Shown: positions 1 through 64,000 of the stretch, one piece after another
How positions within the stretch are numbered: position 1 is the first letter of the stretch
Layout: every line of letters begins with the position of its first letter
NCBI RefSeq assembly: GCF_014897705.1
Contig: NZ_JABUXV010000019.1
Span: forward strand, 1-64,000
Direction: 5' to 3'
Length of the DNA: 64,000 nt
From: Brachybacterium sp. FME24
GTDB taxonomy: Bacteria > Actinomycetota > Actinomycetes > Actinomycetales > Dermabacteraceae
Notes under the pieces: model-generated
The model's input: the letters and a program-made list of their open reading frames with translations, nothing else
What the model was told of the DNA's origin: nothing
Database searches by the model: none
Program-made: the position numbers and the translations under genes

Positions 1-159
1 AACACCGACGTGAACACCACGGAGAACGACGCGGACAACACGACGGATAACACCGACGTGAACACCACGGAGAACGACGCGGACAACACGACGGACAACA
101 CCGACGTGAACACCACGGAGAACGACGCGGACAACACGACGGACAACACTGACGTGAAC
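1..159 (+). repeat. 48-bp tandem coding repeat
   Basis: The unit beginning aacaccgacgtgaac starts at 1, 49, 97 and 145 (last copy partial), encoding a 16-residue Asn/Thr/Asp/Glu/Val repeat. It continues past the left edge. A related 96-bp-spaced pair starts at 598 and 694, twice the same 48-bp period. Confidence 0.95.
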
Positions 160-1974
160 ACCGAGGTGAACACGGCGGACAACACCGGCGACAACACGGA
201 GGACAACACGGCTCGCGCGGAGATCGATCTGACTCCCAAGCGTGCAGTGCAGGGTCAGGACGACGTCCTGGTCCAGGGCAACGGCTACACCGCGAACGGG
301 TCGGCCGAGGTCTACCTGAAGCCGGTTGACGGCCCGGTCATCGAGCCGCGGACCGAGACGCTCGCAATCGCGAACGAGACCATCTCGCTGCTTGCAGCGA
401 TTGCTGTCCCCGGGGAGAACATCACCACGGTCGCAGTTGATGAGAACGGCGAAGTCAGCTTCCGGCTGCCGTCGTCCGGTTACGAGCTCGGCGACTACAC
501 GGTGACGGTCATCGACAACGAGGATCCGACTCTCGGAGACTCCGATTCGTTCACCGTCGTCCCGGTCGAGGACGGCGCCGCCGACAACACGGCCGACAAC
601 ACTGAGGTGAACACGGACGCGAACACTGAGGTGAACACCGAGGTCAACGCAGCCGAGAACACTGACGTGAACACGGCTGACAATGCGGCTGAGAACACTG
701 AGGTGAACACGGACGCGAACACTGAGGTGAACACCGAGGTCAACGCAGCCGAGAACACGGCTGACAATGCGGCTGAGAACACCGGTGACAACACCGGTGA
801 CGACGCCACCGCCGACAACCCGGTCGTCTCGGTCGATCCGGGCACGGTCGAAGATGGCGACTCCACCACGGTGACCGGCGAGGACTTCCCGCCGAACACC
901 GAGGTCGAGGTGCAGCTGGTCGATCCCGAGGGCAATGCCGTCGGCGATCCGGTCACGGTCACCACTGATGACGAGGGTGCTTTCACCACCGACATCACCG
1001 TCCCCGAGGGCAGTGTCGCCGGTGACTACACCGTCGACGCCACCACGGAAGCCGGCGACGAAGCTTCTGCGGACCTCGCGGTGACCAACGGCGACGACAA
1101 CACCGGTGATGACGCAACGGTCGATCCGACCGTCACCGTCGATCCGGGCACGGTCGAAGATGGCGACTCCACCACGGTGACCGGCGAGGACTTCCCGCCG
1201 AACACCGAGGTCGAGGTGCAGCTGGTCGATCCCGAGGGCAATGCCGTCGGCGATCCGGTCACGGTCACCACTGATGACGAGGGTGCTTTCACCACCGACA
1301 TCACCGTCCCCGAGGGCAGTGTCGCCGGTGACTACACCGTCGACGCCACCACGGAAGCCGGCGACGAAGCTTCTGCGGACCTCGCGGTGACCAACGGCGA
1401 CGACAACACCGGTGATGACGCAACGGTCGATCCGACCGTCACCGTCGATCCGGACACGGTCGAAGATGGCGACTCCACCACGGTGACCGGCGAGAACTTC
1501 CCGCCGAACACCGAGGTCGAGGTGCAGCTGGTCGATCCCGAGGGCAATGCCGTCGGCGATTCGGTCACCGTGACCACCGATGACGACGGAAACTTCACCG
1601 CCGACATCACGGTTCCCGAGGGCTCTGCCCCCGGCGACTACACCGTCGACGCCTCCGCCGAGACCGGAGAGACCGCTACCGCGGACCTCACCGTGACCGC
1701 CGGCTCCGGCGACGACAACGGCGCGGACAACGCTGCTGCCAACGGTGCGGACAACGCGTCCGACAACACCGGCGCCAACGATGCGGACAACGCGACCGGT
1801 GGCAACGGTTCGACCGGTAACGGTTCGACCGGTGGCAACGGCTCCTCGAGCAACGGTTCGGGCTCCCTCGCCCAGACCGGTGCCGCGGGCACCGCTGCGA
1901 TGGTCGGACTGGCCGCCCTGCTCCTGCTTGCAGGTGGCGCGGGCCTGGTCGTCTCCCGTCGCTCCGGTCGCTGA
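1..1974 (+). CDS. Repeat-rich cell-wall-anchored surface protein, LAQTG sortase motif (5' end outside window)
   Basis: The frame is open to the left edge, so the start and signal peptide are missing and about 657 codons are visible. Order: an Asn/Thr/Asp/Glu-rich tract built from a 16-residue repeat, a beta-rich Ig-like domain at about codons 70-190, more NT-rich repeat, three tandem 102-residue Ig-like repeats (bases 832-1749), an Asn/Ala/Asp-rich stalk, and a wall-sorting signal. The sorting signal is LAQTG (bases 1867-1881), then a hydrophobic helix and a C-terminal RRSGR. LAxTG is the motif cut by class E sortases of high-GC actinobacteria, so wall anchoring is well supported. The role (adhesin or stalk) is inferred from architecture. 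Composition is very acidic and Asn-rich, unlike the neighbours. A strong hairpin follows the stop. Confidence 0.9.
   Translation, partial: NTDVNTTENDADNTTDNTDVNTTENDADNTTDNTDVNTTENDADNTTDNTDVNTEVNTADNTGDNTEDNTARAEIDLTPKRAVQGQDDVLVQGNGYTANGSAEVYLKPVDGPVIEPRTETLAIANETISLLAAIAVPGENITTVAVDENGEVSFRLPSSGYELGDYTVTVIDNEDPTLGDSDSFTVVPVEDGAADNTADNTEVNTDANTEVNTEVNAAENTDVNTADNAAENTEVNTDANTEVNTEVNAAENTADNAAENTGDNTGDDATADNPVVSVDPGTVEDGDSTTVTGEDFPPNTEVEVQLVDPEGNAVGDPVTVTTDDEGAFTTDITVPEGSVAGDYTVDATTEAGDEASADLAVTNGDDNTGDDATVDPTVTVDPGTVEDGDSTTVTGEDFPPNTEVEVQLVDPEGNAVGDPVTVTTDDEGAFTTDITVPEGSVAGDYTVDATTEAGDEASADLAVTNGDDNTGDDATVDPTVTVDPDTVEDGDSTTVTGENFPPNTEVEVQLVDPEGNAVGDSVTVTTDDDGNFTADITVPEGSAPGDYTVDASAETGETATADLTVTAGSGDDNGADNAAANGADNASDNTGANDADNATGGNGSTGNGSTGGNGSSSNGSGSLAQTGAAGTAAMVGLAALLLLAGGAGLVVSRRSGR
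832..1749 (+). repeat. Three tandem 306-bp repeats encoding Ig-like modules
   Basis: Units start at 832, 1138 and 1444, an exact 306-bp period (102 codons). Units 1 and 2 look identical base for base; unit 3 has scattered differences (for example GTVEDG to DTVEDG, GEDFPP to GENFPP). This indicates recent duplication or gene conversion. Confidence 0.95.
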
Positions 1975-1993
1975 GCGATACGGAACCATCTCT

Positions 1994-2037
1994 GATGGCC
2001 GTCGGGCCGACACTCAGGTGTCGGCCCGGCGGCCATC
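1994..2037 (+). terminator. Stem-loop terminator after the surface-protein gene
   Basis: Arms 1994-2013 and 2018-2037 form a 20-bp stem with one G-T-type mismatch and a 4-base loop, 19 bases after the stop. There is no T-tract, which is common for high-GC actinobacterial terminators. Confidence 0.75.
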
Positions 2038-2088
2038 GGGCCGTCATACACGCGTCCTCGCTAAGTTCGCAGAACGGACTCATCTCGC

Positions 2089-2841
2089 ATGACAAAGCCC
2101 CGCATCCGCCGTCTGCCCGCGGTGGTCCTGGCAGCCGTCGGACTCCTCGCCACCGGTCACATCGGTGCGACTCTCGCCTACACCGGCCCGGACACGCCCC
2201 TCAAGGCCTCCCTGCAGCCGGCGCTGAACCGCTACTTCCTCGGCCCGCTGGACCAGGGCTGGAACCTCTTCGCCCCGGGCCCGTACTCCCAGGACGAATA
2301 CATGATGGTGCGCGCCTGCGTGAGCGAGCTCGATGCGTGCGCGGGTGGCGCCGAAGCCGGCGCTGAGTTCACCGACTGGCACAACGTGACCGCGGAGGAG
2401 ATGGAGTCCGTGAAGTACAACGTCTTCGCCAATCGCGAGAACCGGCAGTCCAAGGTCGTCCATGGCCGGTTCTGGCCAGCCGCCTCGCGGCTGACCGACG
2501 AGCAGCGCTCCACGGTCGAGGGAAACCACATCGACGGGGATCCAGTGTTCGGTGTCGACCTCTACTCCTCGGAGGCCGAGGAGACGTACAACCCGTCCCA
2601 GCTGAGCAACCTGCGCACCTACCAACGCCTCGAGGACACCGCCGTGGGCCTCGGCACGCTGTACATGCAGCAGGAGTACGGGGACGCCGTGACCCTGGTC
2701 GAAGTGCGGATGCTCCGAGAGGCCGTACCGAGCTTTGCGCAGCGAGATGACCCGCCGGAGGAGCGCTCCCAGTCGTGGATGAACATCGGGTGGCGCCCCG
2801 CCATGGAGTTCGACGACGACGTGAAGGCGGCATGGGCGTGA
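2089..2841 (+). CDS. DUF5819 family protein
   Basis: A 250-residue protein with an N-terminal membrane segment (about residues 9-30) and a large extracytoplasmic domain containing the LFAPGP stretch and several Trp. It matches my recollection of DUF5819, a family of unknown function usually encoded next to HTTM proteins, as here. The ATG at 2089 is chosen because the hydrophobic segment starts right after MTKPRIRRLP. The stop overlaps the start of the HTTM gene (ATG at 2832), so the two are translationally coupled. It is probably a membrane-anchored partner of the HTTM protein; the biochemical role is unknown. Confidence 0.8.
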   Translation: MTKPRIRRLPAVVLAAVGLLATGHIGATLAYTGPDTPLKASLQPALNRYFLGPLDQGWNLFAPGPYSQDEYMMVRACVSELDACAGGAEAGAEFTDWHNVTAEEMESVKYNVFANRENRQSKVVHGRFWPAASRLTDEQRSTVEGNHIDGDPVFGVDLYSSEAEETYNPSQLSNLRTYQRLEDTAVGLGTLYMQQEYGDAVTLVEVRMLREAVPSFAQRDDPPEERSQSWMNIGWRPAMEFDDDVKAAWA

Positions 2842-3920
2842 ACGCACCGAGCACCACCACTCCGATCCGCAGCTGGCTGCGCCACCAGCGCGACCTGCCC
2901 CAGCGTCTGCTGGACCGCGTCGTCACCTGGTTCATCGCGGACCGTCACGCCGACTACGGCTTCGCCGTCATGCGCATCGCCTCCGGCAGCTTCCTGCTGG
3001 GCTGGCTGCTGCTGAACCTCCCCATCGCCTCCCGGATCTGGGGCCCGGGCTCCGGGTACTGGCAGCCGTACCGCGAGATCCTCGGCTACAACTTCCCCTT
3101 CGACCTGCTGCAATCCGCGGGCCCAGGAGTGTTCTGGCTCTGGTACATCGTCACCATCGCGCTGGTGGTCGCCTTCCTCCTGGGCTGGCGCACCCGCATC
3201 GTCACCCCGCTGCTGTTCATCGCCTACACCGCGCTGAACGGCCAGAACACGCCGATCTCCGACGGCGGCAACTACTTCATCCGGATCATGCTCATCTACC
3301 TGATCCTGGTGGATGTCTCGCGCCGCTGGTCCCTCGATGCTCGGCGCCGGGCCGCGACGGCGAGCCCCGAGACGCAGACCGGCTCCGTGCTGCACAACAT
3401 CGGTCTCTGCCTCGTGGTCGCCCAGGTCTGCATCGTCTACTTCGAGGCCGGGCTCTACAAGGTCCAGGGCACCCTGTGGCAGAACGGCACCGCGGTGTAC
3501 TACCCGCTGCAGTCCGTGGCCTACGGCGTGTTCCCCGGGCTCACGGATCTGCTGACCCAGTGGACACTGCCGGTCTTCATCGCGACCTACGTGACCGTGA
3601 TCGCGCAGATCGCGTTCCCGTTCCTGCTGTTCAACACGGTGACACGACGGATTGCGCTGATCACCCTGCTGGGGATGCACCTCAGCATCGCGGTGCTCAT
3701 GGGGCTTCCGTTCTTCTCCGGCATCATGGCTTCGGCCGACGCCGTCCTGGTCTCCGGGGCCACCTGGATCGCGATCGCGACCTGGTTGCGCACGACGCTG
3801 ACGCAGAACCGCTTCGCCCTGCGTCTCACCGAGAAGGTCGGGACTCTGCGTGCAAGGAAGACCGCGCCAGCAGGGGAGACCCGGCGTGACGAGAAAGCCG
3901 AGCCCGCCCCGGTGGAGTGA
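2832..3920 (+). CDS. HTTM domain membrane protein
   Basis: A 362-residue multi-pass membrane protein of the HTTM (horizontally transferred transmembrane) family, which includes the membrane part of vitamin K-dependent gamma-carboxylase. Typical features are an N-terminal amphipathic stretch, RIASG at the first helix, the FEAGLYKVQG segment around residues 215-225, and about seven or eight hydrophobic helices. A start at 2775 is possible, but the ATG at 2832 overlapping the DUF5819 stop gives a conventional N-terminus. Many bacterial HTTM proteins have no known activity; carboxylase activity is not shown here. The C-terminus is a charged cytosolic tail. Confidence 0.85.
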   Translation: MGVNAPSTTTPIRSWLRHQRDLPQRLLDRVVTWFIADRHADYGFAVMRIASGSFLLGWLLLNLPIASRIWGPGSGYWQPYREILGYNFPFDLLQSAGPGVFWLWYIVTIALVVAFLLGWRTRIVTPLLFIAYTALNGQNTPISDGGNYFIRIMLIYLILVDVSRRWSLDARRRAATASPETQTGSVLHNIGLCLVVAQVCIVYFEAGLYKVQGTLWQNGTAVYYPLQSVAYGVFPGLTDLLTQWTLPVFIATYVTVIAQIAFPFLLFNTVTRRIALITLLGMHLSIAVLMGLPFFSGIMASADAVLVSGATWIAIATWLRTTLTQNRFALRLTEKVGTLRARKTAPAGETRRDEKAEPAPVE

Positions 3921-3971
3921 GACCCTCTGCTGCCGAGCAGGACCGCTGCCGAACAGTGCCAGATCAGGGCC

Positions 3972-4000
3972 CTGAGCCCGGATACTGATCCGGCCCTCAG
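3972..4000. terminator. Imperfect stem-loop between convergent genes
   Basis: CTGAG...CTCAG arms enclose paired CCGGAT/ATCCGG segments with a bulge. It lies between the HTTM gene and the convergent marR-type gene and could serve either strand. Confidence 0.45.
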
Positions 4001-4096
4001 GCGCCCATCGCGGGCTCGCGCCCGTCGCCGTGTCGGTCAGGCGCCGTGTCCGGGGCCCGAAGGCCGCACACTCGAACCCGCACGCCCGGGCCCGAG

Positions 4097-4573
4097 TCAG
4101 GTGCGGTCGTCGAGCTGTTCGCGGAGGGGCCCGGCGATGCGGGAGAGAGCGATCCCGAGGTTGCGCTGCTGCGCGGCGCTGAGCGGGTCGAACACCAGCT
4201 CGCGCACGCGATCCACATGACCCGGGGCGCTCGCGACGACCTTCTGCATCCCGGCGTCGGTCAATGTGGCCAGCGTGTAGCGCCCGTTGCCCGGATCGGG
4301 GCTCCGGGTGACCCAGCCGCGCTGCTCGAAGCGGACCATGACCTTCGAGAGCCGGGGCTGGGTGCTGTCGCATTGGGTGGCCAGGGTGCTGAGGCGCAGG
4401 GCGCGGTCCGGGGCGGTGGAGAGGCGGGCGAGCACGCTGTATTCAAAGTTCGTCGTCTCGGCATCGCGTTCCAGCTGCCGATCGAGTAGCGTCGGCAGCG
4501 CGATCACGATGGTGAGCAGGTCCTGCCACACCGCCTGCTGCTGCTCGTCGAGCCATGGAGGGGAATCGGTCAT
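4097..4573 (-). CDS. MarR family transcriptional regulator
   Basis: A 158-residue winged-helix regulator. It has an N-terminal dimerisation helix (WLDEQQQAVWQDLL), then the recognition region RLSTLATQCDSTQPRLSKVMVRFEQRGWVTR at about residues 60-90, a wing (PDPGNGRYTLATLT), and a C-terminal helix ending in LDDRT. I chose the ATG at 4573 (MTDSPPW) over an upstream in-frame ATG at 4621, which lies inside the operator. A TAGGGT hexamer 8 bases upstream suggests leaderless transcription. It is divergent from an NADP oxidoreductase with two palindromes between them, so it most likely represses that gene and itself and responds to a small ligand or redox signal (inference). Confidence 0.88.
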   Translation of the reverse strand: MTDSPPWLDEQQQAVWQDLLTIVIALPTLLDRQLERDAETTNFEYSVLARLSTAPDRALRLSTLATQCDSTQPRLSKVMVRFEQRGWVTRSPDPGNGRYTLATLTDAGMQKVVASAPGHVDRVRELVFDPLSAAQQRNLGIALSRIAGPLREQLDDRT

Positions 4574-4606
4574 GGGACGAGACCCTACCCTCGATCCATC
4601 CCAGTT

Positions 4607-4624
4607 GACTTGCCTAGGCAAGTC
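4607..4624. promoter_or_regulatory. Palindromic operator 1 for the MarR regulator
   Basis: GACTTGCCTAGGCAAGTC is a perfect 18-bp palindrome in the divergent intergenic region. It overlaps a TTGACT hexamer (4605-4610) usable as a rightward -35 box, so occupancy would block transcription. Confidence 0.75.
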
Positions 4625-4641
4625 CGACAGACTGCCGGGAG

Positions 4642-4653
4642 TTGCCTAGGCAA
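4642..4653. promoter_or_regulatory. Palindromic operator 2 for the MarR regulator
   Basis: TTGCCTAGGCAA repeats the core of operator 1. The centres are 32 bp apart, about three helical turns, placing both sites on one face of the DNA. Confidence 0.75.
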
Positions 4654-4721
4654 GTCCCGAGGTGGCATCCGGTCCTCTTTCCGGGAGGGCCGCTGACAAC
4701 AGACATCATGAGGAGAGTCCT

Positions 4722-5657
4722 GTGAAGGCGATTCGATACCACCAGTTCGGCGGCACCGAGGTTCTGCGCACAGAGGAGGTGGACCTCCCCGTGCCCGGTC
4801 CCGGCCAGGTGCTGGTGAAGGTGGCCGCGACCTCGTTCAACCCGGTGGACGACCACATCCGTCTGGGTGTGCTGGCCGAAGCGATCCCGACCCCGCTGCC
4901 GATCACGCCGGGGCTGGACGTCGCCGGCACCGTCGTCGAACTGGGGGAGGGCGTCACCGGGATCCAGGTCGAAGACCTTGTCATCGGGATGTTCCCGCTG
5001 AACCAGCACGGCGGCGCCGCGGACTACGCGGTCATCGCCGCCGATTCCGTCGCGAGGGCACCCCGCACGCTGCCACTGGTCGATGCCGCGGCACTGCCGC
5101 TGACCGGACTGGCGGCCCGGCAGGCCGCCATCGAGCTGGCCGACATCCAGGCCGGGCAGAGCGTGCTGGTCAACGGCGCCGGTGGAGCAGTGGGCAGCAT
5201 CGTCGTGCAGCTTGCTGCAGATGCCGGCGCGACGGTGACCGCTGTGGACAGGCCCAAGCACGCCGACCGTCTGCTCGGGTACGGCGCGTCCACGGTCATC
5301 GATCCCTTGGATCTCGATGCGGGCCCGAGCGCCGTGGGCGGGCCCTTCGATGTCGTGGTCAACCACGTCCGCCTCGGCCCGGACGACCTGGCGAAGCTGA
5401 CCGCCTATGTCGCGGACGACGGCATTGCGGTCAGCTCCGCGGGGGCGGTGCCAGCGGACGACCAGCGCGCCGTCCGCACGGCGAGTGTGTGGGTGCAGCC
5501 CAACGGCTCCCACCTGGCGGACCTGGTGTCGCGCCTGGACCAGGGCCGGATCGCACTGAACATCGTCGACCGCCGGCCGCTGCAGGAACTGCGCGGCGTG
5601 CACGATGACTCGGCGCAGGGCAAGCTCGTGGGCAAGACCGTCCTGACGGTCAGCTGA
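4722..5657 (+). CDS. NADP-dependent quinone-oxidoreductase-like protein (zinc-free MDR family)
   Basis: A 311-residue medium-chain dehydrogenase/reductase with an N-terminal GroES-like domain (KAIRYHQFGG; FNPVDDHIR) and a Rossmann domain with VNGAGGAVGSIVVQLA at about residues 148-163. The zinc ligands of alcohol dehydrogenases are absent, as in quinone oxidoreductases and enoyl reductases of this family. Start: GTG at 4722 with AGGAGAG 5-11 bases upstream. It is divergent from the MarR gene and likely its target, suggesting a quinone- or electrophile-response role; the substrate cannot be read from sequence. Confidence 0.88.
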   Translation: MKAIRYHQFGGTEVLRTEEVDLPVPGPGQVLVKVAATSFNPVDDHIRLGVLAEAIPTPLPITPGLDVAGTVVELGEGVTGIQVEDLVIGMFPLNQHGGAADYAVIAADSVARAPRTLPLVDAAALPLTGLAARQAAIELADIQAGQSVLVNGAGGAVGSIVVQLAADAGATVTAVDRPKHADRLLGYGASTVIDPLDLDAGPSAVGGPFDVVVNHVRLGPDDLAKLTAYVADDGIAVSSAGAVPADDQRAVRTASVWVQPNGSHLADLVSRLDQGRIALNIVDRRPLQELRGVHDDSAQGKLVGKTVLTVS

Positions 5658-5665
5658 CGAACTGC

Positions 5666-5702
5666 GGGGGATGGCCCTGCGGGACGCGCAGCGCCATCCC
5701 CC
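5666..5702. terminator. Stem-loop between convergent genes
   Basis: GGGGGATGGC (5666-5675) pairs perfectly with GCCATCCCCC (5693-5702). It starts 8 bases after the oxidoreductase stop and faces the YdeI-type gene, so it is probably bidirectional. Confidence 0.75.
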
Positions 5703-5744
5703 GTCTCGGCCGGCTCCGGCGTCTCCAGGGACGCGGACTCGCGG

Positions 5745-6290
5745 TCACTCGATCCCGAGCAGCTTCCCGCTCTTGGACAGTTCCGGGTCGGTGCAGGAGG
5801 CGAGGTCGAAGCAGCAGGGGCGGCGCTTGCCCCCGCGCAGCTTGTCGATGGAGACGTCCACGCGTTTGGCGCGGGTCTCGGCATTCTTCGTCGCGCCCAC
5901 CCAGCGCACCCACTCCCAGCGGGCCATCGGGGTGATGGCGCGCCAGGTCTCCTCGAGATCGCTCGCCTCGTCCAGTGCGACGACGAGGTCCTGGGGCACG
6001 TCCGGTTCCGGCCACTCCTTGGTGGTGGTGAGGGTGAAGGTGACCTCCTCGCCGTCGTGGAGGTCCAGTTCCTGCCGCAGCGCGTCGGTGAGCGAGATCC
6101 AGTGGCCCTTGCGGCCGTCGGGCTCGAGCACTGTGGCGAGCTCGCGGCCGTTCAGGTCGCCGGCCACCGCGACCTGGCCGCGAGAGGGCAGCTGGGCGCT
6201 GGCAGCCTCGGGGAGGGGCAGGATCAGGCGGTCGCCGATCGCCTGAGCGCCTGCGGCGCCCTGGATCGTGGTGGGGGCCTTGGTCATCAT
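5745..6290 (-). CDS. YdeI/OmpD-associated family protein with DUF1905-like N-terminus
   Basis: A 181-residue protein. The N-terminal half (GDRLILPLPEAASAQLPSRGQVAVAG) is a DUF1905-like beta domain. The C-terminal half (ARWEWVRWVGATKNAETRAKRVDVSIDKLRGGKRRPCCFD) is the YdeI/OmdA segment seen in so-called bacteriocin-protection proteins. Start: tandem ATG ATG at 6290 and 6287 behind GGAGGA with 5-base spacing. It stands alone. The cellular role is unsettled in the family, and the CC pair near the C-terminus has no evident function. Confidence 0.75.
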   Translation of the reverse strand: MMTKAPTTIQGAAGAQAIGDRLILPLPEAASAQLPSRGQVAVAGDLNGRELATVLEPDGRKGHWISLTDALRQELDLHDGEEVTFTLTTTKEWPEPDVPQDLVVALDEASDLEETWRAITPMARWEWVRWVGATKNAETRAKRVDVSIDKLRGGKRRPCCFDLASCTDPELSKSGKLLGIE

Positions 6291-6409
6291 GATCGTCCTC
6301 CGTGGAGGTCGGGACGGGAGGCTGGTCAGTCTATTGCGCGGTAGTGCGCCCACGCCATGGCGGCCGGCGGTGCGCGCACCGCAGGCCGCCTCCCGAGCGG
6401 GGGAGCGGC

Positions 6410-6706
6410 TCAGTCGCCGGGCCATTCGCCGAAGACCTGCTCGAACGCCCGGGCGCCCCCACGGTCCACGACGGCCTTGACGGTCGCGTAGATCGCCCCC
6501 TGGATGGCGGAGGCGAGGATGATCTCGCGCAGCGGGAACTCCGATTGCAGCGCGTTGGGAGTGTCCTCGGAGCTGGACGGGGAGGCGACCTTCCAGATCT
6601 GTTTGAAGACGACCCCTGCGACCGCGCCGGCGGCGATGCCGCTCAGCATCCCGACGGGACGGTAGAGGACCTTGGCGGACGTGCTCGTGGCCTTCGTGTG
6701 GGCCAT
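6410..6706 (-). CDS. DUF4235 small membrane protein
   Basis: A 98-residue protein with two hydrophobic segments (LSGIAAGAVAGVVF and IILASAIQGAIYATVKAVV) separated by a polar loop, the DUF4235 pattern. Start: ATG with GAAGGAG 6-12 bases upstream. It is the last gene of a three-gene leftward set with the holin-like and DUF3618 genes, a grouping often seen in actinobacteria and associated with envelope stress. Function unknown. Confidence 0.82.
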   Translation of the reverse strand: MAHTKATSTSAKVLYRPVGMLSGIAAGAVAGVVFKQIWKVASPSSSEDTPNALQSEFPLREIILASAIQGAIYATVKAVVDRGGARAFEQVFGEWPGD

Positions 6707-6766
6707 GTGTGCTCTCCTTCGACAGTCGGTGGTTCTGCGGTGATGGTCAGCAGCAGCGTGCGAAGC

Positions 6767-7198
6767 TCACAGGGCACGCCGGATGAGGAGCGCGGTGACC
6801 GCGGCAAGTGCGCCCGCGGCGGCGCCCGCGACGACCCACCCGGTCGGGCTGGGCCGGCCGTCCGCTCCCACGGTCGCGTCGCGCGCCTGGGCGAAGGAGG
6901 ACTGAGCGGTCTGACGGGCGTGCTCCGCCTGGTCGCGCACGCGTCCCTTGAGATCATCGGCTTGGTGCTTGGCCTGCGCCTTGAGGTCTTCCGCCTGCTG
7001 CTTCGCCTGCGTCTTGGGATTGAGTCGCTCGGAGAGCGCGCCGACGGTGTCTCCCAGCTCGCGACGGGTGCGCGCGATGTCGGCCTCGATCTCCTCGGGC
7101 GTCGCATCCGGGGAGGGTTCGGTCGCGGGATCGGAAGCGCGGGCGGGCGTGGCTCCGGTGTTGTCGGAGTGCGGACCTCCGTGGGGTGCAGTGGTCAT
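6767..7198 (-). CDS. DUF3618 domain protein
   Basis: A 143-residue protein. The DUF3618 signature TPEEIEADIARTRRELGDTVGALSERLNPK (about residues 33-62) is followed by a Lys/Gln/Ala-rich amphipathic helix with repeats of KQQAEDLK type, and one C-terminal membrane helix (GWVVAGAAAGALAAVTALLI). It is probably a membrane-tethered coiled coil. One base separates it from the upstream holin-like gene, so it is cotranscribed; an AAGGA lies inside the end of that gene. Function unknown. Confidence 0.85.
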   Translation of the reverse strand: MTTAPHGGPHSDNTGATPARASDPATEPSPDATPEEIEADIARTRRELGDTVGALSERLNPKTQAKQQAEDLKAQAKHQADDLKGRVRDQAEHARQTAQSSFAQARDATVGADGRPSPTGWVVAGAAAGALAAVTALLIRRAL

Positions 7199-7199
7199 C

Positions 7200-7595
7200 T
7201 CAGATCCGTTCCTTGATCTCGTCGGCGTCGCGGCGCACGGTGGCGACGGTCCGCTCGGGGGTCGGGGACAGGCCCTCGGTCTTCTTCTTGCCCAGCAGCG
7301 CGGCGATACCGGCGGCGGCGAAGATCACGGCAGTGACGATCAGGGCCGCAGCCCAGGCCGGCAGGACCAGCGCGAGGAGCAGGATCGCGGTGGCGATCAG
7401 CGCCCCGAGCCCGAACCAGGCGAGAACAGCGCCGGCGCCGAACAGCCCGGCGGCGGTCCCGCCCTGCTTGGCCTTCTCGGTGTACTCGGCGCGCGCGAGC
7501 CTCAGCTCGTCACGCACCAGACGGGAGGTCTGCTCGGACAGCCGATCGACGAGATCGGCGACGGAGGGTTCTTCCGGTGGACGGGGACTGCTCAC
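7200..7595 (-). CDS. Holin-superfamily-like membrane protein (phage holin family / DUF1469 type)
   Basis: A 131-residue protein with an N-terminal amphipathic helix (VADLVDRLSEQTSRLVRDELRLARAEYTEKAK) typical of the DUF1469 group, two membrane helices between about residues 48 and 100, and a charged C-terminal tail. Start: GTG with AAGGGAG upstream. It is the first gene of the three-gene operon. Despite the family label there is no phage context; these are host envelope proteins. Confidence 0.82.
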   Translation of the reverse strand: MSSPRPPEEPSVADLVDRLSEQTSRLVRDELRLARAEYTEKAKQGGTAAGLFGAGAVLAWFGLGALIATAILLLALVLPAWAAALIVTAVIFAAAGIAALLGKKKTEGLSPTPERTVATVRRDADEIKERI

Positions 7596-7934
7596 GAGAT
7601 GCTCCCTTCGGGCCAGCGGGGGCAGTCGGCTGATGAGGACGCCGACGGCCGGATCTTCCCGGCCCAGGACGAGCCGGGAGCCTCAGGCTAGGCGCGAGCA
7701 CGGTCCCTCGCCGTGGCGACGGTGGGGCGCGAGGCGGGTCGGCCCGGAGGCGTCCGCTGTGACCTGCGATGCTCCGGCCGCAGGGGCTGGCGGGATTGTT
7801 CCTCGACCGGGTGGTCGCGACGGGGCCTTCCACGCCGTGGCCCCCCGTTCCCGCGGACGCCGCGCCCCGATACGCTGGCGCATGCTCACCGGTCGTGCTG
7901 TCGGTGAGCGCTTCCCTGGAGATGAAGGACGACC
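7596..7934. other. Intergenic region upstream of the MFS operon
   Basis: No convincing gene here: long frames on both strands lack start signals and family resemblance. A TACGCT -10-like hexamer (7871-7876) could start rightward transcription near 7884, giving a leader of about 50 bases before the small frame at 7935. The holin-like operon promoter must also lie here; I could not place it. Confidence 0.5.
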
Positions 7935-8087
7935 GTGGCCGACCACCGCTTGCAGCGTGCTCCGACCCGGGGCGCCGCAATCCGCCGTCGGGACGCACCG
8001 GTGCCGGCAAAACCCGTCGGCCGGGCTCGGTGCCTCGTCGTGAGCACGAGCGCCCTGCTCACCGCGAGCGGACGTGACACAGCGTGA
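7935..8087 (+). CDS. Small upstream ORF, possible leader peptide for the MFS gene
   Basis: A 50-codon frame starting at GTG 7935 with AAGGA 5 bases upstream, and ending at TGA 8085-8087, which overlaps the GTG start of the MFS gene in a GTGA. The predicted peptide is Arg-rich (11 Arg) with no family resemblance. The MFS start itself lacks a good ribosome binding site, so translation of this frame could deliver ribosomes to it. About 78 percent of third codon positions are G or C, a little low for this window. Likely a coupling or leader peptide; it could also be chance. Confidence 0.45.
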   Translation: MADHRLQRAPTRGAAIRRRDAPVPAKPVGRARCLVVSTSALLTASGRDTA

Positions 8088-9337
8088 CCACCACCGCCTC
8101 CCGCCCCCGCCGCTTCGGCCCGCTGCGCGACAAGCACTCCCGGCCCTACTTGATCACCGCCGGCCTGTCGATGATGGGCGACAACATCGAGCACGTCATC
8201 ACCTACTGGGTGCTCTGGCAGACCTTCCAGTCGCCCTGGCTGGTCGGCTTCCAGGTGATCAGCCACTGGTTGCCGTTCCTGCTGCTGTCGGTGTTCTTCG
8301 GCGGCCTCGCCGAGAAGTACGACTGCCGACGCATCATCCAGATCGCCCAGGGCCTGTTCGCCCTCGTCTCCCTGGCCTGGGGTGCCCTGTTCCTGACCGG
8401 CACCTTGGAGATGTGGAGCGCCTGCGTGCTGCTGGTGCTGCACGGCTGCGCCGGCGCCCTGTGGGGACCGGCCGAACAGCTCATGCTCCACGACTTCGCC
8501 GAACCCCGAGAGCTGCCCAGCGCCGTGCGCTTGAACGCGACCTTCAAGAGCCTCGGGGTGCTGGCCGGGCCGGTCGTCGGCTCCGCGCTGATGCTGCTGC
8601 TCGGGCCGACGTGGGGGATCTTCACGAACGTCCTGTTCTACCTGCCCATGACCCTGCTGATGCTGCGCACACCGTTCACCGGGCACACCCGCAGCGGGCT
8701 GATCCTGCGCGATCGGGTCTCGATCCTGGACACCGGGAAGGTGCTGCGCGGCGTCGCCGGGGACAAGGTGCTGGTGGGGATGATCGCCCTGGCCGGGCTG
8801 ATCGCCGTGTGCGTCGGCTCCTCGCTGACGGTGGCGATGCCGAACTTCGCCGACACCCTCGGCGCAGGGGACGAGGGCGGCATCGGCTACGGGCTGCTGC
8901 TGTTCGCCAACGGCATCGGCGGGGTGGTGGGAGGCTTCCTGCTCGAGGCCACCGGCATCATCAAGGCCGACGTGCGCGCCGCCGTGGTCGCCGCGGTGAT
9001 GTTCGGCCTCACCACTGTGGTCGTCGCGACCACCACGCACTACGCCGTCGCCGTGGTGGCCCTGGTGATCGGCGGGGTCGCGAACCTCGCGGCCACCTCC
9101 GTCGGGCAGGCCATCGTGCAGCTGCGCGCCCCCGCCGACAAGCGCGGACGAGTGGTCGGGGTCTACGGCATGATCGGCAGCGGCATGCGCACCGGCAACG
9201 GCATCACCATCGCCGGACTCGGTGCCCTGCTGGGCGTGAGCGGCGCGGTGGCGGTCGGGGGCATCGGCCTGGTGCTCGGGGCGCTGGCGATCGCGCTGCT
9301 GACCACCCTGCAGACGGCCCGAAGCCGACGAGCCTGA
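8084..9337 (+). CDS. MFS transporter
   Basis: A 417-residue polytopic protein with MFS features: helix pairs throughout, the loop motif FFGGLAEKYDCRRI after the second helix (the conserved G-x-x-x-D-R-x-G-R/K-type loop, degenerate here), a central loop near residues 205-225, and a second six-helix bundle. It resembles DHA-type efflux proteins without an assignable substrate. The GTG at 8084 overlaps the stop of the 50-codon upstream frame, suggesting translational coupling. Confidence 0.85.
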   Translation: MTTTASRPRRFGPLRDKHSRPYLITAGLSMMGDNIEHVITYWVLWQTFQSPWLVGFQVISHWLPFLLLSVFFGGLAEKYDCRRIIQIAQGLFALVSLAWGALFLTGTLEMWSACVLLVLHGCAGALWGPAEQLMLHDFAEPRELPSAVRLNATFKSLGVLAGPVVGSALMLLLGPTWGIFTNVLFYLPMTLLMLRTPFTGHTRSGLILRDRVSILDTGKVLRGVAGDKVLVGMIALAGLIAVCVGSSLTVAMPNFADTLGAGDEGGIGYGLLLFANGIGGVVGGFLLEATGIIKADVRAAVVAAVMFGLTTVVVATTTHYAVAVVALVIGGVANLAATSVGQAIVQLRAPADKRGRVVGVYGMIGSGMRTGNGITIAGLGALLGVSGAVAVGGIGLVLGALAIALLTTLQTARSRRA

Positions 9338-9464
9338 TCAGCCCGCAGCCGTCGTGGGATGCCCCGCCGGTGCGAGCAGGTGCGGTCGCCCTGGGCTCAC
9401 GACCCGCGGGCCGGTGCGGGAAGCGCCGGTGACCTGGCCGGTCCTGGCGACGCTGGGGCCCTGG

Positions 9465-10721
9465 TCAGTCCTGGTGGCGGCGGCGACCGGCCCAGAGTGC
9501 GAGCGCTCCGCCACCCAGGGCGAGGGCCGACAGCGCGGCGGGGACGGTGACCTCGGTGCCGGTCTCGGCGAGCTCGCCGTCGTCGGACGAACCGTCCTGG
9601 TCAGAACCGGCAGTGCTCAGAGCGTCGCCGAGACCCAGTGCCGCGGCCACGGCGCGCTCCTGCTCGGCGCTCACCTGCTGCGCGGCCGAGGCGCCGTCGG
9701 GCGCCGGAACTGACGACGTCGACGGGTCTGCGGGCTCAGACGGGTCTGTGGGCTCAGTGGACTCCGACGCGTCCGCGGCCTCGGTCGGCTCAGTGTGCTC
9801 CGACGGGTCCGTGGGCCCGGTCGACTCAGCAGGCTCCGACGAGTCCGTGGGCTCAACCGGCTCAGTCGGCCCAGTCGGCCCAGTCGGTTCAGCAGGCGCG
9901 GACGGCTGGTCCCCGCCGGCAGGCGCGCCGCCGACGGTCGGTGCGGGCTCGTCATCCGTGGAGGGGGTGCCATTCGGCGTCGTGACAGGGGAGGAACCAT
10001 CCTCGACCGGCGTGGTCGGATCCTGGTCCTCGACGGGCGCCGTGGTCTCGTCCGGGTCATCGGACTCCTCCGGCTCGGTCGGGGCAGGATCCGTGGGATC
10101 GCTGGGCTCGCTCGGAGTCGGCTCGGGATCCGGTGTCGGCTCAGGATCCGGTGTCGGCTCGGGATCCGGAGTGGGCTCCGGCTCGGGAGTCGGCTCGGGA
10201 GCGGGCGTGGGCTCGGGGTCCGGCGTCGGCTCCGGCTCGGGAGTCGGCTCAGGCTCCGGGGTCGGTTCGGGGTCCGGAGTCGGCTCGTCCTCACCACCAC
10301 CACCGGCAGCTTCGGTCACCGTGAACGACCCATTGTTCTGGACGCCCTCGACCGTGACCTGGTACGAGTAGTCGCCTGCCACAGCAGGCTGGTAGCTGTC
10401 CGCGACGATGCTGCCGGCCTCGTCGGTGGTGACGTCGATCGTCGTCGGCCCCGACTCGCTCGCGGGCGGGATGACCGTGACCGTGCCACTGGAACGCGGC
10501 GTGAAGCACTCGCCGGAGATCGTGACGCTCTGACCGACGCTCACGGACTGCGGGGACGCGGCGACACTGTTCCCCGTGCCCTCGCACACCGTCGGGGACA
10601 TCGGAGTCATCTCGCCCGGAACCGGCGCTGCGAACGACGCTGCGGGAACAAGCGCGCACGACGCCATGAGCACCAGACCGGCACCGAGACCGGTGAGGGT
10701 CGAGCGGCGACTGCTGGTCAC
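9465..10721 (-). CDS. Secreted Pro-rich LAETG wall-anchored protein
   Basis: A 418-residue protein: a signal peptide (SSRRSTLTGLGAGLVLMASC... through SFAAP), a single Ig-like domain (about residues 35-140: VSVGQSVTISGECF, GSFTV), a long Pro/Glu/Asp/Thr-rich stalk (repeats of PEPTP and DPEPTP), a Ser/Thr/Glu/Pro spacer, and the sorting signal LAETG with a hydrophobic helix and terminal GRRRHQD. Start: GTG 10721 behind GAGGAG (7-base spacing), preferred over the upstream ATG at 10757 because it leaves a proper signal peptide. It is divergent from the MoxR operon. It probably displays one Ig-like domain beyond the wall; the ligand is unknown. Confidence 0.88.
   Translation of the reverse strand: MTSSRRSTLTGLGAGLVLMASCALVPAASFAAPVPGEMTPMSPTVCEGTGNSVAASPQSVSVGQSVTISGECFTPRSSGTVTVIPPASESGPTTIDVTTDEAGSIVADSYQPAVAGDYSYQVTVEGVQNNGSFTVTEAAGGGGEDEPTPDPEPTPEPEPTPEPEPTPDPEPTPAPEPTPEPEPTPDPEPTPDPEPTPDPEPTPSEPSDPTDPAPTEPEESDDPDETTAPVEDQDPTTPVEDGSSPVTTPNGTPSTDDEPAPTVGGAPAGGDQPSAPAEPTGPTGPTEPVEPTDSSEPAESTGPTDPSEHTEPTEAADASESTEPTDPSEPADPSTSSVPAPDGASAAQQVSAEQERAVAAALGLGDALSTAGSDQDGSSDDGELAETGTEVTVPAALSALALGGGALALWAGRRRHQD
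10120..10285 (-). repeat. Pro-Glu-Pro-Thr coding repeats
   Basis: Degenerate 12-24-bp repeats encode alternating EPTP, DPEPTP and PEPEPTP units in the stalk. Such tracts commonly change length by slippage. Confidence 0.85.
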
Positions 10722-10856
10722 AGAAACACTCCTCGGAAGACAGGGACAACCCGGCATACTCTATGGGGAGGCCACCTCGAATCGCGCCCAAGTGCGTCAC
10801 ATGACCGGGCAAACTCTTCGTGAACACCCTCACCGCGACCACTCGAAGGAGTACGC

Positions 10857-11939
10857 ATGACTCAGGATGATGCACCTGGCGGCGCTCCGCACGACGAGTG
10901 GAACCCGGCCCGCAGTCCCGGCACCCCACTGGCCGGTGGCCCCGAAGATGCTCCGACCAGCGCCCTCAGTCCCCTCACCGAGGCGGAGGCCCAGGAGATC
11001 GCCGCCGAGGCCGAGGCGGTGGTCGCCGAGATCTCGACCGTCGTCGAGGGCAAGAGCGAGGTCGCCCAGATCGCGCTGCTCGTGCTGCTGGCCGGCGGTC
11101 ATCTCCTCATCGAGGACATCCCCGGCGTGGGCAAGACGATGCTCGCGAAGACCCTCGCCGCAACCCTCGGCGCCGAGCGCCACCGCATCCAGTTCACCCC
11201 GGACCTCCTGCCCGGCGACGTCACCGGCGCGAGCATCTTCAACCAGGCCACCAGCGAGTTCGAGTTCCGCCGTGGTGCAGTGTTCACGCAGATCCTGCTC
11301 GCCGACGAGATCAACCGCGCCTCCCCGAAGACCCAGTCCGCCCTGCTCGAAGCCATGGAGGAGCGCCAGGTCAGCGTCGACGGCACCACCTACGAGCTCG
11401 AGGAGCCGTTCATGGTGGTCGCCACCGCGAACCCGGTGGAGATGGAGGGCACCTACCGGCTGCCCGAGGCGCAGCGCGACCGCTTCCTCGCCCAGACCTC
11501 CATGGGCTACCCGATCCACTCCGCCGAGACCCGCATGCTCGCCGCCCAGGCCGGTCCGGTCCCCGAGGGCGACCGCGAGATCCTCGACGCCGTGGCCAGG
11601 CGCACCACCCCGGAACGGATCGCCGCCCACGTGCGCGCAGTGCGCCGCGTCCACGCCTCGCCGCTGATCCTGGACTACGTGGTGCGCCTGGCCGACGCCA
11701 CTCGCACCCACCCGCAGGTCACGCTGGGAGCCTCCCCCCGCGCGGCCGTGCACCTGGTGCGCGCGGCCAAGGCCCACGCCGCCCTCGTCGGCCGCACCTT
11801 CGTGGATCCCGAGGACGTGCGCGCCGTGATCATGCCGGTATGGCGCCACCGCATGCACCTGACCCCGCAAGCCCTCTCGCGGGGCGGAAGCGCCGGAGAG
11901 CTCGTCGACCAGGTGCTGCGGAGCACCTCGCAGACGTGA
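10857..11939 (+). CDS. MoxR family AAA+ ATPase
   Basis: A 360-residue ATPase. Walker A is GVGKT at residues 90-94 and Walker B is LLADE with D150/E151, followed by NRASPKTQSALLEAMEERQV and the sensor segment ATANPVEMEGTYRLPEAQRDRF, all MoxR hallmarks. A Glu-rich N-terminal extension of about 40 residues precedes the core. Start: ATG with GAAGGAG upstream. Its stop overlaps the GTG of the DUF58 gene. MoxR proteins act as chaperone-like ATPases on DUF58/VWA partners; the assembled process is inferred to concern the envelope because of the membrane transglutaminase in the same operon. Confidence 0.93.
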   Translation: MTQDDAPGGAPHDEWNPARSPGTPLAGGPEDAPTSALSPLTEAEAQEIAAEAEAVVAEISTVVEGKSEVAQIALLVLLAGGHLLIEDIPGVGKTMLAKTLAATLGAERHRIQFTPDLLPGDVTGASIFNQATSEFEFRRGAVFTQILLADEINRASPKTQSALLEAMEERQVSVDGTTYELEEPFMVVATANPVEMEGTYRLPEAQRDRFLAQTSMGYPIHSAETRMLAAQAGPVPEGDREILDAVARRTTPERIAAHVRAVRRVHASPLILDYVVRLADATRTHPQVTLGASPRAAVHLVRAAKAHAALVGRTFVDPEDVRAVIMPVWRHRMHLTPQALSRGGSAGELVDQVLRSTSQT

Positions 11940-13294
11940 CACCGCGACCCGGCACGGCCCTGCGGCCCACCGCACGCGGCATCGTCGTGCTCGTGCTGGC
12001 CCTGCTGTGCTGGGTCTTCTCGGACCTCACCCGGGTGATGCCCGCCCGCTACCTCGCCGCAGGCCTGCTGCTGGCCCTGCTGATCGGCGCGATCGGCATC
12101 GCCGTCAGCAGCATCGGCCTGCACGCCCGCCGTCAGGTGATCGACGACGCCGCGCCCGTCGGCTCCGTCGCCCGCGTGCAGCTCGAGCTGCTCGGCACCC
12201 CACCGCTGACCGTGCTGCCACTGGGTCGCGGCGCCGTGCGCGAACACCTTCCCACAGCGCTCGGAGGCCAGGGCGACCTGCCGCTGACCCGGCGCATGCC
12301 GCACGTGCTGCGAGTACGGCACCGCGGCGCTCACGAGCTGGGCCCCTACAGCCTCATCGTGCGCGACGTGTTCGGCCTGTTTCACCTGCGCCGCACCGTC
12401 GAAGACGGCCTGCGCATCACCGGGCTGCCCGTGATCACCGAGCTCGCCCCCGGCGCCGAGCGCGCCACCGGCATCGCCCAGGCCGGTCCCCTCAGCGCCG
12501 TCGCAGCCCCGGGCGTCGGCGAGATCGGCCCCATCGCCCGCCCCTACGCCGCCGGCGACGACATCCGCCGCATCAACTGGCGCGCCAGCGCCCGCACCGG
12601 TCAACTGATGACGCGCGAGGACGAACCCTCGGCCGGGCACAGCGCCGTGATCGTCCTGGACACCACCCGGCGCGGCGAGGCCAGCCCCGAGGTCGAGGAC
12701 CGCCTGGTCTCCCACGCCGCCACCGTGCTCGAGAGCCTCGGCCTCAACGGCTGGGAGGTGCGCATCCTGGACGCCTCCGGCGACGAGATCACCCGCACCG
12801 GCCGCCGCCGCGGTATCCCCGGCCCCTCCCCGCTGGGCAGCGAGGCCGACGCCGTCGAGCAGCGCGCCTCGCTGATGGCCCTGGCAGACGTCGACTTCGA
12901 CGACGACGAGGTCGCGACGATCGGCGTCGGCATCGATCACGCCGCCGGGCACACGGCGCTCGCCATCGCCCTGGGGCCGGACCACGGCGAACCCTTCGCC
13001 GGCCTCGAACTGGACCGCTTCGCCGGCCGCTCCACCCACCGCACCGCGATCGCCCTGGCCCCCGTCCTCGCCGACGAGGAGACCGAGCAGCCTCGCCGCG
13101 CCCGCCGCATCGGCCCCGCCGACGGCGACGACTTCGGCAACGCCCACGAGGGCCACGCCGAGCAGCTCGCCGCCGCCCGCCAGGCCTCCTTGCCCACCCG
13201 CTCCTCGCTCGGCGCCTGGACCCTCGTGCGCGGCACCACCGCCGACACCCTGGATGACCTGCTGACCGCGACCGACGCGGCGGACGAGTCATGA
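11936..13294 (+). CDS. DUF58 domain membrane protein
   Basis: A 452-residue protein with two N-terminal membrane helices (GIVVLVLALLCWVF and YLAAGLLLALLIGAIGIAV), a beta-rich region, and the DUF58 core with YAAGDDIRRINWRASARTGQLMTRE around residues 200-225. A VWA-like stretch follows (AVIVLDTTRRGE, with VSHAATVLESLGLNGWEVRI). The GTG at 11936 overlaps the MoxR stop (GTGA), and the stop overlaps the next ATG (ATGA), so all three genes are tightly coupled. It is the usual MoxR partner. Confidence 0.92.
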   Translation: MTPRPGTALRPTARGIVVLVLALLCWVFSDLTRVMPARYLAAGLLLALLIGAIGIAVSSIGLHARRQVIDDAAPVGSVARVQLELLGTPPLTVLPLGRGAVREHLPTALGGQGDLPLTRRMPHVLRVRHRGAHELGPYSLIVRDVFGLFHLRRTVEDGLRITGLPVITELAPGAERATGIAQAGPLSAVAAPGVGEIGPIARPYAAGDDIRRINWRASARTGQLMTREDEPSAGHSAVIVLDTTRRGEASPEVEDRLVSHAATVLESLGLNGWEVRILDASGDEITRTGRRRGIPGPSPLGSEADAVEQRASLMALADVDFDDDEVATIGVGIDHAAGHTALAIALGPDHGEPFAGLELDRFAGRSTHRTAIALAPVLADEETEQPRRARRIGPADGDDFGNAHEGHAEQLAAARQASLPTRSSLGAWTLVRGTTADTLDDLLTATDAADES

Positions 13295-16200
13295 GCCCGC
13301 TGATGGGCCGGCCCGCCCTGCAGGGCAACGCCCTCGTGGGCCGTGCCCTCCTGCTGCTGCTCGCGATCCTGCTCGCCTCGGCGCCGATGTCGATCCTGCT
13401 GGCCGGCTCCTCCTGGTTCGTACTCACCTTCACCGCGGCGACCCCGGTGATCGTGGCCGGGATCGTGCTGCGTCACGTGCTGCGGCGACTGGCACTGGTG
13501 CCGGTCCTGCAACTGGCCGTGATCGCGCTGATGATGCTCGTGGTCGAGGCCGCACAAGGGCTCGTGCAGGTCACCGACGGGCCCCTCGCACTGCTCACCG
13601 ACCAGGCCGTGATCTTCCCGGGCGCCGTCAGCGAGCTCGCCTCCGGGATGGCGCCGCTGACCCTCGGCTCCCGCGGCACCGTGATCGTGGTGCTGCTGAT
13701 CGCCCTGGTCACGCTGGTCCTGGACCTCATCTACGTGGACCTCGGCTGGCACACACCCACCGGGTTGGCGATCATGAGCGCGCTCCTCGTGCCCGCCCTG
13801 CAGCAGCCCGCCGGCGGTGCCTGGTGGACCGTCGCGGCGCCACTGGCCGGAGGACTGATGATCCTCGCGACCCGCACCGTGCACGCCGACCCCGCCTACA
13901 TCGAGGGCGACCGCCGGCCGCAGGCGGGCCCCCTGGCCAGCCCCGCCCGCACCGTCGGCGCCGCCGCGCTGTGCGTGCTGCTGGTGGCCGCGCTCGCCGT
14001 GCCCGTCGGCACCCTCCTGCCGCACGTCGCGCCCACCCGGGTGGCGCTGAACATGGACGTGATCAACCAGTGGCAGAACCGCGACATGCCGCAGCTGGGC
14101 CCGGTCATGATCGACGACGACGTCTCCGTGCGACGCTCCCTCCTCGACCAGGACGACACCGAAGTTCTGCGCTACTCGACCACCAGCGAGGACCCCTCCT
14201 ACCTGCGCCTGCGCACCCTGAACAGCTTCGACGGCGAGACCTACCGCGGCACCGCCCGCGGGGAGGAGCCGGTGATGGGGATGACCGCCTTCTCCGACGC
14301 CCGCAACGACGGAGCCGCCGTCTTCGGTTCGGACGAGGACCTCATCCGCTCGCAGTTCAGCGTGGAGAACCTCGCCGGCGCCCGACTCCCCGCCCCCGAC
14401 CACATCCGTGACATCGACACCTCCCAGCCGGAAGTGACCAGCGCGTTGTCCCTCAGGGCCTCCAACGGTGAGGTCGACGTGGAGCCGGTGCGCACCAGCC
14501 TGGTCGGCCTGGACTACACGATCCTCTCCGAGGAGAGCACCGCCACCGCTGAGGAGCTGCGGGCCGCGGACCCCGCGGTGTTCGAGCAGCCCTTCGAGAC
14601 CGGGTACACCTCCCGCGACGAGGTCCCGCAGATCGCCGTGGACCTTGCGACCGAGGTCGCCGCTGACGCCGGGAGCGAGAACGCCTTCGATACCGCCGTC
14701 GCCTACCAGAACTACTTCCGCGATTCCTTCGCGTACTCCCTCACGGTGAACTCCCCACCGGGGGAGGACCCGCTGGAATCGTTCCTCAGCGACCGCATCG
14801 GCTACTGCGAGCAGTTCGCCGCCGCCTTCGCGCTGATGATGACCTCCCAGGGCTACCCCACGCGCGTGGTCATCGGCTTCACCCCGGGCGAGGAGGACGA
14901 CGAAGAGTGGTCCGTGAGCGCGCAGAACGCCCACGCCTGGCCCGAGGTGTGGTTCGGCCGCCAGCACGGATGGGTGCGCTTCGAGCCGACGCCGGCCGCC
15001 GCCGCGAACGGGGTCAGCCCTCCCGGCGTCACCGACCCCGCCGCCGCCGACGAGGAGGAACCCGCTGAGGAGCCCAGCGAGTCGCCCACCCCGGAGGACC
15101 CCGAGACGACCCCCAGCGAAGACGCCACCACCACCGAGGACCCGGAGGACACCACCGAGGCCGCGACGTCCGACGGCGGGGGCCTGGTCACCGACCCGGT
15201 GACCGTGCAGCGGGTCGAGTCCGGGCTGTTCGTCAGCCTGACTCTCGCCTTCATCGTGGCCGCGGGCGGAGCAGCGGCCGTGGTGCTGATCCGTCGGCAC
15301 CGGGTGCGCCTGCGTGACGAGCGCTGGAACGCCCTGGTCGCCGGCGGGCCCGGGGGAGGAGCAGAGGGCGACGGCGGCGACGGCCGCGGGGCCGGCGGGC
15401 CCGATGGTGCCGGTGGGCCCGGTGGACTCGGAGGGCCCGGAGGGGGACCCGATGGCGAGGGCGGGCGTGGGGCCACCGGTGAGCCCGGCGGGCCCGGTAG
15501 GCCTGACGGGTCGGGTGGGACCGGTGCGGCCGCCGCTGCGGTCGCGATCGAGCGGGAGCGGCGTCGTGCCGGTGAGCTGGCCTGGTCGGAACTGACCGGT
15601 GAGCTGACGGTGCGCGCCCGCGTGATCCGGGTCCTGAGCTGGACCGGGGCCTGGGGCACACCCCCGAAGCAGCTCACGCTCGACGAGGCACTGCCCCCGA
15701 CCCGCGCTCTGGGCGACCTGCTCGATCAGATCGCCGAGGGCGACACCGAGGTCACGCCCGAGAACCGGGAGGCTGCAGGTCGCATCGCCTCCGCCTACAC
15801 CGCCGCCCGCTACGCCGCCCCGCTGCCGGAGCCGGCCGCGGCCGCTCGCGCCACCCCGGTGCCGGAGCCCGCCACCCCGGTGTCGGAGCCCGCCACCCCG
15901 GTGCCGGAGGACGAGCGACCGTTGCGACCTTCGGCACGGAATGAAGGTTCCAAGACCGCTCCAAGGTCACAAGAGGAGCGATCGGGAGCCCCGGTGCCGG
16001 AGGGTGGGGATGCGTTGCGACCTTCGGCACGGAATGAAGGTTCCAAGACCGCTCCAAGGTCACAAGAGGAGCGATCGGGAGCCCCGGTGCCGGAGGGTGG
16101 GGATGCGTTGCGACCTTCGGCACGGAATGAAGGTTCCAAGACCGCTCCAAGGTCACAAGAGGAGCAGCGGGCCGCGGGAGGGCGACGGGCCGCGGAAGGG

Positions 16201-16305
16201 CGACGGGCCGCGGGAGGGCGACGGGCCGCGGGAGAGCAGCGCGTCATGCCTCCGCTGCGTCACGATGCGGACCAGATCATCACCCTGATCCGCAACTCCC
16301 GCTGA
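13291..16305 (+). CDS. TgpA-type membrane transglutaminase (DUF3488 + transglutaminase core)
   Basis: A 1004-residue protein with an N-terminal DUF3488-like multi-helix membrane domain (about residues 1-235), an extracytoplasmic region, and a transglutaminase core with Cys506 (RIGYCEQFAAAF) and His548 (NAHAWPEVW). The third position is Glu565 (VRFEPTP), where many homologues have Asp. A membrane helix follows near residues 645-672, then a cytosolic tail. The tail holds a Gly-rich collagen-like tract (about residues 684-750), an ordinary helical C-terminal domain to about residue 845, and an unusual repeat region: three 31-residue repeats and RRAAGG-type repeats. It is the third gene of the MoxR operon, probably acting on envelope proteins. 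The repeat tail is atypical for the family. Confidence 0.9.
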   Translation: MSPLMGRPALQGNALVGRALLLLLAILLASAPMSILLAGSSWFVLTFTAATPVIVAGIVLRHVLRRLALVPVLQLAVIALMMLVVEAAQGLVQVTDGPLALLTDQAVIFPGAVSELASGMAPLTLGSRGTVIVVLLIALVTLVLDLIYVDLGWHTPTGLAIMSALLVPALQQPAGGAWWTVAAPLAGGLMILATRTVHADPAYIEGDRRPQAGPLASPARTVGAAALCVLLVAALAVPVGTLLPHVAPTRVALNMDVINQWQNRDMPQLGPVMIDDDVSVRRSLLDQDDTEVLRYSTTSEDPSYLRLRTLNSFDGETYRGTARGEEPVMGMTAFSDARNDGAAVFGSDEDLIRSQFSVENLAGARLPAPDHIRDIDTSQPEVTSALSLRASNGEVDVEPVRTSLVGLDYTILSEESTATAEELRAADPAVFEQPFETGYTSRDEVPQIAVDLATEVAADAGSENAFDTAVAYQNYFRDSFAYSLTVNSPPGEDPLESFLSDRIGYCEQFAAAFALMMTSQGYPTRVVIGFTPGEEDDEEWSVSAQNAHAWPEVWFGRQHGWVRFEPTPAAAANGVSPPGVTDPAAADEEEPAEEPSESPTPEDPETTPSEDATTTEDPEDTTEAATSDGGGLVTDPVTVQRVESGLFVSLTLAFIVAAGGAAAVVLIRRHRVRLRDERWNALVAGGPGGGAEGDGGDGRGAGGPDGAGGPGGLGGPGGGPDGEGGRGATGEPGGPGRPDGSGGTGAAAAAVAIERERRRAGELAWSELTGELTVRARVIRVLSWTGAWGTPPKQLTLDEALPPTRALGDLLDQIAEGDTEVTPENREAAGRIASAYTAARYAAPLPEPAAAARATPVPEPATPVSEPATPVPEDERPLRPSARNEGSKTAPRSQEERSGAPVPEGGDALRPSARNEGSKTAPRSQEERSGAPVPEGGDALRPSARNEGSKTAPRSQEEQRAAGGRRAAEGRRAAGGRRAAGEQRVMPPLRHDADQIITLIRNSR
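15345..15530 (+). repeat. Gly-rich, collagen-like coding tract
   Basis: This encodes about 60 residues dominated by Gly, Pro and Asp, including roughly seven consecutive Gly-X-Y triplets (GAG GPD GAG GPG GLG GPG GGP). It lies after the last membrane helix of the transglutaminase, so it is predicted cytosolic. Confidence 0.7.
15922..16158 (+). repeat. Three 93-bp coding repeats, each carrying a 51-bp palindromic element
   Basis: Units start at 15922, 16015 and 16108 (exact 93-bp period). Each begins with a 51-bp segment running from TTGCGACCTTCGGCAC to AAGGTCACAA, with GACCTT/AAGGTC able to pair. A related 51-bp element with the same ends lies between genes at 41873-41923. Since 51 bp is 17 codons, the frame stays open. 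Confidence 0.9.
16167..16238 (+). repeat. 18-bp coding repeats (RRAAGG)
   Basis: About four 18-bp units of the form ggcgacgggccgcgggag encode repeated RRAAGG/RRAAEG near the C-terminus of the transglutaminase, directly after the 93-bp repeats. Confidence 0.8.
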
Positions 16306-16321
16306 CCCGCCCGCGCTCCGC

Positions 16322-17434
16322 CTACACGTCCAGGACGTACTCCCGCTCCTCGAGGTGATCGAGGGCAAGACGCGCCGCACCGAGGGGGACGACGTCGTCC
16401 CCCAGCACGGACAGGGCGACCTCCGGGACGTTGATGCACATCGTCTCCAAGTGCTGACGCGTGGCGTTGACGAAGGGCTGCCCGCCGGCCGTGAACTCGC
16501 CGGCGATCACGACGAGCTCGGGGTCCAGCACCGAGACGAGGACGGAGGCTCCGCGGGCCGTGTGGTGGGCGAGATGATCGGCCAGCTGGGCCGCCTCCGG
16601 CTCACCCTCCCCGGCGGCTCGGAAAACCTCCTCCGCGCTCCGGCCGGCCGTCTCGAGGACAGCGGCGGCATTCCAGGTCTGGTCGTGCAGCAGTCGTCCC
16701 AGCTCGGCAGCAGCACCTGACCGGCCATGGTGCGCACGACCGCCCAGCAGGATCCCCTGGCCGGTGGGGCGCCCCGACAGGATCAGGGCGACGTCGTGCG
16801 CGTAGCGGGCGGCTCCTAGCCACTTCTCGCCGAGCGCGGCGAGCGTCCCGTCGTTCCCCGCGACCGCCGCGCAGTGGAACCATCCACCGACTGTTCCGGC
16901 GAGATCGAGCCCGGTCCAGCCGGCGATCTGACTCGCCCGGCGCACGTGACCCTGCTGGTCCACGACGCCGGTGGTGGCCACCCCGACCGCCCACACGTCT
17001 CCTGCGGGCGCGGTGGCCCGGACGGCGATGTCTCGAGCCATCTGCAGCCTCTCGGGAGCAGGGAGGTCGGGCGGTGTCGCGGCATGCTCCCGGGAGATGA
17101 TGCGGCCGTCGAGGTCCGTGACGACGGCGAACACCTGCGTCGGGGAGAAGTAGAGCCCGAGCACGTATCCGGCAGTGGACTGGAAGCTGTACCGGCGCGC
17201 CGGGCGGCCCGAGGTCCCGGTAGCCGGCGCGTGCACCTCGACCAGACCCCGGTCGTCCAGCTCGGCGAAGACGGCGGTCAGGGTCTGTCGGGACAGCCCG
17301 GTCGCCTTCGCCATCTCCGTCAGGGTCATCTCCGGACCCGCGCGCAGGGAGGTGAGGACCGTCCTGCGATTCCATCGCCGCACCAGCGTGGTGTCGGCGC
17401 CGGAGGGGCCGGCGCTCGAAGGGCTCGTCGTCAT
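16322..17434 (-). CDS. ROK family transcriptional regulator
   Basis: A 370-residue protein: an N-terminal winged helix (TLTEMAKATGLSRQTLTAVFAELDDRGLVEV, about residues 37-67), then a ROK sugar-kinase-like domain (VLGLYFSPTQVFAVVTDLDG; VGVATTGVVDQQGHVRRA; NDGTLAALGEKWLGAA). The CxCGxxGC zinc-binding motif of typical ROK proteins is absent: the region after GRSGAAAELG holds no Cys. It lies downstream of the sugar operon on the same strand, so it may regulate it. The stop is 16 bases from the end of the convergent transglutaminase gene. Confidence 0.85.
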   Translation of the reverse strand: MTTSPSSAGPSGADTTLVRRWNRRTVLTSLRAGPEMTLTEMAKATGLSRQTLTAVFAELDDRGLVEVHAPATGTSGRPARRYSFQSTAGYVLGLYFSPTQVFAVVTDLDGRIISREHAATPPDLPAPERLQMARDIAVRATAPAGDVWAVGVATTGVVDQQGHVRRASQIAGWTGLDLAGTVGGWFHCAAVAGNDGTLAALGEKWLGAARYAHDVALILSGRPTGQGILLGGRAHHGRSGAAAELGRLLHDQTWNAAAVLETAGRSAEEVFRAAGEGEPEAAQLADHLAHHTARGASVLVSVLDPELVVIAGEFTAGGQPFVNATRQHLETMCINVPEVALSVLGDDVVPLGAARLALDHLEEREYVLDV

Positions 17435-17584
17435 GGAAGGACTCTCTACGGTCGATCAAAGAGGGCAGATGGAGGCATCGTCGCGGGGCGAAGCATGGGG
17501 CTCGTCGGCCGGATCGCGGGGCACGTCCATTCCGCGGGCCACAGGTCGCTCACGGTACCTGCTCGGTCCCGTGACCAGTGCCTG

Positions 17585-17652
17585 TCGCGACGCGCCACGC
17601 GCCACGCGCCGCGCGCGACGCGCGACACACGACGCGCGGCGCGCCACCGCTT
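17585..17652. repeat. CG-rich simple-sequence tract
   Basis: A run of degenerate cgcgccacg / gcgcgac units, almost pure C and G with A at intervals, between the sugar operon terminator and the ROK promoter. It is strongly self-complementary and does not look coding. Confidence 0.6.
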
Positions 17653-17653
17653 C

Positions 17654-17700
17654 CGTCCCGAGGTGCGCGGCAGGCCCGGCCCGCTGCGCACCTCGGGACG
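17654..17700 (-). terminator. Terminator of the Gfo/Idh-sugar ABC operon
   Basis: CGTCCCGAGGTGCGC (17654-17668) pairs perfectly with GCGCACCTCGGGACG (17686-17700). It starts 7 bases beyond the binding-protein stop on the minus strand. Confidence 0.8.
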
Positions 17701-17707
17701 GGTGCCG

Positions 17708-19321
17708 TCACTGACGGCGGTCGTACGCGGTCTGATGCGCGGTCACGAACTCCGCCAGGCCGATCTGCTCGAAGGTGGCGATGTGGTCGTCCCACTCATC
17801 CAGCGATCGGTCACCCGTGACGAACGCGGCCTGGGACTCCGCGGCGTACTTCGAGATGTCGTTGCCGATCGTGGTGACCTGCTGGGACTCCTCCGCGCTG
17901 AAGGTGAAGGCGGGCCACACCTCCTTCAGCGCGTACGGCTCGACGACCTTCGCGCCCTCGGTCGACTGCTCCGAGGTCTCCACGCCGCGGAACCAGTCGC
18001 CCGTGGCCCAGCCCGGGTACCAGCCGCCGAGGTACAGGACGTAGGGCTTCAGCGCCTCGTCGACCGTCTTGTCCTCCAGGAGCTCCGGGATCAGCTCGTC
18101 ACGCCCGTCGACCTCCTCGTAGCTCTCGCCCTCGACGCCCAGGAAGAAGAGCTTGGCGCCCTCCTCGCTGAACCAGAAGTCCATCCAGCGGGCGATCTCG
18201 ATCGGGTGCTCGGCGTTGTCGGTCATCACGAAGTTGCCGATCGAGGACAGCTCCGAGCGCACCGCGTGCCAGACCGGCTCGTCGCCGGCGCTGCGCACCA
18301 GCGGCTTCATCGCGACGTAGTTCTCGCCCTCCGTCCCGAAGTAGCCGGCCGGGGCCTGCACGGCGCAGGAGCCCAGCAGCCCCTCGGTGCCGTTGGCAGT
18401 GAACGCGGCGGCGTCGGTCGAGTAGATGTCCTGCTGCAGGAGACCCTTGGAGTACAGACCGTTCAGGAAGGTCAGCAGGTCGCGGTACTCGTCGCTGGCG
18501 GGGAAGTAGCGGATCTTCCCGTCCGCGTCGAGGTCGATGAGGCCCGCGTCGTTGCCGTGGTTGGAGAGACCGAAGGTCCCGTACAGGCTCACCAGAAGCG
18601 CACCCATGTCCTGGCCGCCCAGCGGGATCGCCCCGTCGATGCTCGCGGCGACCTCCTCGAGGTAGGCCTGGTACTCCTCGAGGGTCTCCGGGGCAGACAT
18701 GCCGAACTGGTCCAGCCAGTCCTGGCGGATCCAGAGCTTCGTCTGATAGCGCAGGCCGAGGGTCTTCGGGTCATAGATGCCCGGCAGGGAGTAGATGTTC
18801 CCGTCGGGGAAGGTGAGGCCGGTGCGGATCGCCGGGTACTCCTCCAGTCGTGCCGTCAGGTTCGGCATGTACTGCTCGATCAGATCGTTGAGCGCGACGA
18901 AGGTGCCCTGCTCGCCGTACTTCGCGATGTCTGCGCTGGGGATACCGGTGCGGTAGAACGCCTCCGGGTAGTCACCGCTGGTCAGCTGCAGGTTCCGACG
19001 CTCGATGGCCGCTTCCTCGGCGACCAGGCCCCAGTTCACCTCGATGTTGGTGAGCTCCTGGGTCTTCTGCGCGGCGGCGACCTCGTTCCAGTCCTCCGCC
19101 GAGGCGTTGGACCGGCGGGACATGAAGGAGATCGTGGTCGCCTCCTCGACGATCGGCATGCCCTCGGGGTTGATGTTGTCGTCGGGGTTCTCGATCTTCT
19201 CGGCGGTGTCGCCGCCGTCGTCGCCTCCGCCCCCGCCGCCGCAGGCCGCCAGCGCGGTGGTGGAGGCGAGAACGGCGGAGGAGGCGAGGACGGTGCGGCG
19301 GGTGAAGGGTGAGCGGGTCAT
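17708..19321 (-). CDS. Extracellular solute-binding lipoprotein of a sugar ABC transporter (LplA/YtcQ-like)
   Basis: A 537-residue protein. The signal peptide has twin Arg (RR at residues 8-9) and a lipobox ending LAAC with Cys27, then a Gly/Asp linker and a large binding domain. Its length and style match the long binding proteins of LplA/YtcQ type that pair with LplB/LplC/YesPQ-like permeases. Start: ATG 19321 behind GAGGAAATC. That ATG overlaps the DUF624 stop (ATGA), so it is the last gene of the operon, unusual for a protein normally needed in excess. The sugar is not identifiable; related systems take up oligosaccharides from plant polymers. Confidence 0.88.
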   Translation of the reverse strand: MTRSPFTRRTVLASSAVLASTTALAACGGGGGGDDGGDTAEKIENPDDNINPEGMPIVEEATTISFMSRRSNASAEDWNEVAAAQKTQELTNIEVNWGLVAEEAAIERRNLQLTSGDYPEAFYRTGIPSADIAKYGEQGTFVALNDLIEQYMPNLTARLEEYPAIRTGLTFPDGNIYSLPGIYDPKTLGLRYQTKLWIRQDWLDQFGMSAPETLEEYQAYLEEVAASIDGAIPLGGQDMGALLVSLYGTFGLSNHGNDAGLIDLDADGKIRYFPASDEYRDLLTFLNGLYSKGLLQQDIYSTDAAAFTANGTEGLLGSCAVQAPAGYFGTEGENYVAMKPLVRSAGDEPVWHAVRSELSSIGNFVMTDNAEHPIEIARWMDFWFSEEGAKLFFLGVEGESYEEVDGRDELIPELLEDKTVDEALKPYVLYLGGWYPGWATGDWFRGVETSEQSTEGAKVVEPYALKEVWPAFTFSAEESQQVTTIGNDISKYAAESQAAFVTGDRSLDEWDDHIATFEQIGLAEFVTAHQTAYDRRQ

Positions 19322-20070
19322 GATTTCCTCTCGGATTGGTGCAGGGGACGGAGTGCGACCGGGTGGCCGGTGCCGGGGGAGCGGTGGGCGGATGGGATCT
19401 CGGAGGGACGGGGGAGCGCGCGATGCAGGCACCACGCGGAGACGGCGAACGGGACACCGACGCCGAGGACGGGAAGGAGCCCGGGCCAGCCCGCGACGAT
19501 CAGCAGCGTCGGCCACCCGATCCAGAGCGCGACCAGGACGACGCTCAGCACGGGCCGGCTCAGCGCGTGGGCGAGCGCCGAGGCGGCCACGAGGGAGACC
19601 CGTGGACGGGCGCCGGGCTCGATCCGCTCGAGCACCCAGGGCAGATAGGGCAGGGTCGTGGCCAGCAGGAGCGCGGTGAGCAGCACGATCCCCTGGGTGA
19701 TGGCCGACGGGATCGGCGGGCCGCCGCGGGACAGCCACCACGTCATCGTCAGGGAGCACGCGAGCGCGATGGCCAGCAGCCCGATCACGGCCGATCGGCC
19801 CCACTGGGATCGCCACTGCGCCCACATCGTGCGGGGGACGTCGACGTCCTGGTCGCCGCGGGCCCAGGCGCTCGCCACCGCGTGGGCGCCGACGCTCGCG
19901 GGTCCGATGCCGAGCACGACGCCTCCCAGCAGCGTCAGCCCGCTCCACCACAGGTTCAGCCACACCAGCTGCACGAGGCGATGGACCAGGGCGTCCAGCC
20001 CTGCCAGGGGGCGGAAGCCGCCCGGCGTCCCGGCAGCGGCCGACGCCGGCCCGGAGCGGAGCACGCTCAT
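19318..20070 (-). CDS. DUF624 (YesL-like) membrane protein
   Basis: A 250-residue protein with five or so membrane helices and the N-terminal DUF624 pattern (VHRLVQLVWLNLWWSGLTLLGGVVLGIGPASVGAH). YesL-type proteins are regularly encoded with LplB/LplC-like sugar permeases, and here both ends overlap neighbouring genes by 4 bases. Function unknown; an accessory role in transport is inferred from context only. Confidence 0.82.
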   Translation of the reverse strand: MSVLRSGPASAAAGTPGGFRPLAGLDALVHRLVQLVWLNLWWSGLTLLGGVVLGIGPASVGAHAVASAWARGDQDVDVPRTMWAQWRSQWGRSAVIGLLAIALACSLTMTWWLSRGGPPIPSAITQGIVLLTALLLATTLPYLPWVLERIEPGARPRVSLVAASALAHALSRPVLSVVLVALWIGWPTLLIVAGWPGLLPVLGVGVPFAVSAWCLHRALPRPSEIPSAHRSPGTGHPVALRPLHQSERKS

Positions 20071-21035
20071 CCCTTCACCGACCCGATCAGCACGCCCTGC
20101 GTGAAGAACCGCTGCAGGAACGGGTAGATGATCAGCAGCGGCAAGGAGGCCACGATCATCACCGCGTACTTGATCAGGGACGCCAGGCGCACCTGGTCGA
20201 CGATCGAGCCGGCGTCGCCGCCGCCCCCACCGCCCGCGGAGGGGTCCTCGGAGACGATCAGGAGCTCGCGCAGGATCAGCTGGAGCGGGAACTTGTCACG
20301 GTCCGAGAGGTAGATCAGTGCCTTGAAGTACTCGTTCCAGAGGCCGACGCCGTGGAAGAGCGCGAGCGTGACGATGATCGGGGCGGACAGCGGCAGAGCG
20401 ATCCGGAAGAAGGTCTGGACGTCGTTCGCGCCGTCGACCTTGGCAGCCTCGCCGATCTCCTCGGGCACGGTCTGGGTGAAGAAGGCCCGCCCCACCAGGA
20501 TCGACCAGGCACCGGCGGCGCCGGGCAGGATCACCGCCCACATCGTGTCCAGCAGGGCGAGGTCCTTGACCAGCAGATAAGTGGGGATGATGCCGCCGGA
20601 GAACAGCATGGTGAACAGGATGTACCAGGTCACTCCGGTGCGCCCGGCCATGTGCTTCCGCGAGAGGGCGTAGGCGCAGGGCAGCACCAGGCCCAGGTGC
20701 ACCGCGACGCCCACCAGGGTGTAGAGGATCGAGTTGCGGTACCCGGTCCAGATCGCGGCCTGCCCGAAGACCCGCCGATAGCCGTCGAGAGTCACGTCGA
20801 CGGGCCACAGCCAGACCTTGCCCGTCTGCACGGCGTGGGGGTCGCTGATCGAGGCGATCACCACGAACCACAGGGGATAGCCGATCACCAGCACCACGAA
20901 CAGCACGAACGCCACGTTGAAGCGGTCGAACCACTTGTCGTCGCGGCTGCCCACGGCGCGATGCACGACACGGGTGCCGTCGAGGGTGTCGTCAGAGGCT
21001 GCGCCGCCGGGGCGCGGCTTGGTCGTCGTCTTCAT
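20067..21035 (-). CDS. Carbohydrate ABC transporter permease (LplC/YesQ-like)
   Basis: A 322-residue permease with six membrane helices. The cytoplasmic EAA loop reads EEIGEAAKVDGANDVQTFFRIALPLSAP at about residues 195-222, and the C-terminus is FLQRFFTQGVLIGSVKG, typical of the MalG/LplC side of sugar importers. A Gly-rich insert (ten residues of mostly Gly) sits before the penultimate helix. It lies 4 bases from the LplB-like gene and overlaps the DUF624 gene. Confidence 0.92.
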   Translation of the reverse strand: MKTTTKPRPGGAASDDTLDGTRVVHRAVGSRDDKWFDRFNVAFVLFVVLVIGYPLWFVVIASISDPHAVQTGKVWLWPVDVTLDGYRRVFGQAAIWTGYRNSILYTLVGVAVHLGLVLPCAYALSRKHMAGRTGVTWYILFTMLFSGGIIPTYLLVKDLALLDTMWAVILPGAAGAWSILVGRAFFTQTVPEEIGEAAKVDGANDVQTFFRIALPLSAPIIVTLALFHGVGLWNEYFKALIYLSDRDKFPLQLILRELLIVSEDPSAGGGGGGDAGSIVDQVRLASLIKYAVMIVASLPLLIIYPFLQRFFTQGVLIGSVKG

Positions 21036-21039
21036 GGGA

Positions 21040-22044
21040 TCACCACAGACTGTTCTCGGAGAACTTGCGGGCCAGCTGGTTCACGGTGATCAGCAGGATG
21101 ATGTTGATGACCGAGTCGAAGAGCCCGACGGCCGCGGCGTAGCTGTACTGGCCCTGGATCAGACCCGTCTCGTAGACGAAGGTCTGGATGACGTCGGCCG
21201 TCTCGGCATTGAGGCTGTTGGTCATCAGCAGCACCTTCTCGAAGCCGACAGACATGAAGCTGCCGAAGTCGAGGATGAACAGGATGACCATCGTCGGCAT
21301 GATGGCGGGGATGTTCACGTGCCGGATCCGCTGCAGGCGGTTCGCGCCGTCGACCTCGGCCGCCTGGTGCAGTTCGGGGTTCACGCCGGCCAGCGCGGCG
21401 AGGTAGATGATCGTGCTCCACCCCAGGGACTGCCAGACCCCGGACCACACGTAGAGGTGCCGGAACCAGGCCGGGTCCTGCATGAACTGGATCGGCTCGA
21501 ACCCGATCAACCCGAGCAGATGGTTCAGCAGCCCGGTGTTGGGGTCCAGGAAGGCGAACAGCATGCCGACGACCACGACGGTGGAGACGAAATGCGGAGC
21601 GTAGGTGAGGGTCTGGGTGAACCGCTTGAAGAACTTGCTCTTCAGCTCGTTGAGCGCCAGCGCCAGCATGATCGGCAACGGGAAGAGGATCATCTGGTAG
21701 ACGCTGAGCACCAGGGTGTTCTTCAGCAGACGCCAGAAGTAGAACGAGCCGAAGAAGCGCTCGAAGTTCTCGAACCCGCTCCACGGGCTGCCGGTGATCC
21801 CCTGGTTCGCGATGAAGTCCTTGAACGCGATCTGCACCCCGTACATCGGGACGTAGTTGAAGATCAGGAAGAAGATCAGGGCGGGGGCGGCGAGCAGGTA
21901 CAGCTGCCAGCTCGCCGCCACACGCCGACGCATCCGACGCCTCCGGGACGGAGGTGCGGCGGTCGGCAGTGTCCGGGTCCCGTCCGCGGCGGGACCGGTC
22001 GCGGCGCCGAGGGAGGAGCCGGCCGGCAGGGGCGCGGATGACAT
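21040..22044 (-). CDS. Sugar ABC transporter permease (LplB/YesP-like)
   Basis: A 334-residue permease. It starts at ATG 22044, sharing one base with the Gfo/Idh stop. A basic N-terminal tail (RRRRMRRRVAASWQLYLL) precedes six helices with the signature NYVPMYGVQIAFKDF of the LplB group. The EAA loop reads HQAAEVDGANRLQRIRHVNIPAIMPT at about residues 215-240. It forms the heterodimeric channel with the LplC-like permease. No ATPase gene is present, so a shared MsiK-like ATPase is expected. Confidence 0.92.
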   Translation of the reverse strand: MSSAPLPAGSSLGAATGPAADGTRTLPTAAPPSRRRRMRRRVAASWQLYLLAAPALIFFLIFNYVPMYGVQIAFKDFIANQGITGSPWSGFENFERFFGSFYFWRLLKNTLVLSVYQMILFPLPIMLALALNELKSKFFKRFTQTLTYAPHFVSTVVVVGMLFAFLDPNTGLLNHLLGLIGFEPIQFMQDPAWFRHLYVWSGVWQSLGWSTIIYLAALAGVNPELHQAAEVDGANRLQRIRHVNIPAIMPTMVILFILDFGSFMSVGFEKVLLMTNSLNAETADVIQTFVYETGLIQGQYSYAAAVGLFDSVINIILLITVNQLARKFSENSLW

Positions 22045-23270
22045 CAGGCAGCCGGTTCCGCGGCGCCGAAGACCTGTCGGCGCAGCTCCGCGATCTCCAC
22101 CGGCATCCCGGTCCGGGCAGAGTCCTGGAGCGCCATCGCGCACAGCACCGCGTCGATGCCCTCGGCGAGGCCCGCCCGGGGGACCCGGTCCTCACCGGCG
22201 GCGAGATGCCAGAACAGATCGCCCAGGACCTCGTCGCCGCCGTTGTGGCCGCTCGCACCCACCTGCAGCGTCTCGTGCTCCTGCGCATACTCGGAGCCGC
22301 CGATCGGGTCGGGGAACGACAGGTCGATGCTCCGAGCGCTGAGATCGCCCTCCAGCAGGCCCTCGGTGCCGAAGATCCGCAGCCGACGGGTGGTGCGCGG
22401 CTGCGCCATGACGGAGGTGAAGGTGGCGAGTGTGCCGCGGGCGAACTCGAGGGTCGCGACCTGGCGGTCCGGGAGGCCCGACGGCGCGTAGGGGGAGTGC
22501 TGCGTGGTCGAGCGCAGGGCGTTCTTCGTCGCCTCGTCGCCGAAGTCGAGTTCGCCGGGTGCGGCGGCCGGGCGGAATCGCGGCAGCTGCTCGTCCTCGG
22601 GCCGGGGGCGGAACGCGAGCGCGGAGGCCATCGAATGGACCCGCACGGGATGGCTGTCCAGGACGTACCCGAGGACGTCGAGGTCGTGGCAGCACTTCTC
22701 GAGCATCCACCCTCCGGAATGCTCGACGTCCTGACGCCACCCCTGGTACTGCATCAGCGTCAGCCCGGTGCCGAGGTTCTCATCGGCCTGGACCGCGAGG
22801 ATCTCCCCCAACCGGCCGGAGCGGACGATCTCCCGGACCCGCTCGTAGAAGGGCGTGTACCGCAGGACGAATCCCACCACGGTGCGGGAGGCCGGGCGAG
22901 CCTGCTCCCCGCTCCAGAGAGCGGAGAGCCCCTCCAGGGTGGTCGCGACGGGCTTCTCGAGCATCAGCGGAAGACCGCGCGACATCGCCTCGAGCGCGTA
23001 GGGCACGTGCTGGTCGTTCGGCGTGGCGATGACCACCGCGTCGAGGTCGCGTTCACGCACCATCTCCACGCCGTCGTCGTAGAACTCAGGCTGCGAGTCG
23101 AAGAGTCCGGCGAAGGCTTCCCGACGCTCGGGGTCCGGGTCGGCGATCGCCGCGAGGCTGACTGAATCAGTCATATCTGACGGGAGGTTACGGAAATAAG
23201 ACGCTGCGCGCTGGCCGGAGCCGACGAGGCCAACCTTCACCGGTTTTAGCGCTATTTGGGCGTTGTTCAT
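22044..23270 (-). CDS. Gfo/Idh/MocA family oxidoreductase
   Basis: A 408-residue NAD(P)-dependent dehydrogenase. It has an N-terminal Rossmann fold (VKVGLVGSGQRAASYFRNL), the family EKPVATT motif at about residues 104-110, and a C-terminal alpha/beta domain with WMLEKCCHDLDVLGYVL supplying the catalytic Asp/His region. It is the first gene of the sugar operon, so it probably oxidises or epimerises the imported sugar; the substrate is unknown. A promoter is visible about 75 bases upstream. Confidence 0.9.
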   Translation of the reverse strand: MNNAQIALKPVKVGLVGSGQRAASYFRNLPSDMTDSVSLAAIADPDPERREAFAGLFDSQPEFYDDGVEMVRERDLDAVVIATPNDQHVPYALEAMSRGLPLMLEKPVATTLEGLSALWSGEQARPASRTVVGFVLRYTPFYERVREIVRSGRLGEILAVQADENLGTGLTLMQYQGWRQDVEHSGGWMLEKCCHDLDVLGYVLDSHPVRVHSMASALAFRPRPEDEQLPRFRPAAAPGELDFGDEATKNALRSTTQHSPYAPSGLPDRQVATLEFARGTLATFTSVMAQPRTTRRLRIFGTEGLLEGDLSARSIDLSFPDPIGGSEYAQEHETLQVGASGHNGGDEVLGDLFWHLAAGEDRVPRAGLAEGIDAVLCAMALQDSARTGMPVEIAELRRQVFGAAEPAA

Positions 23271-23349
23271 GGCCTGGACACCTAAGCTTCGGCGCGCACG
23301 TCGCGCCGCTCGGAGGGGGATTCGCGTGGTTACGTAAGGACGTAGTCAG

Positions 23350-23379
23350 AACGTAGAGCGCGCTTGTGACCCATGTCAA
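23350..23379 (-). promoter_or_regulatory. Promoter of the Gfo/Idh-sugar ABC operon
   Basis: On the minus strand TTGACA (23379-23374) and TACGTT (23355-23350) are separated by 18 bases. Transcription would start near 23343, giving a leader of about 73 bases. The TTACGTAA palindrome at 23330-23337 would lie at about +6 to +13 and is a candidate operator. Confidence 0.65.
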
Positions 23380-23687
23380 CCCCGTCTGCCGAATCGTCAT
23401 CGGCCTGCTCCAGGCCACGCAGACGAGGGCTCCCGTCAGGCACCGGAGGATTCCTCGTCGCCCACCGCGCGTCTCGCCGTGCAGCGCACGTCCGGACGCC
23501 GGCCCGCACGACGGCCCCACCGCACGCAGCAGGGCGCCCACTCTGCGGCGGGCTCCCTGCTGCGGTCCGCAAGTTTCGCTGGCCACTACGGTCACGGGTA
23601 GGGAACAGCCCCACCCGCTGCTCTCCACCCGCTGCTGCCACTCGCCGCCGGCCCCGTAGCCCTCAACCACCGAGCCCTGATGGTCAT

Positions 23688-23723
23688 GCGCGCCCGACTT
23701 CCCTGGAGGGAAGTCGGGCGCGC
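23688..23723. terminator. Palindromic terminator-like repeat, copy A
   Basis: GCGCGCCCGACTTCCC (23688-23703) and GGGAAGTCGGGCGCGC (23708-23723) pair perfectly around a TGGA loop, followed by AATACCGT. It lies 17 bases past the stop of the second sugar operon. The right arm plus tail matches 22 of 23 bases of copy B at 30017-30039. Confidence 0.85.
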
Positions 23724-23740
23724 AATACCGTAGGCCGTTC

Positions 23741-24643
23741 TCAGCCCTTGACCGCGCCCTCGGAAAGGCCGGAGATGAAGTGGCGCTGGTTCAGCAGGAA
23801 CACCAGCAGCACCGGGATGGTGACGATGATCGTCGCCGCCATCAGCGGGGCGTATTGGATGTTGCCGGTCTGGCTGAAGCGCGTCAGGGCGAGCTGCACA
23901 GTCTGGCTCTGCGGTGAGGAGGACACCACCAGCGGCCACAGCAGGTCGTCCCACACACCCGTGAAGGAGAAGATCGCGACCACGGCGATGATCGGCTTCG
24001 ACAGCGGCATGTAGATGCTCCAGAACAGGCGGAACTCGCTGGCACCGTCGATACGGGCGGCCTCGGCGAGATCGGGGTTCATGGACTTGTAGAACTGGCG
24101 GACCAGGAAGATGCTCATCGTGCCGACCAGGTAGGGGATCGCGATGCCACCCAGGGTGTCGACCAGTCCGCTGCCGCCGCGTCCCAGGGCGTCATTGCCT
24201 CCGGCGAACGGAAAGTTGGAGACCATGAGGAACAGCGGAATCAGCGTCACGGCAACCGGGATCGCCGCGGTGGCGATCAGCACGTAGAAGATGAGATTGC
24301 TGCCCCGGAACGGCAGGTGGGCGAACGCATACCCGGCGGAGACCGTGATGAAGCAGTTCGTGGCCACGGCCACCAGCGCGACGATCGTCGAGTTCAGGAA
24401 CGCCCGGCCCAGGTTGCCCACGGTCAGCGCGGTGACGAAGTTGTCCCAGGTGGGGTTGGCCGGCCAGAGGGTGACGTCACGGAACGCCGACTCGGCCGGG
24501 GTGAATGCCAGGCTCACCATCCAGACGAACGGGAACAGCACCAGGAGCGTCACGACCGTCAGCAGAACGATGTTGACGATCTGTGCCTTCCGGGTCCGGG
24601 TCATTCTCGACCTGCGCGTGGGCCCCCTCGTGATGGCGCTCAT
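23741..24643 (-). CDS. Carbohydrate ABC transporter permease (MalG type)
   Basis: A 300-residue permease. A basic N-terminus is followed by six helices. The EAA loop reads DLAEAARIDGASEFRLFWSIYMPLSKP at about residues 190-216, and the end FLLNQRHFISGLSEGAVKG is classical for MalG-type subunits. The ATG at 24643 overlaps the upstream permease stop (ATGA). It is the last gene of the binding protein-permease-permease operon; no ATPase is encoded. Confidence 0.93.
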   Translation of the reverse strand: MSAITRGPTRRSRMTRTRKAQIVNIVLLTVVTLLVLFPFVWMVSLAFTPAESAFRDVTLWPANPTWDNFVTALTVGNLGRAFLNSTIVALVAVATNCFITVSAGYAFAHLPFRGSNLIFYVLIATAAIPVAVTLIPLFLMVSNFPFAGGNDALGRGGSGLVDTLGGIAIPYLVGTMSIFLVRQFYKSMNPDLAEAARIDGASEFRLFWSIYMPLSKPIIAVVAIFSFTGVWDDLLWPLVVSSSPQSQTVQLALTRFSQTGNIQYAPLMAATIIVTIPVLLVFLLNQRHFISGLSEGAVKG

Positions 24644-25608
24644 CGTTCCCTCCCTGCCCGCAAGGCGATCAGCGTGAGGCCCGCGATGAACGCGAACAGC
24701 ACGAACGCCATGGCGGACGCCGAACCCATGCGGCTGTAGTCGAAGGCTTCGGTGTAGATCAGGTAGTTCACGGTCGTGGTCGAATTCAGGGGGCCACCTG
24801 AGGTGAGCACGAAGATCTCGGCGAAGCTCTGGGACAGATAGATGATGTCCATCGCGACGACGTAGATCAGCATCGGTCGGAGGCCGGGCAGCGTCACGTG
24901 GCGGAACTGGTGCCAGCGGGTGGCGCCGTCGATGCTCGCCTGCTCGTAGAGATCTTTCGGAATGGTCTGCAGGCCTGCGAGCAGCAGCACCATGTTCGAG
25001 CCCAGCGCCTTCCAGACCCGCATCACCGAGACCCCGTTGAGGGCGGAATCCGGATCGTTCAGCCAGCGCTGCGGGCCCAGATCGACCAGAGCCAGCAGTT
25101 CGTTGAACAAGCCGTTCTGGGAGTACATCCACAGCCAGATCATGCTGACCGCCGTCAACGAGACGATGTGCGGGATGTACAGGGCGGAGCGGAAGATCCC
25201 GACCCCACGGAACGGCCGGTTCGCGAGAATCGCCAGGAGCAGTGCGATGGCGACGGTGACCGGGAGGACTTGCAGCGTGTAGCGCGCGGTGATCCAGAGG
25301 GCGTTGAGGAAGTCGGCATCGCCCAGCAGCGCGACATAGTTCTCGAGTCCGACGAACGTCGGTGCACCGCGCTGCAGCGGGCTGTACCGGGTGAAGCTCA
25401 GGGCGAAGCCGTAGGCCACGGGGAGGAGCTGGAAGATCACGACGTACAGCACCGCAGGGGCCACGAAGATCATCCCGGCGCGGGCTCTTGCGGAATGCAG
25501 GGGTCGCCGTCGGTGCTTTACCGAGGCAACCGAAGAGGCGCGGTTATCCGACGTGTGCTCCGGCGGCTCCGATCCCCGAGGGATGGTTGCGCTGGACACG
25601 GGGCTCAC
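24640..25608 (-). CDS. Sugar ABC transporter permease (MalF type)
   Basis: A 322-residue permease. A polar N-terminal tail of about 45 residues precedes six helices beginning at MIFVAPAVLYVVIFQLLPVAYGFALSF. The EAA loop reads YEQASIDGATRWHQFRHVTLPGLRP around residues 215-240. I use the GTG at 25608, which overlaps the stop of the binding-protein gene (GTGA); a GTG at 25599 is an alternative. It pairs with the MalG-type permease. Confidence 0.92.
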   Translation of the reverse strand: MSPVSSATIPRGSEPPEHTSDNRASSVASVKHRRRPLHSARARAGMIFVAPAVLYVVIFQLLPVAYGFALSFTRYSPLQRGAPTFVGLENYVALLGDADFLNALWITARYTLQVLPVTVAIALLLAILANRPFRGVGIFRSALYIPHIVSLTAVSMIWLWMYSQNGLFNELLALVDLGPQRWLNDPDSALNGVSVMRVWKALGSNMVLLLAGLQTIPKDLYEQASIDGATRWHQFRHVTLPGLRPMLIYVVAMDIIYLSQSFAEIFVLTSGGPLNSTTTVNYLIYTEAFDYSRMGSASAMAFVLFAFIAGLTLIALRAGRER

Positions 25609-26921
25609 CCGTTCTCGGCGATGATCTGTTCGACCTCGGCAGCCGCTTGGTCCAGTGCCTCCTGCGGGCTGACCTGAGCGTTCAGCGCCTGTTCGAGGTA
25701 CTGAGCCAGCGTGTCGCGCATCCGCGTCCATCCCGGGACGTTCGGGTTGGAACGGAAGGCGGCAGAGTTCTCCACTGCGGTCGCGATCGACGGATTGTTC
25801 TGCACGTACTCGCTCTCAATCGCCGATTCGCGCACCGGCACGTGGCCGACATCCTCCGCGTAGCGGTTGTTCATGTCAGCTTCGCCGATGAGCGTGATGA
25901 ACTCCCAGGCGGCGTCCTTGCGGGCGCTGTCGGGGTTGATCATCAGGCTGGTCGCGGCGCCCCCGAAGGCCGCCGGCTCCTTGCCTTCGAACGACAGGAC
26001 ATCCATGAACCGCAGATCCATCTCCGGTGCCGCCGCGAGGATCTGCTGGAAGGTCGACGGGTCGGCGAACAGCATCGAGGTGTCCTCGGTGACCAGTGGA
26101 GATTGCGCCGGTGGGAGCCCGTTCCAGGTGCCGCCGAGCCCATTGTCGACCGGGGCATCGCCCTGGTAGAGGCTTACGTACCACTCGAGCGCGGTCACGC
26201 CCTCCGGAGAGTTGAACAAGACCGACGAGCTGTCTTCGCTGAGCATCTCGCCGCCGTTGGCCCAGAGCATCGTGGTGAAGGCCTGTTGCATCGAGGCTGG
26301 CTCCGCGCCGAAGACGACGCCGGCCCGGGTGAGCTGGTCACCGTCACGGACGGCGAGTGCATCGGCTGCCTCCTTGAGGGCCTCGAATGTGGTCACAGGT
26401 GCGTCGGGGTCCAGCCCGACTTCCTCGAAGTGCGCGGCGTTGTACCCGATCTGTCGCCCGGTGCTGGCAATGGGGAAGGCGTAGGAGACGCCGTCGACCA
26501 CCCCGGAATCGAGGGCGGTCTGAAAGTCTGCGATGTCCGAGTCCTCGAGCTGGTCGAGGTAACTGTCCAGAGGCTCCAGTCGTCCGAAGGCAACGAGGTC
26601 GGCGACCGCAGCCGGGCCGTGTCCAAGGACGTCGGGGCCGGTCCCCGAGGAGAACCCGGCATTGAGGCGGGTGGACATGTCGGGCCAGTCGATGAAGGTC
26701 GCTGCCGCCCCGCGGCCGGTCGCCTCTGTGAAGGCGGGGATGAGGACATCGTTGAGGAAGGTCTGCTCGGCGGGATTGGTACCGGGGAACCAGACGACGA
26801 GGTCCCCCTCGGGATCACCACCACTCTCCGAGGAGCCGTCGCCGCAGGCGGACAGGAGCATCGGGGCACCGAGCAGCGCTGCCGATGCCTTCAGTGCGGT
26901 ACGTCTACGAGGGTGGTCCAT
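25605..26921 (-). CDS. Extracellular sugar-binding lipoprotein
   Basis: A 438-residue binding protein. The signal peptide begins MDHPRRRTALK and ends in the lipobox LLSAC with Cys26, then a Ser/Gly/Glu/Asp linker and a typical family-1 solute-binding fold (DLVVWFPGTNPAEQ; LFADPSTFQQIL; KDAAWEFITLIGEADMNNRYAEDVGHVPVR). It is the first gene of the operon, divergent from the LacI regulator. A promoter and operator lie about 140-200 bases upstream. Substrate unknown. Confidence 0.92.
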   Translation of the reverse strand: MDHPRRRTALKASAALLGAPMLLSACGDGSSESGGDPEGDLVVWFPGTNPAEQTFLNDVLIPAFTEATGRGAAATFIDWPDMSTRLNAGFSSGTGPDVLGHGPAAVADLVAFGRLEPLDSYLDQLEDSDIADFQTALDSGVVDGVSYAFPIASTGRQIGYNAAHFEEVGLDPDAPVTTFEALKEAADALAVRDGDQLTRAGVVFGAEPASMQQAFTTMLWANGGEMLSEDSSSVLFNSPEGVTALEWYVSLYQGDAPVDNGLGGTWNGLPPAQSPLVTEDTSMLFADPSTFQQILAAAPEMDLRFMDVLSFEGKEPAAFGGAATSLMINPDSARKDAAWEFITLIGEADMNNRYAEDVGHVPVRESAIESEYVQNNPSIATAVENSAAFRSNPNVPGWTRMRDTLAQYLEQALNAQVSPQEALDQAAAEVEQIIAENG

Positions 26922-27057
26922 GGTGAATCCTCATTTCGATGTCGACCGTGGGGCGCGGGGCCGCTGAACTGCGGAGACCGCCTGTGCGGACCGGGCGTGG
27001 ATGCTGCGCTCCAGGAAAATGCTCCCGGGCCGGCGAACCGACGGTGGTCCACGAGTA

Positions 27058-27076
27058 ATACGTACCTGTTACGTAT
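27058..27076. promoter_or_regulatory. Candidate LacI operator
   Basis: ATACGTA (27058-27064) and TACGTAT (27070-27076) form a perfect inverted repeat around CCTGT. It lies between the divergent lacI and binding-protein genes, at about +9 to +27 of the leftward promoter, where a bound repressor would block elongation or initiation. Confidence 0.75.
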
Positions 27077-27091
27077 CAGGATGTGACCGGG

Positions 27092-27120
27092 AGCATAGGG
27101 CGGTCTCGGGGGCGGGTCAA
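27092..27120 (-). promoter_or_regulatory. Promoter of the second sugar ABC operon
   Basis: On the minus strand TTGACC (27120-27115) and TATGCT (27097-27092) are separated by exactly 17 bases. The transcript would start near 27085, with a leader of about 160 bases before the ATG at 26921. Confidence 0.75.
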
Positions 27121-27144
27121 GAGGTGGACCGGTGACGGCAAGGC

Positions 27145-27173
27145 TTGAACCTGGCGGACGATTCCTCTACGGT
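27145..27173 (+). promoter_or_regulatory. Promoter of the lacI-type gene
   Basis: TTGAAC (27145-27150) and TACGGT (27168-27173) are separated by 17 bases. The leader of about 30 bases carries CAGGAG before the ATG at 27209. Confidence 0.6.
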
Positions 27174-27208
27174 CTCCTCAACTCACTTATACGAAACAGG
27201 AGTGATCC

Positions 27209-28213
27209 ATGCGAGTGCGTCAACGGGATATCGCGCAGGCTGCAGGGGTGTCGCAGGCATCGGTGTCGCTCGTGGTCAGCGGCCGCGCCTCCGAGGGAGG
27301 CATCTCCCCGAGCACCCAGGATCGGATCCGTACTGCCATGGAGGAGCTCGGCTACCGGCCCGATCCGGTCGCGCGCTCCCTGCGGGGCGGCCGCAGCGGG
27401 CTGGTCGGCGTCTTCACCTACGAGCCCGTGTTTCCCGCCCGGCCCGATGAGTACTTCCACGAGTTCCTCGTCGGTATCGAGATGGCAGCCGCCGATCGCG
27501 GGCAGGACCTGGTGCTGTTCTCCTCCACTCAGCAGGCCGACGGTCGGCGCAGCATCTACGCCGGCGGATCCAGCCGGCTCCAGCACGCCGACGGATCGGT
27601 CATCCTCGGCATGCACCGCGACGACGACGAGCTCGCCCGGCTCGCGAAGGACGAGTACCCCTTCGTCAGCGTCGGCCGCTACGACCCGGTGCCCGAAGCC
27701 GCCTGGGTGGAGGTCGACTATGACGGCGCCGTGCGCGCGATCATCGAAGACTTCCACCGCGCCGGCCACCGCGCCATCGCCTACGTCGCCGGGGATAACG
27801 CGCGCCTTCCGTCCCTGGCTCGTCGACATGCCTTCGCGGCCTCGACCCGCGGCGACACCACACAGATCCTCACCGAGACCGAGTTCGACGAGAACACCCT
27901 GGGCACCTGGCGGGACAGCGGTATCACCGCGGTCATCGCCGAGAACCCCGACATCGCCGAGAAGGTCGAACGCGCGGCCGCCCGCGCCGGGCTGCGTGTG
28001 CCGGATGACTTCTCCGCCGCCTGCCTCGACACGCCCCTGCGCAGTGGCCGCTCGGCGAGCTGGTCGCATCTGCTTATCCCCAAGCGGGAGGTCGGTATCC
28101 GCAGCGTCAATCTCCTCGCCGCGATCCTCGACGGCAAGCTTCCCCGTGGGCACCACGACTCCGTGCAGTGCGCGTCCCACCACCTCGGCACCATTGCCGC
28201 CGAGCGCGTCTGA
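27209..28213 (+). CDS. LacI family transcriptional regulator
   Basis: A 334-residue regulator. It has an N-terminal LacI helix-turn-helix (RQRDIAQAAGVSQASVSLVVSGRASEGGISPSTQDRI) and hinge (MEELGYRPDPVARSLRGGRSGLVGVF), then a periplasmic-binding-like effector domain. Start: ATG behind CAGGAG. It is divergent from the sugar ABC operon and followed by an FAD oxidoreductase 52 bases downstream on the same strand. It most likely represses the ABC operon through the ATACGTA palindrome and is released by the imported sugar. Confidence 0.93.
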   Translation: MRVRQRDIAQAAGVSQASVSLVVSGRASEGGISPSTQDRIRTAMEELGYRPDPVARSLRGGRSGLVGVFTYEPVFPARPDEYFHEFLVGIEMAAADRGQDLVLFSSTQQADGRRSIYAGGSSRLQHADGSVILGMHRDDDELARLAKDEYPFVSVGRYDPVPEAAWVEVDYDGAVRAIIEDFHRAGHRAIAYVAGDNARLPSLARRHAFAASTRGDTTQILTETEFDENTLGTWRDSGITAVIAENPDIAEKVERAAARAGLRVPDDFSAACLDTPLRSGRSASWSHLLIPKREVGIRSVNLLAAILDGKLPRGHHDSVQCASHHLGTIAAERV

Positions 28214-28265
28214 GAGATACCCCGATGCCCCGCCCGTCACCCACTCCCAGCGACAGGACGTCACG

Positions 28266-29942
28266 ATGACCGCCTCCCCAGAGACAGCCCCGACTGCGCC
28301 TCAGGCCCCCGCGCGTGAACTGACCGCCGACCTGGTCGTGATCGGGGGTGGCCTCGGCGGCGTCGCGGCCGCACTCACGGCCGCCCGGCTCGGCCGTCGC
28401 GTGATCCTCACCGAAGCTGATCCGTGGCTCGGAGGGCAGCTCACCGTGCAGGCCGTCCCACCGGATGAATCGGCGTGGGTCGAATCGCACCCGAACTCCG
28501 CCAGTTACGCGGAGTTCCGTGAGGCTGTCCGTACGCACTACCGCGAGCACTTCCCCCTGACGGCGGAGGCTGCGGCCGCTCCGCTGCTGAACCCCGGCGC
28601 GGGATTCGTGTCCCTGCTGTGCCACGAGCCGCGCATCGGCGCCCTCGTCCTGGAGCAGATGCTCTCCCCGCTGCTGTCCAGTGGGCAGATCCAGTGGCTG
28701 CGCGAGCACGAACCGATCGGGGTGGACCGCGAAGGGGACCGGATCACCGCCGTCACCGTGCGTGACCTGCGCTCCGGCACGAAGACGGTGCTGCACGCCC
28801 CGCTCGTGGTCGATGCCACCGAGCTCGGGGACCTGCTCGAACTCGGCGGGCTGGACCACGTGATCGGCGCCGAGGCCCGGCGCGACCACGGAGAGCTGCA
28901 CGCCCCCGATGACGCCGACGAACTGGACCAGCAGGCGGTCACCTGGTGCTGCGCCCTCCAATGGGCTCCGGGCCACGGTGACCTCGTGCCCAAGCCCACT
29001 CTGTACGACCGGTTCGCGACCGTCGTGCCCGACTTCTGGCCCGGCCCGCAGCTCTCCTTCGACGACGTCCACCCGATCACCCTCGAAGTGCGTAACCGGC
29101 CCGTGTTCGAGGGCGACCCCTCTGAGCAGGAGGTGATCGAAGGTGCTCGGGACATGTGGCACTACCGCCGCGTGCGCTCGCGCGCCCTCCTCGAGCCCGG
29201 CACCCCGGGCGGCGAGATCACCCTGGTCAACTGGCCTCAGGTCGACTATTGGGATCTGCCGCTGATCGGCGTGGGGCCGGAGGCACGAGCTCGCGCCGAG
29301 GAGGAGGCGCGCCAGCTGACGCTCTCCTTCGTCCACTGGTTGCAGACGCAGGCGCCACGCAGCGAAGGCGGCACAGGCTACCCGGAGCTGCGGCTGCACG
29401 GCGACGCGATGGGCACCGCCGACGGTCTCGCCCGACAGCCCTACATTCGCGAATCCCGGCGCATCCGGGCACGCTTCACGATCACCGAGGAGCACATCGG
29501 CCGAGAGATGCGCGGCGAGTTCGCCGGGTCCGCAGAATTCGCCGACTCGGTCGGGACCGGGCACTACCGGATCGACCTGCACCCCTCGACCGCCGGCCGC
29601 AACTACGTCGACATCGACTGCTTCCCGTTCCAGATCCCGCTGGGCGCGCTGATTCCGCTGGACGTCGCGAACCTGCTGCCCGCAAACAAGAACATCGGCA
29701 CCACCCACATCACCAACGGGGCCTACCGACTGCATCCCGTGGAATGGTCGATCGGGGAGGCAGTGGGAGCTCTGGCGGAGGTCTGCCACCGCCACGACCT
29801 CGACCCGGCCGCCGTGCATGCCGACGCCGAGTTGACCGGCGAGCTGCAAGCGGTGCTGCGCGATGAGCTCGGGGTGCGCCTCGAGTGGCCCGAGGTGATC
29901 CGTCGGCGCCTGCCCGAATCAGAGGCTCTGCGCGACCGCTGA
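28266..29942 (+). CDS. FAD-dependent oxidoreductase (FAD_oxidored type)
   Basis: A 558-residue flavoprotein with the dinucleotide fold VVIGGGLGGVAAALTAARLGRRVILTEA at about residues 22-49, then DPWLGGQLTVQAVPPDE, which is characteristic of the FAD_oxidored family. The C-terminal FAD segment is VANLLPANKNIGTTHITNGAYRLHPVEWSIGEAVG. Start: ATG 28266, with AGGAC upstream. Being 52 bases behind lacI it probably shares its transcript and regulation. Related genes often sit in carbohydrate loci; the reaction is unknown. The palindrome copy B follows the stop. Confidence 0.88.
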   Translation: MTASPETAPTAPQAPARELTADLVVIGGGLGGVAAALTAARLGRRVILTEADPWLGGQLTVQAVPPDESAWVESHPNSASYAEFREAVRTHYREHFPLTAEAAAAPLLNPGAGFVSLLCHEPRIGALVLEQMLSPLLSSGQIQWLREHEPIGVDREGDRITAVTVRDLRSGTKTVLHAPLVVDATELGDLLELGGLDHVIGAEARRDHGELHAPDDADELDQQAVTWCCALQWAPGHGDLVPKPTLYDRFATVVPDFWPGPQLSFDDVHPITLEVRNRPVFEGDPSEQEVIEGARDMWHYRRVRSRALLEPGTPGGEITLVNWPQVDYWDLPLIGVGPEARARAEEEARQLTLSFVHWLQTQAPRSEGGTGYPELRLHGDAMGTADGLARQPYIRESRRIRARFTITEEHIGREMRGEFAGSAEFADSVGTGHYRIDLHPSTAGRNYVDIDCFPFQIPLGALIPLDVANLLPANKNIGTTHITNGAYRLHPVEWSIGEAVGALAEVCHRHDLDPAAVHADAELTGELQAVLRDELGVRLEWPEVIRRRLPESEALRDR

Positions 29943-29987
29943 GGGCAGAGTGCATCGAGTTCCGACGCCTCTCTCGATGAGTACCTG

Positions 29988-30039
29988 ACGGTATTGTGCG
30001 CTCCACTTCCCGCAGTGGAAGTCGGGCGCACAATACCGT
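29988..30039. terminator. Palindromic terminator-like repeat, copy B
   Basis: Arms 29988-30010 and 30017-30039 (23 bases each) pair with two mismatches around a 6-base loop. They contain ACGGTATTGTGCGC and its complement. It sits between the convergent FAD oxidoreductase and NADH dehydrogenase genes and is nearly identical on its right side to copy A at 23.7 kb. Confidence 0.85.
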
Positions 30040-30094
30040 CTTGTCACGGAGTGGGGGCCGCGCTTGGGCCCGGCCAGGGCGCCGGGCCCGGGGG

Positions 30095-31540
30095 TCAGTC
30101 CTTGACCGGGTCGGAGACCTCGCGTGCGCCGGGCGCCGCGTCGGCCGCCTGCTGGTCATCGGATCCGCCCGCGCGTGCGCCCTTCCCGAACTTGCGATTC
30201 GGGGCTTGGCGCTCGAAGATCCCTGCCGCGCGCAGCGAATCCACCTCGCCCACGACGGGGTTCGGCTGGTGCGTGGCGCGGGTGCCGCCGTACAGCGAGA
30301 GCAGGTTCATCGCGACCGCGCGCTGATTGCGGTGGCCGATCATCTTGGTGATGTGCACGCCCAACCAGGCGGCCCATCCCACTGAGCCCGACAGTCCGCC
30401 GACGTGAGGGATCTGCGCGATCGCGGCGTGGCGGCCGATGGTGGCCATGGTGCCCAGGTCGGTGTACTTGAACGCCTTGCGGGGCTTTCCAGCGACCTCT
30501 GCGGCGATGGCCCGGGCGGCGGCTTGCCCCATCTGGATCGCGGGCTGCGCGAGCTGGGGCAGGGGATCGTCCTGACCGGCGATGTCACCGGCGGCGTACA
30601 CCCCCGGGTGGCCCTTGACCTGCAGGTAGTCATCAACTGCGAGGCGACCGCGCTTATCCTGGGGCAGTCCCCACTCGGAGACGGAGTCGGGGATGGCCAC
30701 GCCGGCCGCCCAGATGGTGATGTCGGATTCGAGGATCGAATCGTCATCCAGCACCACGTGGTCGTAGCCGACGGACTTCACGCCGTGTCCCAGCTTCAGG
30801 AAGACGCCTCGGTCCTCGAGCTCCTCGGCGGCATACTCCCGGAAATGCGGGCTGAACTCCTTGATCAGTTCACCGCCGCGCTGGAGCACCGTGACCTGCA
30901 GGGTGCCCGGGTCCATCTCCGGGTAGAGGATGTCCAGCTCCTGCAGGCGGAAGTCCGCCAAAGCGCCGGCGATCTCCACGCCCGTCGGCCCGCCGCCGAC
31001 GATGCACACGTGGAGCTTGTCGTGCATATAGGCGCTCTCGCGGCTGGAGCGCTCCAGCTCGGAGAAGATGCGGTCCCGGATCGCGAGGGACTGCGAGCGC
31101 GTGTACATCGGCATCGCATGCTCCTCGGCGCCCGGGGTGCCGAAGTAGGTGGTGGTCGCGCCGTTGGCGACGATCAGGTAGTCGTAGCCGATCTCGTGCT
31201 GGCCCTTCTGGCCCTCGTTGAGGCTGACCACCTTGCGCTCGGGGTCCACGCCCTCGACCTCGCCCTGGCGGTAGCGCATGTTCGGGACCTTCAGGGAGAG
31301 GCCGCGCAGGAACATGGTGACGTCGCCCGGATTCAGGCCGGCCGTGGCCACCTGGTACAGCAGCGGCTGGAACGTCTTGTAGACGTTGCGGTCGATCAGG
31401 GTGACCCGCACCCGGGCATCGCGCAGGGCGCCCACTGCGTGCGCACCGGCGAAGCCACCGCCGAGGATGATCACGTGCGGCCAGCTCGCGCCGTCCTTGG
31501 CGGGGACGGTGGGGCGGCGGCTGAGGAACGGCATGACCAT
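30095..31540 (-). CDS. ndh: Type II NADH dehydrogenase / NAD(P)-FAD oxidoreductase
   Basis: A 481-residue flavoprotein. The N-terminal FAD fold is HVIILGGGFAGAHAVGALRDARVRVTLIDRN (GGGFAG at residues 27-32), followed by FQPLLYQVATAGLNPGDV typical of NDH-2. A second fold (HVCIVGGGPTGVEIAGAL) binds NADH, and VYAAGDIAGQDDPLPQLAQPAIQMGQAAARAI is the conserved C-terminal FAD-binding segment. It is expected to be a peripheral membrane protein passing electrons from NADH to quinone without proton pumping. Start: ATG 31540 with AAGGAG 9 bases upstream; ATG 31534 is an alternative. Confidence 0.9.
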   Translation of the reverse strand: MVMPFLSRRPTVPAKDGASWPHVIILGGGFAGAHAVGALRDARVRVTLIDRNVYKTFQPLLYQVATAGLNPGDVTMFLRGLSLKVPNMRYRQGEVEGVDPERKVVSLNEGQKGQHEIGYDYLIVANGATTTYFGTPGAEEHAMPMYTRSQSLAIRDRIFSELERSSRESAYMHDKLHVCIVGGGPTGVEIAGALADFRLQELDILYPEMDPGTLQVTVLQRGGELIKEFSPHFREYAAEELEDRGVFLKLGHGVKSVGYDHVVLDDDSILESDITIWAAGVAIPDSVSEWGLPQDKRGRLAVDDYLQVKGHPGVYAAGDIAGQDDPLPQLAQPAIQMGQAAARAIAAEVAGKPRKAFKYTDLGTMATIGRHAAIAQIPHVGGLSGSVGWAAWLGVHITKMIGHRNQRAVAMNLLSLYGGTRATHQPNPVVGEVDSLRAAGIFERQAPNRKFGKGARAGGSDDQQAADAAPGAREVSDPVKD

Positions 31541-32117
31541 GAGGACTGACTCCTTGGGGTGACGGTGGTCGGTGCCCCGGGGTCGCTCGTGGCGATCCCT
31601 GATCGGGGGCCGGCGTCGGCGGGAGAGTGGCTGAGGAGCGGTGGGCTGCGGGCAGCGACCCGGGGTGGTGAGTGCGAGATCTCGAGCTCGTAGCCGGAGA
31701 CGGGTGCACGGGGGATCGGATCGTCCGTAGTCCCCGTCGATGCTACCCACTTCGTGCAGGCACGGAAACCGGAGGGCCGGGGCCGTCGAGGTGCGTCACA
31801 CCCGGCAAGCGGTCGCCGGTGACTGCCGTCTCCTCCGGCGGGCGAGATCGGCGGCTCCGGCGCGAGTGCCGGCGGCGGGTTGCAGCGGGCCGTGGTCGCG
31901 TTCGCGACGGCAGGGGACCGACCTAGGACTCGAAGTCAACTGCGAGTAAAGCAGTTACCGAGGTCCGGTCATGTCGGAGACGCGGGTCACCTCCATGGGT
32001 GAACATTCGATGACAGGTGTCGACCGGGTCGGGGAACCCCTCGGCGTGTCTTGAACCCGTGGGGTGAGATAGCGGTGAGCACACCGTGTGTTCCCACCTC
32101 GCCTTCAGGAGCTTTTC
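31541..32117. other. Divergent intergenic region, ndh / 5'-nucleotidase
   Basis: No gene is supported on either strand. It holds an inverted repeat AACTGC-N7-GCAGTT (31938-31956). It also holds a pair of 11-bp-spaced TCA-centred repeats on the minus strand (about 31998-32019, containing GGTGAAC on the plus strand) resembling a PHO box. A TAGCAT hexamer on the minus strand (31745-31740) could be the ndh -10 box. I could not place the rightward promoter with confidence. Confidence 0.45.
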
Positions 32118-34592
32118 ATGGTCGACACCTCTGTTCGCCGCCTCGCGCGCGGCGCGTCCGTAGGCCTCGGTGCTGCCGCGGTCGCGTTCGCCGCGTCCGT
32201 GGTCCCGCTCGGCGCCGCGGTCGCCGCCGAGCCCGGCGACGAGGTCAACCTGCTGACCTTCAACGACTTTCACGGAGCGTTGAGCGTCGGCGACCCCTTC
32301 GCCTGCACCGTGGCGAACACGCAGGCGCTGCATGCGAACACCACGCTGCTGTCGGCCGGGGACAACGTGGGTGGCTCGGAGTTCTCCTCCGCGGTCCAGG
32401 ACGACCAGCCCACCATCGACTTCCTCAACGCGCTGGGCGTCTCTGCGGGCGCGATCGGCAATCACGAGTACGACCAGGGCTACACCGACCTGCTGGATCG
32501 CATCGAGCCGGCCACCGACTTCCCGGATCTCGCCGCGAACGTCTATCAGGAGGACGGCTCCCGCCCCCACGACGCGTACGCGATCGTCGATGCGGGCGAC
32601 GTGAAGGTCGCCGTGATCGGCGCCGTCACCACCAAGACCGTCGGCAAGGTCAGCCCGGCCGCGATCGAGGGCCTCACCTTCGGCGACCCGGTCGACGCGG
32701 TCAACGACGCCGTCGGTGAGCTGGAGGCCTCCGGCGAGGAGTACGACGTCATCGTCGCCTCGTACCACGAGGGCGCCAGCGGCAACGGTGAGCCCGGCTC
32801 CGCCCCGGCGAACTCCGACCCGATCTTCGACAAGATCGTGACGGAGACGTCCCCGGAGGTCGACGCGATCTTCAACGGCGACTCGCACCAGACCTACGCC
32901 TACGACGCCCCGGTCCCCGGCCAGGACGGCGAGGTCCGCCCCGTCGTCCAGGCCGGCAGCAGCGGCGAGTTCCTCGGCTCCGTCACCCTCACGCTGGGTG
33001 AGGACGACGACTGGGATGTCACCGACGGCGGCACCGAGCTGATCGCCACCGAGGGCGCCGATCTCGGAGCCTGCGCGGGAGATCCGGCCTACCAGGCCGC
33101 TTCCGCCGTCTCCGACCAGGCGCTCGCCGACGCCGCCGAGGCGGGCTCCCGTCCCGTCGGCTCCGTCACCGGGGACATCACCACCGCGTGGGATTCCTCG
33201 AAGGCCGAGTACGTCGACGGGGTCTGGACCGCTACCGGCGCGACCGGCGGCGCCGACATCAAGGGCGATGACCGCACCCGCTTCTCCGCCAACGGCAATA
33301 TGCTCGCCGACTCCATGAAGTGGTTCCTCGGCCAGCGCGGCGGGTACGAGGACCAGGAGGTCATCGGCTGGATGAACCCCGGCGGCCTGCGCTCGGAGCT
33401 CTGGTACGGCGAGGACGCCGGTGAGGGCGACGGCGTGGTCACCTACGGCGAGGCCAACAACGTCGTGCGCTTCGGCAACACCCTGAACACCGGTGAGGTC
33501 ACCGGCGAGCAGTTCGCGCAGATGCTCGAGGAGCAGTGGCTGCGCGAGGCCGACGGCACCGATCTCGGCGAGTTCGCCGCCTTCGGCGTCTCCGAGAACG
33601 TCACCTACATCTACGACGGCACCCGCGAGCAGGACGACCGCATCACCGACGTGCGCATCAACGGCGAGGAGCTGGACCCCGACGCGACCTACACGATCGT
33701 CGCGGCGAGCTTCCTGTTCGAGGGCGGCGACAGCATGCATACCCTCGCCGAGGCGCAGAACGTGCAGGACACCGGCGTCATCGACCGCGACGCCCTGGCC
33801 GCGTACTTCGACGGCGAGGAGCAGCAGGATCTCGCTCCGGACTTCGCGCAGCGGCAGGTCGAGCTGCAGGTCCTGAACGCCGGCGAGTACGACTCCGAGG
33901 CCGGGGTCGACACCGACCCGGTGCTGCGCATCGGCAACCTGGAGTCCCTCAGCCTCGGCGCCCCCGAGATCAGCTCGGTCGTCGTCGATGCCGGTGAGTA
34001 CGGCACCTTCGAGGCGCCCTACACACTGCTCGAGGAGGCCGGCCGCCACTACGGCGACGTCACCCTCACCGACTGGCTGTGCGTGCCCGAGGGCACCGAG
34101 GTGCCGCTGAACATCACCGCCATCCCGGATTCCGGCACCGCAGTCACCGTCGACATCCCGTCCTTCACCTGGTCCGCCGGGGGCGCGCCCGAGGGCTGCG
34201 CCGATGGCGGGGACGACGACACCACCCCGCCGCCCAGCGACGATGGGGACGACGACGCCACCCCGCCGCCGAGCGATGACGGGGACGATGACGCCACCAC
34301 GCCGCCCAGCGATGGCCAGGACGACGACACCACCCCGCCCCCGAGCACCGGCGGGGATGTCGACGGCGGTGCCACCGCGCCCCCGAGCGATGAGGGCGAC
34401 GCCACGTCGCCCCCGGCGGCCGGAGGAAGCAGCGGCGGCTCCGCGGACCGCGACAACGCCGGCGGCAGCTCCGACCGGTCCGACCTGGCCCGCACCGGCG
34501 CGGACGTCGGCCCTCTGGCCGCAGGCATCGGCCTCGCCGCACTCGCGGGCCTGGGAGCCCTGGGCCTGCGCCACCGCCTGAGTCGCGAGTGA
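32118..34592 (+). CDS. Wall-anchored 5'-nucleotidase / UDP-sugar hydrolase, LARTG motif
   Basis: An 824-residue secreted phosphoesterase. A signal peptide (residues 1-37, ending AVAAEPG) is followed by a calcineurin-like metallophosphatase domain with LTFNDFHGAL, SAGDNVGGSEF, AIGNHEYDQGY, YHEGA and NGDSHQTY. Next is the 5'-nucleotidase C-terminal domain (GWMNPGGLRSELWYG; NTLNTGEVTGEQFAQMLEEQW; DVRINGEELDPDATYTIVAASFL). An Asp/Thr/Pro repeat stalk and LARTG with hydrophobic helix and basic tail complete it. Start: ATG 32118 with AGGAG 9 bases upstream. It hydrolyses extracellular nucleotides to nucleoside and phosphate. A stem-loop separates it from the nuclease gene. Confidence 0.92.
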   Translation: MVDTSVRRLARGASVGLGAAAVAFAASVVPLGAAVAAEPGDEVNLLTFNDFHGALSVGDPFACTVANTQALHANTTLLSAGDNVGGSEFSSAVQDDQPTIDFLNALGVSAGAIGNHEYDQGYTDLLDRIEPATDFPDLAANVYQEDGSRPHDAYAIVDAGDVKVAVIGAVTTKTVGKVSPAAIEGLTFGDPVDAVNDAVGELEASGEEYDVIVASYHEGASGNGEPGSAPANSDPIFDKIVTETSPEVDAIFNGDSHQTYAYDAPVPGQDGEVRPVVQAGSSGEFLGSVTLTLGEDDDWDVTDGGTELIATEGADLGACAGDPAYQAASAVSDQALADAAEAGSRPVGSVTGDITTAWDSSKAEYVDGVWTATGATGGADIKGDDRTRFSANGNMLADSMKWFLGQRGGYEDQEVIGWMNPGGLRSELWYGEDAGEGDGVVTYGEANNVVRFGNTLNTGEVTGEQFAQMLEEQWLREADGTDLGEFAAFGVSENVTYIYDGTREQDDRITDVRINGEELDPDATYTIVAASFLFEGGDSMHTLAEAQNVQDTGVIDRDALAAYFDGEEQQDLAPDFAQRQVELQVLNAGEYDSEAGVDTDPVLRIGNLESLSLGAPEISSVVVDAGEYGTFEAPYTLLEEAGRHYGDVTLTDWLCVPEGTEVPLNITAIPDSGTAVTVDIPSFTWSAGGAPEGCADGGDDDTTPPPSDDGDDDATPPPSDDGDDDATTPPSDGQDDDTTPPPSTGGDVDGGATAPPSDEGDATSPPAAGGSSGGSADRDNAGGSSDRSDLARTGADVGPLAAGIGLAALAGLGALGLRHRLSRE

Positions 34593-34609
34593 CCCTCCTC
34601 CCCTGATGC

Positions 34610-34644
34610 GCAGGGGCCGAGCCTCGACTGGGCTCGGCCCCTGC
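34610..34644 (+). terminator. Stem-loop between nucleotidase and nuclease genes
   Basis: GCAGGGGCCGAGCC (34610-34623) and GGCTCGGCCCCTGC (34631-34644) form a perfect 14-bp stem, 17 bases after the nucleotidase stop. Confidence 0.75.
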
Positions 34645-34698
34645 ATCGGCCCGCACCACCGTCACCCTGAATCCGTCAGTTTCACCAGGAGACCCCGC

Positions 34699-37443
34699 AT
34701 GAGCATTCCCACCCACGGCCCCGGCCTGCGGACGCGCCTGATGCGCGTCGGCACCGCCGCAGCCGCCCTCGCACTCGGCCTGAGCCTGACCCCCGGCCTC
34801 GCCCCCACCGCCCAGGCCGCCGTGGTCACGCCCGGCGACATCCAGATCAACGAGGTCTACGGGGGCGGCGGAAACTCCGGAGCGAGCGTCCAGAACGACT
34901 TCGTCGAACTGCGCAACACCTCCGACGCCGACGTGTCGATCGACGGCTGGTCCTTGCAGTACGCGTCCAAGACCGGCAGCTTCAACAACTCCCTGGACCT
35001 GCAGGGCACCGTTCCCGCCGGCGGCACCTTCCTGGTCCAGCTCGCCGCGGGCAACGGCAACGGAGACCCGCTGCCGCAGGCCGACCTGACCGGAGGCATC
35101 AACGCCTCGGGCACCGGCGGCGTCTTCGCCCTGTCCGATGCCGCGGGGAAGCTCCAGTGCACCGGCACCACCTGCGCCGAGGACCCGACCGTCGTGGACC
35201 TGGTGGGCTGGGGCGCCGCCACCACCTTCTCGGGCGAGGCCCCCGCGCCCGCGACCACCAATGCCACCTCCGTCTCCCGCATCGCGGAGACCGGCGAGAA
35301 CTCCACCGACTTCACCGCCGGCGCACCGACCCCCACCCCCTCCGGCGCCGAGCAGCCCGACCCCGAGGAGCCCGACGAACCCGAAGAGCCCGGCGAACCC
35401 GTAGAGCCCACCCCCGCCACGATCGCCGAGATCCAGGGCACCGGCGAGGCGAGCCCTCTGGCCGGGACCACCGTGGTCACCGAAGGCGTGGTGACCGCGG
35501 TGTACGCCACCGGCGGCCTGAACGGCTACGTCATCCAGACCGCCGGCACCGGGGGCGCACTGGACTTCTCCTCGCACACCGGTTCCACCGCCGTGTTCGT
35601 CTACTCCTCCGCGACCGCCGATCAGGTCTCCATCGGTGACTCCGTGCGTGTGAGCGGCGAGGTCGCCGAGTACTACGGCTCCACCCAGATCACGGTCGGC
35701 GCCGACGGCCTCGAGCCGCTCGTCGAGCCGCTCGCGCCGGTGGAGCCGATCTCGATCGAGGGCGGTTTCCCCACCGCCGAGGCACAGCGCGAGAGCATCG
35801 AACACATGCTCTACCTGCCCGGCGAGGACGACTTCACCGTCACCGACGTCTACGGCACGAACAAGCACGGCGAAGTCGGTCTCGCGATCGGTGATCAGCC
35901 GCTGCAGCAGGCCGGCGACATCATGGCCCCCGGCGCGGAGGCCACCGAGTACTTCGAGGCGCAGGCGCAGAACCTGGTGCTGCTGGACGACGGCCGCACC
36001 ACCGACTTCACGAGGAACCCCGAGCAGCCGGTGAGCTGGCTGACCACGCAGGAGCCCGTGCGCGTCGGCGCCGGTGTCGCCTTCGAGCAGCCCGTCGTCG
36101 TCACCTACTCCTTCGACCAATGGCGACTGAACGTCACCACCCCGTGGTCGGTGGCGGACACCGACGGGGTGGCCTTCGAGGACACTCGCGAGGACGCCCC
36201 CGACGAGGTGGGCGGCGACCTGCAGCTGGCCACCTTCAACGTGCTGAACTACTTCACCACCCTGGGGGAGGACACCCCCGGCTGCGAGCCCTACACGAAC
36301 ATGGAGGGCGAGGGCACCAACGTCTCCGGCGGCTGCGACCTGCGCGGCGCGTGGGGAGCCGACGACCTCGAGCGCCAGCAGTCCAAGCTCGTCGAGGCCA
36401 TCTCCGGCACCGACGCCGAGGTTGTCGGCCTGATGGAGATCGAGAACTCCGCCCGGCTGGGCGAGACCGCTGACGAGGCCACCGCCACCCTCGTCGACGC
36501 GCTGAACGCGAAGGACGGTGCAGGCACGTGGGCCTATGTCCCCACCGACGACGCCTACGCCGCGCAGGGCCTCGACGGGGGCCAGGACATGATCTCCAAC
36601 GCGATCATCTACCGCAGCGCCGCCGTGTCGCCGCAGGGCGGTGCGCAGATCCTCGCGAACGACGAGGCGTTCAACAACGCCCGCGAGCCCATCGGGCAGG
36701 TCTTCGCGCCCGTCCAGGGGGAGGGCGAGGAGCAGGTCGAGGGAGAGCCGTTCTTCTACACCGTCAACCACTTCAAGTCCAAGGGCTCGAAGGACGCTGA
36801 GGACGCGGACCTCGAGGCCGATCCGGTGCAGGGCAACGCCCGCACCTCCCGTCTGCAGCAGGCCGAGGCACTGCTGGACTGGAGCGAGCAGAAGGCAGAC
36901 GAGCTCGGGGTCCAGGACGTCTTCCACGGCGGCGACCTCAACGCCTACACCCAGGAAGATCCCCTGCAGCTGTTCTACGACCAGGGCTATGTGAACCTCG
37001 GCGAGACGTACGACGCCGAGGGCTGGTCCTACAGCTACAGCGGCATGGTGGGTTCGCTGGACCACGTCCTGGCCAACGCATCGGCCGCGGAGCGCGTGAC
37101 CGGCGCGACGGACTGGCAGATCAACGGTGCCGAGTCCGTGATGACCCAGTACTCGCGGTACTTGAACAACACCACCGACCTCTATGAGGAGGGAGTGTTC
37201 GGCTCCTCCGACCATGACCCGATCATCGTGGGCCTGGACGCCGGCTTCCCCGAGGGCGGCGGCGACGAGGACACCCATCCCGGGAACGGGAACGGGAACG
37301 GGAACGGGAACGGGAACGGGAACGGGAACGGGAACGGGAACGGGAACGGGAACGGGAACGGCAACAAGGGCCCGGGCCACAACAACGGCTCGGCGCCGGG
37401 GAGCAACAGCGGCATCGGCCACGGTTCCGGCCGCCAAGGGTGA
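34699..37443 (+). CDS. Secreted ExeM/NucH family endonuclease with lamin-tail domain
   Basis: A 914-residue protein. A signal peptide to about residue 40 (ending AQAAVV) is followed by a lamin-tail domain (residues about 42-180: IQINEVYGGGGNSGASVQNDFVELRNTS) and an OB-fold-like middle region. An endonuclease/exonuclease/phosphatase domain follows from about residue 505 (LATFNVLNYFTT; VVGLMEIEN; NHFKSKGS; HGGDLNAYTQEDP; GSLDHVLAN; SSDHDPIIVGL). The C-terminal tail has 13 Gly-Asn repeats from (GGGAAC)13 and a GHNNGS-rich end without sortase motif. Start: ATG 34699 with AGGAGA. It degrades extracellular DNA or RNA, giving substrates to the neighbouring nucleotidase. Confidence 0.92.
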   Translation: MSIPTHGPGLRTRLMRVGTAAAALALGLSLTPGLAPTAQAAVVTPGDIQINEVYGGGGNSGASVQNDFVELRNTSDADVSIDGWSLQYASKTGSFNNSLDLQGTVPAGGTFLVQLAAGNGNGDPLPQADLTGGINASGTGGVFALSDAAGKLQCTGTTCAEDPTVVDLVGWGAATTFSGEAPAPATTNATSVSRIAETGENSTDFTAGAPTPTPSGAEQPDPEEPDEPEEPGEPVEPTPATIAEIQGTGEASPLAGTTVVTEGVVTAVYATGGLNGYVIQTAGTGGALDFSSHTGSTAVFVYSSATADQVSIGDSVRVSGEVAEYYGSTQITVGADGLEPLVEPLAPVEPISIEGGFPTAEAQRESIEHMLYLPGEDDFTVTDVYGTNKHGEVGLAIGDQPLQQAGDIMAPGAEATEYFEAQAQNLVLLDDGRTTDFTRNPEQPVSWLTTQEPVRVGAGVAFEQPVVVTYSFDQWRLNVTTPWSVADTDGVAFEDTREDAPDEVGGDLQLATFNVLNYFTTLGEDTPGCEPYTNMEGEGTNVSGGCDLRGAWGADDLERQQSKLVEAISGTDAEVVGLMEIENSARLGETADEATATLVDALNAKDGAGTWAYVPTDDAYAAQGLDGGQDMISNAIIYRSAAVSPQGGAQILANDEAFNNAREPIGQVFAPVQGEGEEQVEGEPFFYTVNHFKSKGSKDAEDADLEADPVQGNARTSRLQQAEALLDWSEQKADELGVQDVFHGGDLNAYTQEDPLQLFYDQGYVNLGETYDAEGWSYSYSGMVGSLDHVLANASAAERVTGATDWQINGAESVMTQYSRYLNNTTDLYEEGVFGSSDHDPIIVGLDAGFPEGGGDEDTHPGNGNGNGNGNGNGNGNGNGNGNGNGNGNKGPGHNNGSAPGSNSGIGHGSGRQG
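37282..37359 (+). repeat. (GGGAAC)13 microsatellite in the nuclease gene
   Basis: Thirteen perfect GGGAAC units encode (Gly-Asn)13. GGG runs separated by three-base AAC loops match the canonical G-quadruplex pattern on the coding strand and mRNA. The 6-bp unit keeps frame on slippage. Confidence 0.95.
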
Positions 37444-38822
37444 GTGCACCGTCGGTGCCCACTGAGGGCGCCCTGTCCCGCAGGCTTCGCCTCCGTGACG
37501 CCGTGGTGATCGGGCTGGCCTCGATGATCGGGGCCGGAGCCTTCGTCTCCCTGGGCGCAGCCCAGGATCTCGCGGGGGCCCTGGCCCCGCTCGCGGTGCT
37601 GATCGCCGCGGCGGTCGCCCTGTGCAACGCCACCTCGACCGCGCAGCTCGCCGCTCAGTACCCGACCTCCGGCGGGGCCTACCACTTCGGCGGCAAGCAG
37701 CTGGGCCCGTGGTGGGGCTTCCTCGCCGGCTGGTGCTTCGTGATCGGCAAGATCGCTTCCTGCGCCGCTATGGCACTGGTCATCGCCGCATACCTGGTGC
37801 CCGAACCGGCGCAGCGGATCGTGGCGGCGCTGGTGGTCCTCGCGCTCACGGCAGTGAACCTGGTGGGCATCACCCGCACCGCCGTCGTGGCCCGAGTGCT
37901 GGTCACGGTGGCGCTGGCGGCCCTGGTGGCGACCGGGGTGCGACTGTTCGTCGGGCTGAGCGCGGCCCCGAGCGATCCGGCCGGCGGCGCAGCGGGCACC
38001 ACTCCTGCGTCGACCGTCCCCGGTCCTCTCGCCGGGGACAGTGCGGGACTCTGGGACGGCGGCCTGGCGGCGGTGCTCGGCGCCGGGGCCGGCGGGATCG
38101 GGGGAATCTTGTTCGCCGTGGTCCAGGCCGCGGCGCTCATGTTCTTCGCCTTCGCCGGGTACGCACGGGTGGCCACTCTGGGCGAAGAGGTGCTCGAGCC
38201 GCGCCGCACCATCCCCCGCGCGATCCTCATCGCCCTCGCCGCGGTGTGCGCGCTGTATCTCGCTCTGTCGATCGTGCTGGTCCTCGTCGGCCCTGCCCCG
38301 GGCGATCAGGGCTGGGGGCCGGCTCCGTTCCTCACCGCGCTGGAATCCGTCGGAGCCGGCGACGTGTGGGGCGCGATCATCACCGTCGGGGCGGTCGCTG
38401 CCGCCGCAGGGGCGCTGCTGGCCCTGGTGGCCGGGGTGTCCCGCACCATGCTCGCGATGGCTCGTGGGGGCGACCTGCCGCGAGCGCTCGCGAAGTCCAG
38501 CAACCGGTACGCCGTGCCGCAGCGGGCCGAGATCGTGGCCGCGCTCGCCGTGGTGCTGCTGGTGCTGCTCGCCTCCGACGTCCTGGTCGCCGTCGCGGCC
38601 TCGGCCTTCGGGGTGCTGCTGTACTACGCGGTCGCGAACCTCGCCGCGTTCACCCAGGTCGGGCAGTGGCGACTGTTCCCCAGAGCCCTGCAGATCCTCG
38701 GACTGATCGGCTGTCTGGTGCTGGTGGCCGCCCTGCCCGGGCGCACGATCGTTGCAGGCCTGGTGCTGGTCGCGATCGGGGTCGCGTATCGGGGCATCGT
38801 GCTGGCGACCCGGAAGCACTGA
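37440..38822 (+). CDS. APC family permease
   Basis: A 460-residue transporter with about 12 membrane helices. The APC signature GLASMIGAGAFVSLG is in helix 1 (about residues 22-36), followed by YPTSGGAYHFGGKQLGPWWGFLAGW and, later, FFAFAGYARVATLGEEVLEPRRTIPRAI, typical of amino-acid/polyamine permeases. The GTG at 37440 overlaps the nuclease stop (GTGA), arguing for cotranscription; no ribosome binding site is obvious. Substrate unknown. If it belongs functionally with the nuclease it could take up a nucleic-acid breakdown product, but that is inference from position only. Confidence 0.85.
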   Translation: MSAPSVPTEGALSRRLRLRDAVVIGLASMIGAGAFVSLGAAQDLAGALAPLAVLIAAAVALCNATSTAQLAAQYPTSGGAYHFGGKQLGPWWGFLAGWCFVIGKIASCAAMALVIAAYLVPEPAQRIVAALVVLALTAVNLVGITRTAVVARVLVTVALAALVATGVRLFVGLSAAPSDPAGGAAGTTPASTVPGPLAGDSAGLWDGGLAAVLGAGAGGIGGILFAVVQAAALMFFAFAGYARVATLGEEVLEPRRTIPRAILIALAAVCALYLALSIVLVLVGPAPGDQGWGPAPFLTALESVGAGDVWGAIITVGAVAAAAGALLALVAGVSRTMLAMARGGDLPRALAKSSNRYAVPQRAEIVAALAVVLLVLLASDVLVAVAASAFGVLLYYAVANLAAFTQVGQWRLFPRALQILGLIGCLVLVAALPGRTIVAGLVLVAIGVAYRGIVLATRKH

Positions 38823-38865
38823 TCGTCCGTTCGGCGACGACGCCCTCCTCGAACCATAATCCTTG

Positions 38866-38877
38866 ACTTATATGAGT
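38866..38877. promoter_or_regulatory. Candidate ArsR-type operator
   Basis: ACTTATATGAGT is palindromic at 10 of 12 positions and is A/T-rich in a GC-rich background, 21 bases before the regulator start chosen here. Confidence 0.45.
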
Positions 38878-38898
38878 GAAGGGGAGAGGATCGAGGGC

Positions 38899-39318
38899 AT
38901 GCACGCTCTCGACGTCCTCGGTGACCCGGTGCGGCGACGGATCCTCGAGCTCCTCGCCGACGGGGAACTCAGTGCCGGCGAGATCGGCGAGGTGGTGCAG
39001 GAGGAGTTCGCGATCAGCCAACCGGCGGTCTCGCAGCACCTCCGGGTCCTCCGGGAGCAGGGCTTCGCCACGGTCCGCCCCGAGGGGCGGCGGCGACTCT
39101 ACGCCGTGGACGCCCAGGGTCCCCGCCGGGCGGGCGAATGGCTCAGCGCCTTCGACAGGTTCTGGCTTCCCAAGCTCGATGCCCTGGGCACCGAGCTCGC
39201 CCGAGGGCGGCGCGAGCGTCGGCGTGCCGCCGAGACTCCGCACGGCTCAGACGAGACCACCGCAACCGCGCCAGGGTCATCCGGGCCCGACGCAGAACCA
39301 TCCCAGAAGGAGAACTGA
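38899..39318 (+). CDS. ArsR family transcriptional regulator
   Basis: A 139-residue winged helix: MHALDVLGDPVRRRILELLADGELSAGEIGEV, AISQPAVSQHLRVLREQGFATVRPEGRRRLYAVD. The metal-binding CxC motif is absent, placing it with the SRPBCC-linked ArsR regulators rather than metal sensors. I chose ATG 38899 (GGGGAGAGG upstream) over ATG 38872, which lies inside the candidate operator; the longer form would add nine residues. One base separates it from the SRPBCC gene. The C-terminal 30 residues are Thr/Ser/Pro-rich and probably disordered. Confidence 0.88.
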   Translation: MHALDVLGDPVRRRILELLADGELSAGEIGEVVQEEFAISQPAVSQHLRVLREQGFATVRPEGRRRLYAVDAQGPRRAGEWLSAFDRFWLPKLDALGTELARGRRERRRAAETPHGSDETTATAPGSSGPDAEPSQKEN

Positions 39319-39319
39319 C

Positions 39320-39976
39320 ATGGTCGATGTCCCCACCCAGCTGATGTCCGTCACCCGCACGGTCCGCACCGAGGACCACGAGGGGGAACCCGCGCGCATC
39401 CAGTCCCTCGAGCAGCTCTACCCCTCCCCGCTCGACGACGTATGGGACGCCGTGACCACCGCCGATCGCATCGCCCGCTGGTTCCTGCCGATCAGCGGCG
39501 ACCTCGAGCCGGGCGGAAGCTACCAGCTCCAGGGCAATGCCGGGGGAACGGTCCTGGAGTGCCATCCACCAGCCGACGGCGCTGCCGAGTACCGCATCAC
39601 CTGGGAGTTCGGTGGCGCCGTCACCTGGGTGACCGTGCGCCTGGCCGCAGAGGGGGAGCAGACCCGCTTCGAGCTCGAGCACGTCGCCCCGGTCGCGGGC
39701 GTTCCCGAGGAGATGTGGGAGACCTACGGCCCCGGCGCTACCGGGGTGGGCTGGGACGGCGGCCTGCTCGGCCTCGGCCTGCACCTGGGGGCCACCGAAG
39801 GCTCTCTCGCCCCGGGAGAGGCGGAGGCCTGGGCGGGCACCGACGAGGGCAAGTCCTTCTACCGCGGGGCGGCCGACGGCTGGGCCATTGCTGATGTCGC
39901 CGACGGGGTCGACTCCGACGTCGCCGCGCGCAAGGCCGACGCCACCTACCGGACCTACACCGGCACCGAGGTCTGA
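39320..39976 (+). CDS. SRPBCC / AHSA1-family protein
   Basis: A 218-residue START-like protein: LEQLYPSPLDDVWDAVTTADRIARWFLPISGDLEPGGSYQLQGNAGGTV, then ITWEFGGAVTWVTVRLAAEGEQTRFELEHVAPV, the usual Aha1-like helix-grip pattern. It starts at ATG 39320 with AGAAGGAG. It is paired with an ArsR regulator, a widespread arrangement whose ligand is seldom known. A perfect 16-bp stem-loop follows about 60 bases after the stop. Confidence 0.88.
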   Translation: MVDVPTQLMSVTRTVRTEDHEGEPARIQSLEQLYPSPLDDVWDAVTTADRIARWFLPISGDLEPGGSYQLQGNAGGTVLECHPPADGAAEYRITWEFGGAVTWVTVRLAAEGEQTRFELEHVAPVAGVPEEMWETYGPGATGVGWDGGLLGLGLHLGATEGSLAPGEAEAWAGTDEGKSFYRGAADGWAIADVADGVDSDVAARKADATYRTYTGTEV

Positions 39977-40032
39977 GGTGCAGGTCGCCGAGTCCTGAGT
40001 GCTGAGTCCGAGACGTCGGGCTCCCGCACCTC

Positions 40033-40073
40033 CGGCCCGTCTCCCCGGCGCATCTGCCCGGGGAGACGGGCCG
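40033..40073 (+). terminator. Terminator of the ArsR-SRPBCC operon
   Basis: CGGCCCGTCTCCCCGG (40033-40048) and CCGGGGAGACGGGCCG (40058-40073) form a perfect 16-bp stem with a 9-base loop. Confidence 0.85.
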
Positions 40074-40163
40074 TTCTCCGTGCCTGCTCGGCCGACGCCT
40101 CGCGCACTCACTGCCGCCCACCCGCTCGATCGCCACGCGTCGCCCTGTGACGCCCGCTCTTTC

Positions 40164-40181
40164 TGTAGTACATTTGCTACA
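40164..40181 (+). promoter_or_regulatory. Operator and -10 box of the XRE regulator gene
   Basis: TGTAG-N8-CTACA is an inverted repeat ending at the A of the start codon. Inside it TACATT (40169-40174) is a likely -10 box placing the transcript start at or next to the ATG. A regulator bound here would cover its own promoter. Confidence 0.55.
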
Positions 40182-40447
40182 TGATGGCGCGAAAAAGCGA
40201 TGATGGGTCGCAGTTCTTCACTCGACTCCCGGTACTGCGGGCGGAACGAGGCGTGAGTCGGCGAGAGCTCGCGGACGCGGTCGGTGTGCATTACCAGACG
40301 ATCGGGTATCTCGAGCGACGCGAATACAGTCCGAGCCTCGTCCTCGCCTTGAAGATCGCAGAGACCCTGGATGTTCCGGTCGACGCTGTCTTCGCACTCG
40401 CCCCGTTCGACAGCATGGCGGACCAGATCTACAAGGAGAAACGATGA
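40181..40447 (+). CDS. XRE-family helix-turn-helix regulator
   Basis: An 88-residue Cro/C1-type protein: LRAERGVSRRELADAVGVHYQTIGYLERREYSPSLVLALKIAETLDVPVDAVF. This compact single-domain form is usually encoded with a small membrane protein, as here (ATGA overlap at 40444). No ribosome binding site precedes the ATG; leaderless translation is likely. GC content is a little lower than in the neighbours. Confidence 0.9.
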   Translation: MMARKSDDGSQFFTRLPVLRAERGVSRRELADAVGVHYQTIGYLERREYSPSLVLALKIAETLDVPVDAVFALAPFDSMADQIYKEKR

Positions 40448-40956
40448 GCCAGGCCCAGGACACCACTCATGAACAGGCCGGCAAGCTCGAACGTCGGGCA
40501 GCCAGGCTCGATGACCCGATGTTCGAGAAGTACCGCTCGCCACGTCCCCGGCGGCGCCTGGCTGTGGCGATGATCGCCCTCCTCGCCGTCGAAGCGATCA
40601 TCGTCGTCCTGCCCGGGATCGGAGCGATCCCGATCTGGGCGTTCCTCGCCGCCATGGCGGTCCTGATCATCGTCTTCGTCGTCGTGCTCGGCATGCTCAA
40701 GGCGTCGACGCGCGGCGTGGAGGAGCTGCCCGAGGAGGTGCTCGACGAACGCCAAGCCCAGATCCGCGGACGCGTCTATTCCGGCGCGTACCGGGTGGTC
40801 AGCGTGATGGCCATCGTGCTCGCCGCATTCGTGCTGGTCACGGTCGCGGTCGGCTGGGCAGTGCCCGAGTTCCTCGCCATCGGGATCGCCGTGGTCGCCT
40901 ACCAGCTCGTGATCATTGCCCCGACCCTCGTCGCAGCGCTGCAGCACGACGCCTGA
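40444..40956 (+). CDS. Four-helix membrane protein coupled to the XRE regulator
   Basis: A 170-residue protein. A charged N-terminus of about 38 residues is followed by two helix hairpins (LAVAMIALLAVEAIIVVLPGIG / IPIWAFLAAMAVLIIVFVVVLGML and VVSVMAIVLAAFVLVTVAVGWAV / FLAIGIAVVAYQLVIIAPTLVAAL), with a charged loop VEELPEEVLDERQAQIRGR between them. The DERQ motif in the loop recalls DUF2178-like partners of XRE regulators, but I cannot confirm the family. Function unknown. Confidence 0.75.
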   Translation: MSQAQDTTHEQAGKLERRAARLDDPMFEKYRSPRPRRRLAVAMIALLAVEAIIVVLPGIGAIPIWAFLAAMAVLIIVFVVVLGMLKASTRGVEELPEEVLDERQAQIRGRVYSGAYRVVSVMAIVLAAFVLVTVAVGWAVPEFLAIGIAVVAYQLVIIAPTLVAALQHDA

Positions 40957-40963
40957 GGCCGAC

Positions 40964-41734
40964 TCAGACCGCCCGAGCGATCACCACGAACTCACGTCCG
41001 ATCCGGTCCGGGGCCTGTCGGATCTCTTCGACCCGGAATCCGGCCGCCCCCAGAGAGGTCCTCAGCTCCAGCTCGCTGCGGAACCGCAGGGTCGAGGTCG
41101 AGGTGACCGTGGTGCCGTCGGCGAAGGTGAACTCGTCCGCGAAGGTGACCAGCGGCAGGTCCACCTCGAAGCGGACGGGCCGCCCGACCACACGGCCCAC
41201 TCCCGACACCTCCCAGATCTGCTCTTCGGCCTCCTGCTGCCACTCCTCCCAGGCGCGGCGTTCGGGCCGCCGGGACTCGACCACGAATGTCCCGCCCTCG
41301 CGCAGGGCGCCACGGATCCCACGCAGCGTGGCCGACCAGGCGTCATCAGTCACGAACACCTGGGCCACGTTGCCGGTCATCACCGCGGCGTCGGCTCCGA
41401 GGGTGGGGAGGTCCTCGGCGGTGCCGTGGATCCACCGCACCTGATCCGCGGCAGGTTTCGTGCGCGCCACGTCGAGGGAGGCGAGGGCGGGGTCGACGCC
41501 GGTCACCGTGAGACCTGCCGCGGCCAGGCGGACGGCGAGGGCCCCGGTGCCGCAGCCGACATCGACCACCGTGCGCGCGTCCAACTCGCCGAGGATCGCC
41601 TCGTAGTGGTCGAGGTCGTCGCGATCGCCGTCGAAGGTGTCGTAGCAGACGGCGAGGCGGGGGTCTGCGAAAAGGGCGTCCGGGACGACTCCAGGGGCGG
41701 GAATGATGTCGGGTTCAGGGGCATCAGTGGTCAC
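40964..41734 (-). CDS. Class I SAM-dependent methyltransferase
   Basis: A 256-residue methyltransferase. Motif I is VVDVGCGTGALAVRLAAAG at about residues 56-74, followed by GVDPALASLDVAR and motif II-like AVMTGNVAQVF. The beta-rich C-terminal part (YDTFDGDRDD at the N-terminus; RFEVDLPLVTFADEFTFADG) resembles the group of methyltransferases acting on small molecules. Start: GTG 41734, preceded by TACTCT with a 6-base gap, suggesting a leaderless message; ATG 41770 is an alternative. It is convergent with the membrane-protein gene. Substrate unknown. Confidence 0.85.
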   Translation of the reverse strand: MTTDAPEPDIIPAPGVVPDALFADPRLAVCYDTFDGDRDDLDHYEAILGELDARTVVDVGCGTGALAVRLAAAGLTVTGVDPALASLDVARTKPAADQVRWIHGTAEDLPTLGADAAVMTGNVAQVFVTDDAWSATLRGIRGALREGGTFVVESRRPERRAWEEWQQEAEEQIWEVSGVGRVVGRPVRFEVDLPLVTFADEFTFADGTTVTSTSTLRFRSELELRTSLGAAGFRVEEIRQAPDRIGREFVVIARAV

Positions 41735-41872
41735 ACGCCGAGAGTAGGCCGCGCGACGGAGGCCGGCCACCGATTACTCCAGGGGATCTCGCCATCTCCA
41801 GGCCGTTCATGTCCGATCCCGTACGGTCTCGCCGCGTCTGAATTCGACTTGCCCGGGCCGCTGGGTCACCCC

Positions 41873-41923
41873 TTGCGACCTACGGCACCTCGAGAGACCG
41901 GCAAAACCTGCCGTAGGTCACAA
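41873..41923. repeat. 51-bp palindromic intergenic element
   Basis: It runs from TTGCGACCTACGGCAC to GTAGGTCACAA; GACCTACGGCA (41877-41887) pairs perfectly with TGCCGTAGGTC (41909-41919). It has the same length and the same ends as the 51-bp segments inside the transglutaminase gene at 15922, 16015 and 16108. Confidence 0.85.
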
Positions 41924-41942
41924 CGCCATGCCGGGCCGGACC

Positions 41943-41965
41943 GGGACGGGGCGGGGCGGGGCGGG
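41943..41965 (+). other. Potential G-quadruplex tract
   Basis: Five G runs (three to four G each) separated by one or two bases satisfy the canonical quadruplex pattern with very short loops on the plus strand. Confidence 0.6.
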
Positions 41966-42048
41966 TCGCACTGGGTCGGGAAGGGACGAGGGTGGTGTGG
42001 CCGGATCGGGCGGCACGCGGTGCGGAGGGGGGCATGCGCGGGGCGGGC

Positions 42049-42771
42049 TCAGGCGAGGGAAGTCCAGGTGGTGTCGGCGTCGATGAGCCAGTGATGGCGC
42101 AGGGTCAGTGCGCGCTCGGTGGCCGCGAGGATCCCGGCGAACAGCATCATCGCATTGGCCCAGACCGGGAGGCTGACGGGCGAGGTGAATGTGCCGACGT
42201 GCTCGGCGACCAGATCGATCTGAGTGATGACCTCGGCGATCTGCGGGACGCCCAGCACGAGGCCCACCAGCAGGACGAGGATCGCGAGGATCCCGACTGC
42301 CGCGCTCGTGCGCGGGAAGCGGCGCCCGAACCGTGCCCGCCACCCTTCGAGCGACCACCGGTGGGGGGTCAAGGTTCTCGCGGGAGCGTCCTCGGGCGTG
42401 TACCGCATCCGGCTCAAGCCGTACAGACTGGTCGCGACCTCGATCGCGCCGCCCGGCACGGCGAAAGCCACCGGTGGGTCCGCGATCTGCAGCTGGGCGC
42501 CGTCCCGGTAGAGGGCCACGGGCGGGGCCTCGGAGCGCTTCGAGGAGTCCTCCGTGAGATCGTCGAGGGAGTCCTCCGTGAGATCGTCGAGCTCATCGGC
42601 CATGAAGTGGACGTCCACGGCATAGACCGAGGCGCCCCGCTCCTCGTCCTCCAGCTCGAGGGTGAACAGGGTGCGGGTGAACAGCTGCCAGGGCCGGTAG
42701 TCCCGCAGGGCGCTCCCGTCTCCCGGTCGCGCCCGGCGCAGCCGGCGTCGTCGTCTGAACGAGTCGAGCAT
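42049..42771 (-). CDS. Hypothetical two-helix membrane protein
   Basis: A 240-residue protein of unknown family. A basic N-terminus (RRRRRLRRAR) is followed by a beta-rich domain (LFTLELEDEERGASVYAVDVHFMADEL) interrupted by a duplicated octapeptide DLTEDSLD, then two C-terminal membrane helices (AAVGILAILVLLVGLVLGV and SLPVWANAMMLFAGILAAT). Start: ATG 42771 with AGGAGG 3-8 bases upstream. It stands alone between a flavin reductase and a methyltransferase. Confidence 0.7.
   Translation of the reverse strand: MLDSFRRRRRLRRARPGDGSALRDYRPWQLFTRTLFTLELEDEERGASVYAVDVHFMADELDDLTEDSLDDLTEDSSKRSEAPPVALYRDGAQLQIADPPVAFAVPGGAIEVATSLYGLSRMRYTPEDAPARTLTPHRWSLEGWRARFGRRFPRTSAAVGILAILVLLVGLVLGVPQIAEVITQIDLVAEHVGTFTSPVSLPVWANAMMLFAGILAATERALTLRHHWLIDADTTWTSLA
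42545..42591 (-). repeat. 24-bp tandem duplication in a coding region
   Basis: Two perfect 24-bp copies start at 42545 and 42569, encoding the duplicated DLTEDSLD. This is recent by identity and in frame. Confidence 0.9.
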
Positions 42772-42965
42772 GATCCTCCTGGCGCAGCGAGCAGGTCGTC
42801 GAGATCCCTGTGGACTCCATTGCACCCGAACCGCGGCCGCGAGCACCAGTGCGATCTGTCATCTCGTCCGAAGGTGCCGGATGATCGTCGCCGTCACTCC
42901 AGGCGAGCATCGGCCGGCATGGACCCGCGCACGGCGAGCGTCCGAACGCACCCGCCCGCCGGCGG

Positions 42966-44450
42966 TCACCCCGCGCGCAGCTCGCGCGGCAGCTCCTCGA
43001 GCAGTCGCAACCACAGCTCCGAGGCCGTCGGGTAGCTCGGGACGGCATGGCGCAGGACGTGCACAGGCACCTGGCCCAGGATCGCGATGGTCGCGGCATG
43101 GAGGAGCTCGGAGGCTTCGGGGCCGACGAACGTCGCGCCGACGAGGGTCGTCGTCCGCTGATCGACGACCAGCTGGGCAGTGCCGGTGACGTCGTCCCGC
43201 AGCAGGGCGGATCCGGCCGAGCCGCCGAAGGGCACCTGTGCGGTGACCACGTCATATCCGGCGTCGCGAGCCTGCGCCTCGGTGAGCCCGGCGCTGGTGA
43301 CCTGAGGGTCGGTGAACACGACCTGCGGGACGGGGACGACCTCCGGCACCGGCTCGAGCTGCTCCCCGGTCGCACCGGCCCGGATGGCCTGCCCGATCAC
43401 GCGCGCACGGTACTTGCCCCAGTGCGTCAGCGGCGCCTCGCCGCTCGCATCGCCCACCGCGTGCAGCCACGGCGGCAGCGGCGCGCCGGTCGCATCGTCG
43501 GAGGCGGGGCGTTGTACGCCGGTCACGTCGTCGGCCGTGAGCCCGAGGGATTCCAGGCCGAGGTCGTCCAATCGAGGCGTGCGACCGGTCGCGACCAGCA
43601 CCTCGTCCCCACTGACCGTTCGCGCTCCCTCACGGCCGTCGACCTGCAGGCTCACCCGGCCGCCGTGGATCCGACCCAGCCCGGTGTCGCGCGCGTCGGC
43701 ACGCTCGCCGGAGACCACCGAGGAACCGAGCTCGACGGTGACGCCGAGACCCTGCAGAGACTCCAGCACATGCTGTCCGGCGAAGGGCTCCATGCCCCGC
43801 AGCAGACTCTCGCCGCGAACCAGCAGTCGAACCTGGGAGCCGAGCGCCGCCATCCAGGTCGCGGCCTCCACGGCTACGACGCCGCCCCCCACGATCAGCA
43901 GCTGCTCGGGGACCTCCTGCACCCCGGTCGCATCGCGCGAGGTCCACGGCTCGAGGGCGCGCAGCGGCTCGGGGATCGCGGCCTGCGAGCCGGTGGCGAT
44001 CACGACCGCACGCGTGGCCCGCACGAGGGTCGGCTCGCCCCCGTCGGGGCCCTCGACGCGGACCTCGCGCTCGCCGACGAGATGCCCGTGCCCGCGTACC
44101 ACCTGCATCCCCGCGCCCTCGGCCCACTGCACCTGCCCGGAGTCGTCGTAGTGCGAGACCCACGTGTCGCGCCGTGCGAGCAGCGCATCGCGCTCGACCT
44201 CAGGCGTGCTGATGCCGTCGAGGTGCGCGGCGGCGTCGGCGACGGCCAGTGGCCGCAGCAGCGCCTTGGAGGGCATGCAGGCGTAGTAGGAGCATTCCCC
44301 TCCCAGCAGCTCGCCCTCGACGAGCACGGCGGTGAGGTCGGTGCCCTCGATCGCGTACTGGGCGACGTTCTCGCCGACGGGGCCGCCGCCGAGCACGACG
44401 ACATCGGCGGTGATCTCGGGGGTGGGCACGGGCTGGGTGTCGGTAGCCAT
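42966..44450 (-). CDS. Pyridine nucleotide-disulfide oxidoreductase (dihydrolipoamide dehydrogenase-like)
   Basis: A 494-residue flavoprotein with the FAD fold VVVLGGGPVGENVAQYA (about residues 17-33) and redox-active disulfide GGECSYYACMPSKALL (Cys53, Cys58). It also has an NAD(P) fold (LLIVGGGVVAVEAATWMAALGSQVRLLVRG) and the C-terminal dimerisation domain, which lacks the HPT catalytic His motif of lipoamide dehydrogenase (the equivalent reads HVLRHAVPSYPTASELW, retaining a His-Ala-Val-Pro-Ser-Tyr-Pro arrangement). Substrate uncertain: lipoamide, mycothione-like disulfide or another. Leaderless start is likely (TAGCGT 6 bases upstream). Confidence 0.85.
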   Translation of the reverse strand: MATDTQPVPTPEITADVVVLGGGPVGENVAQYAIEGTDLTAVLVEGELLGGECSYYACMPSKALLRPLAVADAAAHLDGISTPEVERDALLARRDTWVSHYDDSGQVQWAEGAGMQVVRGHGHLVGEREVRVEGPDGGEPTLVRATRAVVIATGSQAAIPEPLRALEPWTSRDATGVQEVPEQLLIVGGGVVAVEAATWMAALGSQVRLLVRGESLLRGMEPFAGQHVLESLQGLGVTVELGSSVVSGERADARDTGLGRIHGGRVSLQVDGREGARTVSGDEVLVATGRTPRLDDLGLESLGLTADDVTGVQRPASDDATGAPLPPWLHAVGDASGEAPLTHWGKYRARVIGQAIRAGATGEQLEPVPEVVPVPQVVFTDPQVTSAGLTEAQARDAGYDVVTAQVPFGGSAGSALLRDDVTGTAQLVVDQRTTTLVGATFVGPEASELLHAATIAILGQVPVHVLRHAVPSYPTASELWLRLLEELPRELRAG

Positions 44451-44646
44451 GTGGCGACGCTACGCCGATCCGGGGCCCGCGTCACGGGTGCCGCTCGCGC
44501 GACCGTGCGCGACCGGCCCGATCCGGGGGAGCGAGGGCGACCATCTCGCCATCACCAGCCGCAACATCCTTCCTCCCCACGCCGTGCCCGTCCACATCCG
44601 CGCGCCCCGGCCACGTCTGTCGGTCCAGCTCCTTAGAGTCGACACC

Positions 44647-45834
44647 ATGAGAATCCTGCACACCTCGGACTGGCACCTGGGGCGCACCTTCCACGAGGCG
44701 AACCTGCACCCGCACCAGGAGGAGTTCCACGACTGGCTGGTGGAGCTGGTGACCCAGCGCGCGATCGACGTGGTCGTCATCCCGGGCGACGTGTACGACC
44801 GTGCCGTCCCGCCGCTTGAGGCCGTGAAGCTGCTGGGCAGGACCCTCACGCGACTGTCCGCCAAGACCACCGTGGTCCTCACCCCCGGCAACCACGACTC
44901 CGCCGACCGCCTCGGCTTCGGCGCCGAGCTGATGCGCGACGGCGTCCACATCCTGACCGATACCCAGGCGGCGCTCGAGCACCCCGTGGTGGTGCCCGAT
45001 GCGCACGGCGACGTGCTGTTCTTCGGACTGCCCTACCTGGTGCCCGACATCGCGCGCTTCGCCCTCGTGAGCGACGAGTCCGAACCGCTCGCCCGCAGCC
45101 ACGAAGCGGTCACCCGAGCAGCGATGGACAAGGTGACCACGCGGATCGCGCAGTACGCCGAGGCGGCGGGGCCCGACGCCCCGCGCCCGCGCTCCGTGGT
45201 CCTGTCCCATACCTTCGTCACCGGCGGTGACCCCAGCGACTCCGAACGCGACCTCTCCGTCGGCGGCGTCGACTCCGTCCCCGCCTCGGTGATGGGCGGC
45301 GTGGACTACGTGGCCCTGGGGCACCTGCACGGGTGCCAGGATCTCTCCGCGCGCGCCGGCACCACCGCCTGGTACTCGGGGTCCCCGCTGGCCTTCTCCT
45401 TCTCCGAGAAGAACCAGCGCAAGTCCGTGCTGCTGGTCGACCTCGGAGCCCCGGGGGAGGTCGAGGTCGAGCGGATCGCCACCCCGGTGCCGCGCCGCCT
45501 CGCCGAGCTGCGCGGGTCCCTGGACGACGTCCTCGCGAAGGCCGCCGCCCACCGCGAGGACTGGGTCAAGGCGGTCATCACCGACCCTCATCGGCCGCCC
45601 CACCTGCTGGACCGGCTGCGCGCCGCCTTCCCGTACCTGCGACACACGGAGCACCGGCCCGAGGGCCGCGAGGACAGCGACCTCACACCCGTCGTCCGGC
45701 GCGAACAGGATCCGATGGACGTGATGGGCGAGTTCCTCGAATACGTCACCGGCGTCGAAGCGACCGATGCCGAACGAGGCGTCTTCGCACGCGCCCACAG
45801 CGCGGCTCACTCCCGCCGGGAGGAGGCCTCGTGA
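44647..45834 (+). CDS. sbcD: Exonuclease SbcCD, nuclease subunit D
   Basis: A 395-residue Mre11-type phosphoesterase: DWHLGRTF, IPGDVYDRA, LTPGNHDSADRL, VLSHTFVTGG and ALGHLHGCQ carry the metal-binding Asp, His and Asn residues in order. The C-terminal domain follows. Start: ATG 44647 with TAGAGT 7 bases upstream and no ribosome binding site, so leaderless. The stop overlaps the SbcC start (GTGA). With SbcC it cuts hairpins and protein-blocked double-strand ends. Confidence 0.95.
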   Translation: MRILHTSDWHLGRTFHEANLHPHQEEFHDWLVELVTQRAIDVVVIPGDVYDRAVPPLEAVKLLGRTLTRLSAKTTVVLTPGNHDSADRLGFGAELMRDGVHILTDTQAALEHPVVVPDAHGDVLFFGLPYLVPDIARFALVSDESEPLARSHEAVTRAAMDKVTTRIAQYAEAAGPDAPRPRSVVLSHTFVTGGDPSDSERDLSVGGVDSVPASVMGGVDYVALGHLHGCQDLSARAGTTAWYSGSPLAFSFSEKNQRKSVLLVDLGAPGEVEVERIATPVPRRLAELRGSLDDVLAKAAAHREDWVKAVITDPHRPPHLLDRLRAAFPYLRHTEHRPEGREDSDLTPVVRREQDPMDVMGEFLEYVTGVEATDAERGVFARAHSAAHSRREEAS

Positions 45835-48800
45835 AACTCCACCACCTGCGACTGACCGGTATCGGCCCCTTTCGCGACACCGTCGACATCGACCTCGCCG
45901 CACTGTCCACCAGCGGGATGTTCCTGCTCGAAGGCCCGACGGGATCCGGGAAATCCACGATCCTGGACGCTGTCGTCTTCGCCCTCTACGGCACCGTCGC
46001 CGGCAGCGATGCGAGCTCGGAGCGCATCCGCTCGCAATTCGCCGACCCCTCCACCGCCAGCGTCGTCGACCTCGTGTTCGAGACCGGCCACGGCATCTAC
46101 CGGGTGCGCCGCCAGCCGCAGTACGAGCGAGCCAAGCGCCGCGGCAGCGGCACCACCAAGGAGAACGCCCGAGCGATCCTGTGGAAGCTGGACTCTCCGA
46201 AGCTCATCCCCGCGGCGCTCGCCGACCAGGCCGGTCAGGGCTCCGGCGTCGAACCCGTCTCGGTCCGCCTGGACGAGATCGGCGGCGAGATCACCCGCGC
46301 TATCGGCCTGAACCGCGAGCAGTTCACCCAGACCGTGCTGCTCCCGCAGAACGAGTTCGCCCGCTTCCTGCGCGCCGGCACGGGGGAGCGCCAGCTGGTG
46401 CTGCAGCGCGTGTTCGGCACCGAGATCTATCAGGACATCGAGAAGCAGCTCGAACAGATGCGCCGCGAGGCCTCCGCGAGCGTCACCGACGCCAAGGGGC
46501 AGGTCGACAAGGCAGTCTCCCGTTTCGCCGAGGCCTCCGGGGCCGATGACGAGCACCGCGCCGCGCTGGATGAACACGCGAAGGCGAACCGTCGTGAGGA
46601 CCTCGTCGCGGCCGCGACTGAGATCGAGCAAGCCCTGACGGCGCAGGCCACCGAGGCAGGCACCCTGGCCACCGCGGCCTCCGAGCGCGAGACCACTGCG
46701 CGGGGGCACACCGAGCAGGCCACCGCCTTGCGCACCCGCATCACCCGACGCCGCACCCTCGACGCCCTCGCCGCACGCCTGGTCGACCAGGAGCCCGCCG
46801 CCGCTCAGGCGCAGCAACGCCTGACCGGGGACGAGGCCGCACGCCCCGCCGCTGCGGCGCTCGCCCGCGCCGCCCAGGCAACTCAGCGGTTGCGCGCCCT
46901 GACGGAGTCCCGCGAGGAGCTTGCGACCGCTCACCGCACCACGCACCCGGACCTCGTCGACCTGCTCGAGACAGCCCAGCCGCTGCCCGCGCTCGCCGCA
47001 GCGGCCGAGGAGGCCACCACCGCGGCCGGCGCCCTGGCTGAACTCGCCGCGCTCGAGAAACAGCTTCCCGCCCGCGGCGCCGCCCTCGAGAAGCGTCGGG
47101 CCGAGGACCTCACCCTCGCCACCAGGATCGCGAGCCTCGCCGAGCAGCTCGGCGCCCGCCCCGGGGCTCGCGAAACGCTCCTCGCCGACCGCGCGACCGC
47201 ACAGAAGACGGCCGACGGACTCGGCGATGCGCGAGCAGCCCTGGTCACCGCCGCGGCGCGGGCCACCGCGGCAAAGACCGCCGACCGCCTCGCAACACAG
47301 GTCACCCGCGCCGAGAAGACCGCTACCGAGGCCCTCGCCGCCGCGAAGCAGGCCGCCGACCAGGAGAAGTCCCTGCGCGACCGACGCCACGCCGGCATCG
47401 CCTCCGAGCTCGCCCTGCAGCTCAGCACCGACGACGCCTGCCCCGTCTGCGGCTCCACCGAGCATCCGGCGCCCGCCCAGCGCGCCGAGGACCACGTCGG
47501 CCCAGAGCAGATCGAGGCCGCCGAACAGCGCCGAGCGACCGCGGACGGCGACCAGTCCCGCACCGCCCAGGCGCTCACCACCGTGCGCACCCAGCGCGAT
47601 GCCGCCACGAAGGAGGCCGGCGGCCGCTCCCTCGCCGTCGCTACCGCCGCCGAGACCGACGCGAAAGCACTGGTCGCCACGGCCGAGGCCGCAGCAACGC
47701 GCGTGGCGGGCCTCGGTGCACGGATCGACGCCTTCGACCAGGAGACGACCACCCTCACCGCGCAGCGCACCACGCTCGAACGGGAACTGGAGGGCCGGTC
47801 GGCCACCCTGCGCGAGACCGAGGCCGCCCTCGCGGCGGACACCGAGAGGACCCGCGAGGCGCGCGGCGAGCACGAGACCGTCGCACAGCGTCGCACCGCC
47901 CAACTGCAGCGCGCGAAGACCGCCACCTCCCTGCGAGAAGCGCAGCTCGCCATCGAGCAAGGCGCCGCCCGCGTCACCGAGTTGGAGACCGAGAGCGCCA
48001 CCGCCCGCCAGGACGCCACCGAGCGACTGGACGCCGCGGATCTCGCACCCTTCGCCGACGACGACGCCCTCACCGCCGCAGTCCTACCCGACGCCGAGCG
48101 TGCGTCCCTGACGACCCTCCTGTCGGATCGCACCGTCAACCAGGCCAGGCTCACCGACGGCATGGCCGAGGAAGGCATCGCTGCGGTCGACGCGAGCGAA
48201 GAGGCCGGCACGATCGCCGAGACCGCAGTGGCCACCGCGCAGGAAGCTCTCACCGCCGCCCGCGCCGCAGCCCGCGAGACAGGCGACCATGCGGCCCGCC
48301 TGCGCGCCGCCGCCGAGCGCACGACAGGGGCCCGCACCGCGCTCGATACCGCTCTCGCCCAGCTCGCCGCTCTGGATCTCACCGCCGGCGCCGTCATGAG
48401 GATCGCGGACCTTGCTACCGGCCGCTCCGCCGACGGGAAGAACCGCATCCAGCTGTCCACCTACGTGCTCATGCGCCGCTTCGAGGACGTCGTCTCGGCC
48501 GCCAACACCCGCCTCGCCGAGTTCTCCGACTCCACCCTGGAGCTGCTGCGCGACACCGGCGCCCGCGGGGCCAAGAAGACCGGACTGGACCTGCTGGTCA
48601 TCGACCACCGCACCGATCAAAGGCGCCTGCCGGAGACCCTCTCCGGGGGAGAGACCTTCTTCGTCTCCCTCGCCCTGGCCCTCGGCCTGGCGGACATCGT
48701 CACCGCCGAAGCCGGGGGAGTGCAGATGGAGACGCTCTTCATCGACGAGGGCTTCGGCAGCTTGGACCCGGAGACTCTCGAACGAGTCGTCGCCGAGATC

Positions 48801-48932
48801 GGCCGGCTCGCCGAGAACGGCCGCACCATCGGCATCGTCAGTCACGTCGGCGAGATGAAATCCCAGATCGCCGAGCAGATCCACGTGCGCCGGCTCCCGG
48901 ACCGCTCCTCGACGCTCACCATCACCGCCTGA
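45831..48932 (+). CDS. sbcC: Exonuclease SbcCD, ATPase subunit C
   Basis: A 1033-residue SMC/Rad50-like ATPase. Walker A is GPTGSGKST at about residues 37-45. Long Ala/Glu/Arg-rich coiled coils flank a zinc hook CPVC at Cys537 and Cys540. The signature LSGGETFFVSLALALG and Walker B LFIDEGFGSLD are near the C-terminus. GTG 45831 overlaps the sbcD stop. The coiled coils are rich in Ala and Thr, as expected for high GC content. Confidence 0.95.
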   Translation: MKLHHLRLTGIGPFRDTVDIDLAALSTSGMFLLEGPTGSGKSTILDAVVFALYGTVAGSDASSERIRSQFADPSTASVVDLVFETGHGIYRVRRQPQYERAKRRGSGTTKENARAILWKLDSPKLIPAALADQAGQGSGVEPVSVRLDEIGGEITRAIGLNREQFTQTVLLPQNEFARFLRAGTGERQLVLQRVFGTEIYQDIEKQLEQMRREASASVTDAKGQVDKAVSRFAEASGADDEHRAALDEHAKANRREDLVAAATEIEQALTAQATEAGTLATAASERETTARGHTEQATALRTRITRRRTLDALAARLVDQEPAAAQAQQRLTGDEAARPAAAALARAAQATQRLRALTESREELATAHRTTHPDLVDLLETAQPLPALAAAAEEATTAAGALAELAALEKQLPARGAALEKRRAEDLTLATRIASLAEQLGARPGARETLLADRATAQKTADGLGDARAALVTAAARATAAKTADRLATQVTRAEKTATEALAAAKQAADQEKSLRDRRHAGIASELALQLSTDDACPVCGSTEHPAPAQRAEDHVGPEQIEAAEQRRATADGDQSRTAQALTTVRTQRDAATKEAGGRSLAVATAAETDAKALVATAEAAATRVAGLGARIDAFDQETTTLTAQRTTLERELEGRSATLRETEAALAADTERTREARGEHETVAQRRTAQLQRAKTATSLREAQLAIEQGAARVTELETESATARQDATERLDAADLAPFADDDALTAAVLPDAERASLTTLLSDRTVNQARLTDGMAEEGIAAVDASEEAGTIAETAVATAQEALTAARAAARETGDHAARLRAAAERTTGARTALDTALAQLAALDLTAGAVMRIADLATGRSADGKNRIQLSTYVLMRRFEDVVSAANTRLAEFSDSTLELLRDTGARGAKKTGLDLLVIDHRTDQRRLPETLSGGETFFVSLALALGLADIVTAEAGGVQMETLFIDEGFGSLDPETLERVVAEIGRLAENGRTIGIVSHVGEMKSQIAEQIHVRRLPDRSSTLTITA

Positions 48933-48985
48933 GACGGCGCGTCAGCGCCTCACGAGATACCTCGAGGCTCAGGATCTCCCGTGAC

Positions 48986-49630
48986 CTACGAGTCGTCGCC
49001 CCGCCAGAGATCGGCATGGTCCTCCAGCGGCCGCTCGTGCACGAACAGCGGCACCCTCCACCGCGTGAGCAGCGGAGCGACCAGCGCGCCGAGCAGCGCG
49101 CCGAGAGAGTTGGCGAACACGTCATCGATGTCCGCGATCCGCACCCCGCACGGATACAGCCCCCACGCTCCCGTGTACTGCGTGGCCTCGATCAGCACCG
49201 AGAGCATCACCCCGATCGCGAGTGCCGTGGTCGCGTCCAGCCGGAACACCCCGCGCAGCACTGCCCCCAACGGCATGAACAACGCGATGTTCGAGACCAG
49301 CTGCAGCACCGGCCAGCTCACCAACAGGCCCAGACCACGCGTGCCCTCCGCGCGCACCGCAAGGATCTCCGCGATCGAGTTGAAGGGGTAAGGCCGCAGC
49401 TCACCGCCCACGCGGGCGCGGCAGGTCTCCGCGACCTCATAGGCGGGTGCGACGGTCAGCCCCGCCAGGGTCATCGTGTACACGCAGATGACCAGCACGC
49501 CGACCAGCCGCAGCGGTCGCACGCGCCCGAACCGTCGGCGCTGCAGCAGCACGGCCGGGAGCGCGATCACCGCGAAGACCCCCAGGCCGCCCGCAATGCC
49601 CGCCAGGGCCAGACGCACGAACTCGCTCAC
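48986..49630 (-). CDS. VanZ family membrane protein
   Basis: A 214-residue protein with five membrane helices and the VanZ pattern: FVIALPAVLL-type first helix, then NIALFMPLGAVLRGVFRLDATTALAIGVMLSVLIEATQYTGAWGLYPCGVRIADIDDVFANSLGALLGALV, in which DIDD-x-x-x-N-x-x-G is conserved. Start: GTG 49630, preceded by TACCGT with a 7-base gap (leaderless). The family is named for a teicoplanin-resistance protein, but most members have unknown functions and no resistance context is present here. Confidence 0.88.
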   Translation of the reverse strand: MSEFVRLALAGIAGGLGVFAVIALPAVLLQRRRFGRVRPLRLVGVLVICVYTMTLAGLTVAPAYEVAETCRARVGGELRPYPFNSIAEILAVRAEGTRGLGLLVSWPVLQLVSNIALFMPLGAVLRGVFRLDATTALAIGVMLSVLIEATQYTGAWGLYPCGVRIADIDDVFANSLGALLGALVAPLLTRWRVPLFVHERPLEDHADLWRGDDS

Positions 49631-49678
49631 GCCGGGAACGGTACGGCGCGGCGCTGTACGAGACCAGAGGGGTCGTGC

Positions 49679-50170
49679 TCAGCGGCGCGGCGTCGGCCGA
49701 GAAGCGGGCGCCGCGCTCGCAGCGGGACGCTGGCTCTTGAGCACCTTCATCGCGAAGCGCGAGGAGATCTTGGAGACTCCCGCGATGGTGATGATCTCCT
49801 CGGTCAGGAAGTGCTCGTAGGCCGCGAGGTCGGCCACGGCGACCCGTACGAAGTAGTCGGGGGCGCCGAACAGCCGATACAGCTCGACGACCTCGTCGAA
49901 CCCGGCCACAGTGGTTTCGAAATGCTCGATGGTGCGCTTGTCGTATGCGGACATCTCCACGTCCAGGATCACCTCGAAGGCCTGACCGAGCGCCGCCGGG
50001 TCCACCTGCGCGGCGTATCCGAGGATCATTCCCTCGGCCTCCAGGCGCTGCACTCGTCGCAGGCAGGGGCCCGGGGTCAGATGCACTCGCTCCGCCAGGG
50101 CGACGTTCGAGAGGCGCCCATCTTCGCGGAGATGGTCGATGATTGCGCGATCCACCACATCCAGGTCCAT
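49679..50170 (-). CDS. Lrp/AsnC family transcriptional regulator
   Basis: A 163-residue regulator: an N-terminal HTH (MDLDVVDRAIIDHLREDGRLSNVALAERVHLTPGPCLRRVQRLEAEGMI) and a RAM ligand domain (VILDVEMSAYDKRTIEHFETTV; FGAPDYFVRVAVADLAAYEHFL). Start: ATG 50170, with TACACT 7 bases upstream and no ribosome binding site (leaderless). It is divergent from azlCD, the classical arrangement for branched-chain amino-acid export control, so it probably regulates that pair in response to an amino acid. Confidence 0.92.
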   Translation of the reverse strand: MDLDVVDRAIIDHLREDGRLSNVALAERVHLTPGPCLRRVQRLEAEGMILGYAAQVDPAALGQAFEVILDVEMSAYDKRTIEHFETTVAGFDEVVELYRLFGAPDYFVRVAVADLAAYEHFLTEEIITIAGVSKISSRFAMKVLKSQRPAASAAPASRPTPRR

Positions 50171-50232
50171 ATATTGCAGTGTACGGGGAGGATGCACGGA
50201 AGTCCGCAATCGCGAGGCGGCGATCTGCTGGG

Positions 50233-51246
50233 ATGATTGCTGGTGTGACAGATCTGTGGAGCGATCAGCGCTCGAGCAACGCCCCTGGGCTCGACCTGTT
50301 CGACCAGCCCGGGCAGAGCGACCAGCCCGGCCACGGCGACGAGCCCGGCCGGTTCGACCAGCCCGGGCGCGGCGACGAGTTCAGCTCCTGGGAATCTCCC
50401 GGCGGCGAGCCCGCGGCCTGCGCGGAGGTCGACTCCGAGACCGCGCTCGCCTCCCCGGCGGCGCTCGCGACTCCACCGGCCGCGTCGGCGACCGCACCAG
50501 CCGCGCTGGTCGCTCCACCAGTCATGCCGGCGGCACCGTCGGCCGAGCCCGTCGCCCCGAGTCGGCGCCATGAGATCGCCACCGGTATCCGGCTCTCCTT
50601 CGCGGCAGGGCTGGGCATGTTCCCCATCGGGGTGGCGTTCGGCCTGCTCGTGGTGCAGAGCGGTCTTCCGTGGTGGGTCGCGCCGGGCTTGTCGATCTTC
50701 CTGTTCGCCGGATCGGTCGAGCTGCTGCTGGTGGGCCTGATGGTGGTCGGAACCCCGCTGGCGACCATCGCCCTGACCACCCTGCTGGTCAATTTCCGCC
50801 ACGTCTTCTACGCGTTCTCCTTCCCGTTGCGCGTGGTGCGCCACCCCCTCGCGCGCCTGTACTCGGTCTACGCCCTGATCGACGAGGCCTACGCCGTCTC
50901 CGCCGCGCGGCCCGGCACCTGGACCGGTCCCCGTCTGGTCGCGATGCAGATGGCGTTCCAGAGCTACTGGGTGGGCGGCGGGTTGGTCGGCGTCGCGATC
51001 GCCTCCTTCCTGCCCGGACAGATCGAGGGCCTCGACTTCGCGCTGTGCGCCCTGTTCATCACCCTCACCCTCGACGCCTGTCGGTCCCGCCGCGAGATCC
51101 CCTCGCTGCTGCTCGCCGCCCTCGCCTTCAGCCTCGCCCTGCTGCTGGTCCCGGGATCGGCGTTGTTCGCAGGGCTGCTCGGCTTCCTGGCACTGCTCGT
51201 CGCGCGCTTCCTGTTCATCTCCCGCAGGGAGCCAGCCGATGCCTGA
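50233..51246 (+). CDS. azlC: AzlC family branched-chain amino-acid exporter subunit
   Basis: A 337-residue protein with a conventional AzlC domain from about residue 115 (IATGIRLSFAAGLGMFPIGVAFGLLVVQSGLPWW through the last helix FLALLVARFLF). The preceding 110 residues are unusual: a low-complexity acidic, Pro/Gly-rich segment with DQPGQSDQPGHGDEPG-like repeats and an Ala/Pro-rich stretch. Start ATG 50233 is uncertain; a late ATG at 50524 would remove the extension but has no ribosome binding site, and codon use across the extension looks coding. The end overlaps azlD by 8 bases. Confidence 0.85.
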   Translation: MIAGVTDLWSDQRSSNAPGLDLFDQPGQSDQPGHGDEPGRFDQPGRGDEFSSWESPGGEPAACAEVDSETALASPAALATPPAASATAPAALVAPPVMPAAPSAEPVAPSRRHEIATGIRLSFAAGLGMFPIGVAFGLLVVQSGLPWWVAPGLSIFLFAGSVELLLVGLMVVGTPLATIALTTLLVNFRHVFYAFSFPLRVVRHPLARLYSVYALIDEAYAVSAARPGTWTGPRLVAMQMAFQSYWVGGGLVGVAIASFLPGQIEGLDFALCALFITLTLDACRSRREIPSLLLAALAFSLALLLVPGSALFAGLLGFLALLVARFLFISRREPADA

Positions 51247-51565
51247 GACCTGGTACTTCCTGGCCGTCATGGTGATCGGGCTCGGGATCTCCTTCGCCCT
51301 GCGCGCGGTCCCCTTCGTGATCCTGCAGCCCTTGCGGGACTCCCGCTTCGTGGCTGCGATGGCGCTGTGGATGCCGGTCGGGATCCTCGCGATCCTCACG
51401 GTCTCGACCCTGCGCACCTCGATCGACGCTGATCCCGGGCGGATCGTCCCTGCCCTGGTGGCGACCGTCGTGACCATCGCTGCGCATCTCCTCGGCGGGC
51501 GGCGCACCCTGCTCAGCGTGGGACTGGGCACCTTCACCTTCGTCGTGATGGTCAACCTGCTCTGA
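51239..51565 (+). CDS. azlD: AzlD family branched-chain amino-acid exporter subunit
   Basis: A 108-residue protein with four hydrophobic helices: WYFLAVMVIGLGISFALRAVPF, AAMALWMPVGILAILTVSTL, ALVATVVTIAAHLL and LLSVGLGTFTFVVMVNLL. It is the small partner of AzlC; it starts inside the end of azlC. Confidence 0.92.
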   Translation: MPETWYFLAVMVIGLGISFALRAVPFVILQPLRDSRFVAAMALWMPVGILAILTVSTLRTSIDADPGRIVPALVATVVTIAAHLLGGRRTLLSVGLGTFTFVVMVNLL

Positions 51566-51679
51566 GGAGTGAGATCCCCCAGCGCCGCTGACCAGCGCCG
51601 TTGACCACTGCGCCAGCGGTCACCGTGCGGCCGGGTATGCGCATTAGGCTCATCGGGTCCCCGACGCAGGAGAGATCTC

Positions 51680-52672
51680 ATGACGATGCCCACCGGCTCC
51701 CACCGGCCGACCTTCTCCACCCCACGGGCCGTGCCCGGGTCGCGGATCGCCGGGACCGGCCACTATCGTCCCGACCGGATCCTGACCAATCACGACCTCG
51801 AGCAGATGGTCGAGACCAGCGATGCCTGGATCCGCCAGCGCACCGGCATCGAATCCCGACGCCTGGCCCGGGAGGACGAGACGGTCGCCGAGATGGCGAC
51901 CGCCGCCGCCCGCGCCGCCCTCGTCGACGCCGAGGTGGACCCTGCCGAGATCACCCAGGTCATCGTGGCGACCTGCTCCAACGAAGAGCGGTCCCCGAGT
52001 ACGGCAGGTCGTGTCGCGCAGGCTCTCGGCCTCGACGGTCCCGCCTCCTTCGACGTCGGCGCGGCCTGCTCCGGGTTCAGCCACGCGCTCGCCGTGGCCG
52101 ATCAGTCGATCCGCGCCGGCGCCTCCACCACGAGCCTCGTGATCGGGGCGGAGAAGCTCTCCGCCTTCACGGACTACACCGACCGCACCACCTGCATCCT
52201 CACGGCGGACGGGGCCGGCGCCGTGGTGCTGCGCGCGACCGACGAGCCCGCGGTGTCCCCGGTCATGTGGGGGACGGTCCCCGATCTTGCCGATGCCGTG
52301 ACGATCAGCCCGCCGCAGACCTGCTTCTCCCAGGAAGGGCGACAGGTGCTGGGGTGGGCGCTGCGAGAAGCCCCCGGCATCGCCCGAGGGATCGTGGAAT
52401 CCGCCGGGCTGACGATGTCCGACATCGACGTCTTCATCCCGCACCAGGCGAATCTGCGGATGATCGAACCGCTCGCCCAGGCGCTGGAGCTGCGCCCCGA
52501 TGCCGTCGTCGCCGACGACGTCATCACCTCCGGCAACACCTCGGCCGCCACGATTCCGCTGGCGATCTCCCGGCTGCGGGAGGCGGGCCGGGTCCCGTCC
52601 GGGGCGATCGCCCTGATGATCGGATTCGGCGGTGGCTTCTCCTGGGCCGGACAGGTGGCTCGCCTGCCCTGA
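51680..52672 (+). CDS. 3-oxoacyl-ACP synthase III family protein
   Basis: A 330-residue FabH-like condensing enzyme with the complete catalytic triad: Cys130 (VGAACSGF), His255 (PHQANLR) and Asn286 (SGNTSAA). The closing GFGGGFSWAG is also conserved. Start: ATG 51680 with AGGAGAG. It stands apart from acpP, fabF or fabD, so it may be the housekeeping priming enzyme or a second FabH making a special starter unit; branched-chain starters would fit the neighbouring azlCD only loosely. Confidence 0.9.
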   Translation: MTMPTGSHRPTFSTPRAVPGSRIAGTGHYRPDRILTNHDLEQMVETSDAWIRQRTGIESRRLAREDETVAEMATAAARAALVDAEVDPAEITQVIVATCSNEERSPSTAGRVAQALGLDGPASFDVGAACSGFSHALAVADQSIRAGASTTSLVIGAEKLSAFTDYTDRTTCILTADGAGAVVLRATDEPAVSPVMWGTVPDLADAVTISPPQTCFSQEGRQVLGWALREAPGIARGIVESAGLTMSDIDVFIPHQANLRMIEPLAQALELRPDAVVADDVITSGNTSAATIPLAISRLREAGRVPSGAIALMIGFGGGFSWAGQVARLP

Positions 52673-52799
52673 GGAGTGCGTGGATGGTCGACGTCGACCC
52701 GCCGCCGGTGTGATGCGCCGATAGGATGGGCCAGGCTCGGCACGGCGCTTTCCCGTCGGTCGATCGCGCCCCCGCATCCCTGCTTCTCCCGGAGGACCC

Positions 52800-53309
52800 G
52801 TGGACTCCCTCACCGTCCAGATCATCGTGACCGTCCTGGTCGGTCTGGCCTACATCGTCGGCCTCGTCGGGATCATCGTCCCGGTGCTCCCGGGCACCAT
52901 CACCCTGGTCATCGCCACCCTGATCTGGGCGATCGTGATCGGCGGCTGGCCCGCCTGGATCGCGTTCGCCATCGTCCTGGTGCTCGGCGCCATCGGCATG
53001 ACCACCAGCTACGTCCTGACCGGGCGGAAGCTGAATCGCGCCGACGTGCCGATGTGGCCGATCTACGTCGGCATCGCCGCCGGCATCATCGGCATCTTCG
53101 TGATCCCGTTCCTGGGCCTGCCGATCGGTTTCGTGCTCGGCCTGTGCATCGCCGAGGCGCTGCGCCAGAAGGACCTGAAGAAGGGCCTGAACTCCGCCTG
53201 GATCGCGATGAAGGCGCTCGGCCTGGGCATCATCATCGAGTTCTCCCTGGCGATGCTGTCCACGATCACCTTCGCGATCGCGGTCGTCGTCCACTTCGTG
53301 ACCGTATGA
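52800..53309 (+). CDS. DUF456 family membrane protein
   Basis: A 169-residue protein with about five membrane helices. It opens with VQIIVTVLVGLAYIVGLVGIIVPVLPGTITLVIATLIWA, and its glycine-rich helix hairpins GIAAGIIGIFVIPFLGLPIGFVLGLCIAEAL fit DUF456. Start: GTG 52800 with GGAGG 6-10 bases upstream. Its stop overlaps the start of an ABC exporter gene (ATGA). Function unknown. Confidence 0.85.
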   Translation: MDSLTVQIIVTVLVGLAYIVGLVGIIVPVLPGTITLVIATLIWAIVIGGWPAWIAFAIVLVLGAIGMTTSYVLTGRKLNRADVPMWPIYVGIAAGIIGIFVIPFLGLPIGFVLGLCIAEALRQKDLKKGLNSAWIAMKALGLGIIIEFSLAMLSTITFAIAVVVHFVTV

Positions 53310-55528
53310 CCACGCCCGCCACGCGCGCGGCCGCGAACCTCGAACGCGACCATCCCGCCGTGCTGGTCCCTGGCCTGAAGCGACTGCTCAAGGGCTCCTG
53401 GGAGCAGCGCACCTGGTTCTCCCTCGCCGTGCTCGGCGCCGTCGCCTTCGCCCTGCTGCAGATCGCGACCTCCGCGATCATCGGCCGCGTCACCGAAGAC
53501 GTCGTCGTGCCCTCCTTCGCCACTGGTGAACCGGAGCTCGGCGTCGTGATCGCCGGCGGTCTAGCGATCCTGGGCATCGCCGTGGCCCGCGCGGTCACCG
53601 TGATGGCGCGTCGCATCTTCGCGGCCGCCGCCCAGTTCGACCTGTTCCGCCTCTACCGCGAACGCCTGACCACGGTGTACGCGAAGGTCCCGCTGCTGTG
53701 GCACCGCCGCCAGTCCACCGGAACGCTGCTCAGCTCGGTGTACTCCGACGTCGAAGCCACCTTCTTCGCGATGGCGCCGTTCCCCTTCGCCCTGTCCACC
53801 ATCGTGATGCTCGTGTACGCGACGATCGTCGTGGCCCGCATCGACCCCGTGATCCTGCTGATCATGGTCGCCCTGATCGTGCTGCTGATCGTGCTGAACG
53901 TGCTCCTGCAGCGCTTCGCGACCCCGATCGCCGTGCGCTCCCAGCAGCTGCGCGCCGAGGTCGCCGAGATCGCCCATGAATCCTTCGACGGCGCGAACGT
54001 CGTGAAGTCCCTGGGCCGCGAGGACATCGAGGTGCGCCGGTTCGACACCGCGGCCGACTCCCTGCGGACCACCGGTATCCGGATGGGCTATGTGCGCGGC
54101 TGGTTCGACCCCGCGATCGATGCCCTTCCCAACCTCGGCATCCTCGCAGTCGCGGTGCTGGGCGCCTGGCGCATCGGCGAGGGCCACCTGACCACCGGCC
54201 AGCTCGTCGAGGTGTCCTACCTGTTCACCCTGATGTCCCTGCCGATCCGCTCCTTCGGCTGGGTGCTGGGCGACCTCTCGCGCACCGTCGTCGGCGGCGG
54301 TCGCGTGCAGCAGATCCTCGACGTCACCGAGCAGCGCACCTATGGTCCCGACCCTCTGCCCGAGGGGCCCGGCGTGCTCGCCTTCGACGACGTCGCCTTC
54401 GTCTATCGCGACGATCCCTCCCAGGTGATCCTCGGCCGCGGCTCCCGCTCCGAGGATCAGATCCTGCGCACCAGCGCCGCGCTGCACGACGTCAGCCTGC
54501 ACGCGGACCCGGACGCCGGCACCCGCGTGCTCGCTATCGTCGGCGCCACCGGCTCCGGCAAGTCCACCCTGGCCCTGCTCGCCGCGGGCCTGATCGAGCC
54601 CAGCGCCGGCCGCATCCGTCTCGACGGCGCCGACCTGCACTCCCTCACGGTCGACGCGCTCACCGAGGACGTCGCCCTGGTGCTGCAGCAGGCCTTCGTG
54701 TTCGACGCGACCGTGCGCGAGAACGTCACCCTCGGCGAGGACATCGACGAGACCACCCTGCGCTGGGCGCTGCGCGTGGCCCAGGCGGAGAGCTTCGTCG
54801 ACAACCTGCCCGACGGGCTCGAGACGGAACTGGGGGAGCGCGGCGGGTCCCTGTCCGGTGGCCAGCGACAGCGCATCGCACTGGCCCGGGCGCTGGCCCG
54901 ACGGCCGCGCCTGCTGATCCTCGACGACGCCACCTCCGCCTGCGACCCCAGCGTCGAACTCGCGATCCTCGACGGCATCCGCCGCGAGATGACCACCTCG
55001 ACGCTGCTGCTGATCGCGTACCGCAAGTCGACCATCTCGCTCGCGGACCAGGTCGTGTTCCTCGACCATGGCCGGGTGGCTGCGGCCGGCACCCACGAGG
55101 ACCTGCGCTCCGACAGCGAGGGCTACCGTGCTCTGGTCGACGCGTACGACGAAGCCGCGATCTCCCACAACCTGCTGGAGTCCGCGGGACCGCAGCCCAG
55201 CGACGGCCCGGACCCGAGCATCGCGGTGGACGCCCAGCGTGCACGCACCGTCACCGACGCCGTCGAGCGGCACGGGGAGGGGCGCTACCGCCGGGAGGAC
55301 GTCACGGCAGATAGCGAGTGCGACAGCGAGCCGCCGGCGACCACCGGTGCCCTGTTCACCGTGGACCCGCTCGCCGAGACGGGCGGGACCGCAGAATCGG
55401 GCCCCTCCGCAGACGACCCCGCCCCGTCGGCCGGCCCCGCTCTACCGGCCGACCTCGCTCTGCCGGCCGAGGAGCCCGCCCCGTCGGCCGACGACCCCGC
55501 CCCGATCGATGAAGAGGCAGGCCGATGA
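53306..55528 (+). CDS. ABC exporter half-transporter with degenerate ATPase site
   Basis: A 740-residue fused permease-ATPase: six helices (about residues 35-330), then the ATPase with Walker A GATGSGKST and signature LSGGQRQRIALARAL. Walker B reads LLILDDATSACDP (Asp for the catalytic Glu), and the switch region reads LLIAYRKST (Tyr for the usual His). A long Ala/Pro/Ser-rich tail of about 130 residues follows the ATPase. It overlaps DUF456 upstream and its canonical partner downstream (ATGA each). It forms a heterodimeric exporter of TM287/288 or LmrCD type with the next gene. Substrate unknown. Confidence 0.92.
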   Translation: MTTPATRAAANLERDHPAVLVPGLKRLLKGSWEQRTWFSLAVLGAVAFALLQIATSAIIGRVTEDVVVPSFATGEPELGVVIAGGLAILGIAVARAVTVMARRIFAAAAQFDLFRLYRERLTTVYAKVPLLWHRRQSTGTLLSSVYSDVEATFFAMAPFPFALSTIVMLVYATIVVARIDPVILLIMVALIVLLIVLNVLLQRFATPIAVRSQQLRAEVAEIAHESFDGANVVKSLGREDIEVRRFDTAADSLRTTGIRMGYVRGWFDPAIDALPNLGILAVAVLGAWRIGEGHLTTGQLVEVSYLFTLMSLPIRSFGWVLGDLSRTVVGGGRVQQILDVTEQRTYGPDPLPEGPGVLAFDDVAFVYRDDPSQVILGRGSRSEDQILRTSAALHDVSLHADPDAGTRVLAIVGATGSGKSTLALLAAGLIEPSAGRIRLDGADLHSLTVDALTEDVALVLQQAFVFDATVRENVTLGEDIDETTLRWALRVAQAESFVDNLPDGLETELGERGGSLSGGQRQRIALARALARRPRLLILDDATSACDPSVELAILDGIRREMTTSTLLLIAYRKSTISLADQVVFLDHGRVAAAGTHEDLRSDSEGYRALVDAYDEAAISHNLLESAGPQPSDGPDPSIAVDAQRARTVTDAVERHGEGRYRREDVTADSECDSEPPATTGALFTVDPLAETGGTAESGPSADDPAPSAGPALPADLALPAEEPAPSADDPAPIDEEAGR

Positions 55529-57417
55529 CCGCCGCACCCGCCGCCCGCGACGCCGGCGCCTCCTCGGCGCTCGGCAGCGAGAGCACCACCGACGAATCCG
55601 CCCTGCACACGATCCGCCGCGGACTCTCGCTGACCCCCGAGCTGCTGCGCGGACTGTGGATCACCCTGCTGCTGGCCGTGGTCGCCACCGGCGGCAAGGT
55701 CGTCGTGCCGATCGCGGTGCAGTCGATCCTGGACCGCGGCATCATCGCTCCTGAGCAGCCCGACCTCGGCTTCGTCGCCGGCGCTGCGGGTCTCGCGGCG
55801 GTCGTGCTGCTGCTGACCGCGACCTGCAACGTGCTCATGAACCGGCGCCTGTTCCGCCTCGCCGAGACCTCGCTGGCCACCTTGCGCAAGCGGGCCTTCC
55901 GCCACATCCACGACCTGTCCCTGCTCACCCAGGGCACCGAGCAGCGCGGCGCCCTCGTCTCCCGCGTGACCAGCGACGTCGACACCGTCAGCCAGTTCAT
56001 GAGCTTCGGCGGCATCATGCTCGTGGTGATGAGCATGCAGCTGGTCCTGGCCACCGCCGTGATGGCGTTCTACTCGTGGCCGCTCGCGCTGGTGGTGTGG
56101 ATCTGCTACCTCCCGATCCTGCTGATCATGGGCTCCCTGCAGAAGCGCATCCGCGCCCGCTTCCAGACGGTCCGCGCGAACGTCGGGACCATGCTCGGCT
56201 CCGTCTCCGAATCCCTCGTCGGCGCCGCCACCGTGCGCGCCTACGGCGTCGAGAACCGCACCCGCTCCGGGCAGTTCGGGCGCGTCCGCGACGTCCGGGA
56301 CGCCCAGTTCTCCGTGCTGAGACCACAGTCCGCGTCCTTCTTCCTCTCCGAGACGGCCGACGGACTCGCCACCGCGATCGTCGTCGTGATCGGGATCCTG
56401 CTGGGCACGCAGACGCTCGGGGTGAACCTTCCCGGGGCGGATCTCACCGCCGGCGGCGTGATCGCCTTCGTCTTCCTGGTCTCCCTGTTCAGCCAGCCCG
56501 TGCGCATGGGCATCGAGATGCTCTCCGAGGCGCAGAACGCGGTGGCCGGCTGGCGGCGCGTGCTCGGCGTGCTCGACACCCCGGCCGACGTCTCCGACCC
56601 CGGTGGCGCCATGGACCCCCGTACCGGGAAGCGCCTCGACCCCAGGCCCGGGGCGACCGCGCTGCCCGAGGGGCTGCTCGACATCGAGATCCGCGACCTG
56701 CGCTACTCCTACCCGACCGGGCCCGAGGTGCTGCACGGCATCAGCGTCGACATCCCCGCCCGCAGTCGCATCGCCATCGTCGGCGAGACCGGCAGCGGCA
56801 AGACGACCTTCGCCAAGCTCCTGACCCGCATGATGGACCCCGCCAGCGGCGAGCTCCTCATCGGCGAGGTGCCGCTGCATCTCATCCCGTACTCCTCGCT
56901 GCGCTCTCGCGTGATCATGGTGCCGCAGGAAGGATTCCTCTTCGACACGACCGTGGCCGGGAACCTCGCCTACGGCAGACCCGACGCGACCGGCGAGGAC
57001 ATGCGCCGCGCCCTGGACGAGCTGGGGCTCGGCTCCTGGGCCGACGAACTGCCCGCAGGACTGGACACCCCTGTCGGCCAGCGCGGGGAATCGCTCAGCG
57101 CGGGGGAGCGGCAGCTGGTGGCCCTGGCCCGCGCCTACCTCGCCGATCCCGACGTGATCGTGCTCGACGAGGCGACCAGCGCCGTGGATCCCGCGGCCGA
57201 CGTGCGCCTGCAGCAGGCCATCGACGGACTCGCCCGAGGCCGCACCACCATCACCATCGCCCACCGGCTCTCCACGGCCGAACGCGCGGACCGGATCATG
57301 GTGCTCGACCACGGCGACCTCGTCGAGGCCGGCACCCACGCCGAACTGGTGGAGCTCGAGGGCGGGATCTACGCCGGGTTGCACGAGTCCTGGGTGGCGC
57401 ACCGCTCGTCGCGGTGA
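55525..57417 (+). CDS. ABC exporter half-transporter with canonical ATPase site
   Basis: A 630-residue fused permease-ATPase: six helices (about residues 40-340), Walker A GETGSGKTT, a signature motif changed to ESLSAGERQLVALARAYL (Ala for the second Gly of LSGGQ), Walker B VIVLDEATSAVDP with catalytic Glu, and switch ITIAHRLST with His. It complements the degenerate partner encoded just upstream, whose stop it overlaps. The altered signature faces the partner nucleotide site, as in other heterodimeric exporters. Confidence 0.92.
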   Translation: MTAAPAARDAGASSALGSESTTDESALHTIRRGLSLTPELLRGLWITLLLAVVATGGKVVVPIAVQSILDRGIIAPEQPDLGFVAGAAGLAAVVLLLTATCNVLMNRRLFRLAETSLATLRKRAFRHIHDLSLLTQGTEQRGALVSRVTSDVDTVSQFMSFGGIMLVVMSMQLVLATAVMAFYSWPLALVVWICYLPILLIMGSLQKRIRARFQTVRANVGTMLGSVSESLVGAATVRAYGVENRTRSGQFGRVRDVRDAQFSVLRPQSASFFLSETADGLATAIVVVIGILLGTQTLGVNLPGADLTAGGVIAFVFLVSLFSQPVRMGIEMLSEAQNAVAGWRRVLGVLDTPADVSDPGGAMDPRTGKRLDPRPGATALPEGLLDIEIRDLRYSYPTGPEVLHGISVDIPARSRIAIVGETGSGKTTFAKLLTRMMDPASGELLIGEVPLHLIPYSSLRSRVIMVPQEGFLFDTTVAGNLAYGRPDATGEDMRRALDELGLGSWADELPAGLDTPVGQRGESLSAGERQLVALARAYLADPDVIVLDEATSAVDPAADVRLQQAIDGLARGRTTITIAHRLSTAERADRIMVLDHGDLVEAGTHAELVELEGGIYAGLHESWVAHRSSR

Positions 57418-57501
57418 GAACTCCCCATCGACGCGGGCCGATCTCCCGGGCACTCTTGCACCTGAAGGGGTGTCCGGACGGCCGGCATGAGGGGGAGAAC
57501 C

Positions 57502-57942
57502 ATGGGGACGAGGCACGACGCGAGCAGCACGGGAACGGGCATGGGCAGGGGAGCTCGGGCCGACGAAGGGACTCCTCGGTCAACCCGGTCCCGGCGTACG
57601 ATTCTCACGGTCGGGCTCGGGGGTCTTGCGACGCTCTGGTCCGTCCTCGCGACCCTGGTGGCTTCGACGTCCGCTCGCGTCACCTACTACCTGCCGCCCC
57701 CGGACGGTTCCACGGAGGCCGTGGAGCGTCACGACTGGATCGAGAGCGTGCTGGCCCTCATCCCCGTGTCGCTCGTCGCAGGGCTGCTCGCGCTCGTGGC
57801 GACCGCTCTCGCCGTAGCGGCTCTTGTGCGCCGACGCACGGCATCGCCCTGGTTGCTGGTCCTGGCGTGCCTCGCGCTGGTCATCGCCTTTCTGGTGAGT
57901 CTCGCGGTCCCATGGCTGGCGTCGCAGGTCGGGGTCTACTGA
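57502..57942 (+). CDS. Hypothetical three-helix membrane protein
   Basis: A 146-residue protein of unrecognised family. A polar N-terminus (GTRHDASSTGTGMGRGARADEG) is followed by three membrane helices with a short extracytoplasmic loop (YYLPPPDGSTEAVERHDWIES) between the first two. Start: ATG 57502 behind GGGGGAG, preferred over ATG 57487. It lies 84 bases after the exporter on the same strand and could be cotranscribed. Confidence 0.65.
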   Translation: MGTRHDASSTGTGMGRGARADEGTPRSTRSRRTILTVGLGGLATLWSVLATLVASTSARVTYYLPPPDGSTEAVERHDWIESVLALIPVSLVAGLLALVATALAVAALVRRRTASPWLLVLACLALVIAFLVSLAVPWLASQVGVY

Positions 57943-57987
57943 TCTCCTCGAGAGCGATCCGGTCGAGGCTCCTCTAGGATCCAGATC

Positions 57988-58890
57988 GTGCCGGACCCTC
58001 AGAACCCTCCCGTCCCCCCGATCTCCGCACGCCATGAGCCTCGCTTCGGCAACGCGGAGCGCAAAGGGACTCTCGCGGCTGCCTTCCAGAGCCAGGGCGA
58101 GGACTACGACCGCCTTCGGCCCGGTTACCCCTGCGCCGCCCTCGACGAGATCCTCGCCGCGGTGAACGGTGACGGCGCGGAGGCGAGTGCCGACGGCGAC
58201 GTTCGCCGTGCCTCGACTCCTGGCTCCCTCCGCGCCGTCGACCTCGGGGCCGGCACCGGCAAGCTCTCCTGGGCACTCGCGGAGCGGGGCCTCCACGTCA
58301 CCGCGGTGGACACCAGTCGCGCCATGCTCGAGGCAGCGCGGAACGGCGGCCCGTCCTCCGATCCGGACTCTCCCGGCCCTTCCCACGCCACCGCCCTCTC
58401 CACGCGGGTTGCCCCTGCCGAGGAAACTGGGCTCCCGGATTCCTCGGCGGACCTCGTCACCGTCGCCCAGGCCTGGCACTGGTTCGACGCCGAGGCGGCG
58501 TCCGCCGAGGTCACGCGACTGCTTGCTCCCGGCGGCGTTCTCGCTCTGGTGTGGAACATGCTCGACGTGACGATCCCCTGGGTGCACCGGCTCTCGCGGA
58601 TCATGCATGCCGGGGATATCCACCGCGAGGACTTCCTGCCCACCGTCGGCCCTGGCCCCTCCCTCGTGCAGCGCAGCGTGCACGCCTGGGAGGATCCGAT
58701 GCCCACGCAGGACGTCATCGACCTCGCCCGCACCCGCAGTTACGTCATCACCGCCCCCGAGGAGCGCCGCGCGAAGGTGCTCGCGAACCTCGACTGGTAC
58801 CTGCACGAGCACCTCGGCCACGCACCGGGCGACGTCATCGGCGTCCCGTACCGCACCGACCTGTTCCTCTACCGGCCGGCGAGGGAATAG
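57988..58890 (+). CDS. Class I SAM-dependent methyltransferase
   Basis: A 300-residue methyltransferase. Motif I is AVDLGAGTGKLSWALAERG (about residues 75-93), followed by VTAVDTSRAMLEAA and the post-motif segment DSSADLVTVAQAWHWFDAEAASAEVTRLLAPGGVLALVWNMLD, characteristic of the UbiE/Coq5-like group. Start: GTG 57988 with TAGGAT 7 bases upstream and no ribosome binding site (leaderless). The conserved AQAWHWFD is typical of a large actinobacterial family of unknown substrate. Confidence 0.88.
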   Translation: MPDPQNPPVPPISARHEPRFGNAERKGTLAAAFQSQGEDYDRLRPGYPCAALDEILAAVNGDGAEASADGDVRRASTPGSLRAVDLGAGTGKLSWALAERGLHVTAVDTSRAMLEAARNGGPSSDPDSPGPSHATALSTRVAPAEETGLPDSSADLVTVAQAWHWFDAEAASAEVTRLLAPGGVLALVWNMLDVTIPWVHRLSRIMHAGDIHREDFLPTVGPGPSLVQRSVHAWEDPMPTQDVIDLARTRSYVITAPEERRAKVLANLDWYLHEHLGHAPGDVIGVPYRTDLFLYRPARE

Positions 58891-59269
58891 AGCCGAGGGT
58901 TCCATGACCCGTCCGGGTGGCCCTCTCGTCTCGGGCGCATCGACCCCTCGCGTCCCCGTAGCCCCCTGCCCGCACTCCCAGGGCTACCCGTCGGTACCCC
59001 GCACGAACCAGGGCTACCCGTCGGTACCCCGCACGAACCAGGGCTACCCGTCGGTACCCCGCACGAACCAGGGCTACCCGTCGGTACCCCGCACGAACCA
59101 GGGCTACCCGTCGGTACCCCGCACGAACCAGGGCTACCCGTCGGTACCCCGCACGAATAGGCGTTGAGGATGGCTGATTCCGCCTACTCACGCGCGGTGA
59201 AACTCCAGGCACTGCGGGAGCGGAGCTGGGCCATACGCGGAGGCACCAGGCGTGTGGTGACGGTTCCCG
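58891..59269. other. Intergenic region between convergent genes, largely a 30-bp tandem array
   Basis: Between the convergent methyltransferase and DUF559-type genes. Apart from the 30-bp array (58981-59160) nothing else is seen. Frames through the array are open on both strands because 30 is a multiple of three, but they lack start signals and any other coding evidence. Confidence 0.7.
58981..59160. repeat. Six-copy 30-bp minisatellite, hairpin-forming
   Basis: Six 30-bp units start at 58981, 59011, 59041, 59071, 59101 and 59131; the first five look identical and the sixth changes only at its last bases. Each unit contains GGGCTACC-CGTC-GGTACCCC, whose arms pair at seven of eight positions. 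Confidence 0.95.
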
Positions 59270-60250
59270 TCATGGACGCCATCCTCGTTCCCGAAGTTCG
59301 TCCCGGACGAGGCGAATGGCCTGCGCACAGTTGCGTCGCGTGTCTTCCTCGTACAGCCGGATCTCTGCCCATCCTGCGGATTTCACCTGACGGGCCCTCC
59401 GAATGTCACGCTTCACCTGGTCATTTTCCTTATGTGAGGCACCCTCGTACTCAACGCACACTCGGTACTGCGGCCACTGGAAGTCCGGGTCGTGGCGGGC
59501 TCGGCCGTCGGCGCCGATCAAGGGCTTGTTGATCAGCGGCTCTGGGAGACCGGCTTCGATGAACGCCAGGCGCAGCAAGGTCTCCATCGGGGAATCGGAG
59601 CCGATCCGGATGTCCGCGAGAGCACGACGAAGGGCCTGCGCGTGGCGACCAGTGCAGACGGCCCGGAGCTCCTCGAGAGTGCACCAGGGGAGCTCGCGCC
59701 CGGGCTCGAAGTCCGGGCGGGGCGTGCGGACGAGGTGGTCCCCGACCGTGACGAGCGGCACGTGCGGCAGATTCTGCGCGAGGTCTCGCCATGTGCGCGC
59801 GCGGTTGGTGACCCGCAGGGTGGAGCGCGGAGCCGTTGCGGAACTGGTGTATGACCTGCGCTGTCTATAGGTGAGTCGTTGGGTCTCCTCGGGGGTGATC
59901 GCGAAATCGTGCCAGCGGATGACGCGGTCCGATCCATTGCGACCCCCGGGGATCGACACGTGCAGCGGTGTGCGCAGGCTCCATGACTCGAGCAGTCGGG
60001 GCAGTGGCATCCCCAGAAGACGGGCCGCAGAGAGCCCGACGACGACCGCCGGGCCCTCGTGACGACAGATCGCAGCAGCGAGGGAGGCCTCAGTGACCGG
60101 GTCCCCCTTTCTCGCCTGCAGTCCCCGGCGGAGGCGGGTGAGGTCACCTCGCTTGAGACGATCCGACGAGACTCCGGCGTTCCGCGCTTCTGCGCTGGTG
60201 AACACCTGCCAGGGCAGTGCGCTCGGGAGGGGATCCGGGGGACGCGGCAT
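59270..60250 (-). CDS. DUF559/Vsr-like endonuclease-fold protein with AbiEi-like N-terminus
   Basis: A 326-residue protein. The N-terminal half resembles the winged-helix region of AbiEi-like antitoxins (WQVFTSAEARNAGVSSDRLKRGDLTRLRRGLQ). The C-terminal half contains the DUF559 nuclease-like fold: PMETLLRLAFIEAGLPEPLINKPLIGADGRARHDPDFQWPQYRVCVEYEGASH, where Glu, Asp and Glu are spaced as in restriction-like active sites, then RRARQVKSAGWAEIRLYEED. Such genes are common singletons in actinobacteria. No AbiEii toxin is adjacent. GC at third positions is lower than in neighbours, hinting at transfer. Confidence 0.75.
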   Translation of the reverse strand: MPRPPDPLPSALPWQVFTSAEARNAGVSSDRLKRGDLTRLRRGLQARKGDPVTEASLAAAICRHEGPAVVVGLSAARLLGMPLPRLLESWSLRTPLHVSIPGGRNGSDRVIRWHDFAITPEETQRLTYRQRRSYTSSATAPRSTLRVTNRARTWRDLAQNLPHVPLVTVGDHLVRTPRPDFEPGRELPWCTLEELRAVCTGRHAQALRRALADIRIGSDSPMETLLRLAFIEAGLPEPLINKPLIGADGRARHDPDFQWPQYRVCVEYEGASHKENDQVKRDIRRARQVKSAGWAEIRLYEEDTRRNCAQAIRLVRDELRERGWRP

Positions 60251-60695
60251 GCACCCAGGGTGGCTCGAGGTCGACAGCGACCTCGCTCACCATCCACAAC
60301 CGGCGCTGTGGAGGAACGGTCCGCGGCGATGATCAGGCCCACGTCACCGCGGGCGGTGGCCCGGTGGCCCCGGTGACCCGACTGGCGCGGGCGACCGTCG
60401 AGGGCGACTCCCAGCTGTACCAGCGAAGGGCGCGTTGTCGCCCTGCCCGTCATCGCCACAGCGTGCCCCCGTCGCGATGGCTGCGGGCAACCCGCTTGAA
60501 TAGGCGGTGACAAGGCCTCTTTCCGCCGATTCAGGCGGGGTGGCCAAGTGTGAGCGGGGTGGCCAAGAGGGTGTCGGGAATCAGCCGGCGCCGCTGCCAC
60601 CGACGCTCATGCCAGCGCGAACGCTCATGCCAGTGCAAACGCCCATGCCAGCGCATACGCCCTCGCCCTCGCCAGCGCCAGCGCCAGAGCTGGCG
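60251..60695. other. Intergenic region with short repeats
   Basis: No supported gene. It contains a 14-bp direct repeat GCGGGGTGGCCAAG (60535 and 60554), three degenerate 18-bp repeats of the gctcatgccagcgcgaac type (about 60607-60660), and a 14-bp palindrome CGCCAGAGCTGGCG (60682-60695) directly after the stop of the next leftward gene, where it may act in termination. Confidence 0.55.
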
Positions 60696-61388
60696 TCAGG
60701 CGCCGGCGGACTCGCCCCCGGCATCGCTCGCGCCACCGCTACCGCCGCCGTCGGAGGCGCCACTGCCCTCGGGGGCGATGCTCATGTCGGTCACGCGCCA
60801 GCGCTCTCCGTCCCAGGCGATCTGGGCGATCAGCTGGCCGGAGATCTCCTCGAGCGCGTTCGGCTGCAGGTTCGGGTCATCGACCAGGAGGCTGTGCTCC
60901 TGGGTGAAGTCCGCGACGACCTCACCGGTGGCGGGCGGCTCGCCGGTGCCGGAGAACGTCGTCGAGTGGACCACGAAGTCCCCGTCGACCAGGTAGCCGT
61001 CCTGCTCGGCCAGGAGCTGGGCGTTGTCGAGGAAGGACACGCACACCTGACATTGCTGGTCCACGGAGTTCTCCCATGTGGAGACGTCGCCGCTGCTCAT
61101 CATGTAGCTGTAGGACTCCAGCAGATAGGTCAGGGTGGCCTGCGCGCCCTCGGGGGACTGCTCCGTGAGGCCGGCGGGCTCCTCGGGGCGGGGCAGGTCG
61201 GGGCGCGGGGGCTGATCGGCCGGATCCGCCGTGGGGCGGTTCTCCGGGTTCTCCGGGGCGCTCGTCGCCTCCGGCTGCTGCTCCTCGTCGCGGGGGCCCA
61301 GCGCGGAGTTGAGCCCGATCACGCCGATCGGCACCACCAGCAGGAGGGCGAGGACGGCGATGATGATGCGTTGAGCAGGTCGATTCAC
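60696..61388 (-). CDS. DUF6318-like membrane-anchored extracytoplasmic protein
   Basis: A 230-residue protein with an N-terminal membrane helix (IIIAVLALLLVVPIGVIGL), a Pro/Glu-rich linker (about residues 25-70) and a globular domain with STWENSVDQQCQVCVSFLDNAQLLAEQDGYLVDGDFVVHSTTF. A CxxC pair and the overall pattern recall DUF6318, which I assign tentatively. The C-terminus is Gly/Ser-rich. Start: GTG 61388 with TACCGT 7 bases upstream (leaderless). Function unknown. Confidence 0.65.
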   Translation of the reverse strand: MNRPAQRIIIAVLALLLVVPIGVIGLNSALGPRDEEQQPEATSAPENPENRPTADPADQPPRPDLPRPEEPAGLTEQSPEGAQATLTYLLESYSYMMSSGDVSTWENSVDQQCQVCVSFLDNAQLLAEQDGYLVDGDFVVHSTTFSGTGEPPATGEVVADFTQEHSLLVDDPNLQPNALEEISGQLIAQIAWDGERWRVTDMSIAPEGSGASDGGGSGGASDAGGESAGA

Positions 61389-61788
61389 GCGCCCCACGGT
61401 AGACGACGCAGCATAAGGTTCCCGGTGCGGAGAACCGAGTCGCAGCCTGACCAGCCCCGCGGCTGGCGTCACGTGACCAACGGCGCGCCACCAACGGCGC
61501 GCCACCGGCTGTGCGCGAGCCGGCAGCGAACAGGTGCGCGTCCCGTGCGCGCACCTCCTTCAGCGACCCCTTCGTGCCGACGGCACTGCCCGTGGGCGGG
61601 ACGAACCCGGCTCGACGTGCCCACCTCCGTGGCCCCCGCGCGCGGTACGAACTTCGCTCGAGGTATCCACCTCCGCGGCCGCGCGTGCGGTACCCACGAA
61701 AGTCTGATGCTGACGGGAGGGTGCGCGGACTATGCTCTTCCAGGCGCACTGGCACGGTCCGGCCCGTGCCCGTGGACGAAGGAGCTCC
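61389..61788. other. Divergent intergenic region with 46-bp imperfect repeats
   Basis: Between the DUF6318-like gene and an ABC exporter. It holds a 15-bp direct repeat around 61486-61515 (caacggcgcgccac) and about two copies of a 46-bp imperfect direct repeat (61598-61690, ACGAAC at 61601 and 61647). A TATGCT hexamer at about 61734-61739 may be the exporter -10 box. No gene is supported. Confidence 0.55.
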
Positions 61789-63528
61789 GTGACCCTGCTG
61801 CGACTCGTGCTGAGCTCCCTCAAGCCGTACAGACTGTGGATCGCCCTGGTGGTGCTCTTCCAGGTCATCGGCGTGCTGGCTGCTCTGTACCTGCCCACCT
61901 TGAACGCCGACATCATCGACGACGGCGTGGCCAAGGCGAACATCTCGGTGATCTGGGATCTCGGCAAGCTCATGCTGCTCATCTCGTTCGGCAACATCAT
62001 CGCGCTGGTGGTCGCGAACTTCTTCGCCGCGCGCTCGGCGATGAAGGTCGGCAAGGACCTGCGCTCCTCGGTGTTCTCGACGGTCTCGTCGTTCTCTCCG
62101 CGGGAGCTGAGCGAGTTCGGCACTCCCTCGCTCATCACGCGGTCCACGAATGACGTCCAGCAGGTGCAGATGCTGGTCTTCTTCTCCTTGAACATGCTGG
62201 TCCAGGCGCCGGTGACGGGGATCGGCGGCGTCGTGCTGGCGCTGCGGGTCGAGCCGGGCATGGCCTGGCTGATCGCGGTGATGGTGCCGGTGATGCTGGT
62301 GGCCGTCGGCATCCTGATCGCCAAGGCCGCACCGCTGTTCAAGCAGATGCAGGGCAAGATCGATGACATCAACGGGGTGCTGCGCGAGCAGATCACCGGC
62401 ATTCGGGTGCTGCGCGCCTTCGTGCGCGAGGACCGTGAGCGTGAGCGCTACGGCGTGGTCAACGACCAGCTCACCGACCTGAACCGCCGCATCGGCCTGC
62501 TGATGATCCTCATCAACCCGATCATCATGTTCATCCTCAACGTCTCCAGCGTGCTGGTGCTGCTGGTGGCCGCGCCCCGCATCGACTCCGGTCAGATGGA
62601 GATCGGCTCGATCACCGCCTTCATCGCCTACCTGATGCAGATCCTCATCGCGGTCATGATGGCGACGTTCATGACGATGATGATCCCCCGCGCGATGGTC
62701 TCGGCGGACCGCATCACCGCGGTGCTGGAGACCGATACCAGCGTGGTCCAGCGCCTGGACGGGGTCCGCGAGATCTCCGGGCCCATCGAGCTGACCTTCG
62801 ATGACGTCTCCTTCACCTATCCCGGCGCCGAGCGCCCGGTGCTCGAGAACATCTCCTTCTCCGCCCGCGCCGGCCAGACGGTCGCGATCATCGGCGGCAC
62901 CGGCGCCGGCAAGACCACGCTGATCAACCTGGTGCCGCGGCTGATGGACGCGAGCGAGGGCCGGGTGCTGCTGAACGGCCACGACGTGCGCGACCTCGAT
63001 GCCCGCGTGCTCTGGGACCGGGTGGGCCTGGTCCCGCAGCGGCCCTTCCTGTTCTCCGGCACGGTCGCCTCGAACCTCCGGTTCGGCAATCCCGCGGCCG
63101 ACGAGCAGGAGCTGTGGCATGCGCTGACCGTCGCGCAGGGTCGCGATTTCGTCGCCTCGATGCCCACGCAGCTGGAATCCCCGATCGCCCAGGGCGGCAC
63201 CAACGTCTCCGGAGGTCAGCGTCAGCGCCTGTGCATCGCCCGTGCGCTCGCCGCGACGCCGTCGTTGTACCTGTTCGACGACTCCTTCAGCGCGCTCGAC
63301 CTGACCACCGATGCGAAGCTGCGCGCGGCGCTCGCCCCGGAGACCGGGGACGCGCTGGTCCTGATCGTCGCCCAGCGCATCACGACCATCACCAACGCCG
63401 ATCTGATCCTGGTGCTCGACAACGGCCGGATCGTCGACCAGGGAACGCATACCGAGCTCCTGGAGAGCTCGTCGACCTATCAGGAGATCGTCCAGTCCCA
63501 GGGCGTCGAGGAGGAGGTGGCCGGATGA
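61789..63528 (+). CDS. ABC exporter half-transporter with degenerate ATPase site
   Basis: A 579-residue fused permease-ATPase: six helices (about residues 12-310), Walker A GGTGAGKTT, signature NVSGGQRQRLCIARAL, Walker B LYLFDDSFSALD with Asp instead of the catalytic Glu, and switch LIVAQRITT with Gln in place of His. Start: GTG 61789 with GAAGGAG 5-11 bases upstream. Its stop overlaps the start of a second half-transporter (ATGA). It is the first half of a heterodimeric exporter of the multidrug/lipid type; substrate unknown. Confidence 0.93.
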   Translation: MTLLRLVLSSLKPYRLWIALVVLFQVIGVLAALYLPTLNADIIDDGVAKANISVIWDLGKLMLLISFGNIIALVVANFFAARSAMKVGKDLRSSVFSTVSSFSPRELSEFGTPSLITRSTNDVQQVQMLVFFSLNMLVQAPVTGIGGVVLALRVEPGMAWLIAVMVPVMLVAVGILIAKAAPLFKQMQGKIDDINGVLREQITGIRVLRAFVREDRERERYGVVNDQLTDLNRRIGLLMILINPIIMFILNVSSVLVLLVAAPRIDSGQMEIGSITAFIAYLMQILIAVMMATFMTMMIPRAMVSADRITAVLETDTSVVQRLDGVREISGPIELTFDDVSFTYPGAERPVLENISFSARAGQTVAIIGGTGAGKTTLINLVPRLMDASEGRVLLNGHDVRDLDARVLWDRVGLVPQRPFLFSGTVASNLRFGNPAADEQELWHALTVAQGRDFVASMPTQLESPIAQGGTNVSGGQRQRLCIARALAATPSLYLFDDSFSALDLTTDAKLRAALAPETGDALVLIVAQRITTITNADLILVLDNGRIVDQGTHTELLESSSTYQEIVQSQGVEEEVAG

Positions 63529-64000
63529 CTTCCTCCGACGAGAAGCACGAGGCGGCCGGCGACGAGGCCCAGGCAGCAGCCGAGATCGCGAGCGAGAAGG
63601 ATGCCGAGCGCGGCCTGCGCCCCGGTCAGAGCGCCAAGAACTTCTGGCCCTCGACCAAGCGGCTGGTCCGCGAGATCGGCCCGGAACGCAAGTTCATGGT
63701 CGCCGCGATCCTCATCGGCGTGGTCTCGGTGGCGCTGAGCGTCGTCGGCCCCAAGATCCTGGGCCGCGCGACGGACATCATCTTCACCGGGCTGATCTCG
63801 AAGGGCCTTCCCGCCGGCGCGGACCCGAAGGAGGTCATCGCGCAGATGCGGGAGCGGGGCGAGGACCAGTTCGCCGACATGCTCTCGGGGATGACGCTCA
63901 CCCCCGGCGAGGGCATCGACTTCACCTCCCTCCATCAGGTGCTGGCGCTCGCCGTCGCCCTGTTCATCGGCTCTGCCCTGCTCATGTGGATCCAGGGCGT
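63525..64000 (+). CDS. ABC exporter half-transporter (3' end outside window)
   Basis: The first 158 codons or so. A polar Glu/Ala-rich N-terminus of about 40 residues is followed by a first membrane helix (FMVAAILIGVVSVALSVVGPKILGRATDIIFTGL), a long extracytoplasmic loop with a Met/Glu-rich segment, and the start of helix 2. The insert between helices 1 and 2 is typical for the larger partner in heterodimeric exporters such as YfiC-type proteins. It is expected to carry the canonical ATPase site; the window ends before that can be seen. Confidence 0.88.
   Translation, partial: MTSSDEKHEAAGDEAQAAAEIASEKDAERGLRPGQSAKNFWPSTKRLVREIGPERKFMVAAILIGVVSVALSVVGPKILGRATDIIFTGLISKGLPAGADPKEVIAQMRERGEDQFADMLSGMTLTPGEGIDFTSLHQVLALAVALFIGSALLMWIQG

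Follow-up and report, generated by a model that had tools for sequence, protein, structure and literature searches.

The transglutaminase gene and its tail

The window, by which we mean the whole 64,000-nucleotide stretch of DNA analysed, belongs to Brachybacterium sp. FME24 (genome G000; 4.81 Mb in 67 contigs, denoted by C-numbers; other genomes of the genus carry G-numbers likewise). On its forward strand lies a TgpA-like transglutaminase gene (13291–16305), a single ORF of 1004 aa in which Pfam recognises TgpA_N (PF11992, E = 4e-27) and Transglut_core (PF01841, E = 9e-23). The tail of the gene holds, on the same strand, a 93-bp × 2.9 tandem array (15896–16165) containing three 51-bp palindromic elements at 15922–15972, 16015–16065 and 16108–16158, each located by pattern match and by a covariance model, R1 (60.6 bits for the first). 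A further copy, found in the same two ways (59.3 bits), is intergenic at 41873–41923, and the orthologous site in G010 is without it. A sequence-only reading had described these four copies, and we could confirm their coordinates, their length of 51 bp, and the features common to coding and intergenic copies, namely TTGCGACCT at the start, CGGCAC at positions 11–16 and GGTCACAA at the end. In the intergenic copy an inverted repeat of 11 bp, GACCTACGGCA/TGCCGTAGGTC, is present; the coding copies have GACCTT/AAGGTC and keep frame within the ORF. Elsewhere in the window, long coding-type tandem arrays with units of 48, 96 and 306 bp occupy 1–1860, and the hexamer CGGGAA is repeated 14 times at 37281–37365.

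Transglutaminase tails are variable and repetitive across many species. Seven of 30 orthologues were labelled as having a tail palindrome, a label that rests partly on sequence resemblance judged by eye. The palindromes are clear only in G009, G036 and G010, with two in G010 that are members of that genome's own dispersed family; in G024, G014 and G037 the likeness is by eye, and other tails were judged empty. The palindrome score alone cannot pick out the relatives' in-gene copies, tails judged empty reaching 12.5 and G014 and G037 not being singled out. Since palindromes occur in this tail, and in the frame of the G000 copies, in orthologues of other species as well, the tail palindrome does not look like a fresh insertion and is either old or recurrent. 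On the tree the label requires 5 changes, a number equally low in 42 of 500 shuffles, and the tree shows neither a single origin nor independent insertions.

Tandem tail copies are found in G000 (93 bp × 3), G010 (84 bp × 2) and G014 (84 bp × 2), the frame from the transglutaminase domain stopping inside the first repeat in the G014 record. A decayed copy of the 3' end of the transglutaminase gene at C64:137453 (88% identical over 86 bp) contains one element. This single copy suggests that the triplication is probably later, and that the 93-bp × 3 array probably arose after the element had arrived. Amplification as a 93-bp unit, as the earlier reading had it, is thus probable. Its further proposal, a mobile palindrome turned into a protein repeat, agrees with a dispersed family that includes intragenic copies, but not in the form of a fresh insertion. 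In G010 (C1:400001–660000, L107–L119) there are also intergenic tandem palindromes with 94-bp units, four of them at 618.8–619.2 kb, so tandem growth extends beyond the coding copies.

A dispersed family of 51-bp palindromes

The coding and intergenic copies are members of one dispersed palindromic family. The pattern KTGYGACC-N35-GGTCRCAM, whose fixed termini enclose 35 free bases and so fix the length at 51, occurs exactly at 17 places in G000 and its reversed control at none. Of three matches with one mismatch, C59:101414 and C59:266025 were accepted as members and C12:6212, which is not palindromic, was dropped; C36:8593 and C3:45400, with two mismatches, were left out of the member count. 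By our own simple gene calls the resulting 19 places comprise 15 that are intergenic, 3 in one gene, to which the in-frame coding copies are confined, and 1 in the decayed gene fragment. A search for half-elements without fixed length gave the same 19 places, as did model R1, which allows indels, at E = 1e-4 or better among the 150 of 3667 candidates scored.

Leave-one-out profiles of the 17 distinct sequences, with tandem or paired copies removed together, scored 45.4–61.8 bits, and the best of 917,354 background windows scored 7.7, a likeness beyond chance. Even a profile built from just two copies that flank a nuclease gene on contig C18 (see below) gives the other 15 distinct copies 23.7–56.4, with a background maximum of 17.6. 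The variability of the tails, and the chance palindromes of up to 12.5 in some of them, might suggest an ordinary coding tandem repeat in the tail, resembling the intergenic element by coincidence, but with the tail copy at 51.6 bits when left out, far above every background window, we find this hardly credible. Compensating changes keep the stem: 83.6% of cells are paired compared with 75.2% in shuffles, and two-sided alterations affect 30 cells where 13.7 would be expected (0 of 500 shuffles). Counted by stem pair rather than by cell, two-sided changes stand out less, in 9 pairs compared with 6.9 (22 of 500 shuffles).

The flanks of separate loci are unrelated, with nothing in common beyond short matches, which rules out a larger repeated unit, and by eye no direct repeat of two or more bases, as a target-site duplication would leave, was seen in the flanks beside the elements. 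We infer that the 51-bp element is mobile. A role as chromosome-domain sites was rejected, since synteny places the G000 copies in many different parts of the G024 chromosome.

Of 13 intergenic loci classified by our own gene calls, 6 have convergent neighbours and just 1 has divergent ones. The many positions between convergent genes, together with the ability to fold, would suit transcription terminators or mRNA 3' hairpins, but ppc and a GNAT gene keep a conserved terminator hairpin beside the element, G009 has the ppc/GNAT terminator without the element, no T run follows the elements in the inspected flanks, and copies occur within a gene; as an explanation of the family this is very improbable. 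Rfam, applied to ten loci, recognised only one tRNA and one TPP riboswitch, the latter (L058:2587–2679) adjoining a tandem pair of elements. Contigs C18 and C25 overlap by 55 bp at their ends (L262:1–67 and L259:1–39), within a single palindrome of the era–leuA gap, and the assembly may have broken at this hairpin.

In the 37 genus mates the exact pattern found no TTG-ended palindrome of the 51-bp kind; it matched one or two places each in G022, G035 and G036, the two in G036 looking like relatives by eye. Among the 150 of 3667 candidates scored, model R1 located 14 places in six other genomes (G008, 2; G009, 3; G021, 1; G024, 3; G031, 3; G037, 2), mostly with the longer ends CGAGTGCGACC...GGTCGCACTCG, and none in the 31 others. 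Elements lie between fabF and a DUF3145-like gene in G000, G009 and G024, one in each and with differing arms, and the gap by ridA has one in G000 and G009. In G009 and G024 the element is absent from the era–leuA, guaB, ppc and GNAT-gene sites and the gaps are shorter, the terminators being conserved where present. The family thus has both shared sites and sites gained in the G000 lineage or lost elsewhere. The stringent pattern had no match in a wider collection of genome contigs, from which the element's own genome was possibly left out, and viral contigs contained relatives of neither the element nor the nuclease described below. A loose palindrome scan had a high chance background (50–64 matches per 100 kb in two sets) and was not used for counts. 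A second G000 palindrome family (GACGGT..TGYRCGC..ACTTCC...GGAAGT..) was seen at three places in 0.46 Mb (window 23682–23729 and 29987–30040, and L053:4151–4198), and no nuclease partner was found for it there.

Putative nuclease genes and their flanking palindromes

Two copies of the 51-bp element on C18, at 48441 and 49757, bracket one 350-codon gene. They are the most informative of all, and the sequence-only reading had no view of them. Among the 17 distinct sequences their pairing, at 22/25 and 20/25 positions, is tied for first and for fourth place. The C18 protein itself has no Pfam match, and among 54 relatives only 4 match REase_MTES_1575 and 2 match DUF559; against PF18741 and PF04480, members and relatives give E values between 5e-5 and 3e-3, most of them failing the curated cut-off, and the PADLOC AbiEi model matches the N-terminal region with E = 2e-4 to 3e-5. 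No PDB relative was found by sequence. Residues D269, E280, H286 and E231 are invariant in the 54 sequences, and may include the D...E catalytic motif of a PD-(D/E)XK nuclease. Some sources name relatives AbiEi, DUF559 or very-short-patch-repair endonuclease. The C18-type protein would thus be, weakly by profile, an AbiEi-like winged helix-turn-helix (wHTH) joined to a PD-(D/E)XK-type (DUF559/REase_MTES_1575-like) nuclease. Its gene stands alone, the neighbours being, by eye, GH76-like and UTP-glucose pyrophosphorylase-like rather than AbiEii, and in G024 these neighbours are joined without nuclease or palindromes.

Other palindromes bracket the C18 orthologue in G009 and a paralogue in G010. 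The palindrome–gene–palindrome unit spans ~1.3–1.4 kb. Searching with tblastn, which is blind to palindromes, gave three further nuclease genes, each with a matched pair. One of these, also found by HMM, is in the window at 59273–60253 on the reverse strand; it is a paralogue of the C18 gene, and its product is 39% identical to the C18 nuclease and matches the NCBIfam DUF559 model below the cut-off (E = 0.003). A palindrome of the GAATAGGCG type lies on one side of it at 59155–59189 and a matching one on the opposite side at 60498–60532. A perfect 30-bp × 6 tandem repeat (58978–59157) ends at the left palindrome.

Each gene was given a matched-palindrome score, that is, the best match of a palindrome on one side within the 400 bp on the other side, and 561 genes of 750–1300 bp in the same stretches served as control. 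Fifteen of these reached 14, and the highest (45) proved to be another wHTH–DUF559-like gene. With that gene set aside, 14 of the remaining 560 score at least 14, one of them apparently an IS transposase by eye. An HMM built from the nuclease proteins identifies eight genes in 2.13 Mb of Brachybacterium DNA from four species, with scores of 14, 16.5, 20.5, 19.5, 22, 23 (29.5 with another start), 45 and 13.5; seven of the eight thus reach 14. The last, just short, is the G024 orthologue of a G009 gene, and paired changes account for part of the difference between its right-hand palindrome and the G009 one. By discovery, the eight comprise three loci noticed through their palindromes, which provide no independent test, the three tblastn-found genes, all at 14 or more, the top control gene and the G024 orthologue. 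Both the 51-bp family and its tie to nuclease genes are well supported.

The palindrome sequence is particular to each nuclease locus, and even within G009 it differs among all three loci. We searched for seven palindrome pairs in 0.46–0.80 Mb of each of three genomes. Within these stretches dispersed copies in the home genome were found for five of the seven families (3, 1, 3, 7 and 4) and for two there were none, while none of the seven matches either of the two other genomes searched. One G010 family has nine exact places, all within 212 kb (427–639 kb) around its nuclease gene. The orthologous nucleases of G000 and G009 are 66% identical and their palindromes differ, so recognition would have to change fast. 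Where G009 has its 2.044-Mb nuclease unit (L317:3326–4967), G024 and G021 have other genes (L347/L348 and L349/L350) with no clean empty site, and this location looks variable.

Outside the genus, 11 homologues were taken from public plasmid records and one contig labelled phage. Their scores are 40, 15.5, 11.5, 11, 10 and 10 in Tsukamurella (all from one strain), 24.5, 22 and 0 in Arthrobacter, 0 in Nonomuraea and 27 in a faecal contig. Five of the 11 therefore reach 14, four of them strongly, compared with 0 of 41 control genes drawn from two of the records, and six have no matched pair.

AbiEi antitoxins are reported to be autoregulated through inverted repeats, and the weakly supported AbiEi-like N-terminus would allow the palindromes to be operators at which the winged helix represses its own gene, the dispersed copies forming a regulon. 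The copies lie on both sides of the gene, however, including downstream, the bias at the intergenic loci is towards convergent rather than divergent genes, and three copies are inside a coding region, all of which makes this account quite doubtful.

A proposed nuclease-linked palindrome system and its relation to known repeats

The palindromes bracketing the nuclease gene and its sister genes suggest that these enzymes may spread the repeats, and we give an even chance to a system like REP/RAYT in which a PD-(D/E)XK-type nuclease replaces RAYT. The nuclease would recognise its own palindrome, as a dimer on the two-fold symmetric site or on an extruded hairpin, and cut it, and repair-linked copying would then spread the palindrome; no transposition event was seen. 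One copy would have entered the variable C-terminal tail of the transglutaminase, where an insert of 17 codons could be tolerated, and local tandem duplication would have produced the 93-bp × 3 array.

The palindromes might instead be non-autonomous repeats moved by another enzyme, with the nuclease genes as cargo or settled neighbours. The discrete 51-bp unit and its unrelated flanks fit such an origin, as do the IS transposase-like gene among the controls and the fact that REPs are known targets of insertion sequences (PMC1525189). Against it stand the separate palindrome of each nuclease locus, the half-element matches in G000, among which no separated pair of half-elements was noticed, and the result for a Y1/RAYT transposase: PF01797 was found in 0 of 38 genomes of the genus and in 5 of 14 named control genomes. 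We consider this origin unlikely, if clearly less so than the operator account.

With somewhat less confidence than in the nuclease as mover, we propose tentatively, from sequence comparison, a more general unit: a wHTH and PD-(D/E)XK-type nuclease gene that would be bounded by, recognise and spread its own palindrome. Such units could be selfish or domesticated, form several enzyme-specific families per genome, resemble REPs without an HUH transposase, and occur in Brachybacterium as well as in some Arthrobacter and Tsukamurella at least. If true, this would supply a function for some of the many AbiEi/DUF559 proteins, a possible role for a nuclease-like family annotated only as hypothetical, DUF559 or AbiEi, and a candidate enzyme for dispersed palindromes in a genus without the usual REP mobiliser. 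It would also give a pairing rule, one nuclease gene to one palindrome family. The transglutaminase tail adds a case of a palindromic repeat that became part of a protein and was then probably amplified. Searches of the open-access literature showed no report linking DUF559-type nucleases with flanking palindromes or inverted repeats.

MITEs are likewise non-coding, palindromic and dispersed, but the 51-bp family has no target-site duplication and no parent insertion sequence was found for it; only the C18 nuclease unit carries the 51-bp palindrome at both ends, and no transposase was found. The AbiE toxin–antitoxin systems have their likeness to the C18 protein in its AbiEi-like N-terminal region, whereas the C18 gene is alone and its product has a nuclease-like C-terminus. 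Rickettsia palindromic elements also lie in frame in protein genes (PMC10969869, in the text available), but they are of ~150 bp and occur in many unrelated genes, whereas the 51-bp family is in frame in one gene only.

The closest likeness is to REP/RAYT systems, since the 51-bp elements too are short, dispersed palindromes that are mainly intergenic (15 of 19 in G000). According to the accessible part of PMC3733652, REPs lie mostly between convergent or same-direction genes, are species-specific with several families per genome, and are sometimes within genes, where clusters of tandem palindromes code for 43–82 residues; at one recB site two Xanthomonas species have different repeats in the orthologues. 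Those cases concern another phylum and another type of repeat, with no nuclease link described in that text, and Actinomycetota is not among the REP phyla as it lists them. The element is longer, at 51 bp compared with 20–40 for REPs, and the 17-row alignment with its flanks shows no conserved GTAG or CGTC end. With neither such an end nor a Y1 transposase, the system falls outside REP/RAYT proper. In REPtrons the family-specific enzyme genes that are flanked encode RAYT (TnpA_REP; PMC3733652, same part), whereas the flanked gene here encodes, in place of a Y1 transposase, an AbiEi/DUF559-like nuclease.
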